Assembly (NCBI GenBank): GCA_020849535.1
Contig: JADLGB010000019.1
Span: forward strand, 1 to 64,000
Reading direction: 5' to 3'
DNA length: 64,000 nucleotides
Source of the DNA: Candidatus Hydrogenedentota bacterium
GTDB lineage: Bacteria > Hydrogenedentota > Hydrogenedentia > Hydrogenedentales > SLHB01
A program made the translations under genes and the position numbers. The notes below the pieces were generated by a model that worked only from the letters and a program-made list of their open reading frames with translations, did no database searches and had not been told where the DNA came from. The stretch's first letter is position 1. The number at the start of each line of letters is the position of its first letter. Of the stretch, positions 1 through 64,000 are shown in pieces.

Positions 1-61
1 GGGGAAATACAGTACTCGTTGCTTCGCGTCTTCCCCGGCTATCCGAGATCCTACGTCGTGG

Positions 62-1225
62 TTACACTTTCTGCCACTTGCGGGACTTGGCGGAGCGCTC
101 GACCGCGTCGAGGACCCGCTGGCACGCCACCGCGTCGTCAAACGTCGAATAGGTTACCGACTTCTTGTTGAGGTTCATCAGGAATTCGTACATCTCGTGG
201 ACGAAGAGGTGCTCGTAGCCGATGATGTGCCCGGTGGGCCACCATGCCTGCGTGTACGGATGGCCGCCATCGGTCGCGTGGACGCGGCGGAACCCTTGCA
301 GCAGGGCCGGATCGTTCCGGTTGAAGTACTGGAACACGTTCATGTCTTCCTGGTTCCAGAGCACCGAACCCTTGCTGCCGTAGATCTCGATGGAGTTGAA
401 GTTGCGGCGTCCCGGCGCAAAGCGCGTGGCTTCGAACGTGGCCAGCGTGTTGGCGCCCTTGATGCGCGCGACGTATACCGCGGCGTCGTCCACGTCCACG
501 GTGTCCATCTTGCCGCTGCGCTTTTCGTGGCCCGCGGCGGTGATGCCCGTATCGCTCCCGCTGACGCGGCGCTTCTTGATGAACGTCTGCATCGTGCCGC
601 ACACCTCATCGACCGGGCCCACGAGATATTGGCAAAGGTCGGTGATGTGCGCGCCGATGTCGCCCAGCGCACCTGACCCGGTGTGCTTCTTCTTCAGGCG
701 CCACACCATCGGGAAATCCGGATCGACGATCCAGTCCTGCTGGTATGCCGCACGGAAGTGGAAGATTTCGCCCAACTCGCCGTTCTTGATCATGTTCTTA
801 ATCGTCGCGACAGCCGGTGCAAACCGGTACGAGAACCCGCACATGTGCTTGATGCCCGCTTTCTTCACGGCCGCGAGCATCTGGTTGGCATCCTTGAGCG
901 TGTTGGCCAACGGCTTCTCGCAGACAACATGCTTGCCGGCCTTCGCGGCTTCGATCGCGATCGGCATGTGCAGCGCGTTTGGCGTGCAGATATCGATGAT
1001 GTCGATATCGTCGCGCTTCACCACTTCCTTCCAATTGAGGCTGGTTTCCTGCCATCCGTATTTGCCGGCGACGGCGAGTTCTTCGGGGAACTTTCCGCAC
1101 ATCACCTTCATGACGGGTTCTACCGGCAGGTCGAAGAACATCCCCACCTTGCGCCAGGCGTTGCTGTGGGTCTTGCCCATGAACTGGGCGCCAACCATTG
1201 CTACATTGACGGTCTTCTTGGCCAT
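62..1225 (-). CDS. Gfo/Idh/MocA family oxidoreductase
   Basis: Predicted cytoplasmic NAD(P)-dependent dehydrogenase of 387 aa, probably acting on a sugar, cyclitol or sugar acid. The N-terminal Rossmann fold opens with VAMVGAQFMGKTHSNAW, the family signature CEKPLA lies near residue 105, and the C-terminal domain contains DIGAHITDLCQYLVG. I start it at the ATG at 1225 because GGAGGA sits 6-7 nt upstream; an in-frame ATG eight codons earlier has no such site. It is divergent from the PAP2-GT39 gene. The substrate cannot be read from sequence, since this family is very broad. Planctomycetes-type genomes carry many copies of it next to glycoside-processing genes, which fits this neighbourhood. 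Confidence 0.9.
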   Translation of the reverse strand: MAKKTVNVAMVGAQFMGKTHSNAWRKVGMFFDLPVEPVMKVMCGKFPEELAVAGKYGWQETSLNWKEVVKRDDIDIIDICTPNALHMPIAIEAAKAGKHVVCEKPLANTLKDANQMLAAVKKAGIKHMCGFSYRFAPAVATIKNMIKNGELGEIFHFRAAYQQDWIVDPDFPMVWRLKKKHTGSGALGDIGAHITDLCQYLVGPVDEVCGTMQTFIKKRRVSGSDTGITAAGHEKRSGKMDTVDVDDAAVYVARIKGANTLATFEATRFAPGRRNFNSIEIYGSKGSVLWNQEDMNVFQYFNRNDPALLQGFRRVHATDGGHPYTQAWWPTGHIIGYEHLFVHEMYEFLMNLNKKSVTYSTFDDAVACQRVLDAVERSAKSRKWQKV

Positions 1226-1359
1226 TCCGCTTCCTCCTTCGCTCGTCAAGTGACAGTTTGGAACAATCGCCCCCCATTATATAACCGGGACGGGGCATTG
1301 CCAACAGCAAAGTCCCCGCATGGGAACGGACGTCGTGCCGCGCCCCGGATGAGGTTTCG

Positions 1360-1395
1360 TTGTAATGCCGCGCCTCGGACGCTACACTGCGTCCG
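1360..1395 (+). promoter_or_regulatory. Putative sigma70 promoter giving a leaderless mRNA
   Basis: TTGTAA (1360-1365), a 17-nt spacer and TACACT (1383-1388) resemble a sigma70 promoter. The -10 element ends 7 nt before the ATG at 1396, so transcription would begin at or next to the start codon. No Shine-Dalgarno sequence precedes that ATG, which agrees with a leaderless transcript. Prediction only. Confidence 0.4.
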
Positions 1396-3609
1396 ATGTT
1401 CAACGAGTCCGCATTCCGCCTCATCAACACCGCGATACAGAACCCGATTTTCGACCACATTCTGCCCGTCTTTTCGGACAAGAGTTGGGTGGTGATCCCG
1501 GGGGTTGCGGCGGCTGGGACGATCCTCTATTTCGGGTCCCGGCGGACGCGTCTGTGTGTGCTGGCGCTCGCGGCCGCGGTGGCGTTTGCAGACCTGTCCT
1601 CGGTGCGCATCGTCAAGGACCTGACAAGAACCGCGCGCCCCTATGTCGAGCTGGACGGGGTTCGCTTGTACCGCGAAGGACAATGGACGGTCAGCACCCC
1701 GGAGGAGCATGAGGCGAACGAGAGCTATTCGTTTCCGTCATCCCATGCCGCAAACGTGGCGGCCGCGGCCGCCGCGTTGGCCGTGTTTCGCAGGAGAACG
1801 CTGTGGGGCTCCGCACCGCTTGTCTTCCTTGTTGGGTTGTCACGCGTCTACACCGGGCACCACTATGTCGAAGATGTGCTCGCGGGAGCGGCCTTGGGAG
1901 CGGTCTGCGGCGTGGCGTGCGGCGTTGCGGCGCTACGCCTGGGCCGTGAGTGGATCCAAGCCGAGCCCGAAGTGCGGCCCGCCGCTACGCCTGCGCGTAG
2001 AGTGTTTTACCTTGTGCTTGCGTCCTGGACCCTTCTCAATTTCGCGTTTGTACTCGCGGGCTTGTTCGATCTCGCGGGCGATGAGGCCCAGTACTGGGAC
2101 TGGTCGCGCCGCCTCGACCTCGGGTACTACAGCAAGCCCCCGCTGATCGCGTATGCAATTCACGTGCTGGTAAGAGCGGGAGGAAACGAGGAGTGGGCGA
2201 TCCGGTCCGGGGCGGTCTTCCTGAGCACGCTGACCTTGGCTTTGCTCCATGCCCTTACGCTACGCATCAGCCGTAGCGACCGCACCGCGTTGCTTACGGT
2301 CTTCGTTGCGTTGGGCTGCCCCGCGTTTTGGGTGGGTGCAGTCGTGATGACACCCGACGCGCTCCTCTGCTTTTTCTGGGTGCTGGCCTTGTATGCGTTC
2401 CATCGCGCCGCTCACGGGGAGGCGCGCTGGTGGTGGGTCGTGGGCCTGGCCCTCGGCTTGGGACTCTTGTCCAAATACACCATGGCGTTGCTAACGCCAG
2501 CGCTCGCCGCATATCTGCTCTTTGTGGATCGGTCTCACGTGCGCAAGCCCGGACCCTATATTGCGATTGGCATCGCGATGCTGAGTGTGAGCGGAGTCGT
2601 CTACTGGAACTGGGCCCACGACTGGGTCTCGCTTCGGCATACAGCGAACATCGGGGCCGGTGATACGTGGAGCCTGGCGCAGGCTGGCCGGAACCTCGCC
2701 AAGTTCTTCGGGGCGCAGTTGGCGGTGGTGTCACCGATCGTGCTGGCGCTGGTGTTGTGGGCGGTGTGGGAGTGCTTTGCGAGTGGGTTTGGCACACACG
2801 GACGAGCACGGACAGGCACGGACGAGCACGGACTGCGCGAGCTGAAGCTCTCGCGCGCGGAGCGGGACACCGCGCTGCTGGTGCTTGCGTTTCTGGCGGT
2901 TTTTGGGGGATATGCGCTGATATCGCTTACCAACCGGCCTGAGCCGAACTGGGCCGTCTGCGCCTACCTCGGGGGGATCCCTGCCCTTGCTTGGGTCTGG
3001 CGGGAAGATAAACGGGGAATTGTGGCGCGGCGCGTGTTGACCGCGGGCATCGTGCTGGGGCTGCTCATGGGGGCAGCCTCGCGTTTCACGGGCCTGCTCT
3101 ACGCGGTTGCGATTCCGTTTACGCCGGACGCGACCGACCGATTACAACTAGGCCCCTTCGAACTAGACCCGGATGCCGATCCAACCAACGCACTGCGGGG
3201 CGGGCGCGAATTGGGGGCAGCTCTCTCCCAACACCGGGATGAAGATAGCGAGGACGCGCCGTTCATATTCAGCGACCGCTACCAACTCACGGCGTGGGCC
3301 GCGTTTTACACCGAAGGCCGGCCGCACGCCTACTGCATGAACATCGGTGATCGCCGTTACAACCAGTACGATTTGTGGGGCGGCTGGGAGGACCTGATTG
3401 GCAAGGACGGTTTGTTCGTCACTGGCGGCGATCCATTGAAGACGCAAGCATTCATCGCCTACATGGTCGCGGAAGGCGCCTTTGAATCCGGGGAGTTGAT
3501 TGACACCGTCACCGTGCGCCGGGGTAAGACGATCATCAAGACCTTCAACATCGCCATGATGCGGGGGTATTCTGGAAAGCCGTGGACGGTGCGCACGGAG
3601 AAGTATTGA
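1396..3609 (+). CDS. PAP2 phosphatase fused to GT39-type (ArnT/PMT-like) glycosyltransferase
   Basis: A 737-aa polytopic inner-membrane protein made of two enzymes. Residues about 1-190 are a PAP2 lipid phosphatase with the three family motifs: KDLTRTARP, the PSSHA variant of PSGH, and SRVYTGHHYVED. From about residue 200 there is a GT-C fold glycosyltransferase with the luminal DEAQYWDWSRR motif and the following YYSKPPL, as in polyprenyl-phosphate-sugar dependent ArnT/GT39 enzymes, then many hydrophobic segments and a soluble C-terminal region. An obvious reading is one polypeptide that transfers a sugar from a polyprenyl-phosphate donor and dephosphorylates a lipid carrier; this is inference. 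A 10-bp tandem repeat lies in a hydrophilic loop around residues 469-479. Confidence 0.85.
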   Translation: MFNESAFRLINTAIQNPIFDHILPVFSDKSWVVIPGVAAAGTILYFGSRRTRLCVLALAAAVAFADLSSVRIVKDLTRTARPYVELDGVRLYREGQWTVSTPEEHEANESYSFPSSHAANVAAAAAALAVFRRRTLWGSAPLVFLVGLSRVYTGHHYVEDVLAGAALGAVCGVACGVAALRLGREWIQAEPEVRPAATPARRVFYLVLASWTLLNFAFVLAGLFDLAGDEAQYWDWSRRLDLGYYSKPPLIAYAIHVLVRAGGNEEWAIRSGAVFLSTLTLALLHALTLRISRSDRTALLTVFVALGCPAFWVGAVVMTPDALLCFFWVLALYAFHRAAHGEARWWWVVGLALGLGLLSKYTMALLTPALAAYLLFVDRSHVRKPGPYIAIGIAMLSVSGVVYWNWAHDWVSLRHTANIGAGDTWSLAQAGRNLAKFFGAQLAVVSPIVLALVLWAVWECFASGFGTHGRARTGTDEHGLRELKLSRAERDTALLVLAFLAVFGGYALISLTNRPEPNWAVCAYLGGIPALAWVWREDKRGIVARRVLTAGIVLGLLMGAASRFTGLLYAVAIPFTPDATDRLQLGPFELDPDADPTNALRGGRELGAALSQHRDEDSEDAPFIFSDRYQLTAWAAFYTEGRPHAYCMNIGDRRYNQYDLWGGWEDLIGKDGLFVTGGDPLKTQAFIAYMVAEGAFESGELIDTVTVRRGKTIIKTFNIAMMRGYSGKPWTVRTEKY
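2801..2833 (+). repeat. 10-bp tandem repeat inside the PAP2-GT39 gene
   Basis: Three adjacent 10-bp units (GACGAGCACG, GACAGGCACG, GACGAGCACG) followed by a partial unit GAC, preceded by a degenerate CACACACG. The period is not a multiple of three, so only multiples of three units keep the downstream glycosyltransferase frame open. Confidence 0.8.
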
Positions 3610-3698
3610 GCCCCGCGCCCCGCGGTTTCATTCGCTCCGGCGGTTTTGATAAAGATGTAGCATCGGACGGAAGCGAGAACTTGCTGCGGAGACATGCC

Positions 3699-5228
3699 AT
3701 GACTTTTCGCGTTCTAATTGCCCTGGCCGCGGTCGCGTCGGGGGCGTGGGCGCAGGCGCCAGTCCTTCTGGATAACGTGACCCGGGCGCTGGAGTTCGTG
3801 CCCGGCCGCGCCAGCAGTGCCAACGAAGACCTCGCCAAGAACGGCGATGCGCGTCCAATCCCCGCGGGCGGCGAGTTGGTGTTGGCCGACCTCGAAGGCC
3901 CCGGCGTCGTGACGCACATCTGGTGCACGATCGGCACCGCGGACCTGTTTCACGGGCGCAGTCACGTGCTGAGAGTCTTCTACGACGGCGCAGCGCAGCC
4001 CAGCGTGCAGGTGCCGCTTGGCGACTTCTTCGGCATTGGCAACGCGGCCTGGGAAGACTACGAATCCGCCGTCGCTGTGGTATCCGCCGTCGGACGTGCC
4101 CGCACCTGCTATTGGCGCATGCCCTTCAAGCAGCACATCCGTGTCACCGTGACTAACGAGGGAAGCCAGGACACCGATTCTTTCTACTATTACGTGGATT
4201 ATGAAAAGCGGGAGAGTCTTCCGGACGACACGGTGTATTTTCACGCGCAATACCGCCAGGAAAACCCCACCGGGCCGGAGGATTTCCTTGTGCTTGACAC
4301 GAAGGGCAAGGGCCAATACGTGGGCACGGTCTATTCCGCGGTCCAGGCGGAAATCGGGTGGTTCGGCGAGGGCGATGACCGCTTCTTCGTGGATGGCGAA
4401 GAACAGCCCTCGCTGCGCGGTACGGGAACAGAGGATTACTTCTGCGACGCGTGGGGCTTCCGCAAGTTCGACACTCCATACTTCGGTGTCTCCCTGTGGG
4501 ACGGTTATTTTGCCGGAGACCGCGTGACCGCCTACCGCTGGCATCTGCCCGATCCGATTCCATTCAAGCGGTCGTTGCGTGTGCAGATGGAAACGCGCGG
4601 CAGCATCTTCACACGGGCCGCGGAGCACCTGGGGCAGTTCATGCATCGGCAGGACTTCATCAGCTCGGTGGCGTTCTGGTACCAGTGGCCTGCCGTGGGT
4701 CTGACGGACGCGCTGCCTCCCGCCCCGGAGCGAATCCCCCCTTACCAAGTGCTGCCCGCGGGAACCCTTTCCGCCCGCGCGGAACCGGCCATGGGGCTAT
4801 CGCAGAACGACGAGGGGCTTCAGTACGTAGGCTTTTCGCCGACGGGAAAGGTCGAAATCGACTTCACGGTGCCGCAGGACGGCCGGTACCAAATCAACGC
4901 CGTGATGGACTACGGCTTTGTCGGAGGCGTGTATCAGGCCAGTCTTGATGGCAGTGCGATTGGCGGCCCTATCGACTTCTGCCGGGAAGGCATGGATCCC
5001 GTGTGGACCCGCTTTGACGTACACGATCTGAAGGCGGGCGAGACGCACTTGCTACGCTTCGAAGGCAAAGGTCCGTCGCCTTCCGAGCGCACAGGAGCGC
5101 CGCCGATTCACTCGCTCGGCATGCGCTGCCTGGTCCTGCTGCGGCTCGAGGACCTGCCCGGATTCGAAAAATCCATGAACGCGGAGCTGGAAAAGCGCGC
5201 CCAGAAGGCCGCGCCGGCGAACCCGTAG
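3699..5228 (+). CDS. Secreted DUF2961 (GH172-like) protein
   Basis: A 509-aa exported protein. Residues 1-19 (MTFRVLIALAAVASGAWAQ) look like a Sec signal peptide with cleavage after AWA or AQA, which is why I start at 3699 rather than at upstream in-frame codons. The body matches the DUF2961 family, recognisable from GTGTEDYFCDAWGF and the run EFVPGRASSANEDLAKNGD. DUF2961 members include difructose-anhydride and alpha-fructofuranosidase-type enzymes classed as GH172, which form jelly-roll trimers or hexamers. From about residue 345 a second beta-rich domain follows. The substrate is unknown; a role in extracellular polysaccharide breakdown is inferred from the export signal. Confidence 0.85.
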   Translation: MTFRVLIALAAVASGAWAQAPVLLDNVTRALEFVPGRASSANEDLAKNGDARPIPAGGELVLADLEGPGVVTHIWCTIGTADLFHGRSHVLRVFYDGAAQPSVQVPLGDFFGIGNAAWEDYESAVAVVSAVGRARTCYWRMPFKQHIRVTVTNEGSQDTDSFYYYVDYEKRESLPDDTVYFHAQYRQENPTGPEDFLVLDTKGKGQYVGTVYSAVQAEIGWFGEGDDRFFVDGEEQPSLRGTGTEDYFCDAWGFRKFDTPYFGVSLWDGYFAGDRVTAYRWHLPDPIPFKRSLRVQMETRGSIFTRAAEHLGQFMHRQDFISSVAFWYQWPAVGLTDALPPAPERIPPYQVLPAGTLSARAEPAMGLSQNDEGLQYVGFSPTGKVEIDFTVPQDGRYQINAVMDYGFVGGVYQASLDGSAIGGPIDFCREGMDPVWTRFDVHDLKAGETHLLRFEGKGPSPSERTGAPPIHSLGMRCLVLLRLEDLPGFEKSMNAELEKRAQKAAPANP

Positions 5229-5572
5229 CCCACATGTCTCGCCGCGTCCCCGTGTAGTCACGCCGCGGCGTGATGAGATATGCTCTGGCAGTGGACCACA
5301 GGCTCGTTGGTCAGGATTTCTCGCCCACACAGCGTGTGGGCGGAGCCATTCAGGGTATTCGGAACAAGTTTCTGAGCCAATTGCGGATGCCGAGTGAATG
5401 TGGGGTGCGTGTGAGGATTCAGGTATAGCTGGGGCCGCAATGTAAGCGGGTACCGCGATCCCCGGGTTCCGCCTGCGGCTCCACCCGGGGCTATACCCCT
5501 ATGCCCCTCGCGGGGCTGAGTGCGGGGGCGGTTAGATATGGGGGCTAGCCGCGTGAGTGTGAGGATCGAGCC
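5229..5572. other. Intergenic region with several perfect palindromes, no gene seen
   Basis: 344 bp without a convincing reading frame. It holds a 16-bp perfect palindrome TCACGCCGCGGCGTGA (5258-5273), a hairpin CGCCCACAC-AGC-GTGTGGGCG (5322-5342), and a pair of adjacent hairpins at 5460-5516. None is followed by a T-run, so none is a good intrinsic terminator. Confidence 0.6.
5460..5516. repeat. Double-hairpin REP-like element
   Basis: First stem CCCCGGGT (5460-5467) pairs with ACCCGGGG (5483-5490); 12 nt later GCCCC (5503-5507) pairs with GGGGC (5512-5516). The compact two-hairpin layout with a short AT-richer spacer resembles repetitive extragenic palindromes that are dispersed in Planctomycetes-type genomes. 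Only one copy is in this window, so its repetitive nature is inference. Confidence 0.5.
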
Positions 5573-5938
5573 ATGAACAACTTCTATGATGCCGTGTATC
5601 GCTTGGTGCGGGATATCCCGCGTGGGCGCGTCATGACGTATGGGCAAGTTGCCACCATCCTGGGCAGCCCGCGTGCGGCCCGCGCGGTGGGGTATGCCCT
5701 CCTCATGTGCGGGAAGAAGGACCGTGTCCCGTGGCAGCGTGTCATTAACGCGCGAGGCGGCATCAGTGTGGGCGGAGACCCTGACCGGCCGCGGCTGCAA
5801 CGCGCGTTGCTTGAAAAGGAACGAGTCAAGTTCAACGAGGAAGACTGCTGCGATCTGCGCAAATACCGCTGGGAACCGGCCAAACCAGATGATTACTACT
5901 TTGAGGGCATGGACAATACCGACCTTCCTTTCCGATGA
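5573..5938 (+). CDS. Alkyltransferase-like protein (ATL), inactive MGMT homologue
   Basis: A 121-aa protein matching the DNA-binding domain of O6-methylguanine-DNA methyltransferases (YGQVA, SPRAARAVGYAL with the arginine finger, and NARGGIS). The active-site PCHRV motif reads VPWQRV at residues 52-57, so the alkyl-acceptor cysteine is replaced by tryptophan. That replacement defines ATL proteins, which bind O6-alkylguanine lesions, flip the base and hand them to nucleotide excision repair instead of repairing them directly. A C-terminal tail of about 45 residues extends beyond the core. It stands alone between two unrelated genes. Confidence 0.88.
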   Translation: MNNFYDAVYRLVRDIPRGRVMTYGQVATILGSPRAARAVGYALLMCGKKDRVPWQRVINARGGISVGGDPDRPRLQRALLEKERVKFNEEDCCDLRKYRWEPAKPDDYYFEGMDNTDLPFR

Positions 5939-6010
5939 GGATATCGGATTTCATCGCGCCCGCGCGGAATGCTAGAATCCGCACGTTTTCAAGCCTGCAC
6001 GGAACGGATT

Positions 6011-6066
6011 GGGGACAGACCCCGTGTTTCGCTCCGCAAAGCCTAGGCGAAAGACGGGGTCAGTCC
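6011..6066. repeat. Imperfect inverted repeat, REP-like
   Basis: Arms of about 20 bp, GGGACAGACCCCGTGTTTCG (6012-6031) and CGAAAGACGGGGTCAGTCCC (6047-6066), match at 18 of 20 positions as inverted copies and would form a long hairpin with a 15-nt loop. It lies between the ATL and uppP genes. The GGGGTC-type arms resemble dispersed palindromes found in several GC-rich environmental phyla; the copy number here cannot be judged. Confidence 0.6.
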
Positions 6067-6135
6067 CGGTCACATGCGAAATTGGGATCATCGGCCATCG
6101 GGCACATACCGAGTACGGATGCAAGGGTTTGTATT

Positions 6136-6945
6136 TTGCTATACATCAACGCAGTTCTTCTGGCGATTATCGAAGGGGTCACCGAATTCCTTCCCGTGAG
6201 CAGCACGGGGCACCTCATCCTGGTGGAATCCTGGCTGCCGCTGAGCAGCGATCCGGATTCGAAGTTTCCGTTCGCATTCATGGTCATTATCCAACTGCCT
6301 GCCATCATGGCGGTCGTGGCATACTTCTGGAAGACCCTCTGGCCCTTCGCCGGTGAGCCTGAGCAACGCGCGAAGACGATACTCCTCTGGTTCACCATTG
6401 CCGCCGCCGTGGTACCCGCGGTGGTTCTCGGCCTGCTGTTCGAGGACAAGATCGAGGAGTATTTGTCGAACGCGTTGCCGGTTGCCATCGCGCTGGTTGT
6501 GGGTGGTGTGCTGTTGATTGTGCTGGAGCGCCGTCACCTGCCTGTCCGCTTTGCCTCGGTGCACGACATCGGCTTCTACACCGCAATCGCGATTGGGTTC
6601 TTCCAATGCCTGGCGATGTTTCCGGGTACATCGCGCTCCGCCGCCACGATCATCGGCGCCATGCTGCTCGGAGCGAGCCGGGCCGCCGCCGCGGAATTCT
6701 CCTTCGTCCTCGCGATTCCCACGATGCTCGGCGCTACCCTCTTGACCATCGTCAAGAGCGGCGTCTCCTTCACGGCCCCCGAATGGGCCGCGCTTGCGCT
6801 TGGCTGTGTGGTGTCCTTCCTGACCGCGTACGGCGCCGTCGCATTTCTCATGCGGTATATCCGCCAGCACGACTTCCAGGCCTTTGGCTATTACCGTATC
6901 GTGCTCGGCGGCATCGTCCTGCTGTGGTTCTATGCTTTCCACTGA
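6136..6945 (+). CDS. uppP: Undecaprenyl-diphosphatase UppP (BacA)
   Basis: Integral membrane phosphatase that converts undecaprenyl diphosphate to the monophosphate, recycling the lipid carrier for peptidoglycan and other surface glycans. The N-terminal catalytic signature EGVTEFLPVSSTGHLIL is complete and the second motif PGTSRSAATI is present, with about eight hydrophobic segments. The usual family length (about 265-275 aa) is reached if translation starts at the TTG at 6136 (269 aa), preceded by AAGGG at 6123-6127. An open frame extends upstream to 5935, but it runs through the inverted repeat and encodes nothing UppP-like, so I exclude it. The next gene overlaps its end by 14 nt. Confidence 0.93.
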   Translation: MLYINAVLLAIIEGVTEFLPVSSTGHLILVESWLPLSSDPDSKFPFAFMVIIQLPAIMAVVAYFWKTLWPFAGEPEQRAKTILLWFTIAAAVVPAVVLGLLFEDKIEEYLSNALPVAIALVVGGVLLIVLERRHLPVRFASVHDIGFYTAIAIGFFQCLAMFPGTSRSAATIIGAMLLGASRAAAAEFSFVLAIPTMLGATLLTIVKSGVSFTAPEWAALALGCVVSFLTAYGAVAFLMRYIRQHDFQAFGYYRIVLGGIVLLWFYAFH

Positions 6946-8464
6946 GACAGCGGAAGAGCCGCACGACGCGGTTTCGGAGGTGCAGAAACGGCCTTCGCTC
7001 CGCAGCTTCGATCCGTGCATCCTCGTCATCCTCGCGGCGTTCTTCATCTTCGGCGCCGCGTTTGCCGGTCTTGGCGTTTACAGGCCGCTTGAACAGCGGA
7101 TCGCCGGGGTCGATCCAGTCGGGTACTACGCGTGGGGCCGGTCGCTGCTGTACGATCGCGACCTGCAGTTCGCCAACGAGTACCGCAGTCTGAATGCGGG
7201 CGCGACATTCACCCCCGGATTTGTGATGAATCCCGACGGGCCCCGGACCGCCACGGGGCATCTCCCTAATCTCTTCTCCATCGGCCCGGGATTACTCTGG
7301 ATGCCTTTCATGGCCGCGGCGCACATGGGGGCCAGTGCCAGCGGCGCGCCTGCGGACGGCTTTTCGCAGCCGTATCATGCAGCGGTGTACATTGCCAATG
7401 GCGTTTACGGACTGCTGGGGGTGCTCCTCACATACGGGGCATTGCGCGTGTGGTTTCCCCGGGCGATCAGCCTTGCGGGCGCGCTCGCGGCGTGGGCTTG
7501 TTCCCCGGCCCTGTACTACATGTACGCGCAGATCGCCATGGCCCATTCCTGTTCGTTCTTCGCTGTTGCGCTGTTCTTCTTCATTTGGGCGCGTTTACGC
7601 GGCAGCAGTTCCGCGATACCGTGGGCCCTCATCGGCCTCAGTATCGGGCTGGCCGCGCTCGTTCGATGGCAGAACGCCGCCTTCGCAGTTATCCCCGCGA
7701 TCGATCTGCTCGTACGGCATCGCGCCAAGGGCATTGCGCCGCTGGCGGCGTGCGCGGCCGCTTCCATCGTGGCGTTTCTGCCGCAGATGATCGGGTGGAA
7801 ACTCGTCTACGGCTCGTTCTTCACCGTGCCCCAGGGAGAGGCTTTTGTGGACTGGATCCACCCCGATTGGATGGGGCTGCTCTTCTCGCGCGCGTCGGGC
7901 CTGTTGACCTGGACGCCGCTGTGCGCTGTCGCAATCGCGGGGCTCTTCATCTGGCCGAAGGCGAACCGCGTGTGTTGGATTGCCCTGGCCGTTGCGTTCC
8001 TCGTGCAGTTCTACGTCAATTCCGCGGTCCCCTCGGCAGGTTGGAGTTTCGGGATGCGGCGGATGGTGAACTGCACGCCGCTATTCGCGGTGGGACTTGC
8101 CCAAGTGGTGAACTTCCTACCTGCACGGCGTATTGTGCTTTACGCGATCTTCAGTCTGTTCGCATTCTGGAACTTCCTGTTTATTCTGCAATACGGCGGA
8201 TTCATCGACAGCTACTACATCCAACGCGCGGCGGAGGCCGAAGCGAAACGCGTGAATTTGACCGTGGCTGAATTGCTGCGCGCGACCACCTTGCCCGACG
8301 GCCAGGCTTTTGATATCAGGAGGTTCGCCGCCGAGCACCGGTTCCCAAAGGGCGGCGAACCCACGAACCGGCAACTGGTAACGGACAAGCTCGTGGTGCT
8401 GCGCTTTCTCATTGAACGCCTGTCTCCCGTGCAGGAGGATTCCGGTTCGCCGGGAACGACCTGA
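6932..8464 (+). CDS. Polytopic membrane protein, GT-C-like (putative glycosyltransferase)
   Basis: A 510-aa protein with a short hydrophilic N-terminus, about ten to twelve hydrophobic segments and a soluble C-terminal tail of about 80 residues. Near the start of the first outside loop it has GVDPVGYYAWGRSLLYDRDL, an acidic loop in the place where GT39/GT83-type enzymes carry their catalytic aspartate. The family is therefore probably GT-C, but no named subfamily is clear. The ATG at 6932 overlaps the end of uppP by 14 nt, so the two are probably cotranslated; this suits a lipid-carrier-dependent sugar transfer. Function is inference. Confidence 0.6.
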   Translation: MLSTETAEEPHDAVSEVQKRPSLRSFDPCILVILAAFFIFGAAFAGLGVYRPLEQRIAGVDPVGYYAWGRSLLYDRDLQFANEYRSLNAGATFTPGFVMNPDGPRTATGHLPNLFSIGPGLLWMPFMAAAHMGASASGAPADGFSQPYHAAVYIANGVYGLLGVLLTYGALRVWFPRAISLAGALAAWACSPALYYMYAQIAMAHSCSFFAVALFFFIWARLRGSSSAIPWALIGLSIGLAALVRWQNAAFAVIPAIDLLVRHRAKGIAPLAACAAASIVAFLPQMIGWKLVYGSFFTVPQGEAFVDWIHPDWMGLLFSRASGLLTWTPLCAVAIAGLFIWPKANRVCWIALAVAFLVQFYVNSAVPSAGWSFGMRRMVNCTPLFAVGLAQVVNFLPARRIVLYAIFSLFAFWNFLFILQYGGFIDSYYIQRAAEAEAKRVNLTVAELLRATTLPDGQAFDIRRFAAEHRFPKGGEPTNRQLVTDKLVVLRFLIERLSPVQEDSGSPGTT

Positions 8465-8576
8465 GTGCTTGCCCACTTCGCGCCCCGGCGAGGGTTTTCC
8501 GCGCCGTCCCGTCTTGTGCTATCATCGTGAGCGCGAATGTCGATTTGTTGGGTATTTCGCCTTGGAAGGGGTAGTC

Positions 8577-9974
8577 ATGTCGAATGAATTCAAACTGGTC
8601 AAACCCAGATTCGTGCCGCCGCTCGACGAAGGTTTTCGCCCGGCGGTTTTGGCCAATCGCGCCTTTCTGGCCGAAGTGGACGCTACCGGCGCGGGGGTCC
8701 CGCTGATTCTCGGTCTGGAACGTTCCGACGGGTCCGTGTCCCGCTTTGAGACCCGCGTGTTCCCGGAAGGCCACGCCCGGGCCGGCGCTGACCTCATGTA
8801 CGCGGAACGCCTGGTAAAATTCCTGCTTTGGCAGCGGGGCGGGTGGAAGGTCTATGCAGGTGGCCCACGCAGTATCGGCGAATATCTCGCGAAGAGCTAT
8901 GCGCCGGGCGGCACGCAGGAGTTTGACTTCACGTTCATGGGCGAGGATGTCTATGAAAAGACCTTCACCGTTGTGACGTGCGAGCCGGGCGATGTGCCGC
9001 CGGAGAATGAGACGACCAAACCCTTGGGCCGCCACTTGGATGGACACCGGATCGGGTTCGATCTGGGCGCGTCCGACCGCAAAGTGTCCGCGGTGGTAAA
9101 CGGGGAAGCCATCTTCAGCGAAGAGGTCGTGTGGGAACCTCGCAAGCAGACCGACCCTTCGTATCACTACAACGAAATCATGACCGCGCTGAAGACGGCG
9201 GCCTCGAAAATGCCCCGTGTGGACGCGATCGGCGGCAGCTCGGCTGGCGTGTATATCAATAACCGCCCCATGATCGCCTCCTTGTTCCGCGGGGTGCCGA
9301 AGGATCGCTTTCACGAAATCCACAACCTCTTCCTGCGCATTCGCGACGAGATGGGTGTTCCGCTGGAAATCGTCAACGACGGCGAAGTGACCGCGCTTGC
9401 GGGTTCGATGTCGCTGGAGGACAACGGCGTGCTGGGTATCGCGCTGGGGTCCAGCGAGGCGGGTGGTTACGTGACCATGGACGGCAACATCACGGGGTGG
9501 CTGAACGAACTGGCCTTCGCGCCCATCGACTATAGCCCCGACGCGCCGCGCGACGAGTGGTCGGGCGACTCCGGTGTGGGTGCGTTATACTTCTCGCAGC
9601 AGTGCGTGTTCCGGCTGGCCCCGAAGGCCGGCATCGAACTGCCCGCGAACGTCACGGACGCCGAGAAGCTCAAGTTCGTGCAAGAGAAACTGGAAGCAGG
9701 GCACGAAGGCGCGACACAGATTTGGCGCAGCATGGGCGTCTACATGGGATACGGCATCGCGCACTACGCCGACTTCTACGATCTGAAGCACGTGCTGGTG
9801 CTGGGCCGGTGCACGTCCGGGAAAGGCGGCGATTTTATCGTGAACGGCGCGATGGAAGTGCTCACGGCTGAGTTCCCCGAACTGGCCAGGCGCATCGAGG
9901 TGCAATTGCCCGACGAAAAGTCGCGGAGGGTGGGACAGTCCATCGCGGCGGCCAGTCTGCCGGCACTTTCCTGA
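8577..9974 (+). CDS. ROK-like actin-fold (ASKHA) sugar kinase homologue
   Basis: A 465-aa soluble protein. After a unique N-terminal region of about 155 residues comes an ASKHA-type nucleotide-binding domain: HRIGFDLGASDRKVSAVV (phosphate-1 loop region), VNDGEVTALAGSM (the D of ND-type catalytic motif in ROK proteins) and GIALGSSEAGGYVTMDG. The ROK zinc motif CxCGxxGCxE is absent. The start at 8577 follows GGAAGGGG at about 7 nt. It probably binds or phosphorylates a hexose, or acts as a sugar-binding regulator without an HTH. The large N-terminal extension makes it an unusual family member. Confidence 0.65.
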   Translation: MSNEFKLVKPRFVPPLDEGFRPAVLANRAFLAEVDATGAGVPLILGLERSDGSVSRFETRVFPEGHARAGADLMYAERLVKFLLWQRGGWKVYAGGPRSIGEYLAKSYAPGGTQEFDFTFMGEDVYEKTFTVVTCEPGDVPPENETTKPLGRHLDGHRIGFDLGASDRKVSAVVNGEAIFSEEVVWEPRKQTDPSYHYNEIMTALKTAASKMPRVDAIGGSSAGVYINNRPMIASLFRGVPKDRFHEIHNLFLRIRDEMGVPLEIVNDGEVTALAGSMSLEDNGVLGIALGSSEAGGYVTMDGNITGWLNELAFAPIDYSPDAPRDEWSGDSGVGALYFSQQCVFRLAPKAGIELPANVTDAEKLKFVQEKLEAGHEGATQIWRSMGVYMGYGIAHYADFYDLKHVLVLGRCTSGKGGDFIVNGAMEVLTAEFPELARRIEVQLPDEKSRRVGQSIAAASLPALS

Positions 9975-10038
9975 AGATAAGTTCTCCCACACGAGACACG
10001 ACATGACATTCACCAGACGGTGATGGATAGGAGGAACG

Positions 10039-10887
10039 ATGAAGTTTCACTTGGAAAGCGCGCAGGTGTTTGTCCCCGACCATCTGCCGGTCGCGGAGGC
10101 CATGGCGCGGACGACGCACCTCGCCCTCGCGGCGCATCAGGACGACATCGAGATCATGGCCTACGACGGCATCATCAAGTGCTTCCAGCAGGAAGACCTT
10201 TGGTTTTCGGGTGTTGTGGTCACCGATGGGAGCGGCTCTCCCCGCGACGACGTGTACAAGGACTACACAGACGCCGAAATGCGGGTCGTCCGCTTCAAGG
10301 AACAGTTCAAGGCGGCGGTCGTAGGCGAGTACAGCGCGCAGGTCATGCTGGACTACCCAAGCAAAGCCGTCAAGGACGGCTCCGACAAACGCCCTGTGGA
10401 AGATATCGTGCGCATCCTTCGGGCGACGAATCCCGAGGTTGTGTACACCCACAACCTTGCCGATAAGCACGACACCCACGTTGGCGTGACCCTGAAAGTG
10501 ATCGAAGCGATTCGGTCTCTGCCGAAAGCCGAGCGGCCTTCGGCGCTGTACGGGTGCGAAGTCTGGCGCGATCTCGACTGGATGGTCGATGCCGACAAGG
10601 TTGCCTTTGACTGCTCCGCGCACGAGAATCTTCAGGCGGCGCTGCTCGGCGTGTTCGACTCGCAGATCGCCGGGGGCAAGCGCTACGACCTGGCTTCGAT
10701 GGGACGCCGCCGCGCTCACGCGACGTACCACGCTTCCCATGCGACCGACCTGACCACGGGCATCTCGTTTGCCATGGACCTGACGCCGTTGATCGTGGAC
10801 GTCGAAAAGGACGTCGCCGATTACGCCCAGGAGATGATCCGCCGCTTTGCCAGCGACGTGGCGGTTCGCATCGGGAAGCTCCGCTAA
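10039..10887 (+). CDS. PIG-L (LmbE-like) family deacetylase
   Basis: A 282-aa zinc-dependent N-acetyl-sugar deacetylase homologue. The metal/catalytic motif AHPDDxE reads AHQDDIE at residues 32-38, and the second histidine cluster lies in THNLADKHDTHVGV (137-150). The proline-to-glutamine change inside the first motif is tolerated in some family members. Substrates of characterised relatives include GlcNAc-inositol and GlcNAc-malate (mycothiol, bacillithiol) and N-acetylated lipids; which one applies here is unknown. A clear AGGAGG-type site precedes the ATG. The ABC importer genes follow 38 bp downstream on the same strand. Confidence 0.88.
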   Translation: MKFHLESAQVFVPDHLPVAEAMARTTHLALAAHQDDIEIMAYDGIIKCFQQEDLWFSGVVVTDGSGSPRDDVYKDYTDAEMRVVRFKEQFKAAVVGEYSAQVMLDYPSKAVKDGSDKRPVEDIVRILRATNPEVVYTHNLADKHDTHVGVTLKVIEAIRSLPKAERPSALYGCEVWRDLDWMVDADKVAFDCSAHENLQAALLGVFDSQIAGGKRYDLASMGRRRAHATYHASHATDLTTGISFAMDLTPLIVDVEKDVADYAQEMIRRFASDVAVRIGKLR

Positions 10888-10925
10888 ACCGCACGCCGCG
10901 AGGGCGGTCACGATAAGGGAGACGC

Positions 10926-11822
10926 ATGCACCGCAAGCCGCATGGAGTAGGGCGAATCTGCGCCATCTTCGCGCTTGCGGTGCTGGCAGGCTGCGGAAGC
11001 GCCAGTGTCGATAACGCGGCCTCCCGCCACGGCATCATCACGTTTGCACCCAACATCACAGAGACCGTGTTCGCCCTGGGCCAGGGGGACCGAATCGTGG
11101 GTGTCACCAAGTACTGCGACTACCCGCCGGACGTGCGCAGCAAACAGCGCGTCGGAGACTATCTCGATCCGGATCTCGAGAAGATTACCTTGCTTGCCCC
11201 CGAACTCATCATCCTGGCGGGACAACACGCCGAACTTGCGGACCTCGCGCAGCACAACCACATCCCCATCCTACACGCGCACATGGACAACCTGGCCACC
11301 ATCCAGGATGGCATCACCCGGATCGGCACGGCCTTGGATTGCGAAGAAGAGGCCAGGCAACTGTGGAGTGGCATTCAGTCAGGTCTTACGAAAGTGCGCG
11401 AGGCGGTTAAGGATCGGCCGCGCCCTCGGGTGCTGGTCATCAATACGCGCACGAGTCACGACCTCAATACCTTGTTCACGGTAGGACGCTCCTCGTTCGT
11501 GTCCGAACTGCTGGAAATCGCGGGGGGCGTCAACATCTTCGACGATGAAGAGACGCCCTACTTCGAGGCCTCGAAGGAAACGGTCGTTATGCGCGAACCC
11601 GACGCCATCGTCGAGTTTCACGCCGGAGAAAACCTGAGCCCCGAAGAGCTGCAACGCTTCACGGACGATTGGCAGTCCCTGCCCACGATACCCGCGGTTG
11701 CCAATGGACGGGTCCACATGGTCACGGAATCATACGGCCTCAGGCCGGGCCCCCGCGTCGCGCTGATCGCCGCGCAGCTCGCCCGCATCCTGCACCCTGA
11801 AGTGGAAATCCCTCCTCTATGA
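10926..11822 (+). CDS. btuF: ABC importer substrate-binding lipoprotein, BtuF/FhuD type
   Basis: A 298-aa lipoprotein: the signal peptide ends in the lipobox LAGC with Cys23. The class III binding-protein fold is recognisable from FAPNITETVFALGQGDRIVGV, the DYPPDV segment and a long helix linking two lobes. Together with the following ATPase and permease it forms a complete vitamin B12/heme/siderophore-class importer. The TYPE of ligand cannot be fixed: BtuF, HmuT and FepB look alike at this level, and no cobalamin riboswitch is visible upstream. GGGAGACGC precedes the ATG. The stop overlaps the ATPase start (ATGA). Confidence 0.85.
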   Translation: MHRKPHGVGRICAIFALAVLAGCGSASVDNAASRHGIITFAPNITETVFALGQGDRIVGVTKYCDYPPDVRSKQRVGDYLDPDLEKITLLAPELIILAGQHAELADLAQHNHIPILHAHMDNLATIQDGITRIGTALDCEEEARQLWSGIQSGLTKVREAVKDRPRPRVLVINTRTSHDLNTLFTVGRSSFVSELLEIAGGVNIFDDEETPYFEASKETVVMREPDAIVEFHAGENLSPEELQRFTDDWQSLPTIPAVANGRVHMVTESYGLRPGPRVALIAAQLARILHPEVEIPPL

Positions 11823-12622
11823 CCCGGACGCTTCAAGCACAGGACGTGGCCTTCGCGTATACGCCCCCCCTGGACGTCTTCACCCACGTGACTGCCGCGG
11901 TGCGAAGCGGCGAAGTGACGGGGCTGGTGGGTCCGAACGGTTCCGGCAAGAGCACGCTGCTCCGCGTTTTAGCCGGCCTCTTGCGGCCTCGCGAGGGCAA
12001 GGTGCTCATCGACGGCCGTTCGTCCGGCCACATGTCGAATCGGCAGCGCGCGCGCATCCTGGGGTTCCTGCCTCAGTTGGTGAACCCCGTCTTTTCCCTG
12101 TCAGTATTCGAGGTCGTATGTCTCGGGCGGTACCCGCATCTGGGTGCGCTGGGCGCGACGCAACCACACGATCGCGCGGTCGCGGAGCGCTGCCTGCGCG
12201 ACACGGAAACATTGGACTTGCGCGACCGCGATTTCATGGCCTTGTCCGGCGGTGAACGGCAGCGGGTGCTGCTTGCCAGCGTGCTTGCGCAAGAGCCGGA
12301 TCTCCTGCTGCTCGACGAGCCGACCTCCGCCCTCGACATCCATCATCAGATCGAGATTTTCGCGCTGCTCAAACGGCTCGCGGGCGAAGGCTATGGGATC
12401 GGCGTAGTGACACATGACCTCAATCTTGCCGCGCGTTTCTGCAACCAGCTTTTCCTGCTTTCGCACCGAAGCACCGGCCTTGTCGCCGCGGGCAAACCGG
12501 AAAACGTGCTGACGGAGGCGTTGTTGTCGGAAGCCTACGACGCCCCCATCCGCGTGTGCAGACATCCGCTCACCGGGGCGCCCCTCATCACCGCCGAAGA
12601 ACCCGCGGAGGTCACGCCATGA
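11819..12622 (+). CDS. btuD: ABC importer ATPase, BtuD/FecE type
   Basis: A 267-aa nucleotide-binding subunit with Walker A GPNGSGKST, ABC signature LSGGERQRV, Walker B LLLLDEPTSALD and switch histidine in VVTHDLN, all intact. The region between Walker A and the signature (GFLPQL, VFEVVCLGRYPH) is typical of FecE/BtuD ATPases. It powers import by the BtuC-like permease encoded next. Its start overlaps the btuF stop and its stop overlaps the permease start, both as ATGA, indicating translational coupling of the three subunits. Confidence 0.92.
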   Translation: MTRTLQAQDVAFAYTPPLDVFTHVTAAVRSGEVTGLVGPNGSGKSTLLRVLAGLLRPREGKVLIDGRSSGHMSNRQRARILGFLPQLVNPVFSLSVFEVVCLGRYPHLGALGATQPHDRAVAERCLRDTETLDLRDRDFMALSGGERQRVLLASVLAQEPDLLLLDEPTSALDIHHQIEIFALLKRLAGEGYGIGVVTHDLNLAARFCNQLFLLSHRSTGLVAAGKPENVLTEALLSEAYDAPIRVCRHPLTGAPLITAEEPAEVTP

Positions 12623-13653
12623 CCAAAGCAACACGCGCGGCCGCCGTGGCTGGACTCATCGCGCTCTGCGTGGCGCTCGTCGCGGCGAGTCTGCTGATTG
12701 GCACGGAGAACCTCAGCCTGGGCCGTATCTATGCGGAATGGCGCAGCGGAGAGCCGTTGAGCAAGACACCGGCCCTCAGCATTCTCATCAACCAGCGTCT
12801 CCCGCGGACGCTGGTGGCACTCATCGTGGGTTGCGGACTGACATTGGCCGGTTGCTCTTTTCAGGCGTTACTCCGCAACCCTCTGGCCACGCCGTATACG
12901 CTCGGCATCGACAGCTTCGGCGCGTTTGGCGCGTACGCCGCCACGATCTACGGTGGTACCGGCGGCTGGCTCACGTTTCAGTTTCTCGGCTTTTCGCACG
13001 TCCAGGCGCTGGCGTTCGCGTTTGCGGCCTTCGACGTGCTGCTCATCTACGCCATGGCCTCGCGCAAGACCCGCATGGCCCCGTCGGTGCTGCTGCTGGC
13101 GGGCGTGACGCTGGGACTCCTCGCGAGTTCGGGCATTCTCTTCCTGCGCTATCTCGCCAAGCCCGAACAACTCATCAACATGGACCGCTGGCTGATGGGC
13201 GGTGTCGATGTCATTGGATACGAACCGGTGGTAACGTTGTTTCTTGGCGTGACTCCCTGCGCCATCATCCTGCTCGCCCAGGCCGCCAAATTCGATCAAC
13301 TTGGGTTTGGCGAAGAGATGGCCGCGGGCCGCGGCGTCAACGTCAACCGCCTCCAACTCACCACCTTTCTCGTGTGTTCATTCATGACGGGGATAATCGT
13401 TTCCAAGGTCGGGCCGATCGGGTTTGTGGGCCTCATCGTTCCGCACGCGGTCCGCACCGTCACTGGGTCGCGTCACCGCATCCTCATGCCCGCGAGCCTG
13501 GTGGCCGGGGGCGCGTTCCTGTGCCTGTGCGACATCCTCGCGCGAAAACTCATGACAGGCGAGACCCCGATCGGCATTATCACTTCGTTAATCGGCGCGC
13601 CATTTTTCCTCTACCTGCTCACCCGCCGCCGCTTCACGGACTGGGAAACGTAG
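12619..13653 (+). CDS. btuC: ABC importer permease, FecCD/BtuC type
   Basis: A 344-aa membrane permease with about ten helices. Family hallmarks are RLPRTLVALIVGCGLTLAG near residue 60, the QALLRNPLATP coupling region, and the C-terminal GPIGFVGLIVPH motif. Two copies would form the channel with BtuD-like ATPases and BtuF-like receptor. I place the start at the ATG overlapping the btuD stop; an upstream in-frame ATG lies inside btuD and would add a basic non-membrane leader. Confidence 0.9.
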   Translation: MTKATRAAAVAGLIALCVALVAASLLIGTENLSLGRIYAEWRSGEPLSKTPALSILINQRLPRTLVALIVGCGLTLAGCSFQALLRNPLATPYTLGIDSFGAFGAYAATIYGGTGGWLTFQFLGFSHVQALAFAFAAFDVLLIYAMASRKTRMAPSVLLLAGVTLGLLASSGILFLRYLAKPEQLINMDRWLMGGVDVIGYEPVVTLFLGVTPCAIILLAQAAKFDQLGFGEEMAAGRGVNVNRLQLTTFLVCSFMTGIIVSKVGPIGFVGLIVPHAVRTVTGSRHRILMPASLVAGGAFLCLCDILARKLMTGETPIGIITSLIGAPFFLYLLTRRRFTDWET

Positions 13654-13668
13654 CGGGCGGTCAAAGAA

Positions 13669-13812
13669 AAGAACATCCCCCTACACTATCTTCAAAGGGG
13701 GACCTGTGCAAAACTAGTGTTGCAATAATTCAAATTTTCGCGCCGCGAAGCGCACGCGTGTACGGTCCCCCTTCGAAGGGGGCAGGCACGAAGTGCCGAG
13801 GGGGATGTTCTT
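13669..13812. mobile_element. 144-bp MITE-like element with perfect 14-bp terminal inverted repeats
   Basis: AAGAACATCCCCCT (13669-13682) and AGGGGGATGTTCTT (13799-13812) are exact inverted copies. A second, inner pair CTTCAAAGGGGGACC (13690-13704) and GGTCCCCCTTCGAAG (13764-13778) matches at 14 of 15. The right part has an additional small hairpin GGCACGAAGTGCC (13784-13796). It contains no reading frame, so it would have to be moved by a transposase elsewhere in the genome. No clear target-site duplication is visible. Confidence 0.65.
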
Positions 13813-13843
13813 CGCCAATCGCTGCGCTTCGGCATCCGCCGGG

Positions 13844-13873
13844 TTGTCTGTTCTCCCGCGCGACTTGTACACT
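13844..13873 (+). promoter_or_regulatory. Putative sigma70 promoter of the bi-domain oxidoreductase operon
   Basis: TTGTCT (13844-13849), 18-nt spacer, TACACT (13868-13873). Transcription would start near 13880, leaving a leader of about 55 nt that ends in GGAGGGG ahead of the ATG at 13936. It lies just downstream of the MITE-like element. Confidence 0.4.
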
Positions 13874-13935
13874 AGCGCAAACGGCTGCACTGCGAAGGTT
13901 TTGGCGGGCCGTTCACCGGAGGGGATCAGATCAGT

Positions 13936-16095
13936 ATGAAGCAAGTCTTGGTTCGGGGGGGCAAGGTGCATGTCGAAGACGTGCCGCCGCCGAGTGTCGC
14001 GCCGGGGCACGCCCTCGTTCGCGTCAGCCATTCGGTCATCAGTTCCGGGACGGAATCATCGTTTGTGTCGGAAGGGGGCACGGCCGCGTTCGTCATGAAG
14101 AATGCCCGCAACCCCCTGAACGTGGAAAAGCTCAAGCGCAAGGTCGCCAGCATCGGCGTGCGGGGTACCGTCGAGTTTGTGCGGGGCAAGCTGTTCGAGT
14201 TCCAGATTCCCGGGTATAGCACGGCGGGTGTCGTCGTTGAATGCGGCGAAGGCTTGGAAGGCTTTCGTGCCGGAGACAAGGTGGCGTGTTCGGGTGCGGG
14301 CTATGCCTGCCACGCTGAATACAACCTCGTTCCGCAGCAACTCCTCACTCCCATCCCCGACGGCGTTGATACGGAAGACGCCGCCTTTGTGACGCTCGGC
14401 GCCATCGCCATGCAGGGATGCCGTCAGCTCGCCCCGACCTTCGGTGAGACGTTTGTCGTGATGGGGATGGGCTTGCTTGGCCAACTGTCTGCGCAGATCC
14501 TGCGCGCGGCAGGCTGCCGTGTCATCTGCTCGGACCCCGTCGCAGCAAAGCGTGAACTCGCCACGACACTGGGAGCGAGCGTGGTGACGCCGCCCGAAGA
14601 CCTGGCGGCACATGTGCAGGAGTGGACGGCCGGCCACGGCGCGGACGGCGTGCTCATCTGTGCAGCTACCAAGGACAGCGAGGCGGCTAACTCGGCCCTC
14701 GAACTCTGCCGGCAGAAGGGTCGCGTGGTCGTCACCGGCGCGGTGGGTATGAACCTTGCCCGAAGCCCGCTGTACCTGAAGGAACTCGATTTCCGGCTCT
14801 CGTGCTCGTATGGACCCGGCCGGTACAACCCGGCCTACGAAGAAAAGGGACTGGACTATCCGATCGGCTACGTGCGCTGGACTGAAGGCCGGAACATGTC
14901 CGAGTTCCTCCGCATGATTGCTGAAGGCAAGGTCAAAGTGAAGCCTTTGATCTCGCTGCGCCGCGAAGTGGCAAACGCACAAGACGCCTATGCCGCGATT
15001 CTGGACAAGGAATCGAACACGGTGGCAGCGGTGCTCACGTATGGCGAACCCGAAGAAGATGCAAAACGTCTCATCAATCGCAGATTCGAATTGAAGGCGC
15101 GCACAGCGCGCTCGGGCGATGTGGGCGTGGCCGTCATCGGCGCGGGCGGCTTCGCAAGCGCATTTCACTTGCCCAACGTCGCGAAGATGAGTGGAGCGCG
15201 GCTGGTCGCGGTGGTCAATCGCACCGGGGCCAAGGCCAAGCAGGCGGCGGAGAAGTACGGCGCGGCGTATTGCACCACGGATGTGAATCAGGTGCTGGCG
15301 GATGATGCGGTGAAGGCCGTTATTATCGCCACACGCCACAATCTGCATGCTCCGCTCGCCATCGCCGCCGCAAAGGCGGGTAAGCACGTCTTTGTCGAGA
15401 AGCCCATGGCGATGACCGTTCCGGACTGTGAGGCGGTCTGCGACGCGGCGGAAAGTGCGGGCATTCTCCTCACGGTCGGGTTCAACCGGCGCTTCTCCAA
15501 ATTCGCGCAACTGGCCAAGGCCCAGCTTGTGCACATGCCCGGTCCGAAAATCATCGTTTATCGCTGCAACGCGGGAGTGCTTCCGCCGGGGCATTGGACC
15601 AACGACCCGGTGGAAGGCGGGGGCCGTATCATAGGCGAGGCGGTGCACTTCTTCGATCTTTGCTGCTGGCTGGCGGGTCAGGACCCCTGCGCCGTGCTCG
15701 CTGAGCGCGCCGGCGCGCCGGATGAAACAGCGCCGGGCTCCAACAATCTCACGGCGCTCATACGCTTTCCGGACGGCTCGCTCGCGACGGTGATCTACTC
15801 GACCCTCGGTCATCCCGGTATCGACAAAGAGCACATCGAAGTATTCGGCTCGGGCAAGGCCGTCGTCATCGACGACTTTCGCGGGATTCGTTTCGCCGGC
15901 CTGTCCGCGAAGAACATCAAACAGACCGGGGAACACAAGGGGCAATACGAGATTCTCGAGAACTGGATCCGCGCCATCCGAGGCGAGGCTGAATTGAGCG
16001 TAACCGCCGCACACGGTCTCCGTGCAACACAGATCGCGCAGGAGGCCATTCGCCAGAGCAGCCTATTCTCAAGCCCAAGCACGGACATGCCGTGA
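13936..16095 (+). CDS. Bi-domain oxidoreductase: MDR dehydrogenase fused to Gfo/Idh/MocA
   Basis: A 719-aa fusion. Residues about 1-370 are a medium-chain alcohol-dehydrogenase-type domain with a nucleotide loop GMGLLGQLSAQIL, and residues about 390-715 are a Gfo/Idh/MocA domain beginning VAVIGAGGFASAFHLP with the signature FVEKPMAM. The usual catalytic zinc cysteine near the MDR N-terminus is not obvious. Proteins of this layout are known from surface-polysaccharide clusters, where they are thought to oxidise or epimerise nucleotide sugars; the exact reaction is not established. Its stop overlaps the GTG start of the glycosyltransferase (GTGA), so the pair is probably cotranslated and joins the same glycan pathway. 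Confidence 0.88.
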   Translation: MKQVLVRGGKVHVEDVPPPSVAPGHALVRVSHSVISSGTESSFVSEGGTAAFVMKNARNPLNVEKLKRKVASIGVRGTVEFVRGKLFEFQIPGYSTAGVVVECGEGLEGFRAGDKVACSGAGYACHAEYNLVPQQLLTPIPDGVDTEDAAFVTLGAIAMQGCRQLAPTFGETFVVMGMGLLGQLSAQILRAAGCRVICSDPVAAKRELATTLGASVVTPPEDLAAHVQEWTAGHGADGVLICAATKDSEAANSALELCRQKGRVVVTGAVGMNLARSPLYLKELDFRLSCSYGPGRYNPAYEEKGLDYPIGYVRWTEGRNMSEFLRMIAEGKVKVKPLISLRREVANAQDAYAAILDKESNTVAAVLTYGEPEEDAKRLINRRFELKARTARSGDVGVAVIGAGGFASAFHLPNVAKMSGARLVAVVNRTGAKAKQAAEKYGAAYCTTDVNQVLADDAVKAVIIATRHNLHAPLAIAAAKAGKHVFVEKPMAMTVPDCEAVCDAAESAGILLTVGFNRRFSKFAQLAKAQLVHMPGPKIIVYRCNAGVLPPGHWTNDPVEGGGRIIGEAVHFFDLCCWLAGQDPCAVLAERAGAPDETAPGSNNLTALIRFPDGSLATVIYSTLGHPGIDKEHIEVFGSGKAVVIDDFRGIRFAGLSAKNIKQTGEHKGQYEILENWIRAIRGEAELSVTAAHGLRATQIAQEAIRQSSLFSSPSTDMP

Positions 16096-17255
16096 AGATC
16101 TGCATCCTCCAGGTCCTGCATACACCCAACGACAAGCGCGTCTTTCACAAGGAGGCGAAGAGCTTGGCAGCCGCAGGTCACGACGTGTTGTCCATAGTGC
16201 CATCGGAGACCCCGTTGCCCAAGGCTATCGACGGCGTTCGGATCGAAACGACTCCCGTTGCGAAGGGCATGTTCCAGCGCTTCATGGCGTCTTTCGCCAT
16301 CATCCCGCGCGGACTGCGCGCCAAGGCCGACGCGTACCTGTGTGTCGAGCCGGAGACCTGGGTCTCGGGCCTGATCATCAAACTGCTCACGCGGCGCAAG
16401 GTTGTTTTCGATCAACACGAGCACGTGCCTTCGAAGTTCGCAGACAAGTTTCCCAGGCCGTTCCGGCCCGCTGTGCAGTGGGCCACGGTCAAGGCCATGC
16501 GTGCGATGGCGCGTTTCACTGACTATGTCATCCTCACGAAAAACTGCCTTGAGGAACCGTACAAGGGCCTGCGCGTGCCGCGAACGGTCGTGCTGAACAC
16601 CAATCATCTGCAACCGCCGTGCGCGGCGATCCCGGAGTTTCTTCAACAGCGATACGGCCACCGCCCCACGATCATTCACCAGGGCCTCTTCGGTGATGTT
16701 CGCGGCTCGTATCAGCTGCTGGACGCAATGAGGATACTTGCGCGCAAGTGTCCGGACATCAAGTGCGTCCTGCTGGGCAAGTACATCTACGGCGACGAAG
16801 CCGCATTCCGAAAGGCGGTGTCCGATGCTGGGTTGGAAGCGCACATCGACATGATCGACGAGATCCCATTCGATGAAGTGCCGCCTTATATTGCGGTGTC
16901 CAAGGTGGGCCTGATCCTGTTTCAGCCGGGCCCGATGAACCACACGCTCGCGATGCCGCACAAGATGTTTGATTACATGCGCGAGGGCATACCACTGATC
17001 GCCCCGGCGTTTGCGGTGGAAGTGGCTCATATCGTGCGCGAGTCCGAGTGTGGACTTCTTGTCGATGTGGCCGACCCGCAAGCCATTGCGGATGCCGTAC
17101 TCCGCCTTCTCCAAGACCCGGAAGAGGCGGCCCGCCTCGGTGCGAACGGCCGCCGCAGCGTGGAGACTCGCTACAACTGGCAGTCGGATGAACGCCGTAT
17201 GCTGGACGCGTTCGCGTCCGCCGCGCGGAACCTTCATGGAGCCAGCAAAGCATAA
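16092..17255 (+). CDS. Glycosyltransferase family 4 (GT-B fold)
   Basis: A 387-aa retaining glycosyltransferase of the GT4/GT1-like GT-B group. The N-terminal domain carries CILQVLHTPNDKRVFHKEA, and the C-terminal domain carries the donor-binding region with MPHKMFDYMREGIPLIAPAF, the counterpart of the E-x7-E motif region. It starts at GTG within the overlap with the bi-domain oxidoreductase and its TAA shares one base with the hemF ATG. It most likely adds a sugar to a surface glycan or lipid at the cytoplasmic membrane face. Donor and acceptor are unknown. Confidence 0.85.
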   Translation: MKICILQVLHTPNDKRVFHKEAKSLAAAGHDVLSIVPSETPLPKAIDGVRIETTPVAKGMFQRFMASFAIIPRGLRAKADAYLCVEPETWVSGLIIKLLTRRKVVFDQHEHVPSKFADKFPRPFRPAVQWATVKAMRAMARFTDYVILTKNCLEEPYKGLRVPRTVVLNTNHLQPPCAAIPEFLQQRYGHRPTIIHQGLFGDVRGSYQLLDAMRILARKCPDIKCVLLGKYIYGDEAAFRKAVSDAGLEAHIDMIDEIPFDEVPPYIAVSKVGLILFQPGPMNHTLAMPHKMFDYMREGIPLIAPAFAVEVAHIVRESECGLLVDVADPQAIADAVLRLLQDPEEAARLGANGRRSVETRYNWQSDERRMLDAFASAARNLHGASKA

Positions 17256-18142
17256 TGCCAGACACAGACTATATCCAGATGTGGTTCCAAGAGATTCAGG
17301 ACCGCATTAGCGCCTTTCTGTCCGTTGAAGACGGCTCCCCCTGCCTCGAGGACCGCTGGGATTACGCGAACGGCACGGGAGGCGGCATCACGAGGATTTG
17401 GGAGAATTCCGTGCTGCTGGAGAAGGCAGGGGTCAATTACTCCGCGATTCAAGGATCCAGTTTGCCCCCGTCCGCGGCGACCCAGTTTCAGGTATCCGAA
17501 GGCACGCCGTACACCGCGACCGGCGTCAGCCTCGTGATACATCCCCACAATCCGTTCATTCCCACCATCCACATGAACATCCGCTATTTTGAAGCAGGTG
17601 AACGATGGTGGTTCGGGGGCGGCGTGGACCTCACGCCGTATTACCCCGTGCACGGCGAGATTGTCCAGTTCCATCGTGCGCTGAGGGCCTTGTGCGACGA
17701 GTATGAGGAAGACTACGTGACGCACAAGAAGGCCTGCGACGATTACTTCTTCATCAGACACCGCAACGAGACGCGCGGTGTGGGAGGGCTCTTTTTCGAC
17801 CATCTCTGCGCGGACCTGGAAAAGCACACTGCCTTCGTGATGGCGCTGGGCACGGCCTTTCCGGACTTGTACCGCCCATTCATCCGCGCGCATCGCGACC
17901 GCCCCTTCACCCCCGCTCAGCGGGAATTCCAATGCTACCGGCGTTCCCGCTACGTTGAGTTCAATCTCGTCTACGATCGCGGCACACTATTCGGCCTGCA
18001 ATCCGGCGGCCGCATCGAGTCCATCCTCATGTCCATGCCCGCCGTGGCGTCGTGGCGGTATAATTGGACGCCTGAACCGGGAAGTCCGGAAGCGGAGTTG
18101 ACGGAGTATTATCTGAAACCTCGGAATTGGCTGGCGGAGTGA
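17255..18142 (+). CDS. hemF: Oxygen-dependent coproporphyrinogen III oxidase HemF
   Basis: Soluble dimeric enzyme of 295 aa, the normal HemF length, which uses O2 to decarboxylate coproporphyrinogen III to protoporphyrinogen IX in heme synthesis. Family signatures are intact: PTIHMNIRYFEAG, WWFGGGVDLTPYY, GVGGLFFDHL and VEFNLVYDRGTLFGLQSGGR. The start codon shares a base with the stop of the upstream glycosyltransferase, giving tight coupling with a seemingly unrelated glycan gene. Its need for O2 contrasts with the oxygen-sensitive KorABCD and [FeFe]-hydrogenase encoded nearby. Confidence 0.96.
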   Translation: MPDTDYIQMWFQEIQDRISAFLSVEDGSPCLEDRWDYANGTGGGITRIWENSVLLEKAGVNYSAIQGSSLPPSAATQFQVSEGTPYTATGVSLVIHPHNPFIPTIHMNIRYFEAGERWWFGGGVDLTPYYPVHGEIVQFHRALRALCDEYEEDYVTHKKACDDYFFIRHRNETRGVGGLFFDHLCADLEKHTAFVMALGTAFPDLYRPFIRAHRDRPFTPAQREFQCYRRSRYVEFNLVYDRGTLFGLQSGGRIESILMSMPAVASWRYNWTPEPGSPEAELTEYYLKPRNWLAE

Positions 18143-18148
18143 GGCGCG

Positions 18149-18511
18149 ATGTCCCTCAAGGAACCCACAACTCCCGAAGCTCCTGAGAAACGGCTCAGCA
18201 TTCGCGAAGTCAGCGAGATGACCGAGGTGCCCAACTATGTGCTGCGCCAGTGGGAATCGAAGTTCTCACCCCTGAAGCCCAAGCGGGACCGCGCCGGGCG
18301 GCGCTATTACCTGCGGAAGGACGTCGAAATCGTGCGGCGCATCAAACAATTGCTCTGGCACGAAAAGATGTCTACGGAGGGGGCGCGTATCCGTCTCATG
18401 CAGGAACTGCGGGGCGAGGGGCGCCCGAAGACCCGCCGCGAAGCTCTCGAGATCCTCGACCGTATGGAGGCGGAAGTCCGGGCCATGCTGGACCTGCTCG
18501 ACCGGCACTGA
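18149..18511 (+). CDS. MerR-family HTH regulator
   Basis: A 120-aa DNA-binding protein with a winged HTH of the MerR type: SIREVSEMTEVPNYVLRQWE followed by the wing region KPKRDRAGRRYY and a helical C-terminus with no effector-binding cysteines. Short MerR proteins of this kind occur widely and have no fixed target. It lies 6 bp after hemF on the same strand and is therefore probably cotranscribed; it might regulate that operon, which is inference. The minus-strand Kor-HdrA operon converges on it with a 23-bp gap. Confidence 0.85.
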   Translation: MSLKEPTTPEAPEKRLSIREVSEMTEVPNYVLRQWESKFSPLKPKRDRAGRRYYLRKDVEIVRRIKQLLWHEKMSTEGARIRLMQELRGEGRPKTRREALEILDRMEAEVRAMLDLLDRH

Positions 18512-18534
18512 AGCAGGTGCGCTTGCCTCGATGC

Positions 18535-19932
18535 CTATCGGTCCAGTTGTTTGGACAGGCGTTTTTCCCCTATGGACAGCAAACTCGCGACGACGTGCTC
18601 CATGCGATTGCGCAAGTCGGGAGAACCAGGCCGGGATCCGTCCCTGTCTGCCACGCGCCGCAGTTGGAATCGTTTCCCGAGGTGTGGGAGCGCCTTCTCC
18701 ACGGCCGCGGCGGATTCCAGGAGCGATTCGCGGATGTTCTTGGGGCCATTCACGCAGCCGCACGCGTAAACTCCTGGCCTGCTCGTGGCCACACGGACGC
18801 CGTCGCTTTCGATAGTGCGGATGAAGCCATCGCTGCTCTGGCGAACACCAAGGATCGTTGTCAGCGAACCCAGGCCCGCAGGGGGCCGCACGCCGGCGGC
18901 GACCACGATCAAATCGAACTCGGCCTCCGCTTCAGTGTCCTGCTCCAGGTCGCGGTAGTGCAGGCGCAGGGATGAGCCCTCCGCGACTTCGGTTCGCATC
19001 ACTTGCCCGCGAACCATGCGCACTTTGGGAGCTTGCGGTCCGGCCAGGAAAGAGCCGGGGTCGTGTCCGCCTCGGGGAGCGGCTTCATACACCACGGTCA
19101 CGTTTTCAATCGCCTGGTCGAGCAGGCGCATCGCGTGGCGGCCTGAGTAGGTCCACGTGAATTCGCTGCTGTCGGTGATGATGATGGCCACGCGTTCGGG
19201 ATCGCTCTCTGTGGAAGGCCGCTCGGCATTTCCCCCCGTCGCGCCGGAGGGTGCGAAAAGCCTCTCCAACTCGATCGAGGAGATAACGTCCGGATGCGTG
19301 CCGTAGCCGTAGCGATCGAGACCGCGCAGGTCGGTCGTGTCGAAGCCTGTCGCCACGATGACGCTGCCCACGTCGCGCGTGAACGTGCGCTCCACCGGCA
19401 TGTCAAAGCGAATGGCATGGACATGACAGCTCTGCACGCAGCGTTGGCATGGTACGTAGTTGGGCGGGTCGTTCAGGCAACTCTCGATGTCGATCACATA
19501 CGAAGAAGGCACCGGGTCGCGCAAGGGGCTGAAGATCGCCTTGCGAAATGTAAACCCGGCATCGTATTCATTGGGCTTGACCACGGGGCACACCTGCCGA
19601 CACACATTGCAGCGATCGCAGACATCCGTCACGAAACGCGCCCGCGAGCGAATCGTCGCGGTGAAGTCTCCCGGTTCGCCTTTCAGATCCACGAGTTCCG
19701 ACAGCGTCAGGACTTCGATATCCGGAACCTTCGCCACGGCCGCCAGAGTGGGCAACCACGAGGCCTCAGGCAGGTCGAGCCCGCCGCCGCCTTCTTCCAA
19801 AAGAGAGACCAGTTTTCCCCCAATGGTTGCGCGAGACTCAAGAACGATGACCCGTGCCCCGGCATGGGCAAGATCCAGCGCGGATCGCAATCCGGCGATG
19901 CCACCCCCGATGACCAGAACGGCGTCACTCAC
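18535..19932 (-). CDS. HdrA-like FAD/iron-sulfur oxidoreductase
   Basis: A 465-aa flavoprotein related to heterodisulfide reductase subunit A. It starts with the FAD-binding dinucleotide fold VLVIGGGIAGLRSALDLA, has ferredoxin-like cysteine clusters CDRCNVCRQVCP and CQRCVQSCHVHAI, and ends with the second FAD-contact region typical of HdrA (GVYACGCVNGPKNI). HdrA proteins are electron hubs that pass or bifurcate electrons between ferredoxin, NADH and disulfides. The GTG start overlaps the stop of the Kor gamma subunit (GTGA), so it is very probably an electron partner of that oxidoreductase. HdrB, HdrC and MvhD partners are not in this window. Confidence 0.82.
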   Translation of the reverse strand: MSDAVLVIGGGIAGLRSALDLAHAGARVIVLESRATIGGKLVSLLEEGGGGLDLPEASWLPTLAAVAKVPDIEVLTLSELVDLKGEPGDFTATIRSRARFVTDVCDRCNVCRQVCPVVKPNEYDAGFTFRKAIFSPLRDPVPSSYVIDIESCLNDPPNYVPCQRCVQSCHVHAIRFDMPVERTFTRDVGSVIVATGFDTTDLRGLDRYGYGTHPDVISSIELERLFAPSGATGGNAERPSTESDPERVAIIITDSSEFTWTYSGRHAMRLLDQAIENVTVVYEAAPRGGHDPGSFLAGPQAPKVRMVRGQVMRTEVAEGSSLRLHYRDLEQDTEAEAEFDLIVVAAGVRPPAGLGSLTTILGVRQSSDGFIRTIESDGVRVATSRPGVYACGCVNGPKNIRESLLESAAAVEKALPHLGKRFQLRRVADRDGSRPGSPDLRNRMEHVVASLLSIGEKRLSKQLDR

Positions 19933-20495
19933 GAGACCCGGTCTCCTCTTGCCCGTTCATAACCGGCGGAAAATGCATCGAGGTTGAGTTGATACGTTTT
20001 GGGCTTCACGGTGGACTCAATGGCCTTGATCGCGGCGTCGCGGCTGATCACGCCAGTTTTTCCAACCAGATACCCGAACACCACCACATTGGCGACAATG
20101 CGGCGGCCCAGCGCCTCGGCCATCCGGGTAGCAGGGATCGCATGCATCCCCGTCTCGCCCGCATCCGGGTGCACGAGTTCATCATCCACGATGAGCATGC
20201 CTCCCTCCCTCAGAAGCGGACGGAATCGGACGTAGGCCTCTTGGAACAGCGCCACCAGGATGTCCGGATTCGTCACCAGGGGGTAGTCCACTGGGTCGGA
20301 TGAAATGACGACATCCGCGCTCGATGCGCCGCCCCGAGCCTCAGGGCCGTAGGACTGCGTGAATACGGCTTCCTTGCCGTCATAGAGGCTGGCGGCCTTG
20401 CCGAGCAGCATCCCGGTGAGGATGACCCCTTGTCCGCCAAAACCGGCGATGCGAACCTGCGTGACTCCATTTGTCATCGGCACACTAGCGGCCAT
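19929..20495 (-). CDS. korC: 2-oxoacid:ferredoxin oxidoreductase gamma subunit (KorC-type)
   Basis: A 188-aa subunit with the family opening VRIAGFGGQGVILTG, then QSYGPEARGGASSADVVIS, as in gamma subunits of 2-oxoglutarate and other 2-oxoacid oxidoreductases. It helps form the active site and CoA/ferredoxin interface. I start at the ATG at 20495, which overlaps the beta-subunit stop by 11 nt and has AGGGAG upstream; the ATG at 20477 is a possible alternative. Its stop overlaps the HdrA-like GTG start. Confidence 0.9.
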   Translation of the reverse strand: MAASVPMTNGVTQVRIAGFGGQGVILTGMLLGKAASLYDGKEAVFTQSYGPEARGGASSADVVISSDPVDYPLVTNPDILVALFQEAYVRFRPLLREGGMLIVDDELVHPDAGETGMHAIPATRMAEALGRRIVANVVVFGYLVGKTGVISRDAAIKAIESTVKPKTYQLNLDAFSAGYERARGDRVS

Positions 20496-21411
20496 TGGAA
20501 ATCGACTCCCTGGACTGCGTCCGCGCATCCGCGCGGTCTGGGTCTGGCTTTGCGGTGGTTGAAGCGGGTTCACCGAGCGCGGGATGAAACGGCGGCCGGT
20601 CCACGTCCACGAAATTGCCCACAACAATGGGGCTTTCATCGTTTGTAAGGTCAATGTCTATTTCGGGCAGGTAGGCGTTGTCGTCCACATGGCAGCGCCT
20701 GCGATAACGGCGCATTTCCTCGAGCCCGTCGCCGATGTCGTTGGGGCGGCCAAACCCCGTCGGACATGGCGACAAGACCTCGATAAAGGCGAAGCCTTCC
20801 TTGTGAATCCCGCGGAGCACCGCCTCTTTCAGTTGCCGGATGTGCAGCACAGTCCATCGCGCCACGAAGGAGGCCCCGACGGCGTGCGCGAGATGGGGTA
20901 GATTGAAGGGGCGTTCCCAACTGCCGAACGGCGTGGTGGATGATTTCGCGCTCAGGGGCGTGGTCGGGCCGGCCTGTCCCCCTGTCATTCCGTAGTTGAA
21001 GTTGTTGATGCAGATGACCGTGAGATTCACGTTGCGGCGGGCCGCGTGGATCAGGTGATTACCCCCGATGGACGTCAAATCGCCGTCCCCGCTGATGACG
21101 GTGACATGCAAATCGGGCCGGTACACCGCAATGCCCAAAGCAAACGGCACGGCGCGCCCATGGGTCGTGTGGTAGCTATCGACATTGATGTAGCCCGCCG
21201 CACGCCCGCTGCACCCGATACCGGAGACGCATACGTGCTGGTTCAACGGAATGCCCGACTCGATGATCGCTTGAACGTAACAATGAATGATGGAGCCGAT
21301 ACCGCAGGCCGGACACAGGATATGCGGAAAGCGGTCGGCCCGCAGCACCTTGTCGATGGGATGCGTCTCAACGATTCGGGTGGGGTTTGAGGCAGACGCG
21401 GCCGTTGTCAT
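20485..21411 (-). CDS. korB: 2-oxoacid:ferredoxin oxidoreductase beta subunit (KorB-type)
   Basis: A 308-aa thiamine-diphosphate-binding subunit. It shows CPACGIGSI near the N-terminus, the ThDP/Mg motif beginning GDGDLTSIGGNHLIHAARRN and NNFNYGMTGGQ, all typical of KorB. With the alpha and gamma subunits it oxidatively decarboxylates a 2-oxoacid (probably 2-oxoglutarate) with CoA and ferredoxin; the reaction is oxygen-sensitive and can run in reverse. The C-terminal 30 residues are unusually rich in P, A, S and T. ATGA overlap with the alpha subunit. Confidence 0.93.
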   Translation of the reverse strand: MTTAASASNPTRIVETHPIDKVLRADRFPHILCPACGIGSIIHCYVQAIIESGIPLNQHVCVSGIGCSGRAAGYINVDSYHTTHGRAVPFALGIAVYRPDLHVTVISGDGDLTSIGGNHLIHAARRNVNLTVICINNFNYGMTGGQAGPTTPLSAKSSTTPFGSWERPFNLPHLAHAVGASFVARWTVLHIRQLKEAVLRGIHKEGFAFIEVLSPCPTGFGRPNDIGDGLEEMRRYRRRCHVDDNAYLPEIDIDLTNDESPIVVGNFVDVDRPPFHPALGEPASTTAKPDPDRADARTQSRESISNGR

Positions 21412-22577
21412 GCGGCGATGACCTCCACAATCGACTGCGGCGAAATCATGGCGCCGCCCGCCCGGTTAATGCGGTCCACCGGCAACGAGGTGAGCCGCTC
21501 GACTTCCCGGCATACTTGGCCAAGGTTTATTTCCGGAACGATGAAGCGCTTCACGCGGCCCGAACCGGCAAGCCGACGCACCTGCTCCTCGGGGAAGGGC
21601 CACAGCGTGATGACGCGCAACAATCCCGCTTTGATGCCGCGCTGGCGCGCGAGGTTCACCGCTCTGCGCGCGGAGCGCGCCGTGCACCCGAACGCCACCA
21701 CCACCACCTCGGCATCCTCGAGATTCACCTCTTCCACCAAGGTGACCTCGCTGGCGTGCGCGGAGACTTTTTGCGAGAGGCGCATCACGAGTTCCTCGTG
21801 AGCCTGGGCGTTCAGGGCCGGGTAGCCCCTCTCGTCGTGGGTGAGCCCCGTGAAATGAACGTTGTATCCTTCGCCCGCGTGCGCCATGGGCGGAATCAGA
21901 TCGCTGTCGGCTTTGAATGGCAGGAACAACTTCTCGCCGGGCGCGTGTGTCGGCCGCTTGCGGGGAGTCCTTGGTATCTGGGCCGCGGGCGGAATCACGA
22001 CGCGTTCTGTCATGTGCCCGATCGTTTCATCCATAAGCAGAAAGACGGGAATGCGCAATTGGTCCGCGACATTGAATGCGCGAATGGTCAGGTCGAAACA
22101 CTCCTGCGGAGACGACGGTGAAAAGGCCACGATGCTGTAGTCGCCGTGCGAACCCCAACGCGCCTGGAATACGTCGCCTTGCCCGACGAGCGTTGGAAGG
22201 CCCGTCGAGGGTGAACCACGCATGACATCCACGATCACGCACGGGATTTCCATCATGACGGCGAGGCCGATGTTTTCCATCATGAGGCTGAATCCGGGGC
22301 CGGACGTTGCGGTAAGACTTCGCGCCCCGGCCGCGGATGCGCCCAGAATCGCGGCGATACTGCCCAATTCATCTTCCATCTGGACAAAACGCCCGCCCAC
22401 TTGAGGAAGCCGGTGTGCGAGCCGCTCGCAGATTTCGGTGGATGGCGTGATGGGGTATCCCGCGAAGAAGTCGAGGCCCGCCGCCAGCGCGCCTTCGGCG
22501 CACGCATGGTCCCCCAGCATGAAGTGTTCGCCCACCATCAGGCGAGTGGAGCCAGCCACCTTGGCGTCAGCCCCCAT
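21408..22577 (-). CDS. korA: 2-oxoacid:ferredoxin oxidoreductase alpha subunit (KorA-type)
   Basis: A 389-aa alpha subunit with the conserved GYPITPSTEICERLAHRLP, TATSGPGFSLMMENIGLAVM and GSPSTGLPT segments that contact the ThDP and substrate. The length matches KorA proteins that lack the fused gamma domain. GAGGAGG precedes the ATG at good spacing, 27 nt after the small ferredoxin gene. The four Kor genes plus HdrA-like gene form one minus-strand operon. Confidence 0.93.
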   Translation of the reverse strand: MGADAKVAGSTRLMVGEHFMLGDHACAEGALAAGLDFFAGYPITPSTEICERLAHRLPQVGGRFVQMEDELGSIAAILGASAAGARSLTATSGPGFSLMMENIGLAVMMEIPCVIVDVMRGSPSTGLPTLVGQGDVFQARWGSHGDYSIVAFSPSSPQECFDLTIRAFNVADQLRIPVFLLMDETIGHMTERVVIPPAAQIPRTPRKRPTHAPGEKLFLPFKADSDLIPPMAHAGEGYNVHFTGLTHDERGYPALNAQAHEELVMRLSQKVSAHASEVTLVEEVNLEDAEVVVVAFGCTARSARRAVNLARQRGIKAGLLRVITLWPFPEEQVRRLAGSGRVKRFIVPEINLGQVCREVERLTSLPVDRINRAGGAMISPQSIVEVIAA

Positions 22578-22604
22578 ACGAACCTCCTCGATTCCGTTGC
22601 GAAA

Positions 22605-22892
22605 CTATGGAATAACCGGTGCGATTTCTTCCGTGTATATGGCGAACTCGGGACACACCACGTCGCAGAACCCGCAGTGAATGCAGGCGTCAGCCTTGCC
22701 TTCGCCGACGATGGGATAGTGGTATCCTTTGGGATTGATATCCTCGGACGCGGCGAGGACGTGCTGAGGACAGAACTCGATGCAGTATCCGCAGCCCTTG
22801 CACCGTCCCGGTATGACGAACACCGCACCTTTGGGGACATAGGCGGTACTCAGGTCGATGGGTATTCTGGAACTGCCAAACTCCGCGGACAA
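22605..22892 (-). CDS. korD: 2x[4Fe-4S] ferredoxin subunit (KorD-type)
   Basis: A 95-aa bacterial-type ferredoxin with two complete cluster motifs, CKGCGYCIEFCP and CIHCGFCDVVCP, acting as the delta subunit that carries electrons out of the 2-oxoacid oxidoreductase. I choose the TTG at 22892 as start because AAGGGGAGG lies six bases upstream; an ATG-started frame reaching 22961 would add an atypical basic leader. First gene of the Kor-HdrA operon. Confidence 0.88.
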   Translation of the reverse strand: MSAEFGSSRIPIDLSTAYVPKGAVFVIPGRCKGCGYCIEFCPQHVLAASEDINPKGYHYPIVGEGKADACIHCGFCDVVCPEFAIYTEEIAPVIP

Positions 22893-22954
22893 GAACAACC
22901 TCCCCTTACGATGCTTGCGACTGATTCCAGGGCGGCTACTGCATTCATCACTAT

Positions 22955-23033
22955 ACCACATTCAATCACAAATGTGGTCTTCAAATTGCCTATTCACAAC
23001 GCGCTGCATCGCAATGAGATATGGCGTTGCGAT
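22955..23033. promoter_or_regulatory. Two inverted repeats upstream of the Kor operon
   Basis: ACCACATT (22955-22962) pairs with AATGTGGT (22971-22978), and ATCGCAA (23008-23014) pairs with TTGCGAT (23027-23033). Both lie in the short gap between the MFS gene and korD and could be operators or hairpins in the korD leader. No regulator is identifiable. Confidence 0.35.
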
Positions 23034-23054
23034 CTGTTTCGTGGACGCTAGGGC

Positions 23055-24449
23055 TTAGTCGATTCCCTGAGGCTCCGGCGGAACGTTGGAGGATTGTACA
23101 CCAGATGTCCGGCTTTCGTGAAGCCCAAGTGTGATCCACAGGATTCGGCCTACCATGCGAACCGGCAGGGCAGGATTTACCAGTGCGGCGAGAGACGTGT
23201 CCAACTTCTCCCCGTCTTGGACAGTGATGCGGCTGGCCACCGCGCAGCAGAGCCCGCCGACGACAGCCGCCATGAAGCACAAGCGGAAGCCCCAGAGGTG
23301 CCAGACGTCGATGCAGATTCCAGCCAGTATCGGGGTAATTCCGAGCGCCAGGGAAGTACCAACCGTCCACAGATTGGTGTAGGCGATGCGGCCGGGCGAC
23401 TTTACGTAATTCAGCATGGCGCGGTGAGCTGCCATGTTGAACGCGGCGCTAAACACACTCGCCAGCACCACCGCAGGCGTGAGTAGATACGCCGTCCACC
23501 ATCCGTCTGGTGTGAGGACAAGACAGACAAGCGCGGCCGCACTGTGTCCGCACAGGCTCAACAGCATCGCGGAGCCGCTTCCCGCGTGATCCGCATACCG
23601 GCCCCACTGCCGGATTGTCACGAGGATGCCGGCACTGCCCGCGGCCATTATCAGCATGATGCTGAAGGCCGCGTATCCCAGTATATCGCGCATGTAAAGG
23701 ACCAGCGACGCGCCGAGCCATGTGAGCGTCCCAAAACAGAGTGACGCTACCACGACAAAGCGCAAGAAGCCTTTGTCGGCCAGTGCGACACCGTAGGCCG
23801 CGTAGCTGGACTGCACCGAGATCTTGCCTTTGACACCCCGGCCACCGGGAACCTTCGCCATCCAGTAGAGACTGATGAACCCTGCCGCGATGCCGACCGA
23901 GTAAACGAGCAGAAAGCGGTTGATGCTGGGAGACCCTTGCAAGATCGCGGCCTGCATTACGGCGACGACCACACTGAGCAACTGGGTCAGCGCGGCCTCG
24001 GTGCTGAAATACGCGCCCCGCTGGTGGTCGGGCACGACTTCGTGCAGCCACGGGAACCAGCCGCCTCCGCCGATAGCGCGCAGGAAACAGAATCCCAATG
24101 TTGCCCCCATCAGGACGAGCTGCGCACTCTTCGGGCCCCAATGCTCCATGGCAAATGGCATGATGAAGACTGCGCAGATCACGAGCGAACGGGACCCCCA
24201 TGCGGTCAGCATGAGGCGTCTCGGACCCAGGTGTGTCACGAGCGGCACCGTGGTCACGACAAGCAGCATGGATAGGGGCAGGAAGGACAGCAGGAATCCC
24301 ACCCACGACGCCGGCATGTCAATCGAGCGCGCAAAGAGCACCAGCGCGCTGCCCACGATGCATTGCCAGGACACGACGTTGAAACTGATGAAGTACAGAA
24401 ACCTGCGCGGCGCGGGGTCCAGTTCGCGCAGGCTGGACACTATCGGCAT
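23055..24449 (-). CDS. Major facilitator superfamily transporter
   Basis: A 464-aa membrane protein with about twelve hydrophobic segments in two six-helix halves and a charged central loop (KVPGGRGVKGKIS). Between helices 2 and 3 it has the MFS loop remnant THLGPRRLM. The C-terminal tail of about 60 residues is soluble. It has no recognisable substrate signature. It precedes the Kor operon on the same strand with a 160-bp gap, so a shared transcript is possible but not required. Confidence 0.82.
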   Translation of the reverse strand: MPIVSSLRELDPAPRRFLYFISFNVVSWQCIVGSALVLFARSIDMPASWVGFLLSFLPLSMLLVVTTVPLVTHLGPRRLMLTAWGSRSLVICAVFIMPFAMEHWGPKSAQLVLMGATLGFCFLRAIGGGGWFPWLHEVVPDHQRGAYFSTEAALTQLLSVVVAVMQAAILQGSPSINRFLLVYSVGIAAGFISLYWMAKVPGGRGVKGKISVQSSYAAYGVALADKGFLRFVVVASLCFGTLTWLGASLVLYMRDILGYAAFSIMLIMAAGSAGILVTIRQWGRYADHAGSGSAMLLSLCGHSAAALVCLVLTPDGWWTAYLLTPAVVLASVFSAAFNMAAHRAMLNYVKSPGRIAYTNLWTVGTSLALGITPILAGICIDVWHLWGFRLCFMAAVVGGLCCAVASRITVQDGEKLDTSLAALVNPALPVRMVGRILWITLGLHESRTSGVQSSNVPPEPQGID

Positions 24450-24589
24450 AGACTCTGCTGTTCCTGTCTCGGGGGCGTTGCGACCTTACCCTTACCCGGG
24501 ATATGCATCCTTCTGACGGGGTGGGCAAGTAAGCCCCTGCAAGCTTAATGATACTCCTTCCCGGGGCAAAACCGCCAATGTATGCGAAA

Positions 24590-24617
24590 AGGCCCCCGCG
24601 GCAGTGCCACGGGGGCC
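24590..24617 (-). terminator. Intrinsic terminator of the 817-aa hydrolase-like gene
   Basis: Read on the minus strand, GCCCCCGTGG and CCGCGGGGGC form a strong GC stem around a short loop, followed by CTTTT. It lies 28 bp after the stop at 24646. Confidence 0.7.
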
Positions 24618-24645
24618 CGGTCTTCGACAAAACTTTGCGCGCGCT

Positions 24646-27099
24646 CTAGGGTTGGCTCTTGATCAGCCACACCTCGGCGACTGTGCAGCCCCGGCCGTCG
24701 ACGAGGTTCCATTCCAGGTCGAGCACACCGCCTTTCGTGGCCTCGCGCGGGATGTAGTACTCCAATGGGCGAATTGGATTCGGCTGCTTCACGGGCCCGT
24801 GAATGCCGAAGGTGTCGTTCACAGTGAGTGTCATGGTCGGATTGTACCGCCCGGCGTAAGTGACTCTCAGCTTGTAGGTTGCATTCGGGTCTAGACCTTC
24901 GTAGCGCATCTTGAGCGGGGTTCCGAACTGGGCCGTGATTTGAGATTGCCACGACATGCGCAGCTCCTGACGAGCCGGGGGCGCCGCAGCGCTTCCTGCC
25001 CTCTCCTCCTTGAAGGTGGCATTAGCCACATCGGTTGGGGCCTGTTGGGCTTCGATGGTGGCCTTGTCGGCCTTGTAGTAAGGGAACTCTGGGCGCGGCG
25101 TGTGGCACGCGGACGGGTCATACTCCCATGTCTGCTGGTAGACGACATGCTGGTACTGACCCACGGCGCCCAGATTGTCGTAAAAACCGCCGGGCCCGGG
25201 GTTGGTCCAGTTGACGATTTCATCCACTGCGGCCAACTGAGCTTCCTTGTTGTCCATGGCGAGAATCGCCTGGAACTGCTGCTCCAACCAGGGCCGATCG
25301 TTCACGGGCTGGTCCAGCCAGTCCAGCATGGCGCCGCGCTCCGGATTCCGCGCTTTATAGGGTTCGTTCACACTCAACTGATACCCGATGCTTTTCAGCA
25401 GTACCGGGCCGAGCTTTTCAATGCCTTCACGCAAGACTGGAGCAATCGGCGCATCCGCCTTGGCGAGAGCGGCGCGGGCGTCGTCGATGGCTTTCTCCAC
25501 ACCTGCGGAAGGCGCTTTGGCGAGCGCGGCGAGGGCCTCCTCCTCGAACTGGGCCTCCGCGCGTGCCTTCTCCTGGACGTACGCGTCGTATCGCGCGCGG
25601 AACAGGTACATCTGTGCGCGCCAGTTGGTGTCGAAATCCTTGCAGCCCTTCGCGATGCTTTCCCACAGCTCCAGCGTCTTCGGAATCGTCTTGTTCTCGA
25701 GGATGGGGCCTTTCCAGTTCTCCTCGAACATGAACATCCCCTTGGCGACATCCTTGGCCTGTGCTTCGCCCCACCATGCCTTGCCGTACTCCTCCATGAG
25801 CTGGTCCAGGTCGGTGTTCGGATCCCAGCCGTAGGCTGTCCAAACGATCTTGTTAAGATCGTCATGAATGCCATCCGAATAGGTGCCGAAACCGTTTGAA
25901 AAATCCTTGTAGCGTAAGTAGATGTGCCGGTGCGCGTTCGGCATGGGCATCATAGGTTCGCGCCCCACCGTGTGCGCGAACACGGGATCCCAATCGCGCA
26001 CAGGATACTGGCACCGAACCGTGTGGTTGATGTCCGGGTAGCGCCGGATGGGGAATCGCTTGGGCGTGCGGTCCCGCATTTCTTCCCAGCCCATCTTGGT
26101 CCAAGGCCCGTAAATGACCCCTGTGAGCCACTTGGGATCCTCGTTCTTGAGGTAGTCGAAGAAGTAGTCATTCTCCTCGATCGTGAACGTCTGGTTGGAA
26201 ATCCACACCCCCGCGTCAGGGTGCGTTTCCCTGAGCGCCGAGGCGAGTTCCTTGAGGAACGGCACCAGGGACTCGGCAGGCGCATCGCCGTCGTCCCCTC
26301 CCGGCACGAAGAAATGGTCGATAACCGGAAAGTCTTTGATCATGGCCCTGCGTTTTTCGAGGGCAATCTTGGCCCCTTCTGGCGTGGTTATGTCTTCGCC
26401 CTCTTCGGCCATCACGGCCGACCACAGCCACACATCGATGCCGTAGGAGCCGATCAGCCCCGAGAGCTTCACCGTCATGGCGTGCATGGACTCCGTCATC
26501 ACGGGACCGTCCTTCGCGGTGGGATCGAGACTCGGGATCAGCTCCACACCGTTGCAGCCAAATAAGATGAGGTCGCGAATGTACTGCTCGTAGGTGTCCA
26601 CGGTCCACGCGTCGTACGTATTGGCCGTGTTGCGGTAGGCAAGCTGGTGTGCGCGGTACGGCACATCGGGGGACGTCGCAATCGGCCTTTTCAGGTCCAA
26701 CGTGATCGTGCCCTGACTCGTATCGGCAAGGCGGATCAATCGGCCCGCGGCGAACATCGCTCCCCGCGCGTCGTGCCCAACCAGGTGCACTTTGTTCCCG
26801 TCTACCGCGATGGCATAGGCCTCCGGCTTGTCCGGCACATTCACGCCGGGGACCGTGTCCACCGTGCCAATGCAGATCGCCAAGCCGCTTTCCGGCATGG
26901 CGGTGACGATCGGCAGCGAAACGCCGGAACGCTCGGCCAATTCCTCGCTGAGCATCTCGGCCGCCTTAAGCACAACTCCCTCGGAGGGGGACGGAAAGAT
27001 GACCGCCTTCGTCAGATCCACATCCGCGGCTGAAGGGAAGGCAAACGCCATGCCCATCAGAACCAAAGCCACAGTCCTTACCCAAATACCCGGTTTCAT
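24646..27099 (-). CDS. Secreted glycoside-hydrolase-like protein with GH67/GH20-type N-terminal domain
   Basis: An 817-aa exported protein. MKPGIWVRTVALVLMGMAFA is a signal peptide and fixes the start, supported by GAGGGGAA upstream. Residues about 30-140 resemble the small alpha/beta domain that precedes the barrel in alpha-glucuronidases and beta-hexosaminidases (KAAEMLSEELAERSGVSLPI). Residues about 150-480 look like a TIM barrel (YRAHQLAYRNT, FGCNGVELIPS, FFVPGGDDGDAP). A helical region and a C-terminal beta domain follow. Acidic GGDDGDAP is a candidate catalytic segment. The exact GH family is not clear. It is divergent from the phytanoyl-CoA dioxygenase gene. Confidence 0.6.
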   Translation of the reverse strand: MKPGIWVRTVALVLMGMAFAFPSAADVDLTKAVIFPSPSEGVVLKAAEMLSEELAERSGVSLPIVTAMPESGLAICIGTVDTVPGVNVPDKPEAYAIAVDGNKVHLVGHDARGAMFAAGRLIRLADTSQGTITLDLKRPIATSPDVPYRAHQLAYRNTANTYDAWTVDTYEQYIRDLILFGCNGVELIPSLDPTAKDGPVMTESMHAMTVKLSGLIGSYGIDVWLWSAVMAEEGEDITTPEGAKIALEKRRAMIKDFPVIDHFFVPGGDDGDAPAESLVPFLKELASALRETHPDAGVWISNQTFTIEENDYFFDYLKNEDPKWLTGVIYGPWTKMGWEEMRDRTPKRFPIRRYPDINHTVRCQYPVRDWDPVFAHTVGREPMMPMPNAHRHIYLRYKDFSNGFGTYSDGIHDDLNKIVWTAYGWDPNTDLDQLMEEYGKAWWGEAQAKDVAKGMFMFEENWKGPILENKTIPKTLELWESIAKGCKDFDTNWRAQMYLFRARYDAYVQEKARAEAQFEEEALAALAKAPSAGVEKAIDDARAALAKADAPIAPVLREGIEKLGPVLLKSIGYQLSVNEPYKARNPERGAMLDWLDQPVNDRPWLEQQFQAILAMDNKEAQLAAVDEIVNWTNPGPGGFYDNLGAVGQYQHVVYQQTWEYDPSACHTPRPEFPYYKADKATIEAQQAPTDVANATFKEERAGSAAAPPARQELRMSWQSQITAQFGTPLKMRYEGLDPNATYKLRVTYAGRYNPTMTLTVNDTFGIHGPVKQPNPIRPLEYYIPREATKGGVLDLEWNLVDGRGCTVAEVWLIKSQP

Positions 27100-27241
27100 G
27101 TTGTTCCCCTCCCTCGAGCGTGGATGGCCGTGCGATGCCCACAACGCGCTGACCGCTTGCACGGTATTGTAAGGACTTCGTATTCGGTAATCCATGGCCG
27201 GCACGGGCGCCTTCCGGTATGCACAGGGCGGAAAGCAGGAC

Positions 27242-27337
27242 TTGGCAAGACGGCTCGGTGCGTCGTATAGTGAAACACGATGGAGGCGAAAGCCTCTTCC
27301 ATGCTGCAAGGAATGGGTTCTGTGGAGGCGCGCGCCT
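27242..27337 (+). promoter_or_regulatory. Putative promoter and hairpin leader of the dioxygenase gene
   Basis: TTGGCA (27242-27247), 18-nt spacer, TATAGT (27266-27271). The predicted leader of about 100 nt contains GAGGC-GAAA-GCCTC (27282-27295) and, further on, the self-complementary GGAGGCGCGCGCCTCC (27322-27337), both upstream of the GGGAGAG ribosome site. Confidence 0.45.
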
Positions 27338-27377
27338 CCTTCTGCAAACGCGCCGTTTACCGGCAGGGAGAGACACC

Positions 27378-28349
27378 TTGAACCGAAGGGAGAGCCCGCT
27401 CAGCGGAGAGCAGGTCAAGAGCTTTCATGACGACGGGTACCTCGCCGTGGAGAGCGTCTTTGACGATCGCGATCTGCAGCCCGTCATCGATGAAATCGAT
27501 CGGGAGGTCAATCGCCGCGCCGAGGCACTGGTCGCAACCGGCACGTTGAGCCGTGCCTTCACGGAATGCGGATTTGAGCGCCAGCTCGCTCATATCAGCA
27601 CAGAGACCGACGAGCTGGCCATTTCGATCTGGAACGGCGTTCTGAGCGGTCCCGGCATTTTTCATCTCATCAGCCATCCGCGCCTGGTGGATATTGCCGA
27701 AGTACTCTGCGGACCGGAGATTATCGCGAGCAGCGTCTACCGGCTACGTCCGAAGATCCCGAACTACGGGTACGGCGCCGTGCCTTGGCATCAGGACTCC
27801 GGCTACTTCGAACCCTATTGCGATTCCGCGCTCGTGATCACTGCGTGGGTGCCCCTGGTTGACGCATGCGAAGCCAATGGCTGCCTGTGGGTGATTCCAG
27901 GTTCGCATCGGAATCCGGTGGTGCGGCATCGGCTGCACGAGAGTGGCAAGTACCTCGAGATTGCCAAAGAGGACTTGCCTGAAGGCGAGGCCGTTGCATG
28001 TCCCGTTCCCAAGGGCGGGGTGCTACTCATGACCAACCGGACTATCCACGGCAGCTTTCAGAACACGACGGATGTGGTTCGTTGGAGCATGGACCTGCGT
28101 TACCAGAGCGCATCGCTCCCGACCAATGCCCCCATCACGCGGCTGGAGAAGGAAGAGTTGCCCTCTGTTGAAGCGGGGGTGCCGGCGGCGTGTTATCCGC
28201 CGGAGGCGGACTTTCTTGTGCGCAGCAGCGCGCGTCCTGCCGAGGTCATCAGTACCGCGGATGCATTCGATGCGTTGCGCAAACGCCACAAGCCCGCCGA
28301 GGTGACGAATCGCTGGGGCGTGCAATGGGCGGCGCCGAAGGGGCAGTAG
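27378..28349 (+). CDS. Phytanoyl-CoA dioxygenase (PhyH) family protein
   Basis: A 323-aa Fe(II)/2-oxoglutarate-dependent oxygenase homologue. The double-stranded beta-helix shows the metal motif HxD in WHQDSGYF, the distal histidine in TNRTIHGSFQNTT and the 2-oxoglutarate arginine in VRWSMDLRY. The TTG at 27378 is preferred: GGGAGAG lies 6 nt upstream and family similarity begins right after it (SGEQVKSFHDDGYLAV). Members hydroxylate very different small molecules, so the substrate is open. The gene expands the list of O2-using enzymes in this window. Confidence 0.87.
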   Translation: MNRRESPLSGEQVKSFHDDGYLAVESVFDDRDLQPVIDEIDREVNRRAEALVATGTLSRAFTECGFERQLAHISTETDELAISIWNGVLSGPGIFHLISHPRLVDIAEVLCGPEIIASSVYRLRPKIPNYGYGAVPWHQDSGYFEPYCDSALVITAWVPLVDACEANGCLWVIPGSHRNPVVRHRLHESGKYLEIAKEDLPEGEAVACPVPKGGVLLMTNRTIHGSFQNTTDVVRWSMDLRYQSASLPTNAPITRLEKEELPSVEAGVPAACYPPEADFLVRSSARPAEVISTADAFDALRKRHKPAEVTNRWGVQWAAPKGQ

Positions 28350-28365
28350 CAGATGCTGTCGCGGG

Positions 28366-28791
28366 TCAGTCCGAGTGGAAGACCTCTTCCATCGCGGCCC
28401 ATTTTTCACCTTCGGCGCGATTCTTGACCGGGAACTGGCAGGGATCGGTTTCCTTCCACCACTTCTGGGTCATGGGATCGGCTGCCATCTTCGCCATGTC
28501 CGCCTTAAAGTCATCCCCGGTGTATTCAAAATAGCTGAAGAGATAGTAGTTGCCGTCATCCAGTTTGTGGAGATAGATCGAGTAGTTGCGGATATTGCAG
28601 TCCTTGATCATCTTCAACACTTCCGGCCACGCGTTCGCATGCAGCTCTTTATAGTAGTCGAGCTTCTCCGCCTTCAGACCGATTACGCTGCCGAAGCGCT
28701 GCACCTTCTGCGCCGCCTCGGCACGCGCGTGCACGTACATCAACATTGCCGGGAGCATCAGGCAGGCAATCGCGATGAAGAACTTGCGCAT
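28366..28791 (-). CDS. Exported L-rhamnose-mutarotase (RhaM)-like protein
   Basis: A 141-aa protein: a signal peptide (MRKFFIAIACLMLPAMLMYV) followed by a RhaM-type dimeric ferredoxin-like domain (FGSVIGLKAEKLDYYKELH, YSIYLHKLDDGNYYLFSYFE, PMTQKWWKETDP). RhaM interconverts alpha and beta L-rhamnose in the cytoplasm; an exported copy is less common. It is encoded 36 bp after the SSS symporter on the same strand, so the two may handle the same sugar, with the mutarotase supplying the imported anomer in the periplasm. That link is inference. Confidence 0.8.
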   Translation of the reverse strand: MRKFFIAIACLMLPAMLMYVHARAEAAQKVQRFGSVIGLKAEKLDYYKELHANAWPEVLKMIKDCNIRNYSIYLHKLDDGNYYLFSYFEYTGDDFKADMAKMAADPMTQKWWKETDPCQFPVKNRAEGEKWAAMEEVFHSD

Positions 28792-28827
28792 CTTCCGAAC
28801 TCCTTTGTTCTCTTGGATGGGCCCGGG

Positions 28828-30441
28828 TTATCGACCGAATTCCACGTACAAAAGGACCATGACCGCGCATAACAGCGCGGCCGCGATCATTGGCTTGCCT
28901 AGAGACTGGCCGGGTTCGCGGCGGAAGGGCGCCAGCGGACTCGCCCAGGTCAAGGCCGCGCGCTCCACCGAAGGCGCGTCGGGAACAACAAGCGAAGTGC
29001 ACGCCATGATGACCGCGCACGCGCAGGCCAGGTAGAAGCCAGCCATCATGAAGGGCACATTCCAACCGGTACTTTCCTTGAACCAATCGAGCAGAAACAC
29101 CGCAAAACCAAGCGCGGACCCCGCCACCAGCGTCACAATCGAACCTGTCGAGGAAGCGCCGCGCCAGAACACGCCAAATACAAATACGACGGTGATGGGC
29201 GGCGCGATATAGCAGATGGCCGCGTTGATACCCTGGAACACGGACGGGTACCGCCCGAGGAAGGGCGACCACGCCACGGCGAGTACCAATCCCACAAAGG
29301 TGGCTATGCGCCCGACCGTGACGAGCGATCGGTCACTCGCCCCTGGAATGAAGCGCCGGTAGATATCGTGGGAGAATAGCGTGGCGGCGGAGTTGAGCGC
29401 CCCTGAAACCGTACTCATCAACGCCGCCAACAAGGCCGCCGCGACGAGTCCGCGTAGGCCCGCGGGGAGCAGGTTGCCGATCATGAACGCGTATACCTGC
29501 TCCGATTCTTTGAGCGTGTCGGGCAGGGCGCCTTGCTTGATGAGGACCCCGCAGATAAGTCCCGGCAACACGAAGATGAATACCGGCAGGATCTTGATGA
29601 AGCCCGCGAACAGCGCGCCCAGGCTGGCGTGGGTCTCGTCCTTGGCGCCGAGCACGCGTTGCACGATCGTCTGATCCGTGCACCAGTACCAGATACCAAT
29701 CACGGGGTATCCGAGCAACACCGAGTACCAGGGCAATCCGGATGGATCGCCTTTCGGCCGCAGCATCGTCAACTGGTGCGGGTCCACGACGGCCGTGATG
29801 CCTTCCCACCCACCCGCGCGAAACCAGGCAATCGCGGTCAGCAGAATGGCGCCCGCCAACAGAATGATTGTCTGTACCGATTCGGTGATTACAACCGCCA
29901 TCAGGCCGCCGACGATTGTGTAGATCCCGGTGACGGCGGCGACGAGCACGATGCTCGTCATCTTGTCGATTCCGAACAGTCCTTCCAGTACAACCGCGCC
30001 TGCGTAGAAAGTGAACCCGATGTGGATGAAGATGGCGGAGACGATGGACAGCACCGTAAGCCAGTAGCGACTGGCGCGGCTGTAGCGGCGTTCCAGGAAT
30101 TCAGGGAGGGTAGCGACCTGCGTGCGCACGTAGAAGGGTGCGAAGACAAGCGCAAGAATGATTAACGTGAATGCGGCCATCCACTCGAAGTTGCCGTATG
30201 CGAGGCCGTTGACGTAGCCCTCCTGGGCGAGACTCACGAGATGGACCGTGGAGATGTTCGTCGCGAACAGGGCGAGCCCGATCACCGGCCACCGCAGACT
30301 GCGGCCCGCCAGGAAGTATCCGGCGCCGGCGGTCTGCCCGCGACGCTTGAGTCCAGCCCAAATGCCCAACGCCACGATCCCCACCAGGTAAAGGATCAGG
30401 ATGGTGAGGTCCAGCGCACCCAGCTTCTCCGATAAGGCCAC
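28828..30441 (-). CDS. Sodium:solute symporter, SSS/SLC5 family
   Basis: A 537-aa membrane protein with about fourteen hydrophobic segments of the LeuT fold. SSS signatures include AGRSLRWPVIGLALFATNIST, GGLMAVVITESVQTIILL and WYWCTDQTIVQRVLGAKD, the last being typical of sugar (SGLT-like) members. It imports a solute, probably a monosaccharide, with Na+. The GTG start has GGGGGGAT at 7 nt. First gene of a pair with the RhaM-like protein. Confidence 0.9.
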   Translation of the reverse strand: MALSEKLGALDLTILILYLVGIVALGIWAGLKRRGQTAGAGYFLAGRSLRWPVIGLALFATNISTVHLVSLAQEGYVNGLAYGNFEWMAAFTLIILALVFAPFYVRTQVATLPEFLERRYSRASRYWLTVLSIVSAIFIHIGFTFYAGAVVLEGLFGIDKMTSIVLVAAVTGIYTIVGGLMAVVITESVQTIILLAGAILLTAIAWFRAGGWEGITAVVDPHQLTMLRPKGDPSGLPWYSVLLGYPVIGIWYWCTDQTIVQRVLGAKDETHASLGALFAGFIKILPVFIFVLPGLICGVLIKQGALPDTLKESEQVYAFMIGNLLPAGLRGLVAAALLAALMSTVSGALNSAATLFSHDIYRRFIPGASDRSLVTVGRIATFVGLVLAVAWSPFLGRYPSVFQGINAAICYIAPPITVVFVFGVFWRGASSTGSIVTLVAGSALGFAVFLLDWFKESTGWNVPFMMAGFYLACACAVIMACTSLVVPDAPSVERAALTWASPLAPFRREPGQSLGKPMIAAALLCAVMVLLYVEFGR

Positions 30442-30562
30442 GTTGCATCCCCCCGCACGTTCAGTGCCTCACGTAACGCACACGAATTAAGCCGCGCCCG
30501 CGCGGTCAACCGCCACGCCACACAATAGCACAAGAGACACGGTTTCAGGATGAGCGGGTGTC

Positions 30563-30717
30563 GTAGGGCGGGATTTGTTCCCGCCCTCTTGCCTGCCCCA
30601 ATGCGAATAGAAGATCCACCCAGGAAGTGCTGGGAGCGCCGGCATCCCTACTGGCTCTTGAATAGCCTGGAGGTGAACCCCGCCGCCTTAAGAGGGCGGG
30701 AACAAATCCCGCCCTAC
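30563..30717. repeat. REPIN-like pair of inverted palindromic units
   Basis: A 28-nt unit starting GTAGGGCGGGATTTGTTCCC (30563-30590) is present as an exact inverted copy at 30690-30717. Each unit is itself a hairpin (GGGCGGGA-TTTG-TTCCCGCCC type). Two REP units in inverted orientation about 100 bp apart are the defining layout of REPINs, which RAYT transposases mobilise. No RAYT gene is in the window. Confidence 0.75.
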
Positions 30718-30813
30718 TCAATGCGTGCTTGTTCGTAGGGTTGTCCTTGCCGAAGCCAACACGTATGAAGTGCGGCGGTCCGGTCAATTTGGTGCATCAT
30801 CCTTGCGTTATCG

Positions 30814-30842
30814 TTGACGGGATCGGGGTGCGAGCATATACT
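30814..30842 (+). promoter_or_regulatory. Near-consensus sigma70 promoter of the 58-codon gene
   Basis: TTGACG (30814-30819), 17-nt spacer, TATACT (30837-30842): five of six matches in each hexamer with ideal spacing. Start of transcription would be near 30849. It is the best sigma70-like promoter I found in the window. Confidence 0.6.
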
Positions 30843-31068
30843 GAACCACGCGGGAACTCGAGCGGGATGTGTCACGTCGAATGGGGGAATTGAGCCGACT
30901 TTGACTCAATAGCCGCTGGAGTTCTATCACCACGATCCCGGCTGGGGTTGACGTGATCGAGGCCGGTGTGAAGATCGTTCGGGGATGAGACTCGTGCACC
31001 AGTCGAGGGTGCCGCCGCCATGCTGGTATGGGCAGGCGGTGCTCGCGCTAAACGTGGAGGGAGTTAGA

Positions 31069-31245
31069 ATGAGTCATTTGAAACGCTTGACCAGGGTGAA
31101 GCAAGCGCCGGCGCCGGCCGTGACAAGCATCAAGGAGTGCTTCCAGGGGTTTGTGAGCGGCGAGTATCCGCTCTTTGGCGTGCCCAGCTTCGTGGACTGC
31201 GTGAAGTGTAGCAAAGGCGGCGGAAGCTGCGCCGATCCTGAGTAG
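31069..31245 (+). CDS. Orphan 58-aa cysteine-containing small protein
   Basis: Unrecognised protein of 58 aa with a basic N-terminus (MSHLKRLTRVKQAPAPA) and a C-terminal part with four cysteines (C24, then VDCVKCSKGGGSC). There is no signal peptide or membrane segment. Three signs support a real gene: GGAGGGAG five bases before the ATG, a near-consensus promoter about 220 nt upstream, and an almost perfect intrinsic terminator 16 bp after the stop, so it is a self-contained transcription unit. The basic leader-like half and Cys/Gly-rich tail would suit a modified peptide precursor or a small metal-binding protein, but no maturation enzyme is nearby. Function unknown. Confidence 0.65.
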   Translation: MSHLKRLTRVKQAPAPAVTSIKECFQGFVSGEYPLFGVPSFVDCVKCSKGGGSCADPE

Positions 31246-31260
31246 TTGCCTGTGTGGAAC

Positions 31261-31291
31261 GCTCCGGCCCCTCAAGGGGCCGGAGCCTTTT
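31261..31291 (+). terminator. Strong intrinsic terminator after the 58-aa gene
   Basis: A perfect 11-bp stem, GCTCCGGCCCC (31261-31271) with GGGGCCGGAGC (31276-31286), a TCAA tetraloop and then CTTTT. Only the plus strand has the T-run, so it serves the 58-codon gene. Confidence 0.85.
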
Positions 31292-31343
31292 CCGGGTGCG
31301 TGCGCAGGATTACAGGTGTCCGGCGTCAGCGTTCACGGCTCAC

Positions 31344-31943
31344 TCAGTCTCCCGTGAACAGGTAGTGGTGAAAGAAATAGAGTTCACGAATCAGGAAACC
31401 GAATTGCGTCTTGAGTGAACGGTACCTCGATGTTGGCGTTGGCGACGATACGGCGTTCATGCCCAGATCATCTGCCATCATCATGGCCCGTTTCATGTGC
31501 AGCGGATCGCTGACGACGATCGCGGACCGGAGTCCATGCCGTCGCATCACTGCCAATGCCTCCGCGAGGTTTTGTTGGGTAGTGTGAGATTGCTCCTCGG
31601 TGAGTATGGCGTCCTTCGGCACACCGAGCCGTTCCGCCACGGCAGCGCCGACGCTGCTCTCGGAATGGACGTGGCCCGCCCCCGTTCCGCCGGTAAACAC
31701 CAGCTTTGACGCCAGCCCGCGCTGGTAGAGCTTGACACCGTGCCGTATCCGTTCCTCAAACACCGGTGACGGTTCCTGACCTTGCACCGCCGCACCCAAC
31801 ACGACGATGCAGTCCGATTGGGCCGCATGGTCCACGGCCCCGTAGCGCCAGACTGCAATGCTGAGGGCACACAGCCAGGTAAGGACCGCGGCCAGCGAAC
31901 CCAGAGCGATCTTCTTAAGACGGCGGTGCGTTGGGTGAATCAC
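31344..31943 (-). CDS. YdcF/SanA-like DUF218 membrane-anchored protein
   Basis: A 199-aa protein with one N-terminal membrane segment (about residues 12-32) and a DUF218 domain: SDCIVVLGAAVQG, ERIRHGVKLYQRG, VFTGGTG, the TEEQSHTTQQNLAEAL motif and VSDPLHMKRAMMMA. Family members (SanA, YdcF, ElyC) are linked to envelope integrity, vancomycin tolerance and lipid-carrier metabolism, though their chemistry is poorly defined. The GTG start overlaps the stop of the cupin gene (GTGA). Confidence 0.87.
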   Translation of the reverse strand: MIHPTHRRLKKIALGSLAAVLTWLCALSIAVWRYGAVDHAAQSDCIVVLGAAVQGQEPSPVFEERIRHGVKLYQRGLASKLVFTGGTGAGHVHSESSVGAAVAERLGVPKDAILTEEQSHTTQQNLAEALAVMRRHGLRSAIVVSDPLHMKRAMMMADDLGMNAVSSPTPTSRYRSLKTQFGFLIRELYFFHHYLFTGD

Positions 31944-32281
31944 TCATGCAACACACGAACAGTGTCGTGCTCGTTCTCGCCCAGCAGGTAGAACACCACG
32001 AACTTCGCGGGCGCATCACTATCGTTGTCAAACCTGGCCACACGAACGTCCGCGGGTTCGTAGAACGCGTCCCCCACATTGAGATGTTGAACGGACTGGC
32101 CTTCGATCTGAAATGAAATGGTTCCCTCGGTGATCAGGCCCATGGTCGGACACGGATGAAGATGCAGAGGGGCCTTCATCCGCGGCTTCATGCTGACCTC
32201 CTGAATCTCCACTCTTGAAACAGACTTTGGAGAATCCATCACTGCTGTTAGCAGGTCCTTTCGCGAGATTGGCGGTGCCAT
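31940..32281 (-). CDS. Single-domain cupin protein
   Basis: A 113-aa small beta-barrel protein. The first cupin motif is recognisable around HLHPCPTMGLITEGTISF and the second around GDAFYEPADVRVARFDN, in which the usual histidine is not conserved. The ATG at 32281 with GGGAGG about 11 nt upstream is my choice; a longer frame reaching 32431 is possible and would add an atypical N-terminus with a short hydrophobic patch. It is translationally coupled to the YdcF-like gene. Ligand and reaction unknown. Confidence 0.75.
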   Translation of the reverse strand: MAPPISRKDLLTAVMDSPKSVSRVEIQEVSMKPRMKAPLHLHPCPTMGLITEGTISFQIEGQSVQHLNVGDAFYEPADVRVARFDNDSDAPAKFVVFYLLGENEHDTVRVLHE

Positions 32282-32664
32282 GGGCGTGGTTACCTCCCGA
32301 GCATTAACAAAGCCGCAGACGGACATCGCAGCAAGGATACGAAATCCAGACCCATCATGACACTTCGCCGGTCTGCAAGCCCAGTACGCCATCGCCGCAA
32401 CCGAACGAAGAGGTCTATCCACCGATTTCACCGATTACTCCGATTGAAGAACGCGACTCAGGAAGGGGGCACGGGGGTGTCGCCCGTGTCGTGAATGCGA
32501 TTCAACGCAAAGGAGCGACAGACGCATGGGAAGGCTGAAAACTGGCGGGGCAGTACTCCGGAGGCCGCGTTGAGGCATGCCTTCTTCTGGAGCTGTGACC
32601 ATGCGCTGAAAGTGATGGACGACGCGCGGTACAGCCGGCTGGCCTTCCCTCTCTTCGATCCCCT
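32282..32664. other. 383-bp region with no supported gene
   Basis: Open frames on both strands here have no recognisable family and poor start sites. A short hairpin CACGGG (32470-32475) with CCCGTG (32483-32488) sits in a stretch resembling dispersed GC-rich palindromes. The region may contain the terminator or 3' end of the TPR gene transcript, but no stem followed by a T-run is seen. Confidence 0.45.
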
Positions 32665-34917
32665 TCACTCCGGCGGCGTGGAGGGGAACCATCGTTTCTT
32701 GTTCGCCTCCTGCGCGTAGGGCATGTTGAGGTTGCGCCGGACCAGGGCCTTGTAAAACTTGTCCGCGGCCTGCGGGTCGCGGTTCTGGAGGTAGGAACCG
32801 CCCCAGTAAAGGGCGCGCACCGTGGCCGGGTCGTTGTCGGGCAGCCAGGCGGCGCTCTCCCACATCAAGTCCGCGGCGGTGTAGCGGTAGTGGAAACGGA
32901 TGTTGGGTTCGGGCGCGTGGCGGGCCACCCGGTCCTTTTCGTCTTGGCTGGCCGCGAGGGCGGCGACGAGGTTCGGGTTAATTGAACTTGCATCCTCCAT
33001 GGGCGCGGGCTCTGCTGGCGCGTCGTCCGGTGACGCACTCGCGCGAGAGAATGTGGCGCCTTCCAACTCAAAACTCCCACCGAACAGGAACCAATCCGGC
33101 TCGACTTCTGTGCCCATGAGATCCAGTCCCTGGCTCCGCACGAGTTCGGCTGCGGCGTAGAAAGCCTCTGCGCGAGGCCGGTCCACGGGCTTCTCCGGTC
33201 CGGATCCCCACAGTCCGGAGAAGAAGCCCGAAATGGACTCGGTAATCCCCGGCGCAGGCAAGGGCGCGTTCGCGGCGGCGAGATGCTCCTTCACTTCCTG
33301 CGCGACCGGTTTCAACGCCTCCGGGCTGTACTCGATGGCCTTGTCCCATTGTCCCGCGCGCGCGAAGCGGCGGCCCAGCAAGGCCTTCAGCGAGTCGAGG
33401 CGCGACCAGCCCTCTTCTTCCCAGTATTGATCGGGACTGAGCGGCAGGGCGAGCGCCTCATCCTGCGCGTGCGCGGTTACGTAGGCCTCAAGCTCCTCGA
33501 CCGTGAGTACGCGTTCCGCCACATAGGCGGCGTCCATCCAGAAGCCGGACCGCATCAGGCAGTCCAGCGCGTTGACATAGTCCTGCCTTCCCAGCAGCAG
33601 CACCCCGAGTTCCGCGTTTGCAATGTCGCGCGGCGCGGATTCCGGCGAGTAGCCGATGGCCCATCGCTCCTCGTTGGGGAACGACGTGCTCAGATCGCGC
33701 AGCAGCGCCAGACCTTCATCGATCTTGCCTTCGCGGAAGAGGAGTTTTGAACGCACCCATTTCGTATATGGCGACTGTGGATCGGCCAGGTCGAGCCAGC
33801 GCTTCGCGGATTCCATATCGCCATTGTCATATGCGGCCCAGGCCAGCCGGTCGCCGCTTTCCACCGGGCCCGGCAGATTGAGGCTGGCCACCTGCTCCAA
33901 CCATTGCGGACTTGGATTGCTATATGAGTTCGCAACGGCCCACGCGGTCATGACGCGCCGGCACAGCGGGTCCGCCGCGAGCTTGGCGTGTTCTTCGGGT
34001 TTGTCCAACGCGCGCGCGCATTCCCAGCGCAGACTCACGTAACCGACATTGCGCACGGCCACCGGACCATTGAGGAACATGTCGGCGTAGTGGTGAATAG
34101 CAGATACCGTGTCCCCCAGCGTGGACTCGGCGTTTGCCTGCCAGCCGAGGCTTTCCGGGGCCATGCCGAGCGAATCGCGGTAGCCGGCCGCGGCCAGATC
34201 GCGCACCTGCTGAAACGAGGCGATCGCCCCGGAGTAGTCCGACTGAATCATCAGGGCCTTGCCCAGCATGTACGCGGCCCACACCGAGCGGTACTGGCGT
34301 TCCGCTTCGGGAAGCGCGAGCAGACTCTTCCAATGCTCCATCGCCTTGGGAAAGTCCATGAGCCTATACGCGGCGGCCCCTCTGAGATACAGGGCAAACT
34401 CGGCTGGCAAGCGCGCGAGCAGCGCTTCATGCGCTGCGATATCAAAATCGGGAGTCGACATCTCCTCGGCGGCGGGGTCAGTCGCAGGATCCGCAGCGCT
34501 CACGTCCGTGTAAGTCTCTTCGTATTCATCGCCGGTTTCCGCGTTGGGGGCCGCGAACGGCAATGGCGACAGCTTGTTCATTTCTTCGCGCATAGCCGAG
34601 TACTCAGTGAGCAGGCTTTCCAGATCCTGGGCGGCCATGCCGCCGGCAGTGAGCGCGTCACGCAGGTCCGTGGTGTCCGCCGTGAGCGTGTTCTTCCAGT
34701 CATCCTCCTCCACCGGGTACCAGAACGCGTCGATCTCGGGGGCCTGTCCCAACACCACCGAAAGCTCGTGATAGAACGACGCCTCGGGCATTGAGAGGAT
34801 TTCGGTTTCTGCTCCGTAGGTCAGGTAGGCGTTGGGAAACTCGGGCCCGCACGCGGGGGAGTGAGGAGAAAAGCAAACAGTCAGCAGCACGAAGACCGAG
34901 AGGTTACGTCGAATCAT
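32665..34917 (-). CDS. Exported TPR-containing protein paired with DUF3142 gene
   Basis: A 750-aa protein with an N-terminal export signal (MIRRNLSVFVLLTVCFSPHS) followed by PACGPEFPNAYL; the cysteine at 23 could be lipidated, although the box SPAC is not ideal. The body is helical with repeats of tetratricopeptide character (RSVWAAYMLGKALMIQSDY, KRWLDLADPQSPYTKWVRSK) and ends in a conserved-looking region with RALYWGGSYLQNRDP. No catalytic motif is seen. It follows the DUF3142 gene by 118 bp on the same strand; such pairs with a CGPxFP-starting partner occur in other phyla, which suggests a joint envelope or extracellular role. Function unknown. Confidence 0.7.
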   Translation of the reverse strand: MIRRNLSVFVLLTVCFSPHSPACGPEFPNAYLTYGAETEILSMPEASFYHELSVVLGQAPEIDAFWYPVEEDDWKNTLTADTTDLRDALTAGGMAAQDLESLLTEYSAMREEMNKLSPLPFAAPNAETGDEYEETYTDVSAADPATDPAAEEMSTPDFDIAAHEALLARLPAEFALYLRGAAAYRLMDFPKAMEHWKSLLALPEAERQYRSVWAAYMLGKALMIQSDYSGAIASFQQVRDLAAAGYRDSLGMAPESLGWQANAESTLGDTVSAIHHYADMFLNGPVAVRNVGYVSLRWECARALDKPEEHAKLAADPLCRRVMTAWAVANSYSNPSPQWLEQVASLNLPGPVESGDRLAWAAYDNGDMESAKRWLDLADPQSPYTKWVRSKLLFREGKIDEGLALLRDLSTSFPNEERWAIGYSPESAPRDIANAELGVLLLGRQDYVNALDCLMRSGFWMDAAYVAERVLTVEELEAYVTAHAQDEALALPLSPDQYWEEEGWSRLDSLKALLGRRFARAGQWDKAIEYSPEALKPVAQEVKEHLAAANAPLPAPGITESISGFFSGLWGSGPEKPVDRPRAEAFYAAAELVRSQGLDLMGTEVEPDWFLFGGSFELEGATFSRASASPDDAPAEPAPMEDASSINPNLVAALAASQDEKDRVARHAPEPNIRFHYRYTAADLMWESAAWLPDNDPATVRALYWGGSYLQNRDPQAADKFYKALVRRNLNMPYAQEANKKRWFPSTPPE

Positions 34918-35035
34918 ACATGGACATCCTAATAGCGCGTCCTCGGGATGAACGCCACACCAGTGAAGTTCCCCCGTTGGATCAACTCCTCTACAGCAGC
35001 TTGCACCTCAGTCTACATCCGCCAGCAGCGCCGGT

Positions 35036-36346
35036 CTACTCCATCACTTCAACCGGCCCCACGCGGACTGGATTGCCGGCTGCACCGCCGCCTTCCACAC
35101 GTAGCCACGCCACCATGGCGGGTTCTGCTCCTCTCGGCGCAGGGCCTACCGCGCGCAGTGAAGTCTTTTCAGGAGCCGGTTGACCTTCGAAGCCGCCCAG
35201 CAAATCGTGCGCAACGAGGCGATGGCCCTCCCACGTCACATCGAAGGCCACTGCTTTCCACACGCGCGTTTCCCCCGCGTTCGCCAGCCAGATTTCGTAC
35301 AGGCCGCCGGAGGGGTTACGGACCTCGGCATGGAGCGAAGTCTCCGGAACGCGCCCCTGGCTCACGGCCTGCAGCGTCGGCCACGTCCAATTCAACTCAT
35401 CGGAGCTGACAGGCAGCCGGAACCATGCGAATCCGAGGCACGCACGGGGCGGCGCCTCCCGGACAGACCGCACGACCGCCGCGATCTCCTCGGGGTCGGT
35501 CATGACCAGCTTTACCCGATACGACGGGTCCCACGCTGGCTGCGGCCCTTCCGCGGACAACGCCTTGAACCTTCCTTCTGAGTCAAACGCGAAGCGGTAC
35601 CCGTATGTGGGCAGGGCCAGATAGAACGGCACGCCGACTGCCGCGGCTTTGCGCAGGTAGCCGGGGATTCGCGAGGTGTCGCAGAGCATGATGGGGCTAT
35701 CGACGTTCTCCGGCGGTTCCAGGGAGTGCACCTGGAGCACGTAATAGGAGAGCCCTTCCACGAGGTCTGCAAACTCCCATCGCCTCAACCATGTCGGCAA
35801 AACGGTAATCGAGAGCTGCGTTGCGGCGTGCCGCTCCCGTAGGGCGTCCAGAAGACCACGGTAGTCGCCCAGCTTGGAGGAGGGACAATCATAATCCAGT
35901 TGCAAGCCCGCTACCTCGACCCCGGCCGCCTGCGCCTTCTCCTGGGCGCCCTTGAGCACGCCCGCAAGATAATCCGCCGTTTTCGCGCGACGCTCGACGG
36001 ACAGATGATTGCCCAGGCCCACATTCGCCCGCAGCACAAGCGTTACCCGTGCCCGTGCCTGCGACAACGCATTCCAGTCGGGCATTGCGGCCGTCAGCGC
36101 GAGTGCGTCGTTCTTGGTGTTGATTTCCCCCAGCAGGACCATGACCTGCGCAGCCCCCGGCGACGCCTCACGGACCGCCTCGCGGACCGAGTCCGTCCAC
36201 TGCATCTGCCAGACGTAGTATGTCTGCTCCAAGTCCCTCGGTGGCCCCGTCAGGGATTGTCTGCGCAGATATAGCCCCAACGCTGCGCCAGCGAGCGTGG
36301 CAAGCACGATTGTCGCGTATAAAAGGTGTGTCCGACGCATTCCCAT
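35036..36346 (-). CDS. DUF3142 family protein (TIM-barrel-like, membrane-anchored)
   Basis: A 436-aa protein with one N-terminal membrane segment (RTHLLYATIVLATLAGAALG) and the DUF3142 domain, seen from VWQMQWTDSVREAV, GLQLDYDCPSSKLGDYRGLL and PTYGYRFAFDSEGR. The LDYDCP strand end looks like the acidic end of a glycosidase-type barrel strand, so a catalytic role on a glycan is plausible but unproven. The start is ambiguous among ATGs at 36388, 36346 and 36340; the two downstream ones give a better membrane anchor. It is paired with the TPR protein downstream. Confidence 0.75.
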   Translation of the reverse strand: MGMRRTHLLYATIVLATLAGAALGLYLRRQSLTGPPRDLEQTYYVWQMQWTDSVREAVREASPGAAQVMVLLGEINTKNDALALTAAMPDWNALSQARARVTLVLRANVGLGNHLSVERRAKTADYLAGVLKGAQEKAQAAGVEVAGLQLDYDCPSSKLGDYRGLLDALRERHAATQLSITVLPTWLRRWEFADLVEGLSYYVLQVHSLEPPENVDSPIMLCDTSRIPGYLRKAAAVGVPFYLALPTYGYRFAFDSEGRFKALSAEGPQPAWDPSYRVKLVMTDPEEIAAVVRSVREAPPRACLGFAWFRLPVSSDELNWTWPTLQAVSQGRVPETSLHAEVRNPSGGLYEIWLANAGETRVWKAVAFDVTWEGHRLVAHDLLGGFEGQPAPEKTSLRAVGPAPRGAEPAMVAWLRVEGGGAAGNPVRVGPVEVME

Positions 36347-36538
36347 CCCGGCACTCACATTGACCGGCAGTAACCGGCCATTACCCATTTAACCGTTTGC
36401 ACGCGAGAAAGTTGCATGAGTTCCTCGCGGATTATTCGTCAAGTATATACCCGGCAAAGGTGAAAACGGTACTGCGGAAGAAGATCTCCGAGTGAGGGCC
36501 ATGATGATGCATCCAAAATGCATAAATATGATTAACTT

Positions 36539-36579
36539 TTGATTGATAAGTCATATCATATACTTGATTTATCAATCGA
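36539..36579. promoter_or_regulatory. AT-rich inverted repeat, candidate activator site
   Basis: TTGATTGATAA (36539-36549) and TTATCAATCGA (36569-36579) are inverted copies matching at ten of eleven positions, centred about 40 bp upstream of the -35 element. The right arm includes TTGAT-TT-ATCAA, which has FNR-like half-sites but with 2 instead of 4 central bases. Confidence 0.4.
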
Positions 36580-36598
36580 GAAATTTATCACAAATAGC

Positions 36599-36628
36599 TT
36601 GACTTGCCGGCGTCCTTTGTGTTACATT
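36599..36628 (+). promoter_or_regulatory. Putative sigma70 promoter of the rex-hyd operon
   Basis: TTGACT (36599-36604), 18-nt spacer, TACATT (36623-36628) preceded by an extended TGTGT. The start site would fall near 36635, inside the Rex palindrome. Confidence 0.5.
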
Positions 36629-36630
36629 TT

Positions 36631-36648
36631 CTGTGAATGTTTTCACAG
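36631..36648. promoter_or_regulatory. Rex operator (ROP-type palindrome)
   Basis: CTGTGAATGTTTTCACAG has perfect inverted arms CTGTGAA and TTCACAG with a 4-bp centre, closely matching the established Rex consensus TTGTGAA-N4-TTCACAA. It overlaps the predicted start of transcription just ahead of rex, so Rex bound in its NADH-free form would block the whole rex-hydrogenase operon. A further half-site TTCACAA lies at 36659-36665. Confidence 0.85.
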
Positions 36649-36682
36649 CGTTTGATTATTCACAACGCCAAGGAATGACCCC

Positions 36683-37321
36683 ATGGCCTCAAATCAGACC
36701 ATCGGACGCCTAAGCCTATACCGCAGGCTGCTCCATGGTCTTCAGTCGGATGGGGTTAGGAACGTGTACTCGCACCAGTTAGCCCGGCTCGCGGGGGCGA
36801 CCGCGGCTCAGGTGCGGCGCGACATCATGGTCGTGGGCTATTCGGGAAGTGCCGCCCACGGGTACGAGGTCGGGGCTCTGATGGAGAGTATAGGCCAGTT
36901 CCTGGACACGGCCCCGGTCCAGCGGGTGGCCTTGGTGGGGGTCGGAAACCTGGGACGCGCCTTGCTGGCCCACTTTGTTGGACGGCACCACCGGTTCTCG
37001 ATTGTCGCCGCGTTTGACGTGGACACCCACAAGACGGGCCGGGTGATCCACGGGTGCCGTTGCCACACCCTGGCGGAGTTGGGGGAGGTGCTGGCTGCCC
37101 AGGAAATCCGCATAGCAATGCTCGCGGTACCCCCGGGGGAAGCCCAGGAGACCGCCAATCGCTTGGTGGATGCGGGGGTAACGGGCATCCTGAACTTTGC
37201 GCCGGTGCGCTTGTGGGCGCCCCGGAACGTATACGTGGAAGATATGGACGTCACCATGGCGCTGGAGCGCGTTGCTTACCACGCCGGCAACCACGTCCAT
37301 GAGAAGGAACGAGTTACATGA
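36683..37321 (+). CDS. rex: Redox-sensing transcriptional repressor Rex
   Basis: A 212-aa dimeric repressor that senses the NADH/NAD+ ratio. The N-terminal winged HTH (residues about 5-75, with LARLAGATAAQVRRDIMVVG) is followed by a Rossmann domain with GVGNLGRALL at 86-95 and a C-terminal swapped helix (DVTMALERVAYHA). Length and order match the Rex family (about 210 aa). AAGGA lies 8 nt before the ATG. Its own operator sits upstream and its stop overlaps the hydC start (ATGA), so it controls itself and the hydrogenase genes together: high NADH releases it and allows H2 production. Confidence 0.96.
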   Translation: MASNQTIGRLSLYRRLLHGLQSDGVRNVYSHQLARLAGATAAQVRRDIMVVGYSGSAAHGYEVGALMESIGQFLDTAPVQRVALVGVGNLGRALLAHFVGRHHRFSIVAAFDVDTHKTGRVIHGCRCHTLAELGEVLAAQEIRIAMLAVPPGEAQETANRLVDAGVTGILNFAPVRLWAPRNVYVEDMDVTMALERVAYHAGNHVHEKERVT

Positions 37322-37815
37322 GTGCGACTGCGACCGAAGCCAGAAACGATGCCATTGAGGAGACCCTTGCGGCCTATCCGAATGCGGGCCGCGACTCCCT
37401 CATTCCCATACTGCAGGATGTGCAGGAGCGATTGGGATACTTGTCCCGAGAGGCCATCGCCCGGATCGGCGAACACCTCGGCCTGCCCGCAAGCAAGATC
37501 TTCGGGGTGGCGACTTTCTACAACCAGTTCCGCTTCCAGCCACTCGGCAAGTACCACATTCAATTGTGCCGCGGCACCGCGTGCCACGTGAAAGGTTCGC
37601 TGAGTCTGCTCGACGCGATTCGGCAGGAATTGAAGATCGAACCGGGCCAGACCTCGAAAGACGGCTTGTTCAGCCTGGAAGTCGTCGCATGCATCGGCGC
37701 CTGCGGTCTGGCGCCGGTCATGTGCATCAATGGCGAGTTTCACGCGGCGATGACCACCCAGCGGGTCCGCATGCTGCTTGAAGAGTATCGGGAAGGGGCG
37801 CAGGAAAATGTCTAA
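37318..37815 (+). CDS. hydC: [FeFe]-hydrogenase subunit HydC (NuoE-like)
   Basis: A 165-aa thioredoxin-like [2Fe-2S] protein homologous to NuoE. The four cluster cysteines are present as CRGTACH (C84, C89) and CIGACG (C125, C129), and the N-terminal helical domain has the usual LIPILQDVQERLGYL. In trimeric bifurcating hydrogenases this subunit supports electron flow between the FMN subunit HydB and the catalytic subunit HydA. It is translationally coupled to rex upstream and overlaps hydB downstream by 8 nt. Confidence 0.93.
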   Translation: MSATATEARNDAIEETLAAYPNAGRDSLIPILQDVQERLGYLSREAIARIGEHLGLPASKIFGVATFYNQFRFQPLGKYHIQLCRGTACHVKGSLSLLDAIRQELKIEPGQTSKDGLFSLEVVACIGACGLAPVMCINGEFHAAMTTQRVRMLLEEYREGAQENV

Positions 37816-39916
37816 CACGCTGCATGAGGTCTGTTGCGAGAAATGCTGGCACAGCCCCGAGAGGCCGTGTCCGGATTTCGTCACGTGTCTGAATGAAGGC
37901 CCCACCTGCCACGAAGACAAGCATTGCGCGCAGGACCGCCACAGCAGGCTTTTGGCCCACCGCCGGGACAAGGTCACCCAGACGGTCATCTACGTCGGCG
38001 CGGGGACCTGCGGCCTGGGAGCGGGTGCGGGGAAGACGGTCCAAGCCGTTCGCGCGCATTTGGCCCGGCGCAACATCAAGGCCGACGTCATCGAGGTAGG
38101 CTGCATCGGGTTGTGCTCGGCGGAGCCCCTCCTGGATGTGCAAATGCCTGGGCTTGCGCGGATCAGTTTCCAGAAAGTCACCCACGAGATGGTCCCGGAG
38201 CTTCTCGATTCCATCATGAAAGGCACCGTGCCTCACCAGCACGTGCTCGGGCAGTTCCGCACCAGCAAAGCTACGGCGTGGCAGGGTGTACCGTTCATTG
38301 ACGAACATCCCTTCTTCGCGCCGCAGACGCGCTGGGTGCTCGCGAATTGCGGCTTGATTGACCCCTCCTCGATCGATGACTACATCGCCGCGGGCGGATA
38401 CCAGGCATTCGCAAGCACCATCAAGACGCAGACCCAAGCCGAGGTGTGCGACCTGGTCGAGAAGGCCGGCCTGCGGGGCCGGGGCGGCGGCGGGTTTCCG
38501 ACCGGCCGCAAGTGGAAGTTCGCACTGAACACCGAAAACGATACCAAGTACCTCGTCTGCAACGCCGACGAAGGTGACCCCGGCGCGTTCATGGACCGCG
38601 CCGTCATCGAAGGGGATCCGCACCGCCTGCTCGAAGGCATGATGATCGCCGCCTACGCCATCGGCGCTGCCAAGGCGTATGTCTACATCCGCGCCGAGTA
38701 TCCGCTGGCCATCGACCGGTTGCGCATGGCCATTGCCCAGGCGGAAGAATACGGGCTCCTCGGTGATAACATCCTCGACAGCGGCTTTAGTCTGCGCATC
38801 GTCATCAAGAAGGGCGCGGGCGCCTTCGTGTGCGGCGAGGAAACCGCCCTGATTCACAGCATTGAAGGCAAACGCGGCATGCCGCGCCCGCGTCCGCCGT
38901 TCCCGGCGGTTCGGGGCCTCTTCGACAAGCCGACGGTGATCAATAACGTTGAGACCCTGGCGAACGTGCCGGGCCTCATGCAAATGGGCGCCGACAACTT
39001 CGCCGCCCTGGGCACGCAGACCAGCAAGGGCACGAAAGTCTTCGCGCTCTCCGGAAAAGTCACGCGGACGGGCCTGGTTGAAGTCGCGATGGGCACCACG
39101 GTGCGGCAAGTCGTCTTCGATGTTGGCGGCGGTATTCCAGATGGGAAAGAATTCAAGGCCGTGCAGATGGGCGGCCCTTCCGGCGGCTGCATCCCCAGCC
39201 AGCACCTCGACATCAAGGTTGATTACGAGTCATTGAAGACCGTGGGCGCTATGATGGGTTCGGGCGGCCTCGTCGTCATGGACGAAGACACCTGCATGGT
39301 GGACGTGGCCAAGTTCTTCATGGAATTCATCCAGCGTGAGAGCTGCGGCAAGTGCATTCCCTGCCGTGAAGGCACGCTGCGGATGCTGGAAGTTTTGCAG
39401 CGCATTACGCGCGGGCGGCGCACCGAAAAGGGCACCGATGCCTTGGAGCGCTTCCAGGGTGTCATGTACCTGAATCGCCTCGCCCAGGTGATCAAGGATA
39501 CCAGCCTATGCGGGCTGGGGCAGACGGCGCCCAATCCCGTGCTCAGTACCATGCGGTGGTTCCGCCACGAGTACGAAGCGCATATCTACGAACGGCGTTG
39601 CCCGGCGGGCGTATGCACGGAACTCCGCACCTTCCACATCGTGGCCGACGCATGCACCGGCTGCGGGAACTGCAAACCCAAGTGCCCGACCTCGGCCATC
39701 GTGGGTATCCCGCAGCGGATTCACTACATCGTCGAAGACAAGTGCATCGGCTGTGGCGGCTGCGCCGATGTATGCCAGCACGGCGCCGTCGTCCTGGCGG
39801 ACGCGCCTCCGGTGGAAGTGGCCGCCGTTCAGGTGGAGGACGATTCGGTATCAGGTCTGTTCTCGTCCGGAACGTTCAAAGGGTGGCATGATGGCAAAGG
39901 GCTCTTGCAGAAGTAG
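37808..39916 (+). CDS. hydB: [FeFe]-hydrogenase FMN/NADH subunit HydB (NuoF-like)
   Basis: A 702-aa NADH-binding subunit. In order: a cysteine-rich N-terminus (C9, C10, C13, C21, C27, C34, C40); a thioredoxin-like domain with GTCGLGAGAG and GCIGLCSAEP; the FMN loop GLRGRGGGGFPTGRKW near 222-236; NADH-binding NADEGDPGAFMDR; the NuoF [4Fe-4S] site ESCGKCIPCREG with the later SLCGLGQTAPNP; and two C-terminal ferredoxin clusters, CTGCGNCKPKCP and CIGCGGCADVCQ. It is the likely site of flavin-based electron bifurcation between NADH and ferredoxin. The first domain shows only three of the usual four 2Fe-2S cysteines. GCAGGAAA precedes the ATG at 37808. Confidence 0.93.
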   Translation: MSNTLHEVCCEKCWHSPERPCPDFVTCLNEGPTCHEDKHCAQDRHSRLLAHRRDKVTQTVIYVGAGTCGLGAGAGKTVQAVRAHLARRNIKADVIEVGCIGLCSAEPLLDVQMPGLARISFQKVTHEMVPELLDSIMKGTVPHQHVLGQFRTSKATAWQGVPFIDEHPFFAPQTRWVLANCGLIDPSSIDDYIAAGGYQAFASTIKTQTQAEVCDLVEKAGLRGRGGGGFPTGRKWKFALNTENDTKYLVCNADEGDPGAFMDRAVIEGDPHRLLEGMMIAAYAIGAAKAYVYIRAEYPLAIDRLRMAIAQAEEYGLLGDNILDSGFSLRIVIKKGAGAFVCGEETALIHSIEGKRGMPRPRPPFPAVRGLFDKPTVINNVETLANVPGLMQMGADNFAALGTQTSKGTKVFALSGKVTRTGLVEVAMGTTVRQVVFDVGGGIPDGKEFKAVQMGGPSGGCIPSQHLDIKVDYESLKTVGAMMGSGGLVVMDEDTCMVDVAKFFMEFIQRESCGKCIPCREGTLRMLEVLQRITRGRRTEKGTDALERFQGVMYLNRLAQVIKDTSLCGLGQTAPNPVLSTMRWFRHEYEAHIYERRCPAGVCTELRTFHIVADACTGCGNCKPKCPTSAIVGIPQRIHYIVEDKCIGCGGCADVCQHGAVVLADAPPVEVAAVQVEDDSVSGLFSSGTFKGWHDGKGLLQK

Positions 39917-39946
39917 CCGCGGTTTAACGGAGTGGAGCGTAACGCA

Positions 39947-41722
39947 ATGACTACGAAGACACTGGATAAGACCGCGCCGGCGCACGTGGAAGAGCGCGCC
40001 GCGGTTACGATAGAAGTGAATGGAAAACCCCTGGAAGCGAAGCCGGGCGAGATGCTGCTGGGCGCCCTGCGCCGGGCGGGGATCCAAGTGCCCACCCTGT
40101 GCAACATGGAAGGCCTGTTTCCCAGCGGCGCGTGCCGTATGTGCGTCGTCGAAGTGGAGGGTATGCCCAACCTCGCCCCGAGTTGCGCGTGCCCGGTGAC
40201 CGCGGGCATGAAAGTACAGACGCACTCCCAACGCGCGATTCGCGCGCGGAAGACGATCATCGAACTGCTGCTCGCCGATCACCCGGACGATTGCCTCTAC
40301 TGCGTGCGCAGCACGAATTGCGAACTGCAGCGGCTTGCCTCAGAACTGGGGGTCCGTCAGCGGCGTTTCTCAGGAGAACGGCGGCGTCTGAAGGAAGATG
40401 CGTCGAGCCCGTCGATCGTGCGCGACCCGGAGAAGTGCATCCTCTGCGGCAAATGCGTGCGGGTGTGCGAAGAGATCCAGGGTGTGGGGGCCATCGATTT
40501 TGTGGGCCGTGGAAGCAAGTCCCAGGTGGGCACCGCGTTTGACGAGAGCCTCAACATCGCCAGTTGCATTTACTGCGGACAGTGCATCGTTGCCTGCCCG
40601 ACCGGCGCCCTGCGCGAGCAGAGCCACATCAAGGAAGTCATGGCGGCGATCAACGATCCCGAAATGACCGTCATCGTGCAGCATGCGCCCAGCGTGTCGG
40701 TCACCTTGGGCGAAGAGTTCGGGCTGAAGCCCGGCGTCGACGTGAATGGCGTGATGACCGCGGCCCTGCGCGAACTCGGCTTCGACCGCGTGTTCGACAC
40801 TGGATTCAGCGCGGACCTGACCATCATGGAGGAAGCCTCGGAACTCGCGCACCGCATCAAGACGGGCGGCGTGCTTCCCATGCTCACCAGTTGTTCGCCG
40901 GGCTGGATCAAGTTCGTGGAACAGTTCTACCCGGAGTTTACGAAGAACCTCTCCACCTGCAAGAGCCCGCAGCAGATGCTTGGTGCGATCATTAAGAGCT
41001 ACTACGCGGAGCGCGAGAAACTTGATCCGCACAAGATCTTCAGCGTGGCCATCATGCCGTGCACGGCGAAGAAGTTCGAGTCAGGCCGCGGTGAGATGCT
41101 CCACGACGGCGTGGCCGACGTGGACGCCGTGCTCACCACGCGCGAGCTGGCCCGGGTCATCCGCATGAGGCACCTCGATTTCCATGCCTTGAAACCCGAG
41201 ACCCCGGACACGCCCTTCGGCGAACGTAGCTCGGCGGGCAAACTCTTCGGCGCGAGCGGCGGCGTTATGGAAGCGGCCTTGCGCACGGCCCACTTCCTGC
41301 TTACGGGCAAGGAATTGGAGAACCTGAAAGTCGATGCCGTTCGCGGGCTCAAGGGCCAGAAAGAAGCCCGCGTGAAGGTGGGCGATCTCGAAGTGGGTGT
41401 GGCCGTGGTGAGCGGGCTCCAGAATGCGCGCAAACTCCTGGAAGAAATCCGCGCCGGCCGGCGCGACCTCCACTTCATCGAGGTCATGACCTGCCCGGGC
41501 GGCTGCATCAATGGTGGGGGCCAGCCCTTCACCACGGACACGGAGGCCGTACGTGCGCGCATGCAGGCCCTGTATGCCATCGACCGGGACGAACACGTGC
41601 GCACCTCGCACTCCAACCCGGCGATTCAGCGGATCTACAGTGAATTCCTTGGGTCGCCCTTGAGTGAAAAGAGCCACCATCTGTTACATACGCACTATTC
41701 GGAACGCGAAGTCCTCACCTGA
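39947..41722 (+). CDS. hydA: [FeFe]-hydrogenase catalytic subunit HydA
   Basis: A 591-aa cytoplasmic H2-evolving subunit. N-terminal electron relay: plant-type [2Fe-2S] domain (C52, C63, C66, C80), His-ligated [4Fe-4S] (DHPDDCLYCVRSTNC, residues 111-125) and two [4Fe-4S] clusters (CILCGKCVRVC, CIYCGQCIVAC). H-cluster domain motifs: L1 TSCSPGW (314-320), L2 MPCTAKKFE (370-378) and L3 EVMTCPGGCINGGGQP (512-527). L1 has Ser where the best-studied monomeric enzymes have a second Cys. With HydB and HydC it should form an NADH/ferredoxin-linked enzyme. The maturases HydE, HydF and HydG are not in this window. GTGGAG precedes the ATG at 39947. Confidence 0.95.
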   Translation: MTTKTLDKTAPAHVEERAAVTIEVNGKPLEAKPGEMLLGALRRAGIQVPTLCNMEGLFPSGACRMCVVEVEGMPNLAPSCACPVTAGMKVQTHSQRAIRARKTIIELLLADHPDDCLYCVRSTNCELQRLASELGVRQRRFSGERRRLKEDASSPSIVRDPEKCILCGKCVRVCEEIQGVGAIDFVGRGSKSQVGTAFDESLNIASCIYCGQCIVACPTGALREQSHIKEVMAAINDPEMTVIVQHAPSVSVTLGEEFGLKPGVDVNGVMTAALRELGFDRVFDTGFSADLTIMEEASELAHRIKTGGVLPMLTSCSPGWIKFVEQFYPEFTKNLSTCKSPQQMLGAIIKSYYAEREKLDPHKIFSVAIMPCTAKKFESGRGEMLHDGVADVDAVLTTRELARVIRMRHLDFHALKPETPDTPFGERSSAGKLFGASGGVMEAALRTAHFLLTGKELENLKVDAVRGLKGQKEARVKVGDLEVGVAVVSGLQNARKLLEEIRAGRRDLHFIEVMTCPGGCINGGGQPFTTDTEAVRARMQALYAIDRDEHVRTSHSNPAIQRIYSEFLGSPLSEKSHHLLHTHYSEREVLT

Positions 41723-41754
41723 CAGGTGAGCGTCTCCGGCCGGGCGGAGGTCCC

Positions 41755-43800
41755 GTGAAGCAGGCAGCGAACATTCCGTTGGTGACGACGATCCGCGAGC
41801 GATGCCGGGTCTGCTACACCTGCGTGCGCGAGTGCCCCGCCAAGGCCATTCGGATCGCGGTTGGCCAGGCCGAGGTGCTTCCGGAACGCTGCATCGGATG
41901 CGGCAACTGCTTGCGGGTGTGCAGCCAGCACGCCAAACGGGTCTACGACTCCACGCCGGACGTCCGCGATGTCTTGGAAAGCGGCGGAAAGGTAGCCGCG
42001 ATCCTGGCGCCGAGTTTTCCCGCGGAGTTCGCCGATATTGAACCGCGACGCATTGTCGGCGCCTTGCGCGCTCTCGGATTCGACCTCGTGTGCGAAGTGG
42101 CCTTCGGCGCCGATCTTGTCGCCGCGCGCTACAGGACGATACTGAAAGAGCGGCCGGACGATTGCTTCATCGCAACGACGTGCCCCGCAATTGTCGCCTA
42201 TGTTGAGCGCTATTGCCCCGACCTGGTACCGCGGCTTGCGCCGATTGTTTCGCCGATGATTGCATGCGCCCGGGCCTTGCGCGCCATCCACGGCAACGAA
42301 TTGCGGGTGGTATTCATCGGCCCATGCATCGCCAAGAAAGGCGAGATCGCCGGCGACTCGGTTCATGAAGATGTGGACGCGGCATTGACCTTCGTGGAAA
42401 TGCGGGGGTTGCTGACTCGCGCGTGTCTGGATCCACGGGAAGTGGATCCCAGTGATTTCGACCCGCCCCACGCGGGCCTTGGCGCACTTTTTCCCATCAC
42501 GAGGGGGCTGCTTCAGGCCGCCCGCTTGCCAGAGAATCTGCTGGATGGCGACGTGGTGGCCGTGCAAGGAGGGGGAGAATTCATTCCGGCCTTGCGCGAA
42601 TTCCAAACCGGAGAGTTGAAAACGCGGTTGCTCGAAGTGCTCGCCTGCGATGGGTGTATCATGGGCCCGGGGATGAGTGTCGATACCTCGCTTTTCTACC
42701 GCAGGGGCCGGGTGAGCCAGTACGTCCGCGAGCGCCTCGCTTCGATGGCGCCCGGCGATTGGTTCGAGGATATGCGCCGCTTCGAGGCGATCGACCTCCG
42801 ACGGACGTTTGAGGCCCAGGACCGCCGAATCGCGGCCCCCTCGACGGAGGACGTCCAGCGGATCCTGAGCCGGATGGGAAAGACGTCGCCCGAAGACGAA
42901 CTGAACTGCGGCGCGTGTGGTTATTCGTCGTGCCGCGAACACGCGGTGGCTATCTTCAAGGGTCTGGCGGAAGCGGAGATGTGTTTGCCCTACGCAATCG
43001 ACCAACTGCGCACGACGATCCGGGATTTGGCGGTGTCGAATGACCAATTGGCGCGGACCCAGGAAGCCCTGCGGCATAGCGAGCGGCTGGCCAGCATGGG
43101 CCAATTGGCGGCGGGCATTGCGCATGAATTGAATAATCCCCTGGGCGTGGTGCTCATGTTCGCCCATATTCTCAAAGATGAGCATGGACAGGACGCTGAA
43201 CTGAACAACGATCTGACTATCATCACGGAGGAAGCGGACCGTTGCAAGAAGATCGTGGCGGGCCTGTTGCACTTCGCACGGCAGAACAAGGTCATGTTCC
43301 GCCGGATCGACATGACCGAGTTGGTCAACCGCTGTCTAGCGGTCATGGAGCCGCCGGAAGGCCTGCGAGTCGTCGTTCAGCATGAAATGGCAGACCGCAA
43401 AGCCGAGATGGACCCGGATCAGATCACGCAGGTTCTCACGAACCTTGTGAACAACGCGTACGCCGCCATGCCGGATGGGGGCGTGCTGACAATTACCACC
43501 GCCGGCGACGATGACTACGTCCGGTTCGTCGTCGCCGATACCGGCGTGGGGATTCCCAAAGAGCATGCGGACAAGATTTTCGAGCCGTTCTTTACGACCA
43601 AACAGTTGGGCAAGGGGACGGGACTCGGGTTGGCGGTAACCTACGGGATCGTGAAGATGCACCGGGGGGACATCAAAGTGGAGTCCAATGCGGACCCGCA
43701 GGCGGGCCCCACCGGCACGACGATCACGGTGAATCTGCCCCGAAGGGCGGAACGATTGGATAAAGAAGCGATGGAAGCACTGATAGGAAAGACAGTATGA
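41755..43800 (+). CDS. Sensory [FeFe]-hydrogenase-like domain fused to histidine kinase
   Basis: A 681-aa soluble fusion. Residues 17-57 hold two ferredoxin clusters ([22 protein letters not shown]). Residues about 75-310 are a diverged H-cluster domain: L1 TTCPAI (C143), L2 GPCIAKKGE (C191) and L3 [14 protein letters not shown] (C298, C301), so all four cubane ligands remain but the proton-shuttle cysteine is replaced by Thr142. A four-cysteine iron-sulfur motif follows (CGACGYSSC plus C410), then a short coiled coil and a complete kinase: H-box AHELNNPL (H457), N-box [15 protein letters not shown] and GKGTGLGLA. It probably senses H2 or redox state and signals by phosphorylation. The GTG start follows GGCGGAGG; the stop overlaps the response regulator. 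Confidence 0.88.
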
Positions 43801-44192
43801 CGGAGCACGCAAAGACAATTCTGATGGTTGACGATGACGAGGACTTCCTCTTTCAACAGAAAGTACAGCTCGAGGCCATCGGGTTTCGCGTGGTCACCGC
43901 GAGCAGCAAGGCCGAAGCCCTCCGGGTCATCGCGGGGTCCCGTCCGGACTTGGTCATCGTGGACCTCATGATGGAGGAGATGGACGCCGGTTTCACGGTG
44001 TGTCACACCATCAAAGCCAAGGACGAATCCATTCCGGTTATTATGTGCACGGGTGTGGTCGGCGAGACCGGTCTGGAATTCGACGCCGTGACGGACGAAG
44101 AACAAGCGTGGGTCAAGGCGGATGTGCTTCTGTCGAAGCCCGTCCGATTCGAACAACTGAAGCGGGAGATCGACCGGCTGCTGGCTTCCTGA
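43797..44192 (+). CDS. Single-domain response regulator
   Basis: A 131-aa receiver domain with the acidic pocket VDDDED, phospho-acceptor Asp56 in VIVDLMMEEMD and the conserved lysine in LLSKPVRF. There is no output domain. A loop insertion (GVVGETGLEFDAVTDEEQAWVKA) before the lysine is longer than in CheY. It overlaps the kinase gene as ATGA, so it is the likely direct phospho-target of the hydrogenase-domain kinase, passing the signal to another protein. Confidence 0.9.
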   Translation: MTEHAKTILMVDDDEDFLFQQKVQLEAIGFRVVTASSKAEALRVIAGSRPDLVIVDLMMEEMDAGFTVCHTIKAKDESIPVIMCTGVVGETGLEFDAVTDEEQAWVKADVLLSKPVRFEQLKREIDRLLAS

Positions 44193-44219
44193 TGGCACAG
44201 CCTATCGGCGGTAACAACA

Positions 44220-45350
44220 GTGGATACCCTTCGCGTACTGGTGTGTGACGACGAGACCGGGATGCGGATCGGCGTGGAGCGCGCGCTTCGCCATTTCTCG
44301 GTGCGGGTGCCGGATGTGAACGGCGAGGTGCACTTCACGGTCGAGCAGGCCGAGAGCGCCGAGCGCGCCCTCGAGTTGATCGACGCGTCGCCGCCGGAGA
44401 TTCTGCTGCTCGATCTCAAACTGCCGGGCATGAGTGGTATCGACCTGCTCGAACGGATCGGTCCGCGGCACCTGGAGACCCTGGTCATCATGATCAGCGC
44501 CTACGCGTCCATTGATGCCGCCGTGCGCGCCACGAAGCAAGGCGCCTACGACTTCCTGGCCAAGCCGTTCACCCCCACGGAACTCAAGGATACCCTGAAG
44601 GAAGCTGCCGAGCACCTGATTCTCGCGAGGCAAGCCAAGAAGCTCGCACTGGAGAAACGGCGGGTCCGGTTCGAGTTCATTTCCGTGGTCGCCCATGAAC
44701 TCAAGGCGCCCATCAACGCGATTGACGGTTACCTGAAGATCATGGCCACGCACGCGGCCGGCGATGACCCCGCCGTGTATGCCCGCATGACGGAGCGGTG
44801 CATGACGCGCATCGCCGGCATGCGCAAGATGATCGAGGATCTGCTGGACCTCACCCGTATCGAATCCGGCCAGAAAAGCCGCGAACTCGTTGAAGTGGAC
44901 GTGTGCGAGGTGGCGCGTACCGCGCTGGATACCGCGCTGCCCAGTGCCCAGGTCCGCGGCATCACCTTGGAACTCCACGCGGCGGCGCCTATCCCCATGA
45001 CTGCGGACCGCGGCGAACTGGAGATCATCTTCAACAACCTCATTTCCAATGCCGTAAAATACAACCGGGACAACGGCCGTGTGGACGTGAAGGTGGAGGC
45101 CGGTGCTGGTCGCGTCCGTATCGTAGTGAAAGACACGGGGATTGGCATCCGGCAAGAGGACGTCGCGAAGCTCTTCAACGACTTCGTCCGCCTCAAGAAC
45201 GAAGAAACGCGAAATGTGCTGGGGAGCGGGCTCGGTTTGTCCATCGTGAAGAAGCTCGCGGTCATGTATGGCGGCGAGGTGTCGGTAACCAGTGAGTTGG
45301 GCGCCGGCAGCACCTTCACCGTGACGCTGAATTGCGAGGCGCCCGTGTAG
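44220..45350 (+). CDS. Receiver domain-histidine kinase protein
   Basis: A 376-aa soluble protein with a receiver first (acidic pair D10-D11, Asp65 in LLLDLKLPG, Lys115 in FLAKPFTP), a linking helix, then a HisKA/HATPase kinase (H159 in VVAHELKAP, NLISNAVKYN, DTGIGI, GSGLGLSIV). Kinases with an N-terminal receiver usually have their activity switched by phosphorylation of that receiver. It follows the single-domain regulator by 27 nt and starts at GTG. It could be the second step of a relay that begins at the hydrogenase-domain kinase. It has no DNA-binding domain. Confidence 0.9.
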   Translation: MDTLRVLVCDDETGMRIGVERALRHFSVRVPDVNGEVHFTVEQAESAERALELIDASPPEILLLDLKLPGMSGIDLLERIGPRHLETLVIMISAYASIDAAVRATKQGAYDFLAKPFTPTELKDTLKEAAEHLILARQAKKLALEKRRVRFEFISVVAHELKAPINAIDGYLKIMATHAAGDDPAVYARMTERCMTRIAGMRKMIEDLLDLTRIESGQKSRELVEVDVCEVARTALDTALPSAQVRGITLELHAAAPIPMTADRGELEIIFNNLISNAVKYNRDNGRVDVKVEAGAGRVRIVVKDTGIGIRQEDVAKLFNDFVRLKNEETRNVLGSGLGLSIVKKLAVMYGGEVSVTSELGAGSTFTVTLNCEAPV

Positions 45351-45440
45351 GTTCACGCTGGGCTCCTCGTCGAATCCCGTGTGGTTCCAAAGGGGCGTTG
45401 CGTGCTATGGTCCGTGTATCGATCCCCGTAGGAGGTTCTC

Positions 45441-46688
45441 ATGCGCCGGTTCGTCTCGTTTGCATCATGCACCTTGGTCGTCTGCACCGCAGCGTGCAGC
45501 GTGCGGGCCCAGACGGCTAATGAGCCCGAGCTTCCCCCGCTGCTGGTGGATGCGGCGCAACGCGTACAAGGGGTATTGAATGCGATTGACGCCAGCCTCA
45601 GTGAGGCGGCGTCCCGTCTGGCGGAGACGGGGATCGAGTCAGACGGCGCCCGGGAGGTCCTGCGCGGCCTCTTGGCGGCCCATCCGTTCGCTGTGGATGC
45701 GTGCACCGTGAATCCCTGGGGCCGCATCGTAGCCGCGGAACCCGAAGCCTATCGCCACATCGAAGGAGCCAGCATCCGCCGTCAAGAACAGATCCGGCGC
45801 ATGTACCAGACGCACCGCCCGGTCATGAGTCTCGTGATCGATACGGTGGAGGGATTCAAGGCGGTTGACGTCGAATACCCGATCTTCAATGCGGATGAAA
45901 TGTTCATCGGATCCGTCAGCGTGCTCATTCGCCATGAAGCCTTCCTCGAAGAGCTTATTCACCCCGCGGTCGAAGGTTTTCCCACGGAGATTTGGGTGAT
46001 GCAGACCGACGGGGTGGTCCTGTACGGCAGCGACCCCGAACTTGCGGGCGTGAACGTGTTGACAGACGACCGCTACCAGACCAGGGGCCCCTTGCTGGGG
46101 GTCGTGCAGCGCGTTGCGCGTGAGGATTCCGGGTCAGCCGCCTACGAATTGGAGAATCCGTCCCTGGGCGACCGCACCACACGCAACCTCCACTGGACCA
46201 CCGTGTCGCTCTATGGAACGCAGTGGAGACTGAGCCTGGTGCAGGTCGTGACCGGCAGCCCGGAAGGGGCCAAGGGTGAGTTTGGCGATCTGCAACTCAT
46301 GTTTGCGCGCGACGCCCTGCTGCGCCTGTGCAACGGTTCGCTCGCACGCGCGTATATGCACGGCGACAACACGGTCGGCATGCGCCGTCTGCTTGAGGCG
46401 TTTCACAAGGATCATCCGCGACTGTACTCGGTGCAGTGGCTCGATGCGGAGGCGGTGACGCGGTTCGGCGTGCCCGCCACGAACAGCCTGCGCGATTTCG
46501 ATCACGCCGCGTCCACGGACCCCGTGGATGTGGAGATCGCGAATGCCTTGAAGACGGGACAGGAACACTGGATCGTCGCCACGCTCCGGGAAGGAAAGCA
46601 GGGCGTGATCTATCTTTGCCCGGTCCGCTCGGAATACAGCACCTTGGGCATGCTGTATTTCATTTCCCTGCTCGAAGCGCAACCGTGA
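45441..46688 (+). CDS. Exported Cache-like sensor domain protein
   Basis: A 415-aa protein with a signal peptide (RRFVSFASCTLVVCTAACSV) and no other membrane segment, so it should be periplasmic. Residues about 40-270 resemble a dCache ligand-binding region of the kind found outside chemoreceptors and kinases (VNPWGRIVAAEPEAYRHIEG, PIFNADEMFIGSVSVLI, WVMQTDGVVLYGSDPELAGVN); a second similar fold may occupy 285-410. A free-standing Cache protein could present a ligand to a membrane receptor. AGGAGG lies 8 nt upstream. It follows the receiver-kinase gene by 90 bp on the same strand, so a link to that relay is possible but unproven. Confidence 0.65.
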   Translation: MRRFVSFASCTLVVCTAACSVRAQTANEPELPPLLVDAAQRVQGVLNAIDASLSEAASRLAETGIESDGAREVLRGLLAAHPFAVDACTVNPWGRIVAAEPEAYRHIEGASIRRQEQIRRMYQTHRPVMSLVIDTVEGFKAVDVEYPIFNADEMFIGSVSVLIRHEAFLEELIHPAVEGFPTEIWVMQTDGVVLYGSDPELAGVNVLTDDRYQTRGPLLGVVQRVAREDSGSAAYELENPSLGDRTTRNLHWTTVSLYGTQWRLSLVQVVTGSPEGAKGEFGDLQLMFARDALLRLCNGSLARAYMHGDNTVGMRRLLEAFHKDHPRLYSVQWLDAEAVTRFGVPATNSLRDFDHAASTDPVDVEIANALKTGQEHWIVATLREGKQGVIYLCPVRSEYSTLGMLYFISLLEAQP

Positions 46689-46716
46689 GCCGCGGTGGAG
46701 CAGAGGAGTTCCGCCG

Positions 46717-47637
46717 TTACCCCGTGGATTGCTTTGTCTGCCACTCGGCAATGGCTTCAGCCAGCACGTCCGGTTTGTCCGACAAGATACTGTCCACACC
46801 CCAACCCAGGATTTCCAGCATGCGGCCGCGCTCGTTGATGGTGTGCAACTGGATCCGGACCCCTTTGGACCGGATGGCCTGGAGATCCGCGGGCGTCAGT
46901 TTGTACTGCGGGAGCATCCCCTCGTCGAGCGACAGCACATCGCTGGTGGGTGTATAAGCGTCCCACGAATTGGCGCGCAACGCCGTCAGGAGTGCGACCC
47001 CGTCGGCGAAGTCGAAGCATGTGGCAATTTCCGGGGCGATGCTGCGAACGCGCGCCATCGTGTCCGGCTTGAACGACGCGATGAGCACCCGGTCAACGGC
47101 CTTGGCCTCGCGAATCGCCGCGATCCCGGTCTCGGCCAACTCGACGCCCCCCTTGAATTCCACTAAGAGCTTCGCCTTCGGCAACGCGCTCAGCAGTTCC
47201 GCCAGGGTTGGCACCTTGAGCCCCTTGCCCCGGTATGGAAAGGTCTGGCCGCCATCCAGACTGAACCGGTATCCCGCATCCAGCGCGCGAATCTGCTCAA
47301 ACGTCAGGTCAGAAATCGCTCCCGTTCCATCGGTCGTGCGATCCACCGTACCGTCATGCATCAGCACGATCGCGCCATCCGCGGTAAGCCGCGCGTCGGT
47401 CTCCAGCAGGATTCCGGGAAACCGGCTTGCTGCTTCCCTGAATGCGTCCAAGGTGTTCTCCGGCCAGACGTCGGAACCGCCGCGGTGGGCCCCAAGGAGA
47501 AAAGGGCTCTTCAAGAATGGTTTCACATCTCCCTGGGCGAGCGCTGCGGCATCGCCGGCCATCGCGCAGGGTGAAGCCAGGATCGCAAGTGCGAGAATCC
47601 AAAGTGCCGCTGCATTGCTGGTGAATCGTGATTTCAT
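46717..47637 (-). CDS. Exported glycerophosphodiester phosphodiesterase
   Basis: A 306-aa GDPD-family TIM-barrel enzyme with signal peptide (AAALWILALAILASPCAMA). The catalytic signature is intact: GAHRGGSDVWPENTLDAF, LETDARLTADGAIVLMHDGT and DRTTDGTG. It hydrolyses deacylated phospholipid head groups to glycerol-3-phosphate and an alcohol, here in the periplasm. I start at the ATG at 47637, directly before the signal peptide. It is divergent from the DUF1080 gene. Confidence 0.92.
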   Translation of the reverse strand: MKSRFTSNAAALWILALAILASPCAMAGDAAALAQGDVKPFLKSPFLLGAHRGGSDVWPENTLDAFREAASRFPGILLETDARLTADGAIVLMHDGTVDRTTDGTGAISDLTFEQIRALDAGYRFSLDGGQTFPYRGKGLKVPTLAELLSALPKAKLLVEFKGGVELAETGIAAIREAKAVDRVLIASFKPDTMARVRSIAPEIATCFDFADGVALLTALRANSWDAYTPTSDVLSLDEGMLPQYKLTPADLQAIRSKGVRIQLHTINERGRMLEILGWGVDSILSDKPDVLAEAIAEWQTKQSTG

Positions 47638-47775
47638 AGCGTGTCGTTCCTTGTGTCTCCTGTGAAGCAGACTGCGCCCCCACAGGCCCATCGTTATCGC
47701 AAATGGTACTGACCAACTGCAAGCCGGGTGTTAGAAAGACCCCCGGCCGACCTTTCTTCAAGGATAGGGGTTCCG

Positions 47776-47781
47776 TATAAT
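47776..47781 (+). promoter_or_regulatory. Consensus -10 element upstream of the DUF1080 gene
   Basis: A perfect TATAAT at 47776-47781, with only a weak TTTCTT at the -35 position (47753-47758, 17-nt spacer). The start would be near 47788, giving a 70-nt leader. Confidence 0.4.
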
Positions 47782-47861
47782 ACGGCCCGGATCGCCGCCT
47801 GCACGGCGCGCGACTATCACGTGCGGCGACCCTTGAATCAACGGGAAAGGATGACGCGTCC

Positions 47862-48593
47862 ATGAAGCGCCTTGTATCCGTTCTGCTTGTGTGTGTGGCG
47901 ATGGCCTCGGCCCAGGAAGCGCCGGATAATACCCTCACCGCGGATGAGAAAGAAGCGGGCTGGTTGCTCCTGTTCAACGGGAAGGATCTCAGCGGTTGGA
48001 AGACCGACACCGGCGCCCCGAGCAACACGCCCGTCCAGGATGGCGCCATCAATCCGCACGGCAGCGGCGCCTACATGCTCGTATACGACAAATACTATGG
48101 CGATTTCATTCTGTCTCTCGATTTCAAGATCAGCGCGGGGTGCAATACCGGGGTGTTTGTGCGGACGTTTCCGCTGAAGTCCGTCCAGGGACATGACGTC
48201 GGCTGGAACGGCCTCGAAGTCGCCATCGACGATACGACGACGAACGGGTACACGGATACGGGCGCCATCTACGACCTCGTCGCGCCCACGAAGAACGCCA
48301 TGAAACCCGCGGGCGATTGGAACCACCTTGTCATCACGTGCAATCGGAATCTCATCACCGTCGAACTGAACAACGAAACCGTCACGAATATGAATCTGGA
48401 CGATTTCAAGGAGCCCAAGCGGCGCCCCGACGGCAGCGAGCATGGATTCGAGAAAGCGTGGTATACCCATAGCCGCAAGGGTCACATCGGATTGCAGGAT
48501 CACGGCAGCGACTGCTGGTTCAAGAACATCAAACTATTGCCCATGAATGACGATGCCCGCGCGCGCCCCGAATCCAAGGCCATCATCAAGTAA
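47862..48593 (+). CDS. Secreted DUF1080 (3-keto-disaccharide hydrolase) domain protein
   Basis: A 243-aa exported protein. The signal peptide (MKRLVSVLLVCVAMASAQ) is followed by a concanavalin-like DUF1080 domain: GWLLLFNGKDLSGWKTD, YGDFILSLDFKISAGCNTGV, NHLVITCNRNLITVELNN and GHIGLQDHGSDCWFKNIKLL. DUF1080 proteins bind or hydrolyse glycans, and some act on 3-keto-glycosides made by Gfo/Idh/MocA dehydrogenases, which are also encoded in this window. GGAAAGG precedes the start. Confidence 0.92.
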   Translation: MKRLVSVLLVCVAMASAQEAPDNTLTADEKEAGWLLLFNGKDLSGWKTDTGAPSNTPVQDGAINPHGSGAYMLVYDKYYGDFILSLDFKISAGCNTGVFVRTFPLKSVQGHDVGWNGLEVAIDDTTTNGYTDTGAIYDLVAPTKNAMKPAGDWNHLVITCNRNLITVELNNETVTNMNLDDFKEPKRRPDGSEHGFEKAWYTHSRKGHIGLQDHGSDCWFKNIKLLPMNDDARARPESKAIIK

Positions 48594-48597
48594 GGCA

Positions 48598-48894
48598 ATG
48601 CCGCTTCACGAGCCCAGAATCCTGATTCGCTACTGCACGCAGTGCCGTTGGATGTTGCGCGCCGCGTGGATGGCCCAGGAACTGCTCTCGACCTTTGAAT
48701 CCGAGATCGGCGAGGTGGCTCTTTCGCCTGGCAAGGGGGGCGTCTTCGAGGTGTACGCCGGCGATCGCTTGGTCTGGTCCCGTTCGGTGGAAGGTCGCTT
48801 CCCTGACATCAAGGAACTCAAGCAGCGGGTCCGCGACGTCATTGCCCCCGGCAAGGATCTCGGCCATTCGGACCGCCCCTCCGCGCCGCGGTGA
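48598..48894 (+). CDS. SelT/SelW/SelH-like Rdx family protein (Cys form)
   Basis: A 98-aa thioredoxin-like protein. Near the N-terminus it has RYCTQCRWMLRAAWMAQEL, where CTQC replaces the CxxU of selenoprotein W, then GKGGVFEVYAGDRLVWSR and FPDIKELKQRVRD. Rdx proteins are small redox proteins with poorly defined partners. AAGG lies just before the ATG at 48598, and it begins 4 bp after the DUF1080 stop; an upstream in-frame ATG within that gene is less likely. Confidence 0.9.
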   Translation: MPLHEPRILIRYCTQCRWMLRAAWMAQELLSTFESEIGEVALSPGKGGVFEVYAGDRLVWSRSVEGRFPDIKELKQRVRDVIAPGKDLGHSDRPSAPR

Positions 48895-48930
48895 GCATGA
48901 TTGTGGGCTGGCGGCGGGATACGCGCGGTC

Positions 48931-49551
48931 TTACTGAAACGGTTCTTCCTCTTCGTCAGCCGGTTGGGCGATGCCTGCGTCGATGAGAAAACGCAGGCCG
49001 GCCTTGGTGTCCAGCATGTGCTCGACGGTGTTGTTGATCACCGTCTCCCAGCGCTTCACGTTGGCCTCCGGCTCCTGGGCGGACACCGCATTCTCAATCG
49101 CATGCAAGACAATGGTGGATATTTCATGGTGGGTGACGTACTGCGCCGCGCCCGAAAGGAGATCCTTTCTTCCCCAGATGTAGTTTGGCGGCGAGGGGGC
49201 CGTCCACAGCGCGCCTTCGTCGCTGGCCCAGGATCGCCAATACCGCGAGCCGAAATCGACGAGTTCCGTGCCACCGGCACCCCGGTCGCATTCGATCCAC
49301 ACGTAGTAGGCGTGGATATCGATGTTCTCGATGTGGGCCTGCAAACCGAAAGGCGCACCGCCGCAGCGCACCTCGATCGATCCCGCAACCGGAACGTAGT
49401 CTTCTCCCGTCAAATACTTCAAGAGAAAACAGCCAATCGTGTTGATGGGGCCGATGTGCATGATCGACGGCTGCATCATTCGCAACAAGGCAACGTGCAG
49501 CGATTCGGCAATGACGTCGCGCACGTCGTCTGCCGGAGGGTACTTCGGCAT
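48931..49551 (-). CDS. Unknown protein with possible Cys-His-Asp peptidase-like triad
   Basis: A 206-aa soluble protein that I do not recognise. GAGGAGAG at good spacing supports the ATG at 49551. It shows NTIGCFLLKYLTG, later IHAYYVWIECD, then TELVDFGSRYW; the order Cys...His...Asp with an aromatic strand after the His recalls transglutaminase/NlpC-like papain folds, but spacing and context make this a weak guess. The C-terminal third is helical and the last residues are acidic. It is encoded alone, convergent with the SelW-like gene. Confidence 0.55.
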   Translation of the reverse strand: MPKYPPADDVRDVIAESLHVALLRMMQPSIMHIGPINTIGCFLLKYLTGEDYVPVAGSIEVRCGGAPFGLQAHIENIDIHAYYVWIECDRGAGGTELVDFGSRYWRSWASDEGALWTAPSPPNYIWGRKDLLSGAAQYVTHHEISTIVLHAIENAVSAQEPEANVKRWETVINNTVEHMLDTKAGLRFLIDAGIAQPADEEEEPFQ

Positions 49552-49745
49552 GTGCCAGCTCTCCTCATCCTCTCCCGATTCGTAAAGGTAACGCGAATAC
49601 ACCGGTGGAATCAATGCTTGGCAGCGCCCCTCGGCCGCCACTCACGCGATAGGGCTGGTCTGTTACAATGCGGCGCAGCGCCCGCAGTGGGCGATTTGGA
49701 GATATCGTCATCGTGTACCTGCTGCCGCTCCGCAGTCCTTGTGTC

Positions 49746-50741
49746 ATGACTCGCCGATGGAGTGCGCCGTGTCTCGCGCTCGCAATCATGGTCGTTCGTA
49801 GCGCTGCGGCGGACGGCATCGCCGCTGCGCGCCTCGACCCGCCTGAAGCGGAGCATCCTCCGGTATTTGCGCGAGAGACGGTGCGTGGCGTGTTCCATGT
49901 CGAAAATACTGGAACCGAGTCTTTCCGCATCGTACATGCGAAGACCACGTGCCACTGCACGACGGCTGTCGTGAACACGGGCACGATTGCCCCCGGAGAG
50001 AAGGGCGAGATCGAATATGCGATGGATTCGGCTGCGGCCACACGCCGAAGTGTCAGTGTCTACGTGGAAACGAATCCGCCCCTGCCCAAGCCGCTCGTGT
50101 TCAAGGCGACCGCGTCCTGGACGCCACTCCTTCTCATCGAGCCGGCATCCCTTCGCATTCAGGCGGAGTTGGGCAAGCCTGTCGAACATCGCGTTCCCAT
50201 CCGGGCCGCGGAAGGCGCGGGCGCCATCACAATCACCGGCGCCACCACTCGGCAGACGGGCTACGCGCTGGCGCTCGAGCCTCCTCCACCCGGGCAGGAC
50301 TTTCTCGCCGTCCTGGTCATTCGGACTACGAACGACCCGCCGCCCCGTGGCCGGGCACTCCGCGTGTCTCTCGCCTATGAACGCGGGGAGGCGGGAAGCC
50401 AGGACCTTACCTTTGAGGTCAATGTCCATTCCGATTTCATCATTTCGCCCACTCCTTTGATCGTGAAGCTTGAGGAGGGAGTCACGCGGACGGACATTTC
50501 TTTCACCGTGATAAACACGCAAGGGCGTCCCTTCACACTCAGATCGATCCGGTCCGAGCGTTTCGCGGTGCGGAGTCCGAAGCTGTCCGCAACCCCGGCA
50601 GCAAGACAGCCGGTGTCACTCTCGGGCGATTTCGGAACGGGCCCAATACCCCCGCGCGGGACCCTGTTCATGGACCTCGGCAAGGATCTGGGGGTCCTTT
50701 CGGTCGACGTGCATTTCAACCCGCCCCAACCGCGCAAGTGA
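49746..50741 (+). CDS. Exported DUF1573 domain protein
   Basis: A 331-aa protein with a signal peptide (PCLALAIMVVRSAAA) and a first domain matching DUF1573: VRGVFHVENTGTESFRIV, KTTCHCTTAVV and TIAPGEKGEIEY. This Ig-like (ASPM-SPD-2-Hydin-type) domain is common in secreted proteins of Planctomycetes and Bacteroidetes. Two further beta-rich regions follow (about residues 100-205 and 205-325). No enzyme motif is visible; a binding or structural role at the envelope is likely. Earlier in-frame starts back to 49668 are possible but spoil the signal peptide. Confidence 0.8.
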   Translation: MTRRWSAPCLALAIMVVRSAAADGIAAARLDPPEAEHPPVFARETVRGVFHVENTGTESFRIVHAKTTCHCTTAVVNTGTIAPGEKGEIEYAMDSAAATRRSVSVYVETNPPLPKPLVFKATASWTPLLLIEPASLRIQAELGKPVEHRVPIRAAEGAGAITITGATTRQTGYALALEPPPPGQDFLAVLVIRTTNDPPPRGRALRVSLAYERGEAGSQDLTFEVNVHSDFIISPTPLIVKLEEGVTRTDISFTVINTQGRPFTLRSIRSERFAVRSPKLSATPAARQPVSLSGDFGTGPIPPRGTLFMDLGKDLGVLSVDVHFNPPQPRK

Positions 50742-50832
50742 GCATTGGGTCTCGATTCTGCTATTATTTTGCCCCGCGTGGAGCCGGCGCAGAGGGCGCC
50801 GGGCGGGGTTGAGCGTGGAAGGAGCAGTCATC

Positions 50833-52506
50833 ATGGCACGCAAGTACGTCATTGGTCTGGACTATGGTACGGAATCCGGCCGGGCCCTCTTGGTCGCGGT
50901 GGACAACGGCGAAGAAGTCGCCATGGCAATCGAGCCGTATCCAGACGGTGTCATCGACGATGTCCTGCCGGGCACCGGCAAGAAGCTCGAGCCGGATTGG
51001 GCGCTCCAGAACCCGCGCGACTACCTCTACGTGCTGGAACGAGTCATCCCCAAGGTCCTCAAGGACTCGGGGGTCAGCGGAGACGACATCATCGGCATCA
51101 GCACGGACTTCACCGCGTGCACGATGATGCCCATTGATAAAGAAGGCACGCCGCTGTGCATGAAGCCAGAATTCGCGGCCAACCCGAACGCGTGGGTCAA
51201 ACTATGGAAACACCATGCGGCCCAGCCGGAGGCCGATCGCATCAACGAGTTGGCAGCGGAACGCGGTGAGTCCTTCCTTGCCCGTTACGGCGGGAAGATT
51301 TCCAGCGAGTGGTTCTTTCCGAAGGCGCTACAGATCCTCGATGAAGCACCGGAAGTCTATGAAGCGGCCGACCGCCTGATCGAAGCGGGCGACTGGATCG
51401 TCTTGCAACTGTGCGGCGAGGAGAAGCGCAACGCGTGCGTCGCGGGATACAAGGCGATCTGGGATGAAGGCTACCCAAGCCCGGACTTCTTCCGTGCGCT
51501 CGATCCGCGTTTCGAGAACGTCGTGCGCGACAAGATGAGCGAAGACATCTACCCGGCCGGCGTGAAGGCCGGTGGTCTCCTTCCCGAGATGGCAAAGAAG
51601 CTCGGCCTCAAACCCGGCACTGCCGTGGCCACGGGCGGCGTCGACGCGCACGTCGCAGTGCCCGCGGCCACCGTCACCGGCGCAGGAAAGATGGTCATGA
51701 TCATGGGCACCAGCCTGTGCCACATGGTCTGCGGCACCGAGAAGAAAGTCATCGCGGGCATGTGCGGCGTCGTGAAGGACGGCATCCTGCCCGGATTCTA
51801 CGGCTTCGAGGCGGGGCAGACGGCCGTGGGCGACATCTTCGCTTGGTTTATCGAGCATTGCGTGCCGGCCTCCATCGCGGAGGAGGCCCGCAAGGCTGGC
51901 ACCGATATCCATGGTTACCTCGGTAAACAGGCCGCCGCGCTCACACCCGGCGAATCGGGTGTCTTGTGTCTTGACTGGTGGAACGGCAACCGCTCGATCT
52001 TGGTCGACGCGGATCTCACGGGTCTCATGATGGGCATGACCCTGACCACGACCCCCGCGGAGATGTACCGCGCCGTCCTGGAAAGCACCGCCTTTGGCAC
52101 GTACACCATCATCCGCCAGCTTGAAGAAGGCGGTGTCCCCATCACAGAACTCTATGCCTGCGGCGGTCTGCCCGGGAAGAACCCGCTCCTGATGCAGATC
52201 TTCGCCGACGTCACCAACCGCGAGATCAAGATCAGTGCGAGCGATCAGACCGTTGCACTCGGCTGTGCCATGTGGGGCGCGGTCGCCGCGGGATCGGCGG
52301 CGGGCGGCTACGACGATGTAACGCACGCGGCCGCGAAGATGGCACGATTGCGCGACACCGTATACAAGCCGAACCCCGAAGCGCACTTCGCGTACGAGAA
52401 GCTGTACGCCATTTACCGCCGCTTGCACGACCTCTTCGGAAAGGGCGGGGACAACGCCATGAAAGACCTAAAAGCGATCAAGACAGCGGCGCGGCGCGGC
52501 CGATAG
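50833..52506 (+). CDS. araB: Ribulokinase AraB (FGGY family)
   Basis: A 557-aa FGGY kinase that phosphorylates L-ribulose (some relatives also other ribuloses) to the 5-phosphate in pentose catabolism. AraB-like signatures: VIGLDYGTESGRALLV at the N-terminus, GISTDFTACTMMP, KLWKHHAAQ, TGGVDAHVAVPA and the FGGY-C region YACGGLPGKNPLLMQIFADV. Length is as expected. GGAAGGAG lies 8 nt before the ATG at 50833. No araA or araD is in the window, so the complete pathway must be elsewhere. The hemerythrin-like gene follows by 23 bp. Confidence 0.92.
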   Translation: MARKYVIGLDYGTESGRALLVAVDNGEEVAMAIEPYPDGVIDDVLPGTGKKLEPDWALQNPRDYLYVLERVIPKVLKDSGVSGDDIIGISTDFTACTMMPIDKEGTPLCMKPEFAANPNAWVKLWKHHAAQPEADRINELAAERGESFLARYGGKISSEWFFPKALQILDEAPEVYEAADRLIEAGDWIVLQLCGEEKRNACVAGYKAIWDEGYPSPDFFRALDPRFENVVRDKMSEDIYPAGVKAGGLLPEMAKKLGLKPGTAVATGGVDAHVAVPAATVTGAGKMVMIMGTSLCHMVCGTEKKVIAGMCGVVKDGILPGFYGFEAGQTAVGDIFAWFIEHCVPASIAEEARKAGTDIHGYLGKQAAALTPGESGVLCLDWWNGNRSILVDADLTGLMMGMTLTTTPAEMYRAVLESTAFGTYTIIRQLEEGGVPITELYACGGLPGKNPLLMQIFADVTNREIKISASDQTVALGCAMWGAVAAGSAAGGYDDVTHAAAKMARLRDTVYKPNPEAHFAYEKLYAIYRRLHDLFGKGGDNAMKDLKAIKTAARRGR

Positions 52507-52529
52507 CGCCGAAGAATCGGGAGCACACC

Positions 52530-52931
52530 ATGTTGCTTGAATGGGATGACCGCAGGTTCGGAACAGGTTTCGTGGAGATCGATACCCAGCACAAAGAGCT
52601 GTTCCGTCGCATCAACCTGCTGACCGAGGCAATCCAGCGGAATTCGCCTGCAAAGGCTGAAGCCGGCAATCTCATGTACTTCCTGGATGACTACGTGCAC
52701 CAGCACTTCGCATGCGAGGAGGAAGTCATGGAACGGCACCACTGTTCCGCGTGCCCTCGAAACAAGGCCGATCATGCCGGTTTCGTGAAGTCGTTCAAGG
52801 AACTGCGCCTCGCTTTCGACCGCGAGGGCATCACTCCCGCCTTCATCGACAGGATTCATCGCGATGTGGTCGAATGGATCGAGAATCACGTGGCGAACGT
52901 CGATACGGGCCTCCGCACCGTGGCCACGTAG
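52530..52931 (+). CDS. Bacteriohemerythrin-like protein with one altered iron ligand
   Basis: A 133-aa four-helix protein of the hemerythrin family, which binds O2 at a di-iron site. It has EIDTQHKELF (H21), HQHFACEEEVM (H59, E63), DHAGF (H82) and WIENHVANVD (His and Asp). In the usual H-x3-H pair, the first His is Asn78 in RNKADH, so one normal iron ligand is missing. It may still bind iron with altered O2 chemistry. Placed between araB and an M42 peptidase, with no obvious pathway link. Confidence 0.88.
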   Translation: MLLEWDDRRFGTGFVEIDTQHKELFRRINLLTEAIQRNSPAKAEAGNLMYFLDDYVHQHFACEEEVMERHHCSACPRNKADHAGFVKSFKELRLAFDREGITPAFIDRIHRDVVEWIENHVANVDTGLRTVAT

Positions 52932-52988
52932 GCTGGTGGCCACGCCGGTGTGCCGCAGTAGATTTCGACAGACCTAAGGGAAATCACC

Positions 52989-54047
52989 ATGCGCAAAGAG
53001 TCTCTCACATTTCTGAAGCACCTGCTTTCCACGCCCAGTCCTTCGGGCTTCGAGGAGAAGATCCAGCAGGTGTGCAAAGCCTACGTCAAACCCTATGTGG
53101 ACAAGATCTACAAAGATGTTCATGGCAACCAGTATCACGTTATCAATGCGGATGCGCCGTTGCGGGTAATGCTCGCAGGTCACGTCGATGAAATTGCGCT
53201 GATGGTCAACCACATCGATGACAAAGGCTTCCTCGGATTTCAGGCGATTGGCGGCATCGACGCCTCCGTCCTCGATGGGCAACGGGTCCAGGTGCACCAC
53301 GAAAAAGGCGCCGTTCCCGGCGTGATTGGACGAAAGGCGATTCACCTCACCGATCCCGATGAACGCGGCAAGCCCATGCAGATCCACCAGATGTGGATCG
53401 ACATCGGCGCCAAGAACAAGAAGGAAGCGCAGCGTCTTGTCGCCATCGGCGATCCCGCGACCATCGATGCCGGATTTCTCGAGTTGCGCAACGATCGTGT
53501 CGTGGCGCGTGCGATGGACGACCGCATCGGCGCCTTTGTAATCCTCGAGACGATGCGGCTGCTCCACAAGCGCAAGGTGCCATGCGCCGTGTACTGCGTG
53601 ACCACGGTCCAGGAAGAGGTTGGTTTGCGCGGCGCCACCACGAGTGCGTACGGATGTAATCCCCATGCGGGTATTGCCGTGGATGTAGCCCACGCAACCG
53701 ATCACCCCAATTGTGACAACAAGCGGTACGGCGCCTTCACCCTTGACGGGGGCCCCATCCTGCACCTTGGGCCCAACATCAATCCTATTGTGGCCAAAGG
53801 CCTGATCGCCGCCGCGAAAAGGAAGCGCATCCCGTACCAGGTCGAGGCGGCGCCGCGCGGCACCGGCACCGATGCCAACGCGATGCAGCTCAGCCGCGGC
53901 GGCGTCGCCACTGGACTCATCGGCGTGCCCAATCGCTACATGCACTCGCCTGTCGAGATGGTGTCTCTCAGAGACGTGGAACAATGCTCGGAACTGCTGG
54001 CGGAATGGATTTGCACGCTCAAGCCGAGCACGAGCTTCATTCCCTGA
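52989..54047 (+). CDS. M42 family metallo-aminopeptidase
   Basis: A 352-aa di-metal exopeptidase of the M42 (PepA/FrvX/tetrahedral aminopeptidase) family, usually a cytoplasmic dodecamer that trims short peptides. Ligands are all recognisable: His in LAGHVDEIALM, Asp in ARAMDDRIGAF, the catalytic Glu pair in TVQEEVGLRG, Asp in IAVDVAHATD and His in NRYMHSPVE. AAGGGAAA precedes the ATG. The NagB-like gene begins 17 bp downstream. Confidence 0.93.
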   Translation: MRKESLTFLKHLLSTPSPSGFEEKIQQVCKAYVKPYVDKIYKDVHGNQYHVINADAPLRVMLAGHVDEIALMVNHIDDKGFLGFQAIGGIDASVLDGQRVQVHHEKGAVPGVIGRKAIHLTDPDERGKPMQIHQMWIDIGAKNKKEAQRLVAIGDPATIDAGFLELRNDRVVARAMDDRIGAFVILETMRLLHKRKVPCAVYCVTTVQEEVGLRGATTSAYGCNPHAGIAVDVAHATDHPNCDNKRYGAFTLDGGPILHLGPNINPIVAKGLIAAAKRKRIPYQVEAAPRGTGTDANAMQLSRGGVATGLIGVPNRYMHSPVEMVSLRDVEQCSELLAEWICTLKPSTSFIP

Positions 54048-54064
54048 ATGAGGACGCGCCGGCA

Positions 54065-54805
54065 ATGAAGCACGTCACGCATGAACCCGTCCGGGTTGTC
54101 GTGGAAGGCGACGATGACGCCGTGGGCCGCTTAGGCGCCGAGGTCATCGAGCGCGAACTTGCGCGCGATCCTGGCGCGCTGCTCTGCGCGGCGAGCGGCG
54201 GGTCGCCCCTGGGCGCCTATCGCGAACTGGCCAGGCGTTGCGCGGATACTCCAGAACGGTTCTCTCGACTTCGCGTGATCAAACTCGATGAGTGGGGTCC
54301 GCTTGCCGCGGACGACCCCGCCTCATGCGAATTCTATGTCCGGAAGGAAGTGGTCGATCCACTCCGCGTCGCGGAAGATCGCTACTTCACCCTTGCGGGC
54401 GACGCGGCAGATCCCCGTGCGGAGTGCCGGCGCTATGCCGAGACATTGGACAGGATAGGCCCTATCGATATCTGTGTACTCGGTCTCGGCGTGAACGGAC
54501 ATCTGGGCTTGAACGAACCAGCTCCTTTGCTGCACGACCGGGCGCACGTTGCCGAACTCGCCGAGAACTCTCAGGGACACGCGATGCTCGCGAATGCGCG
54601 CGTGCGGCCCACATTTGGACTGACCCTCGGCATGGGCGACATTCTGCGTTCACGGTTCATCGTCTTGTTTGTGAACGGCGGCAAGAAGCGGGAAGCGTTG
54701 CGGCAGCTACTCACGCGTGAGATCACCACATCATTCCCCGCGTCTCTTCTGTGGCTGCACGGCAACACCCTCATCATCTGCGATCGGGCGGCGTGTCCCG
54801 CGTAG
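54065..54805 (+). CDS. Glucosamine-6-phosphate deaminase-like (NagB/6PGL family)
   Basis: A 246-aa protein of the NagB/6-phosphogluconolactonase family. It has AASGGSPLGAYRELAR near residue 40, the active-site VIKLDEWGPL (Asp72 equivalent) and GLGVNGHLGLNEPA with the His-Glu pair of true deaminases, so amino-sugar phosphate isomerisation/deamination is more likely than lactonase activity. It would channel GlcN6P or GalN6P into glycolysis. Its 3' end overlaps the convergent YhhN gene by 32 bp. Confidence 0.85.
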   Translation: MKHVTHEPVRVVVEGDDDAVGRLGAEVIERELARDPGALLCAASGGSPLGAYRELARRCADTPERFSRLRVIKLDEWGPLAADDPASCEFYVRKEVVDPLRVAEDRYFTLAGDAADPRAECRRYAETLDRIGPIDICVLGLGVNGHLGLNEPAPLLHDRAHVAELAENSQGHAMLANARVRPTFGLTLGMGDILRSRFIVLFVNGGKKREALRQLLTREITTSFPASLLWLHGNTLIICDRAACPA

Positions 54806-55463
54806 ACGTTGTGCCTTCGTCGGCTGTCACCCGGGCGATGCTTAGCGCCAGCAGTACCTGGCCTCCAAAGTAGAGCGGCAATCCAATCAACGGGTTGAGC
54901 AGGTCGCGTTCCACGAAGCGTCCCCGGGCCACGAAGAGGTCCGACCCATAAAAGAGAATGGCGCCCGCGACGATCAACACGCTGCCCGGCTGGCCCCACG
55001 TCCCCACGGCGAGCGCCACCATTGCGCTGATGACGATCAGATACGCCACAACTGGCACGCGCATTTCCGCGGGCACTCCTGGCCAGATCCAGGGCGCCAC
55101 GAACAAGGCCGGCAGGATGAGTATCGCGCCCGCGGAAACCGCATAATGAGTGTCTGTGCCGCGCACGTAATAGGCGACGCAGTACGCCACGTGGGCCAGA
55201 AAGAAGCTCACGAGCCCCGCAAGGAACCGCTCCTGGCTCCCGCCGATCAGGAAGTAGTCTCCAAACCAGGAGAAGATCAGCCCGGTGAGAAGGACTTTCC
55301 CGTACACAGTCTGCCGCGCACCCGCAAGCCACGCGGTGGCGATGAAGCAGGTGGACGCCGCCATCTTGTACGTTCCCGACGGAACATCGATCGGAATGTT
55401 GCTGGAGGCAAGGTCCACGACACACAGAATCATCGTCAGTATCGCGGCGTAAATTGCAGGCAC
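54774..55463 (-). CDS. YhhN/TMEM86 family membrane protein
   Basis: A 229-aa protein with about eight hydrophobic segments. Family signatures are LTGLIFSWFGDYFLI (with the conserved FS-x2-GD), FFLAHVAYCVAYYV and LFYGSDLFVA. Eukaryotic members are lysoplasmalogenases; bacterial ones are largely uncharacterised. Convergent with the NagB-like gene, and 15 bp downstream of the beta-propeller hydrolase gene on the same strand. Confidence 0.85.
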   Translation of the reverse strand: MPAIYAAILTMILCVVDLASSNIPIDVPSGTYKMAASTCFIATAWLAGARQTVYGKVLLTGLIFSWFGDYFLIGGSQERFLAGLVSFFLAHVAYCVAYYVRGTDTHYAVSAGAILILPALFVAPWIWPGVPAEMRVPVVAYLIVISAMVALAVGTWGQPGSVLIVAGAILFYGSDLFVARGRFVERDLLNPLIGLPLYFGGQVLLALSIARVTADEGTTSTRDTPPDRR

Positions 55464-55478
55464 TACGGGGCCTCCCGG

Positions 55479-56957
55479 TTAGTCTTGTGCGCCAAACCAG
55501 AGCGAATACAGCTTCGCATTCGTTAGCGTGAGTTTCAGCCTCACGGGTTTCCCCGCCATGCCGGACCTCGTCGCGGCATCCACCGCGACCACGCCCTCCA
55601 GCGCGTCACCCTGAAACGTGGTAGAGGTGAACGAAGGCCCCTGTGCCGGAAGGAACTCCGCGATAATGGAGCCACCCTGCGCCTCGGCATTCACATGAAG
55701 CTCGGTTCCGGGATGAATGAACGGCTTCGTGACCAGGCTGCCCGGCGTGCTTCCGGCATCGAGCGAGAACCACCCGTCGCGCCGCAGCGTTGCCAGGCCG
55801 ATATCCATGCCGATGCGCTTCGGACCGCCCTCGCCATGCTTCGCCAAGGATCCCGCATAATAGATCATAACGCGGTCATCCACGATGACCGAGCGGCACG
55901 CCGCACGCATGTCACCACTGTCCCACGCACCTTCCGGACCGTTCGGCATGAACACGCGCCGCTCTGGATCACGTATCCACTGGATGCCATCATGCGAGTG
56001 GCAGAGTTGAAAGTCGATTCGACCCACGCGACCTTCATCGATCCAAAACATCCACAGCATGCCAATGTACAGCCCCTGATACAGATCGATGCTGATTCCG
56101 TAGAACTGCGTGTTCGCACCGTCCTTCTCATCCGGCTCGAGCACCAGCTTCGGCTCGGACCAATGGATGAAGTCCTCGGACTCCGAGCGCGCCACTTTGC
56201 GGCCGCCCGCGCCGAAACGCCCATACGCCACATAGCGGTTAATGCCGGGATCGAACAGGACCACCTGCCCTGTGTCGCTTCCGAGCCTCATCACGGGATT
56301 CCCTTCGTACGGATTCCAGTGAATCCCATCCTCCGAGAACGTCACATACATACCGTCGTCTTCGCCTTCGCCATAGATCTCCTGACCCTCGTACATCATG
56401 AGCGGCCCTTTGCCATGGTCCCAGCAGAAGCCCTTGTAACGGCGCGATGGATCGGGTTCGCTGGGCTCATACAGCACCGCGAACCCCTCCGGATTGTAGA
56501 GGTCCGGGGCAATCATGTTGTTGGCCGTGGATCCCTCGAAGTCCACGAGATTCAGGACAGGTTTGTCCCACGTCACCCCGTCTTTGGACGTGGCGTATGA
56601 CAGCAACGTGGCATGCCCGGGGCGCCGCTGCCCTTGCACTGTAACCTTGTCCGCGGCCGTCGCGGGGATGTTCATGTACCATGCTTTGAAGAGGTCCAGC
56701 TCCGGATCGTAGATCATCGTTCCGTAGACTTGGACCCGGTATCCTTCCCAGGGGTGCTCGCGCTTCAATACGGGATTCGAAGGGTGTTTGACTGGTTGAT
56801 GAAGTGTCTGGACGAGATTCTCCTTGGTTTCCAGGGACGCATCATCAAAGAAGAGCAAACGCACGCCAGGCGCCGGAAACGGGTCACTGTGGACTTGCGC
56901 CGCGAACAGCAGCAGCGCCAAGGCGGCCCATGCATGATTCAAACGGTGCGTTGTCAT
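55479..56957 (-). CDS. Secreted GH32/43-type five-bladed beta-propeller protein
   Basis: A 492-aa exported protein with signal peptide (AWAALALLLFAAQVHS). Residues about 55-390 form a propeller of the glycosidase type, with repeated strands such as YATSKDGVTWDKPVLNL, VTFSEDGIHWNPYEGNPV and CHSHDGIQWIRDPERRVF, each DG-x-x-W like the blades of GH32/GH43/GH130 and related groups. A C-terminal beta-sandwich (about 400-490) follows. Catalytic acidic residues cannot be assigned. GGGGGGAG precedes the ATG. Confidence 0.7.
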   Translation of the reverse strand: MTTHRLNHAWAALALLLFAAQVHSDPFPAPGVRLLFFDDASLETKENLVQTLHQPVKHPSNPVLKREHPWEGYRVQVYGTMIYDPELDLFKAWYMNIPATAADKVTVQGQRRPGHATLLSYATSKDGVTWDKPVLNLVDFEGSTANNMIAPDLYNPEGFAVLYEPSEPDPSRRYKGFCWDHGKGPLMMYEGQEIYGEGEDDGMYVTFSEDGIHWNPYEGNPVMRLGSDTGQVVLFDPGINRYVAYGRFGAGGRKVARSESEDFIHWSEPKLVLEPDEKDGANTQFYGISIDLYQGLYIGMLWMFWIDEGRVGRIDFQLCHSHDGIQWIRDPERRVFMPNGPEGAWDSGDMRAACRSVIVDDRVMIYYAGSLAKHGEGGPKRIGMDIGLATLRRDGWFSLDAGSTPGSLVTKPFIHPGTELHVNAEAQGGSIIAEFLPAQGPSFTSTTFQGDALEGVVAVDAATRSGMAGKPVRLKLTLTNAKLYSLWFGAQD

Positions 56958-56995
56958 CGTACGAACTCCCCCCGCGTGGTCCGCAGCATGGGCTG

Positions 56996-58348
56996 CTATC
57001 CGAAGTACTCCTTCAGCTTGTTCCTCAAGGTCCGCACGCTGATGCCTAGCATGTCCGCGGCGTGCGTGCGATTCTGTTTGCAGTGCTCCAGCGTCTGGAG
57101 GATCAACTGCTTCTCCATTTCGGCAACCGTGGTCCCCGCGCGCACACCCGCCCCCGCCGCCGCGGACTTGATCCCCACCGCATGGTTCAGATTGAAGTGG
57201 CGCGGCTCCAACACGCGGTCGGAAGACAACACCACGGCGCGCTCCACCGCGTTTTGCAGCTCCCGAACGTTGCCCGGCCAGGGATAGTCCATAAACAGGC
57301 TCTGCGCCTCCTTGCCGAATCCGGTTATGTTTCTGCCGTTCTCTCGTACGAACCGTTCAAGGAAGTAGCTCATCAGTGCGGGTATGTCTTCCTTTCGCTC
57401 GCGCAACGGCGGCAGTGCGATCGGAATCACGTTCAACCGGAAGAACAAATCTTCGCGCAATTCGCCCTTCTCGACCGCTTCCTCCAGATTGCGGTTCGAC
57501 GTGCAGATGATGCGCGTGTCCACCTGGATGGGGCGGTTGCCGCCCACCCGCTCAAACTCCCTTTCCTGGAGCGCGCGCAAGAGCTTGGGCTGGAGGGACA
57601 TGCTAATCTCGCTGACCTCATCCAGAAGCAGCGTGCCGGTGTCCGCCAATTCGAAGCGGCCGATCTTGCGCTCGTGCGCGCCGGTGAAGGAGCCCTTCTC
57701 GTGTCCGAACAGTTCACTCTCCAGCAGACCAGCAGATAATGCGGCGCAGTTCACCTTGATGAAAGGCCTGTCCCGCCGGTTTCCGCTGTAATGGATGGCG
57801 CGCGCCACCAGCTCCTTCCCGGTTCCGCTCTCGCCTCGGATGAGCACGGTGGCCCGGCTGTCCGCGACCTTCTTGATCTGTTCATAGACTTCATTCATGG
57901 CCGCGCTTTCGCCCACCATCGACGCGAAGTCGTAGCGCTGATTGAGTTCATCGCGCAGGTAGCGGTTCTCTTGCGCAAGGCGTTCCCGTTCCACCGCCCG
58001 CGTGATGGCCAGCTCCAATTCGTCCGGCGTAAACGGCTTCATGATATAGTCGTAGGCGCCCTCGCGAAGCGCCGTCACGGCCGTCTCCACGGTCGCGTAC
58101 GCGGTCATGATGATGCAGGGCGTGCCCGGGCTCTCCGCGCGTACCGTCCGAAGCACTTCGAGCCCGTCGACCGGCGCCATCTTCAGGTCCGTCACGACCA
58201 CATCGAAGGCCGTGCTCGAAAGCAGGTCGAGCCCTTCGCGGCCGCTCGCCGCGGCCTTCACCTCGTGGCCCGCCCGCAGCAGGGCCTCCTGCACGTACTC
58301 GCGCATCAGGTCTTCGTCGTCAATTACCAGGATAAGTGCTTTCGGCAT
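56996..58348 (-). CDS. Sigma54-dependent response regulator (NtrC/FleR-like)
   Basis: A 450-aa regulator: receiver (ILVIDDED, Asp54 in VVTDLKMAP, Lys in IMKPFTP), AAA+ ATPase (Walker A GESGTGKE, GSFTGA in place of GAFTGA, LLDEVSEIS, R-finger region) and a Fis-type HTH (RTHAADMLGISVRTLRNKL). The Ala-to-Ser change in the GAFTGA loop still leaves the sigma54-contacting residues. It ends the four-gene operon and is cotranscribed with its likely kinase (2-bp gap). The pair resembles FleS-FleR/FlgS-FlgR, which switch on sigma54 flagellar promoters. Confidence 0.94.
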   Translation of the reverse strand: MPKALILVIDDEDLMREYVQEALLRAGHEVKAAASGREGLDLLSSTAFDVVVTDLKMAPVDGLEVLRTVRAESPGTPCIIMTAYATVETAVTALREGAYDYIMKPFTPDELELAITRAVERERLAQENRYLRDELNQRYDFASMVGESAAMNEVYEQIKKVADSRATVLIRGESGTGKELVARAIHYSGNRRDRPFIKVNCAALSAGLLESELFGHEKGSFTGAHERKIGRFELADTGTLLLDEVSEISMSLQPKLLRALQEREFERVGGNRPIQVDTRIICTSNRNLEEAVEKGELREDLFFRLNVIPIALPPLRERKEDIPALMSYFLERFVRENGRNITGFGKEAQSLFMDYPWPGNVRELQNAVERAVVLSSDRVLEPRHFNLNHAVGIKSAAAGAGVRAGTTVAEMEKQLILQTLEHCKQNRTHAADMLGISVRTLRNKLKEYFG

Positions 58349-58350
58349 GA

Positions 58351-59499
58351 TTACTCCGGCTGCGGTAAGCGCACGCGAAACGTCGAGCCCTTGGCCGGCT
58401 CGCTCTCGACTTCGATGACACCCCCGTGGGCTTCCACGATTTTTGAGGCCACGGCCAGTCCAAGGCCGGTGCCCTTCTCCTTAGTCGTAAAGAACGGCGA
58501 GAACACTTGTTCCCGCTGGGCTGGCGTCATCCCGCACCCGGAATCCTCGATTGCCACCCAGACGTTCTGTTCCCGGGCGCGCGCGGATATCCGGATTTCG
58601 CCCGTGCCGTCGATGCTCTGGAAAGCGTTCAGCAGGATGTTCAGAAAGACCTGCCGCATCTTGTCCACATCGACGTGCACGTGCAGGTTCTTGTCGACTC
58701 CGTTCACGACCGCCACTGGGCGTTCGCCGATTTCCAGGTAGCCCAGCGCCGATTCGACCAATGCCGCGCACGATACCGGACGCAAGCGCAGTTGGATCGG
58801 GCGCGTGTATTCGAGCAACTCGCTCACGACACGTTCCAGTTCCTTCGCGCCCACTTCGATCTTGGCCACCAGACGCCGCCGGGGATCGCCCTCGTCGAGG
58901 TCGCGTGCCAGCAGTGCGGCAAAGCCGCGGATTCCGCCCAGCGGATTGCGAATTTCGTGCGCGACTGTCGCCGCCATCTCACCTACCGCGGCCAGCCGGT
59001 CCTGCTGGCGGATCTTCATGCGGAGGTTTTCGATTTCCGTCTGGTCCTGGAACACTTTCACGACGCCAATGCGCGTCCCATTCCGGTCGCACAGAGGAGA
59101 GTCCCGCTCCAGAACGCGCACGCAATGCCCATCTTTGGCCCGCAACTCACGAAAGGAGGCCGTGTCCGGACCGGCAAACTCGCGCCCAAACGCATCATGG
59201 AAGTGGTTGCCTATCAGGTCCGCGGCCGAATAGCCCAGCACGCGCCCCGCCGCGCCATTGAATGTCGTGATCCGTTCCGCGTTGTCCACGGCGATCACGC
59301 CGTCCGACATGCTCTCCAAGATCGAATTCAGGTAATCGCTGGTCAGGGCGAGTTCCTGATTGCGCGCCTCCAACTCGCGGTCCAGCTCATGCAGCCTCGT
59401 CTCCAGACGCCGATACGACTCCTCCATCGTCTGTGTGCTGCGCGTGAATGCTTCAAACGCCTCCGCGAGGGCGCGTATGTCGATGTCCTGTTCTGGCAT
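58351..59499 (-). CDS. Cytoplasmic PAS histidine kinase (FleS/FlrB-like)
   Basis: A 382-aa soluble kinase with no membrane segment. An N-terminal coiled coil (AFEAFTRSTQTMEESYRRLE, continuing with heptads to about 50) resembles the start of FleS/FlrB proteins. A PAS domain (about 55-155) follows, then HisKA with VAHEIRNPLGGI (H181) and HATPase motifs LNILLNAFQS, DSGCGM and GTGLGLAVA. It should phosphorylate the adjacent sigma54 regulator. Soluble kinases of this group sense an internal state such as flagellar assembly rather than an external ligand. Confidence 0.92.
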   Translation of the reverse strand: MPEQDIDIRALAEAFEAFTRSTQTMEESYRRLETRLHELDRELEARNQELALTSDYLNSILESMSDGVIAVDNAERITTFNGAAGRVLGYSAADLIGNHFHDAFGREFAGPDTASFRELRAKDGHCVRVLERDSPLCDRNGTRIGVVKVFQDQTEIENLRMKIRQQDRLAAVGEMAATVAHEIRNPLGGIRGFAALLARDLDEGDPRRRLVAKIEVGAKELERVVSELLEYTRPIQLRLRPVSCAALVESALGYLEIGERPVAVVNGVDKNLHVHVDVDKMRQVFLNILLNAFQSIDGTGEIRISARAREQNVWVAIEDSGCGMTPAQREQVFSPFFTTKEKGTGLGLAVASKIVEAHGGVIEVESEPAKGSTFRVRLPQPE

Positions 59500-59516
59500 C
59501 CGTGGTCTTGGAATCC

Positions 59517-59957
59517 TCAGGCCTTGCGGTCCACGTGTCCCGCGCCATCTTCGTCAACCCGGTATTGCTTCACCGCCCGTTGTCCGCGGCGCAGGGCATC
59601 CAGCGCCAATTTGACTTCCCCCATCCGCTCCCGGGCCTGCTGCGATGCCTTCCGCGAGATCTTCTCGAGCTGTTTCGCGAGGTCGCGGGCCTGATCCGCC
59701 AAAGCACGCACCTGGTGGGCTCGCTGGGGGCTGGCCGCGGCGCCGTTGCGCCATTCCCGGTTCAGCAAATGGAATTCCTCGTCGAGTTGGGTCAGGCGCT
59801 GCGTGAAAGCACTCTGCTGGGCCGACAAGATTTCCAGATTCTCCTTCTCCAGTTCGGCCGGAAGCGTCTCATACGCGTGCAGCATTTCCGTGTACAGGGC
59901 GATCTGACGCTCAAAGTAATCAGTGATCCGCGCGCCGATATCGGTCGTGCCGCCCAT
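59517..59957 (-). CDS. Coiled-coil protein, FlgN-like
   Basis: A 146-aa all-helical, charged protein (ALYTEMLHAYETLPAELEKE, QQSAFTQRLTQLDEEFHLLN, AHQVRALADQARDLAKQLEK) without membrane segments. Length, helical hairpin pattern and the position next to a FleS-FleR-like pair suggest the FlgN flagellar chaperone fold, but sequence similarity alone is weak. I take the ATG at 59957, 8 nt after GGGGGGA; the ATG at 59966 overlaps the previous stop (ATGA) and is also possible. Confidence 0.55.
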   Translation of the reverse strand: MGGTTDIGARITDYFERQIALYTEMLHAYETLPAELEKENLEILSAQQSAFTQRLTQLDEEFHLLNREWRNGAAASPQRAHQVRALADQARDLAKQLEKISRKASQQARERMGEVKLALDALRRGQRAVKQYRVDEDGAGHVDRKA

Positions 59958-59962
59958 GGGTG

Positions 59963-62900
59963 TCATCCCCCCATCGGCGCGGTGGAAGTGGCCGTGCCCC
60001 CGGAGCGCAATCGCATTTCCAGGCGCGCGTACTCCGCCTTGAGGCGCGCATCCTCCGCGAACGGCGCGTCGCTGGCGGCCACCTCGTCAAGAAGGCCGAC
60101 GCCCTCCGCGAATTCGTTTAGTTTCAGCCTTGAATTGGCTTCTTGGAACTTCGCCCAGGCCGAGTCGCCGCCCTCGGGAGCCGCTTCCGCCGCCAACGCG
60201 TACGCCTCCGCGGCCGCCGTGTAGTCGCCGTGCTCGAACAGGACATCCGCCCACCGCACGGCCGTGCGCTGCAAGCGGGGCGCTTCATCCGGGTGGCTGC
60301 CCACGCGCGTCTTCAGGTCCATCACCAGGGCGCGCGCCCGCGCCATCTGACCCGTCACGAGGAGGGCATTCAGCAAATCATTGTCACCCTCCTCGGTCCG
60401 CAGGTCAGGGTACTTGTTGTACGCCTGCTCCATCTTCTCCAGCGCAAGCGCCGCGTCCATGCGCAACAATGCCTTCCCATGGCCGCACAGAAAGGCGTAG
60501 GCCGTTGCGGGAGACAGCGTCTGCGGATCCACGCGCCTGGCAGTCGCCAGGGCGGTGCCTGCGTCGCCCACTCTGAGCAGGGCCAGGGTCGTCTGCGCGA
60601 GCACCTCGGGGTCGTTCGTCAAGCCCGCCGCGGCCGCATAGGTTTCCGCCGCGTGTTTCGCAAAACCAAGATCGGCGTATAACCCGCCGAGGGACTCCAG
60701 CACCTGAATGTGCTGCGCTTTGCCGGTGGTCGCGATTGCCAGGTTCGACAGCCGATCCAGCGCGCTCTCCGCCTGTCCCTGTTTCAGCAAAACGGACGCC
60801 AAGTGAAGGTTGCCCTCGAAAGCCTCGGCAGACTGGGGCGACACCATCAGCAGATGCTCATATGCTTCCCGCGCCTTCCGCAATTCGTTGACCCGCTCGA
60901 AGGCCTTGCCCGCGGCCAGCAAGGTCCGCGGGTCATCTCCTCCTGCCTGGGCCGCGGCTAGAAAGCTCTCGGCCGCCTCCGCATCCCGCCCGGAGAGTTG
61001 CAGTAATTCGCCTTCGTTTGCCAGCACGTCGGCGCGGTCGCGGAACCGCTGACTCGCCAGCATCGCTACTTTGAGGGCTTCGCGACGGTTTCCCAGCTCA
61101 TCCAGGGTCCGGCTGAGTTCGACGAAGGCATCCGGCGTACGTTCCGACTCGGGGAAGAAGCTGATCAGTTCGCGCAGAATCTCCTCGGCCTTGCCCGGGG
61201 CTCCGCTGACCCGATACGCCTTTGCCAATAACAGGTAGATGACGTCGTTTCCCTCAATTGTAGTCGCCGTTTCGAGACGGTTCTCGAGATCGCGAATCGC
61301 CGCCGCATGATCGCCTCGCGCCAGGGCCATCTCGCCCAGGTGCGCCACCGCCTGTGCGCCCACGGGACTGTCACCCCCCGCCAACGCCACCTGCCGGAAG
61401 ATGTTTTCCGCGTCTTGCGTGTGGCCTTCCTTGGCGTAGGCCTTCGCGAGCAGCAATCGCGCTTCCGGAACGTACGCGGAATCCGAATGCTGGTCCAGCA
61501 AGCGCTGGGCGAATTGCTGTTGCTCGTCCAGGCGCCCCAGCCGGTCGGTGACCCGAGCCGCGCGAATCAGTGTTTCATCCGTACCGGAGACGTCCACGAG
61601 CGTGATCAAGAGATTGCGATACGTATCCAGCGCCGCGATATCCGCCCCGGCCCGCTCGTAGAGGTCCGCCTTCCAGCGGAGCACATTCGCCGACTTCATC
61701 TGGTTTCCCGCGACGGCGAGGTACTGGTTAATCTCTTGGTGTAGCCGTTCCGTGTCGGTGTCCTTTACTTTCTCGGGCAGTTCGCCATAGCTGGCCGCTA
61801 TGTGGAGGTACAGCAATTCGGGATCGATATCCGATGCGGGCTGCTCGCCGATCACCGGCGCCAGCAACTTCTTCGCTTCGGAAAACTGACGCATATCGAC
61901 CAATGCCGATGCGCTGCGCACCAGCGCCGAAATGTCTTCCCCGATGGGCGCCCGCGCCACCTGGCCGCCAGGCTCGCGCTCGCGAACGGACTGCAGGATC
62001 GCGAACGTACCCACCGTGCACGCCACCGCCGCGGCCAGCGACGTCCATGTCTTGAGCGTGCCGCCTCCCGCAAGGCCGGTGAGGACACCAAGCACCCGGC
62101 TCCCCAGCGATTCCCGAGAGGCGAGCGTAGACGCAACACTTTCTCCCGTGGAGTCCGGGACGGGACGTTGAAGCAAATCGATTTCCGCGATTTCCGTGTC
62201 GCTCAATCTTACGGCCATGTCGTCCCGGGCCGGTGATGCCGCCGCAAGATTCTCCCCTATCTCCTCGCTCAGTTCGCGAATCGATGGAATCTCAATCGAT
62301 TCCGCCGGCGCCTCGCCGGTCACTTCTTTGGCGGCGCTCGCGATCACTGCGTCCAGAAGCTCGTCCACTTGAGGCACCGCGGCTGCAATATTCTCGGAAC
62401 CGACCTGCGACTCGGACGCCACGCGCTTGGCCCGCTGCACCGGATCGGTTTCGCTGCCCGGCTGCGCTTGTGTCTGGCCGGTCATAACCGCGGGGGCCGG
62501 CGGCCCACTGGCGGAGGCCGCGGGTGGAGTAAACGCCTCGTCCATGTCTGAACCCATGGACGTCTCAACCGGGGTCAACGGTGTATCGAGATCGCGATTA
62601 TCCAGCACGTCCTCCGACGCGATGCTCGCCAACAACGCATCGAGATCGCCCTGGCTTAACTGCGTCGACTCGGTCTCGGCCGAATCGGCCTGAGGGGGGA
62701 TGTCGGCTGGGATCGAGCCGCCGTCACTCGGCGCACTGGCCGCGTCTTGCGCGCGCAATTGCGCCATCGACGTGCTCGCCCCCGCGATGGATTGAAGCAA
62801 CAAGTCGATATCGCTCTGCCCCAGCGTCGCACCGGACCCCACGGCTTGTGCGGGCTTCTCGTTGTGCTCCGGCGCAGCCGGCTCCGACGCGGCCTTGGCG

Positions 62901-63508
62901 ACCCGATCCGCCTCGCGGCGCAGGAGTTGATCGATCTCGTCCTGAGTGGCCGTACCTGTGTCGTGCGTAGGTTCTTCTCGGCGCGAGGGCTCCACAGCCA
63001 AACTGACTTGCAGGAGGCGGTCGATTTCGTCCTGGTCAATTGCACCGCCCACTTCTTCAGGCGCGGTATCATCAACTCTGGCCGTCGCACTGTCGTGCGC
63101 CTGCACGGGCGTAGCGGAGGGCGTTGATGCAGCGTCCTGCACGGACCGCAGAAGTCGATCGATTTCATCCTGATCGACTGCCCCGCCATCTTCAAGATCC
63201 GCGGGTGCCACAGTCCCCGGCGTCTTCTGTCCGTTGGTCGCGAATGCCATGACCACATCGTCCAGTTCACCCTGTCCGATAAGACCGAGGTCTGGGGGAA
63301 GTGAAACCGGGGGAGGCGGTTGGAACGGGACGCGCGGGGATGGAGGAGGAGCACTGCCTGTCTCCACCTTGCGCATGCGTTCCTTGCGGGCGGCAAGCTC
63401 CGCGGCCAAGGCCGCGTCAAGTTCGTCTTGGCTGATCAACGGTTCCGGCACGGGGTTGGATTGTCCGCCCACACGGTCACCGTAACTGTGTCCCGAATCG
63501 TCCGCCAC
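59963..63508 (-). CDS. Large protein with repeated FliM-N-terminus-like motifs, one TM segment and TPRs
   Basis: An 1181-aa protein. Residues 1-450 are low-complexity with short conserved islands of the form x-Q-[DEGS]-[DE]-[IL]-D-x-[LV]-[LV]: ISQDELDAAL (25-34), LIGQGELDDVV (76-86), VDQDEIDRLL (111-120), IDQDEIDRLL (157-166), ATQDEIDQLL (187-196), LGQSDIDLLL (229-238) and LSQGDLDALL (284-293), plus degenerate VPQVDELLDAV (378-388) and LSDTEIAEIDLL (435-446). These copy the LSQxEIDALL peptide at the N-terminus of FliM that binds CheY-P. A membrane segment (about 488-506) follows, then tetratricopeptide-like repeats to the end. GTG start with GAAGGTGAA upstream. First gene of the four-gene operon. 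Confidence 0.8.
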   Translation of the reverse strand: MADDSGHSYGDRVGGQSNPVPEPLISQDELDAALAAELAARKERMRKVETGSAPPPSPRVPFQPPPPVSLPPDLGLIGQGELDDVVMAFATNGQKTPGTVAPADLEDGGAVDQDEIDRLLRSVQDAASTPSATPVQAHDSATARVDDTAPEEVGGAIDQDEIDRLLQVSLAVEPSRREEPTHDTGTATQDEIDQLLRREADRVAKAASEPAAPEHNEKPAQAVGSGATLGQSDIDLLLQSIAGASTSMAQLRAQDAASAPSDGGSIPADIPPQADSAETESTQLSQGDLDALLASIASEDVLDNRDLDTPLTPVETSMGSDMDEAFTPPAASASGPPAPAVMTGQTQAQPGSETDPVQRAKRVASESQVGSENIAAAVPQVDELLDAVIASAAKEVTGEAPAESIEIPSIRELSEEIGENLAAASPARDDMAVRLSDTEIAEIDLLQRPVPDSTGESVASTLASRESLGSRVLGVLTGLAGGGTLKTWTSLAAAVACTVGTFAILQSVREREPGGQVARAPIGEDISALVRSASALVDMRQFSEAKKLLAPVIGEQPASDIDPELLYLHIAASYGELPEKVKDTDTERLHQEINQYLAVAGNQMKSANVLRWKADLYERAGADIAALDTYRNLLITLVDVSGTDETLIRAARVTDRLGRLDEQQQFAQRLLDQHSDSAYVPEARLLLAKAYAKEGHTQDAENIFRQVALAGGDSPVGAQAVAHLGEMALARGDHAAAIRDLENRLETATTIEGNDVIYLLLAKAYRVSGAPGKAEEILRELISFFPESERTPDAFVELSRTLDELGNRREALKVAMLASQRFRDRADVLANEGELLQLSGRDAEAAESFLAAAQAGGDDPRTLLAAGKAFERVNELRKAREAYEHLLMVSPQSAEAFEGNLHLASVLLKQGQAESALDRLSNLAIATTGKAQHIQVLESLGGLYADLGFAKHAAETYAAAAGLTNDPEVLAQTTLALLRVGDAGTALATARRVDPQTLSPATAYAFLCGHGKALLRMDAALALEKMEQAYNKYPDLRTEEGDNDLLNALLVTGQMARARALVMDLKTRVGSHPDEAPRLQRTAVRWADVLFEHGDYTAAAEAYALAAEAAPEGGDSAWAKFQEANSRLKLNEFAEGVGLLDEVAASDAPFAEDARLKAEYARLEMRLRSGGTATSTAPMGG

Positions 63509-63600
63509 GAAGGTTCACCTTCAGAAAGGCGCGTCTGGTGCCTCTCCCAACAAAGAACACACAAGATATAGGGGAGACTCTTGGTCTAATGTCTTACCTT

Positions 63601-63615
63601 GTGCTATCTTAGCAC
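63601..63615. promoter_or_regulatory. Short inverted repeat upstream of the FliM-motif operon
   Basis: GTGCT-ATCTT-AGCAC (63601-63615), about 95 bp upstream of the GTG start on the minus strand. Possible operator; no regulator is assigned. Confidence 0.25.
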
Positions 63616-63684
63616 GAGCGCCGCCTTCCTGCAATGGAAAGTCGGCACTTTTTTCCTGTTTGTACCCGTGCTGCCTCCTTCCGC

Positions 63685-64000
63685 TCAGGCAAGCCGCCTC
63701 TCAATCCCAAGCAGGCGCTCGATCTGTTCGGCGGCTATCCTCTCGTGATAGGCGTCAAAAGGCAGGATTGGCTGCCGCACGCGGGGGGTCGCGCAGATGC
63801 CCTGCCTATGCAGCAGACGCTTGAAAAAGTGAATTGAAATGTCGAGATGCTGGCTCGAAAACGCCTCCGCGGGCACCATCTCGTTAAAAAGCCGCTGAGC
63901 GCCCTCACGGTCCCCTTGGACATACATTCTGTAGAGCGACGTGTAGATGCGGTGCATCCCTGTGGGCATAAACGCATGCACGCCCCGATCGAGCCCCTCG
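63685..64000 (-). CDS. DapA/NAL-superfamily protein, C-terminal end (5' part beyond window)
   Basis: The last 105 codons of a gene that continues past base 64000. EGLDRGVHAFMPTGMHRIY, a domain with YRMYVQGDREGAQRLFNEM and the terminal helix AEQIERLLGIERRLA are typical of the C-terminal helical domain of dihydrodipicolinate synthase/N-acetylneuraminate lyase (class I aldolase) proteins. The Schiff-base lysine and substrate-specific residues lie outside the window, so the reaction cannot be named. Confidence 0.8.
   Translation of the reverse strand, partial: EGLDRGVHAFMPTGMHRIYTSLYRMYVQGDREGAQRLFNEMVPAEAFSSQHLDISIHFFKRLLHRQGICATPRVRQPILPFDAYHERIAAEQIERLLGIERRLA

Follow-up and report, generated by a model that had tools for sequence, protein, structure and literature searches.

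A repeated FliM-type motif in a membrane-anchored TPR protein of Candidatus Hydrogenedentota, a possible docking array for CheY

The array gene and its operon

The window analysed here is a stretch of 64,000 nucleotides from a Candidatus Hydrogenedentota bacterium. At 59963-63508 (-) it carries an open reading frame with a GTG start encoding a membrane protein of 1181 residues, a real gene with orthologs across the whole phylum Candidatus Hydrogenedentota. From the N- to the C-terminus, the protein comprises a disordered acidic tail bearing a series of short motifs (median pI about 4 among the orthologs), a single membrane helix, and a TPR superhelix of ~650 residues. The earlier note on this DNA, made from the sequence alone, had described one membrane segment followed by TPRs, and this layout was borne out: the hydrophobic segment lies at 61985-62050 (-), residues ~487-508, with no further segment above threshold in the 1181 residues, and the region C-terminal to it (59999-61936, -) matches Pfam TPR_19 at 3e-15. 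An AlphaFold2 model of residues 478-1181, built from an alignment of 45 orthologs, shows the helix and a continuous TPR superhelix at a mean pLDDT of 89. Foldseek searches with the TPR model returned generic TPR proteins.

Basic residues favor the N-terminal side of the membrane helix in 38 of 44 orthologs, with 4.4 against 1.8 in 20 residues, which predicts a cytoplasmic position for the motif-bearing tail and a periplasmic one for the TPRs. Taken alone, the protein encoded in the window, with 2 basic residues on the N-terminal side of the helix against 3 on the other, shows no positive-inside bias. Ortholog comparison also identified a conserved motif, VGSENIAAAVP in the window's protein (62372-62404, -; consensus VGSENLAAA), which most orthologs carry once, ahead of the membrane helix, and which ranks among their most conserved non-TPR residues.

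The array gene heads a conserved operon. It is followed by genes for a 149-residue helical coiled-coil protein (59517-59966, -), a PAS histidine kinase (58351-59499, -) and an NtrC-type sigma-54 response regulator (56996-58348, -), the latter two identified by domain search. Across about 16 genera, 20 loci were compared: the kinase neighbors the array gene at 19 of them and the regulator does so at 17, whereas tblastn detected the coiled-coil protein at 12, and position and size point to it at several others. The kinase resembles FleS/FlrB by eye, and the kinase and regulator may be a pair of the FleS-FleR or FlrB-FlrC kind, their domains and common operon agreeing with this. The coiled-coil protein is FlgN/FliT-like in shape only: it has no Pfam match, the FlgN family included, and FlgN (2fup) and FliT (3a7m) appear among its fold hits with E above 1. 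A search upstream of the array gene revealed no conserved sigma-54 promoter. In two members of one genus, fliM lies ~12-14 kb from the array gene.

Elsewhere in the window (37778-45350, +), an [FeFe]-hydrogenase cluster with NuoF-like and HydA-like genes is followed by two kinase genes, the first encoding a histidine kinase fused to an iron-hydrogenase domain and the second a receiver-histidine kinase, which are possibly a hydrogen-sensing kinase pair. A proposed tie between the array and the receiver-kinase near 44 kb found no evidence in its favor.

The motif array

Seven good copies of a FliM-type motif and two degenerate ones had been noted in the tail, and all nine were recovered, within the first ~450 residues. 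The good copies are LISQDELDAALA (63404-63439, -; residues 24-35), LIGQGELDDVVM (63248-63283, -; residues 76-87), which has a weak end, AVDQDEIDRLLR (63146-63181, -; residues 110-121), AIDQDEIDRLLQ (63008-63043, -; residues 156-167), TATQDEIDQLLR (62918-62953, -; residues 186-197), TLGQSDIDLLLQ (62792-62827, -; residues 228-239) and QLSQGDLDALLA (62627-62662, -; residues 283-294). The degenerate copies are AVPQVDELLDAVIA (62339-62380, -; residues 377-390) and RLSDTEIAEIDLLQ (62168-62209, -; residues 434-447). The formula first given for the motif, Q-[DEGS]-[DE]-[IL]-D-x-L-L, holds in full for five of the seven good copies; the final positions depart from it in copy 1 (QDELDAAL) and in copy 2 (QGELDDVV).

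A looser pattern, Qx[DE][IL]Dx[LV][LV], matches six times in the 486-residue N-terminal region and nowhere in the remaining protein. Because 20,000 composition shuffles gave a mean of 0.0011 loose matches and never more than one, a chance origin of the array is excluded. In a comparison of the window's species with G001, its nearest relative, identity is 86% in the motif cores and 66% in the linkers (Fisher p = 2e-4). A 30-residue motif peptide had no match among PDB sequences, the query being too short to be informative.

The genome from which the window derives contains 15 motif-like DNA matches in all, compared with 4 for a reversed-pattern control, and ten matches other than those described below look accidental. 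The motif occurs in FliM, in the adjoining FliN/FliY-like C-ring protein and in the array protein, and no other protein outside the C-ring was found to carry it in this genome. The FliN/FliY-like protein (L001:2386-3351, +) contains GNPLSQDEISDILKESE; its LSQDEI motif lies mid-protein, directly before a SpoA-type domain, and the protein has no CheC match in Pfam.

Orthologs contain between 0 and 18 array copies as counted by one regular expression. The consensus over 141 distinct copies is L-S-Q-[DSAE]-[DE]-[LI]-D-A-L-[LI], and comparison with 39 FliM N-termini from the same phylum places the docking-motif sequence LSQx[DE][ILV]DxLL in the array. Diverged copies keep this consensus across families. 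Near-identical tandem units of 25-30 residues are present in several species (L023, L026, L028), indicating that the array grows by recent duplication; the arrays of G004 and G021, two genomes without CheY, hold relics that for the most part have no Q. Copy numbers from short-read assemblies can be lower bounds, as assemblies break inside the array repeats (at the end of L158 and the start of G047:C226). In G047, what looked like another array protein close to fliM was rejected on this ground: it is the 5' portion of the one array gene, interrupted within the repeats by a contig end. The missing N-terminus of the G024 ortholog was searched for and not found. G052 has two near-identical array genes on separate contigs (L101, L130) that are one repeat apart and may represent strain variation.

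Distribution among flagellated genomes

A clear ortholog is present in 46 of 68 Hydrogenedentota genomes, and FliM likewise in 46 of 68. Both occur together in 43 genomes and both are absent from 19 (Fisher p = 6e-11, an optimistic value that counts genomes as independent), such that 19 of the 22 FliM-less genomes also lack the ortholog. The exceptions are three genomes with an ortholog but no FliM (G004, G040, G057) and three with FliM but no ortholog (G014, G017, G045), all six being drafts of 60-91% completeness. Within one family (f10), the sole FliM-bearing genus has the ortholog and the remaining genera have neither; by taxonomy, the absences in this family and in G007, a 100% complete genome, are separate events. 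Arrays in lineages without flagella, named in the earlier note as evidence that would count against its reading, were looked for with a favorable outcome, 43 of the 46 orthologs residing in FliM-bearing genomes. In a scan of 84,980 species with one TPR peptide pattern, all matches titled to phylum were Hydrogenedentota; two more are titled only "uncultured bacterium", and the scan is a weak test of absence elsewhere.

Array copy number and CheY

Canonical CheY was identified in the che clusters L177, L179, L181, L182 and L184 and used to search 60 genomes; a CheX-like gene, as judged by eye, lies beside CheY in L184. Array copy number is higher in genomes with canonical CheY. A phylogenetic regression that used the TPR gene tree and took genome size as a covariate gave p = 0.005 for this relationship over 44 orthologs, and p = 0.0003 for genomes with a completeness of 90% or more. 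Three motif definitions gave p values of 0.02 to 0.0007 for all genomes and 0.006 to 0.0002 for those at least 90% complete. A plain Mann-Whitney test gave 0.13 over all genomes, which is not significant, and 0.008 in the better genomes. The comparison of CheY with copy number was made post hoc. The number of CheW genes was also considered as a correlate of copy number and set aside, since genome size confounds that relationship (partial p = 0.064).

Eleven of the 13 orthologs from CheY-less genomes have 0-2 array copies. The exceptions are the window's genome (94% complete), with seven copies, and its congener G001 (81% complete), with eight; canonical CheY was not found in either draft assembly, although the motif cores remain conserved between the two, and this is the main point against CheY as the partner. 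G000 showed just two stand-alone CheW matches, and G002, another congener of the window's genome and G001, has CheY. Three explanations present themselves for the two exceptions: their drafts may lack the che cluster, the cluster may have been lost in recent evolution, or a different protein may be the ligand in this genus. At least three CheY-bearing genomes have only 0-1 array copies. In the CheY-less genomes with a readable FliM N-terminus, FliM retains LSQ[DE]EVDLLL. CheZ was not found above cut-off in these Hydrogenedentota genomes; a weak CheZ-like match below cut-off is present at L120 and L121 (G026 and G034), in a flagellated genus without CheW and CheY.

A proposed CheY-P docking scaffold and its alternatives

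In models of flagellar switching, CheY-P usually meets one docking motif per FliM. We propose that the array protein is a flagellar scaffold whose tail serves as a multivalent docking strand for CheY-P, a reading to which we assign a probability of roughly 0.55. The idea of a membrane scaffold that collects CheY-like proteins goes back to the earlier note and is partly supported: a CheY-binding-like array in such a scaffold is favored by a consensus equal to that of FliM, a nearly perfect co-occurrence with FliM and a copy number that tracks CheY. The further suggestion that the protein seeds secretion assembly is supported by nothing in these data.

We infer CheY binding, a location at the motor and an effect on switching as follows. 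The periplasmic TPR superhelix would anchor the protein at or near the motor, in the manner of the TPR scaffolds of Campylobacter and spirochetes, with the long, acidic and flexible cytoplasmic tail displaying several FliM-type LSQxDLDALL helices. Each helix would be expected to dock phosphorylated CheY in the groove used by the single N-terminal motif of FliM. Acting together, the helices would serve as a multivalent antenna or buffer, concentrating CheY-P beside the C-ring and altering the gain or the timing with which the motor switches. Tandem duplication would adjust the number of copies. The motif "EIDALL" of FliM and FliY is a CheY-P binding site, and the FliM N-terminus gathers CheY-P ahead of a second binding step (PMC9126983); many sites on tethered tails would extend this gathering.

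The main rival partner is FlhG, which interacts with FliM through the same N-terminal segment (PMC11236974, PMC12826062) and was not considered in the earlier note. The array may bind this MinD-type ATPase, and FlhF by way of it, and not CheY; the protein would then be a landmark of the HubP/FimV kind, competing with FliM for FlhG and controlling where flagella form or how many there are. FlhF passes the cut-off in 46 of 60 genomes, comprising nearly all array carriers, the CheW-less ones included, and flhF and flhG are adjacent in all four genomes inspected, among them the window's genome, which has FlhG and in which CheY was not found. Retention of the FliM motif in CheY-less genomes is also what FlhG binding would predict, and the acidic repeat tail recalls HubP (PMC12918733). 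However, the topology is opposite to that of HubP, and LysM and FimV domains were not found. Genomes have FlhG whether or not they have CheY, such that no fall in copy number would be expected were FlhG the array ligand, yet array copies fall where CheY is missing. We consider FlhG binding unlikely on this evidence, and CheY is preferred as the partner mainly because CheY-less genomes keep the FliM motif while their arrays are mostly short.

A general stator or motor scaffold resembling PflB or FlcA is improbable; in this reading the tail would bind a different partner, such as the receiver of the operon's NtrC-type regulator or some other receiver, and the likeness to the CheY site would reflect only a shared helical mode of docking. 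The combination of TPRs and a membrane anchor resembles PflB and FlcA (PMC7990780), a Campylobacter motor scaffold chain (9hmf_K) is among the fold matches, the regulator shares the operon in 17 of 20 loci, and dozens of other receivers are encoded in the window's genome, where CheY was not found. The fold match is to a generic TPR, however, the link between copy number and CheY would be unexpected for such a scaffold, and the motif is otherwise found only in C-ring proteins of the window's genome. Low-complexity expansion of a disordered tail with no specific ligand, to which the near-identical tandem units and widely varying copy number might point, is very improbable given that the cores are conserved while the linkers diverge, that the consensus persists in diverged copies across families and that copy number tracks CheY.

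If the tail is a docking strand for CheY-P, a more specific form of the proposal can be put forward tentatively, as one we hold to be possible: a motor-anchored CheY-P antenna in which an evolvable number of repeats sets the local signal pool, and hence the gain or memory of switching, and which decays with the loss of chemotaxis. A membrane-tethered array of this kind would be a tunable local signal reservoir, a control layer absent from switching models, in a phylum for which we know of no studied motor. Lineages that lack CheY and keep FlhG provide a natural experiment in which both roles known for the FliM motif can be told apart, since FliM retains its motif there and the arrays are mostly short.

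Comparison with known systems

The array shares the helix motif L-S-Q-x-E-[IV]-D-x-L-L with FliM and FliY, and the genome's own FliM has MADILSQDEVDLLL. FliM is a soluble C-ring protein with one N-terminal copy, whereas the array protein is a membrane protein with up to 18 copies in its tail; it lacks the FliM middle domain (PF02154) and the FliN-like C-terminal domain, and the genome encodes a separate true FliM. The C-terminal helix of CheZ, with a similar SQxxxDxLL, binds CheY and also resembles the array motif, but CheZ is a phosphatase that carries it in single copy whereas the array is multicopy.

HubP, which has FlhF, FlhG and the chemotaxis array among its clients, is like FimV a large bitopic protein with TPRs and acidic disordered repeats of variable copy number (PMC12918733). 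Such a region is present in the array protein (median pI about 4, 0-18 copies). The order is reversed, however, with cytoplasmic repeats, the membrane helix and then TPRs that are predicted to be periplasmic and not cytoplasmic. Pfam gave no match to a periplasmic LysM domain in the array protein, and the FimV TPR model TIGR03504 scores 9.9 bits against a cut-off of 30.65.

PflA and PflB of Campylobacter and FlcA/BB0236 of the spirochete collar are periplasmic or membrane-anchored TPR proteins restricted to flagellated lineages (PMC7990780). The array protein shares with PflB-like stator scaffolds the trait of a TPR protein anchored by a single helix in flagellated bacteria. It has no family-level sequence match to PflA/PflB or FlcA/BB0236, the FlcA C-terminal family model NF047371 scoring 8.6 bits against a cut-off of 300. 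We know of no motif array in any of these proteins.

By the features tested, the array protein is distinct from FliM, HubP/FimV and FlcA. In the open-access literature searched, we found no prior description of an array of CheY-docking motifs, and the comparison suggests that the Hydrogenedentota array may be a tethered signal-collecting device without described precedent there. By analogy, the protein would work like a combination of the three systems, joining the docking motif of FliM, the repeat tail of HubP and the membrane-anchored TPRs of PflB and FlcA, with a docking peptide that motors normally use once to catch the CheY signal repeated here up to about 18 times.
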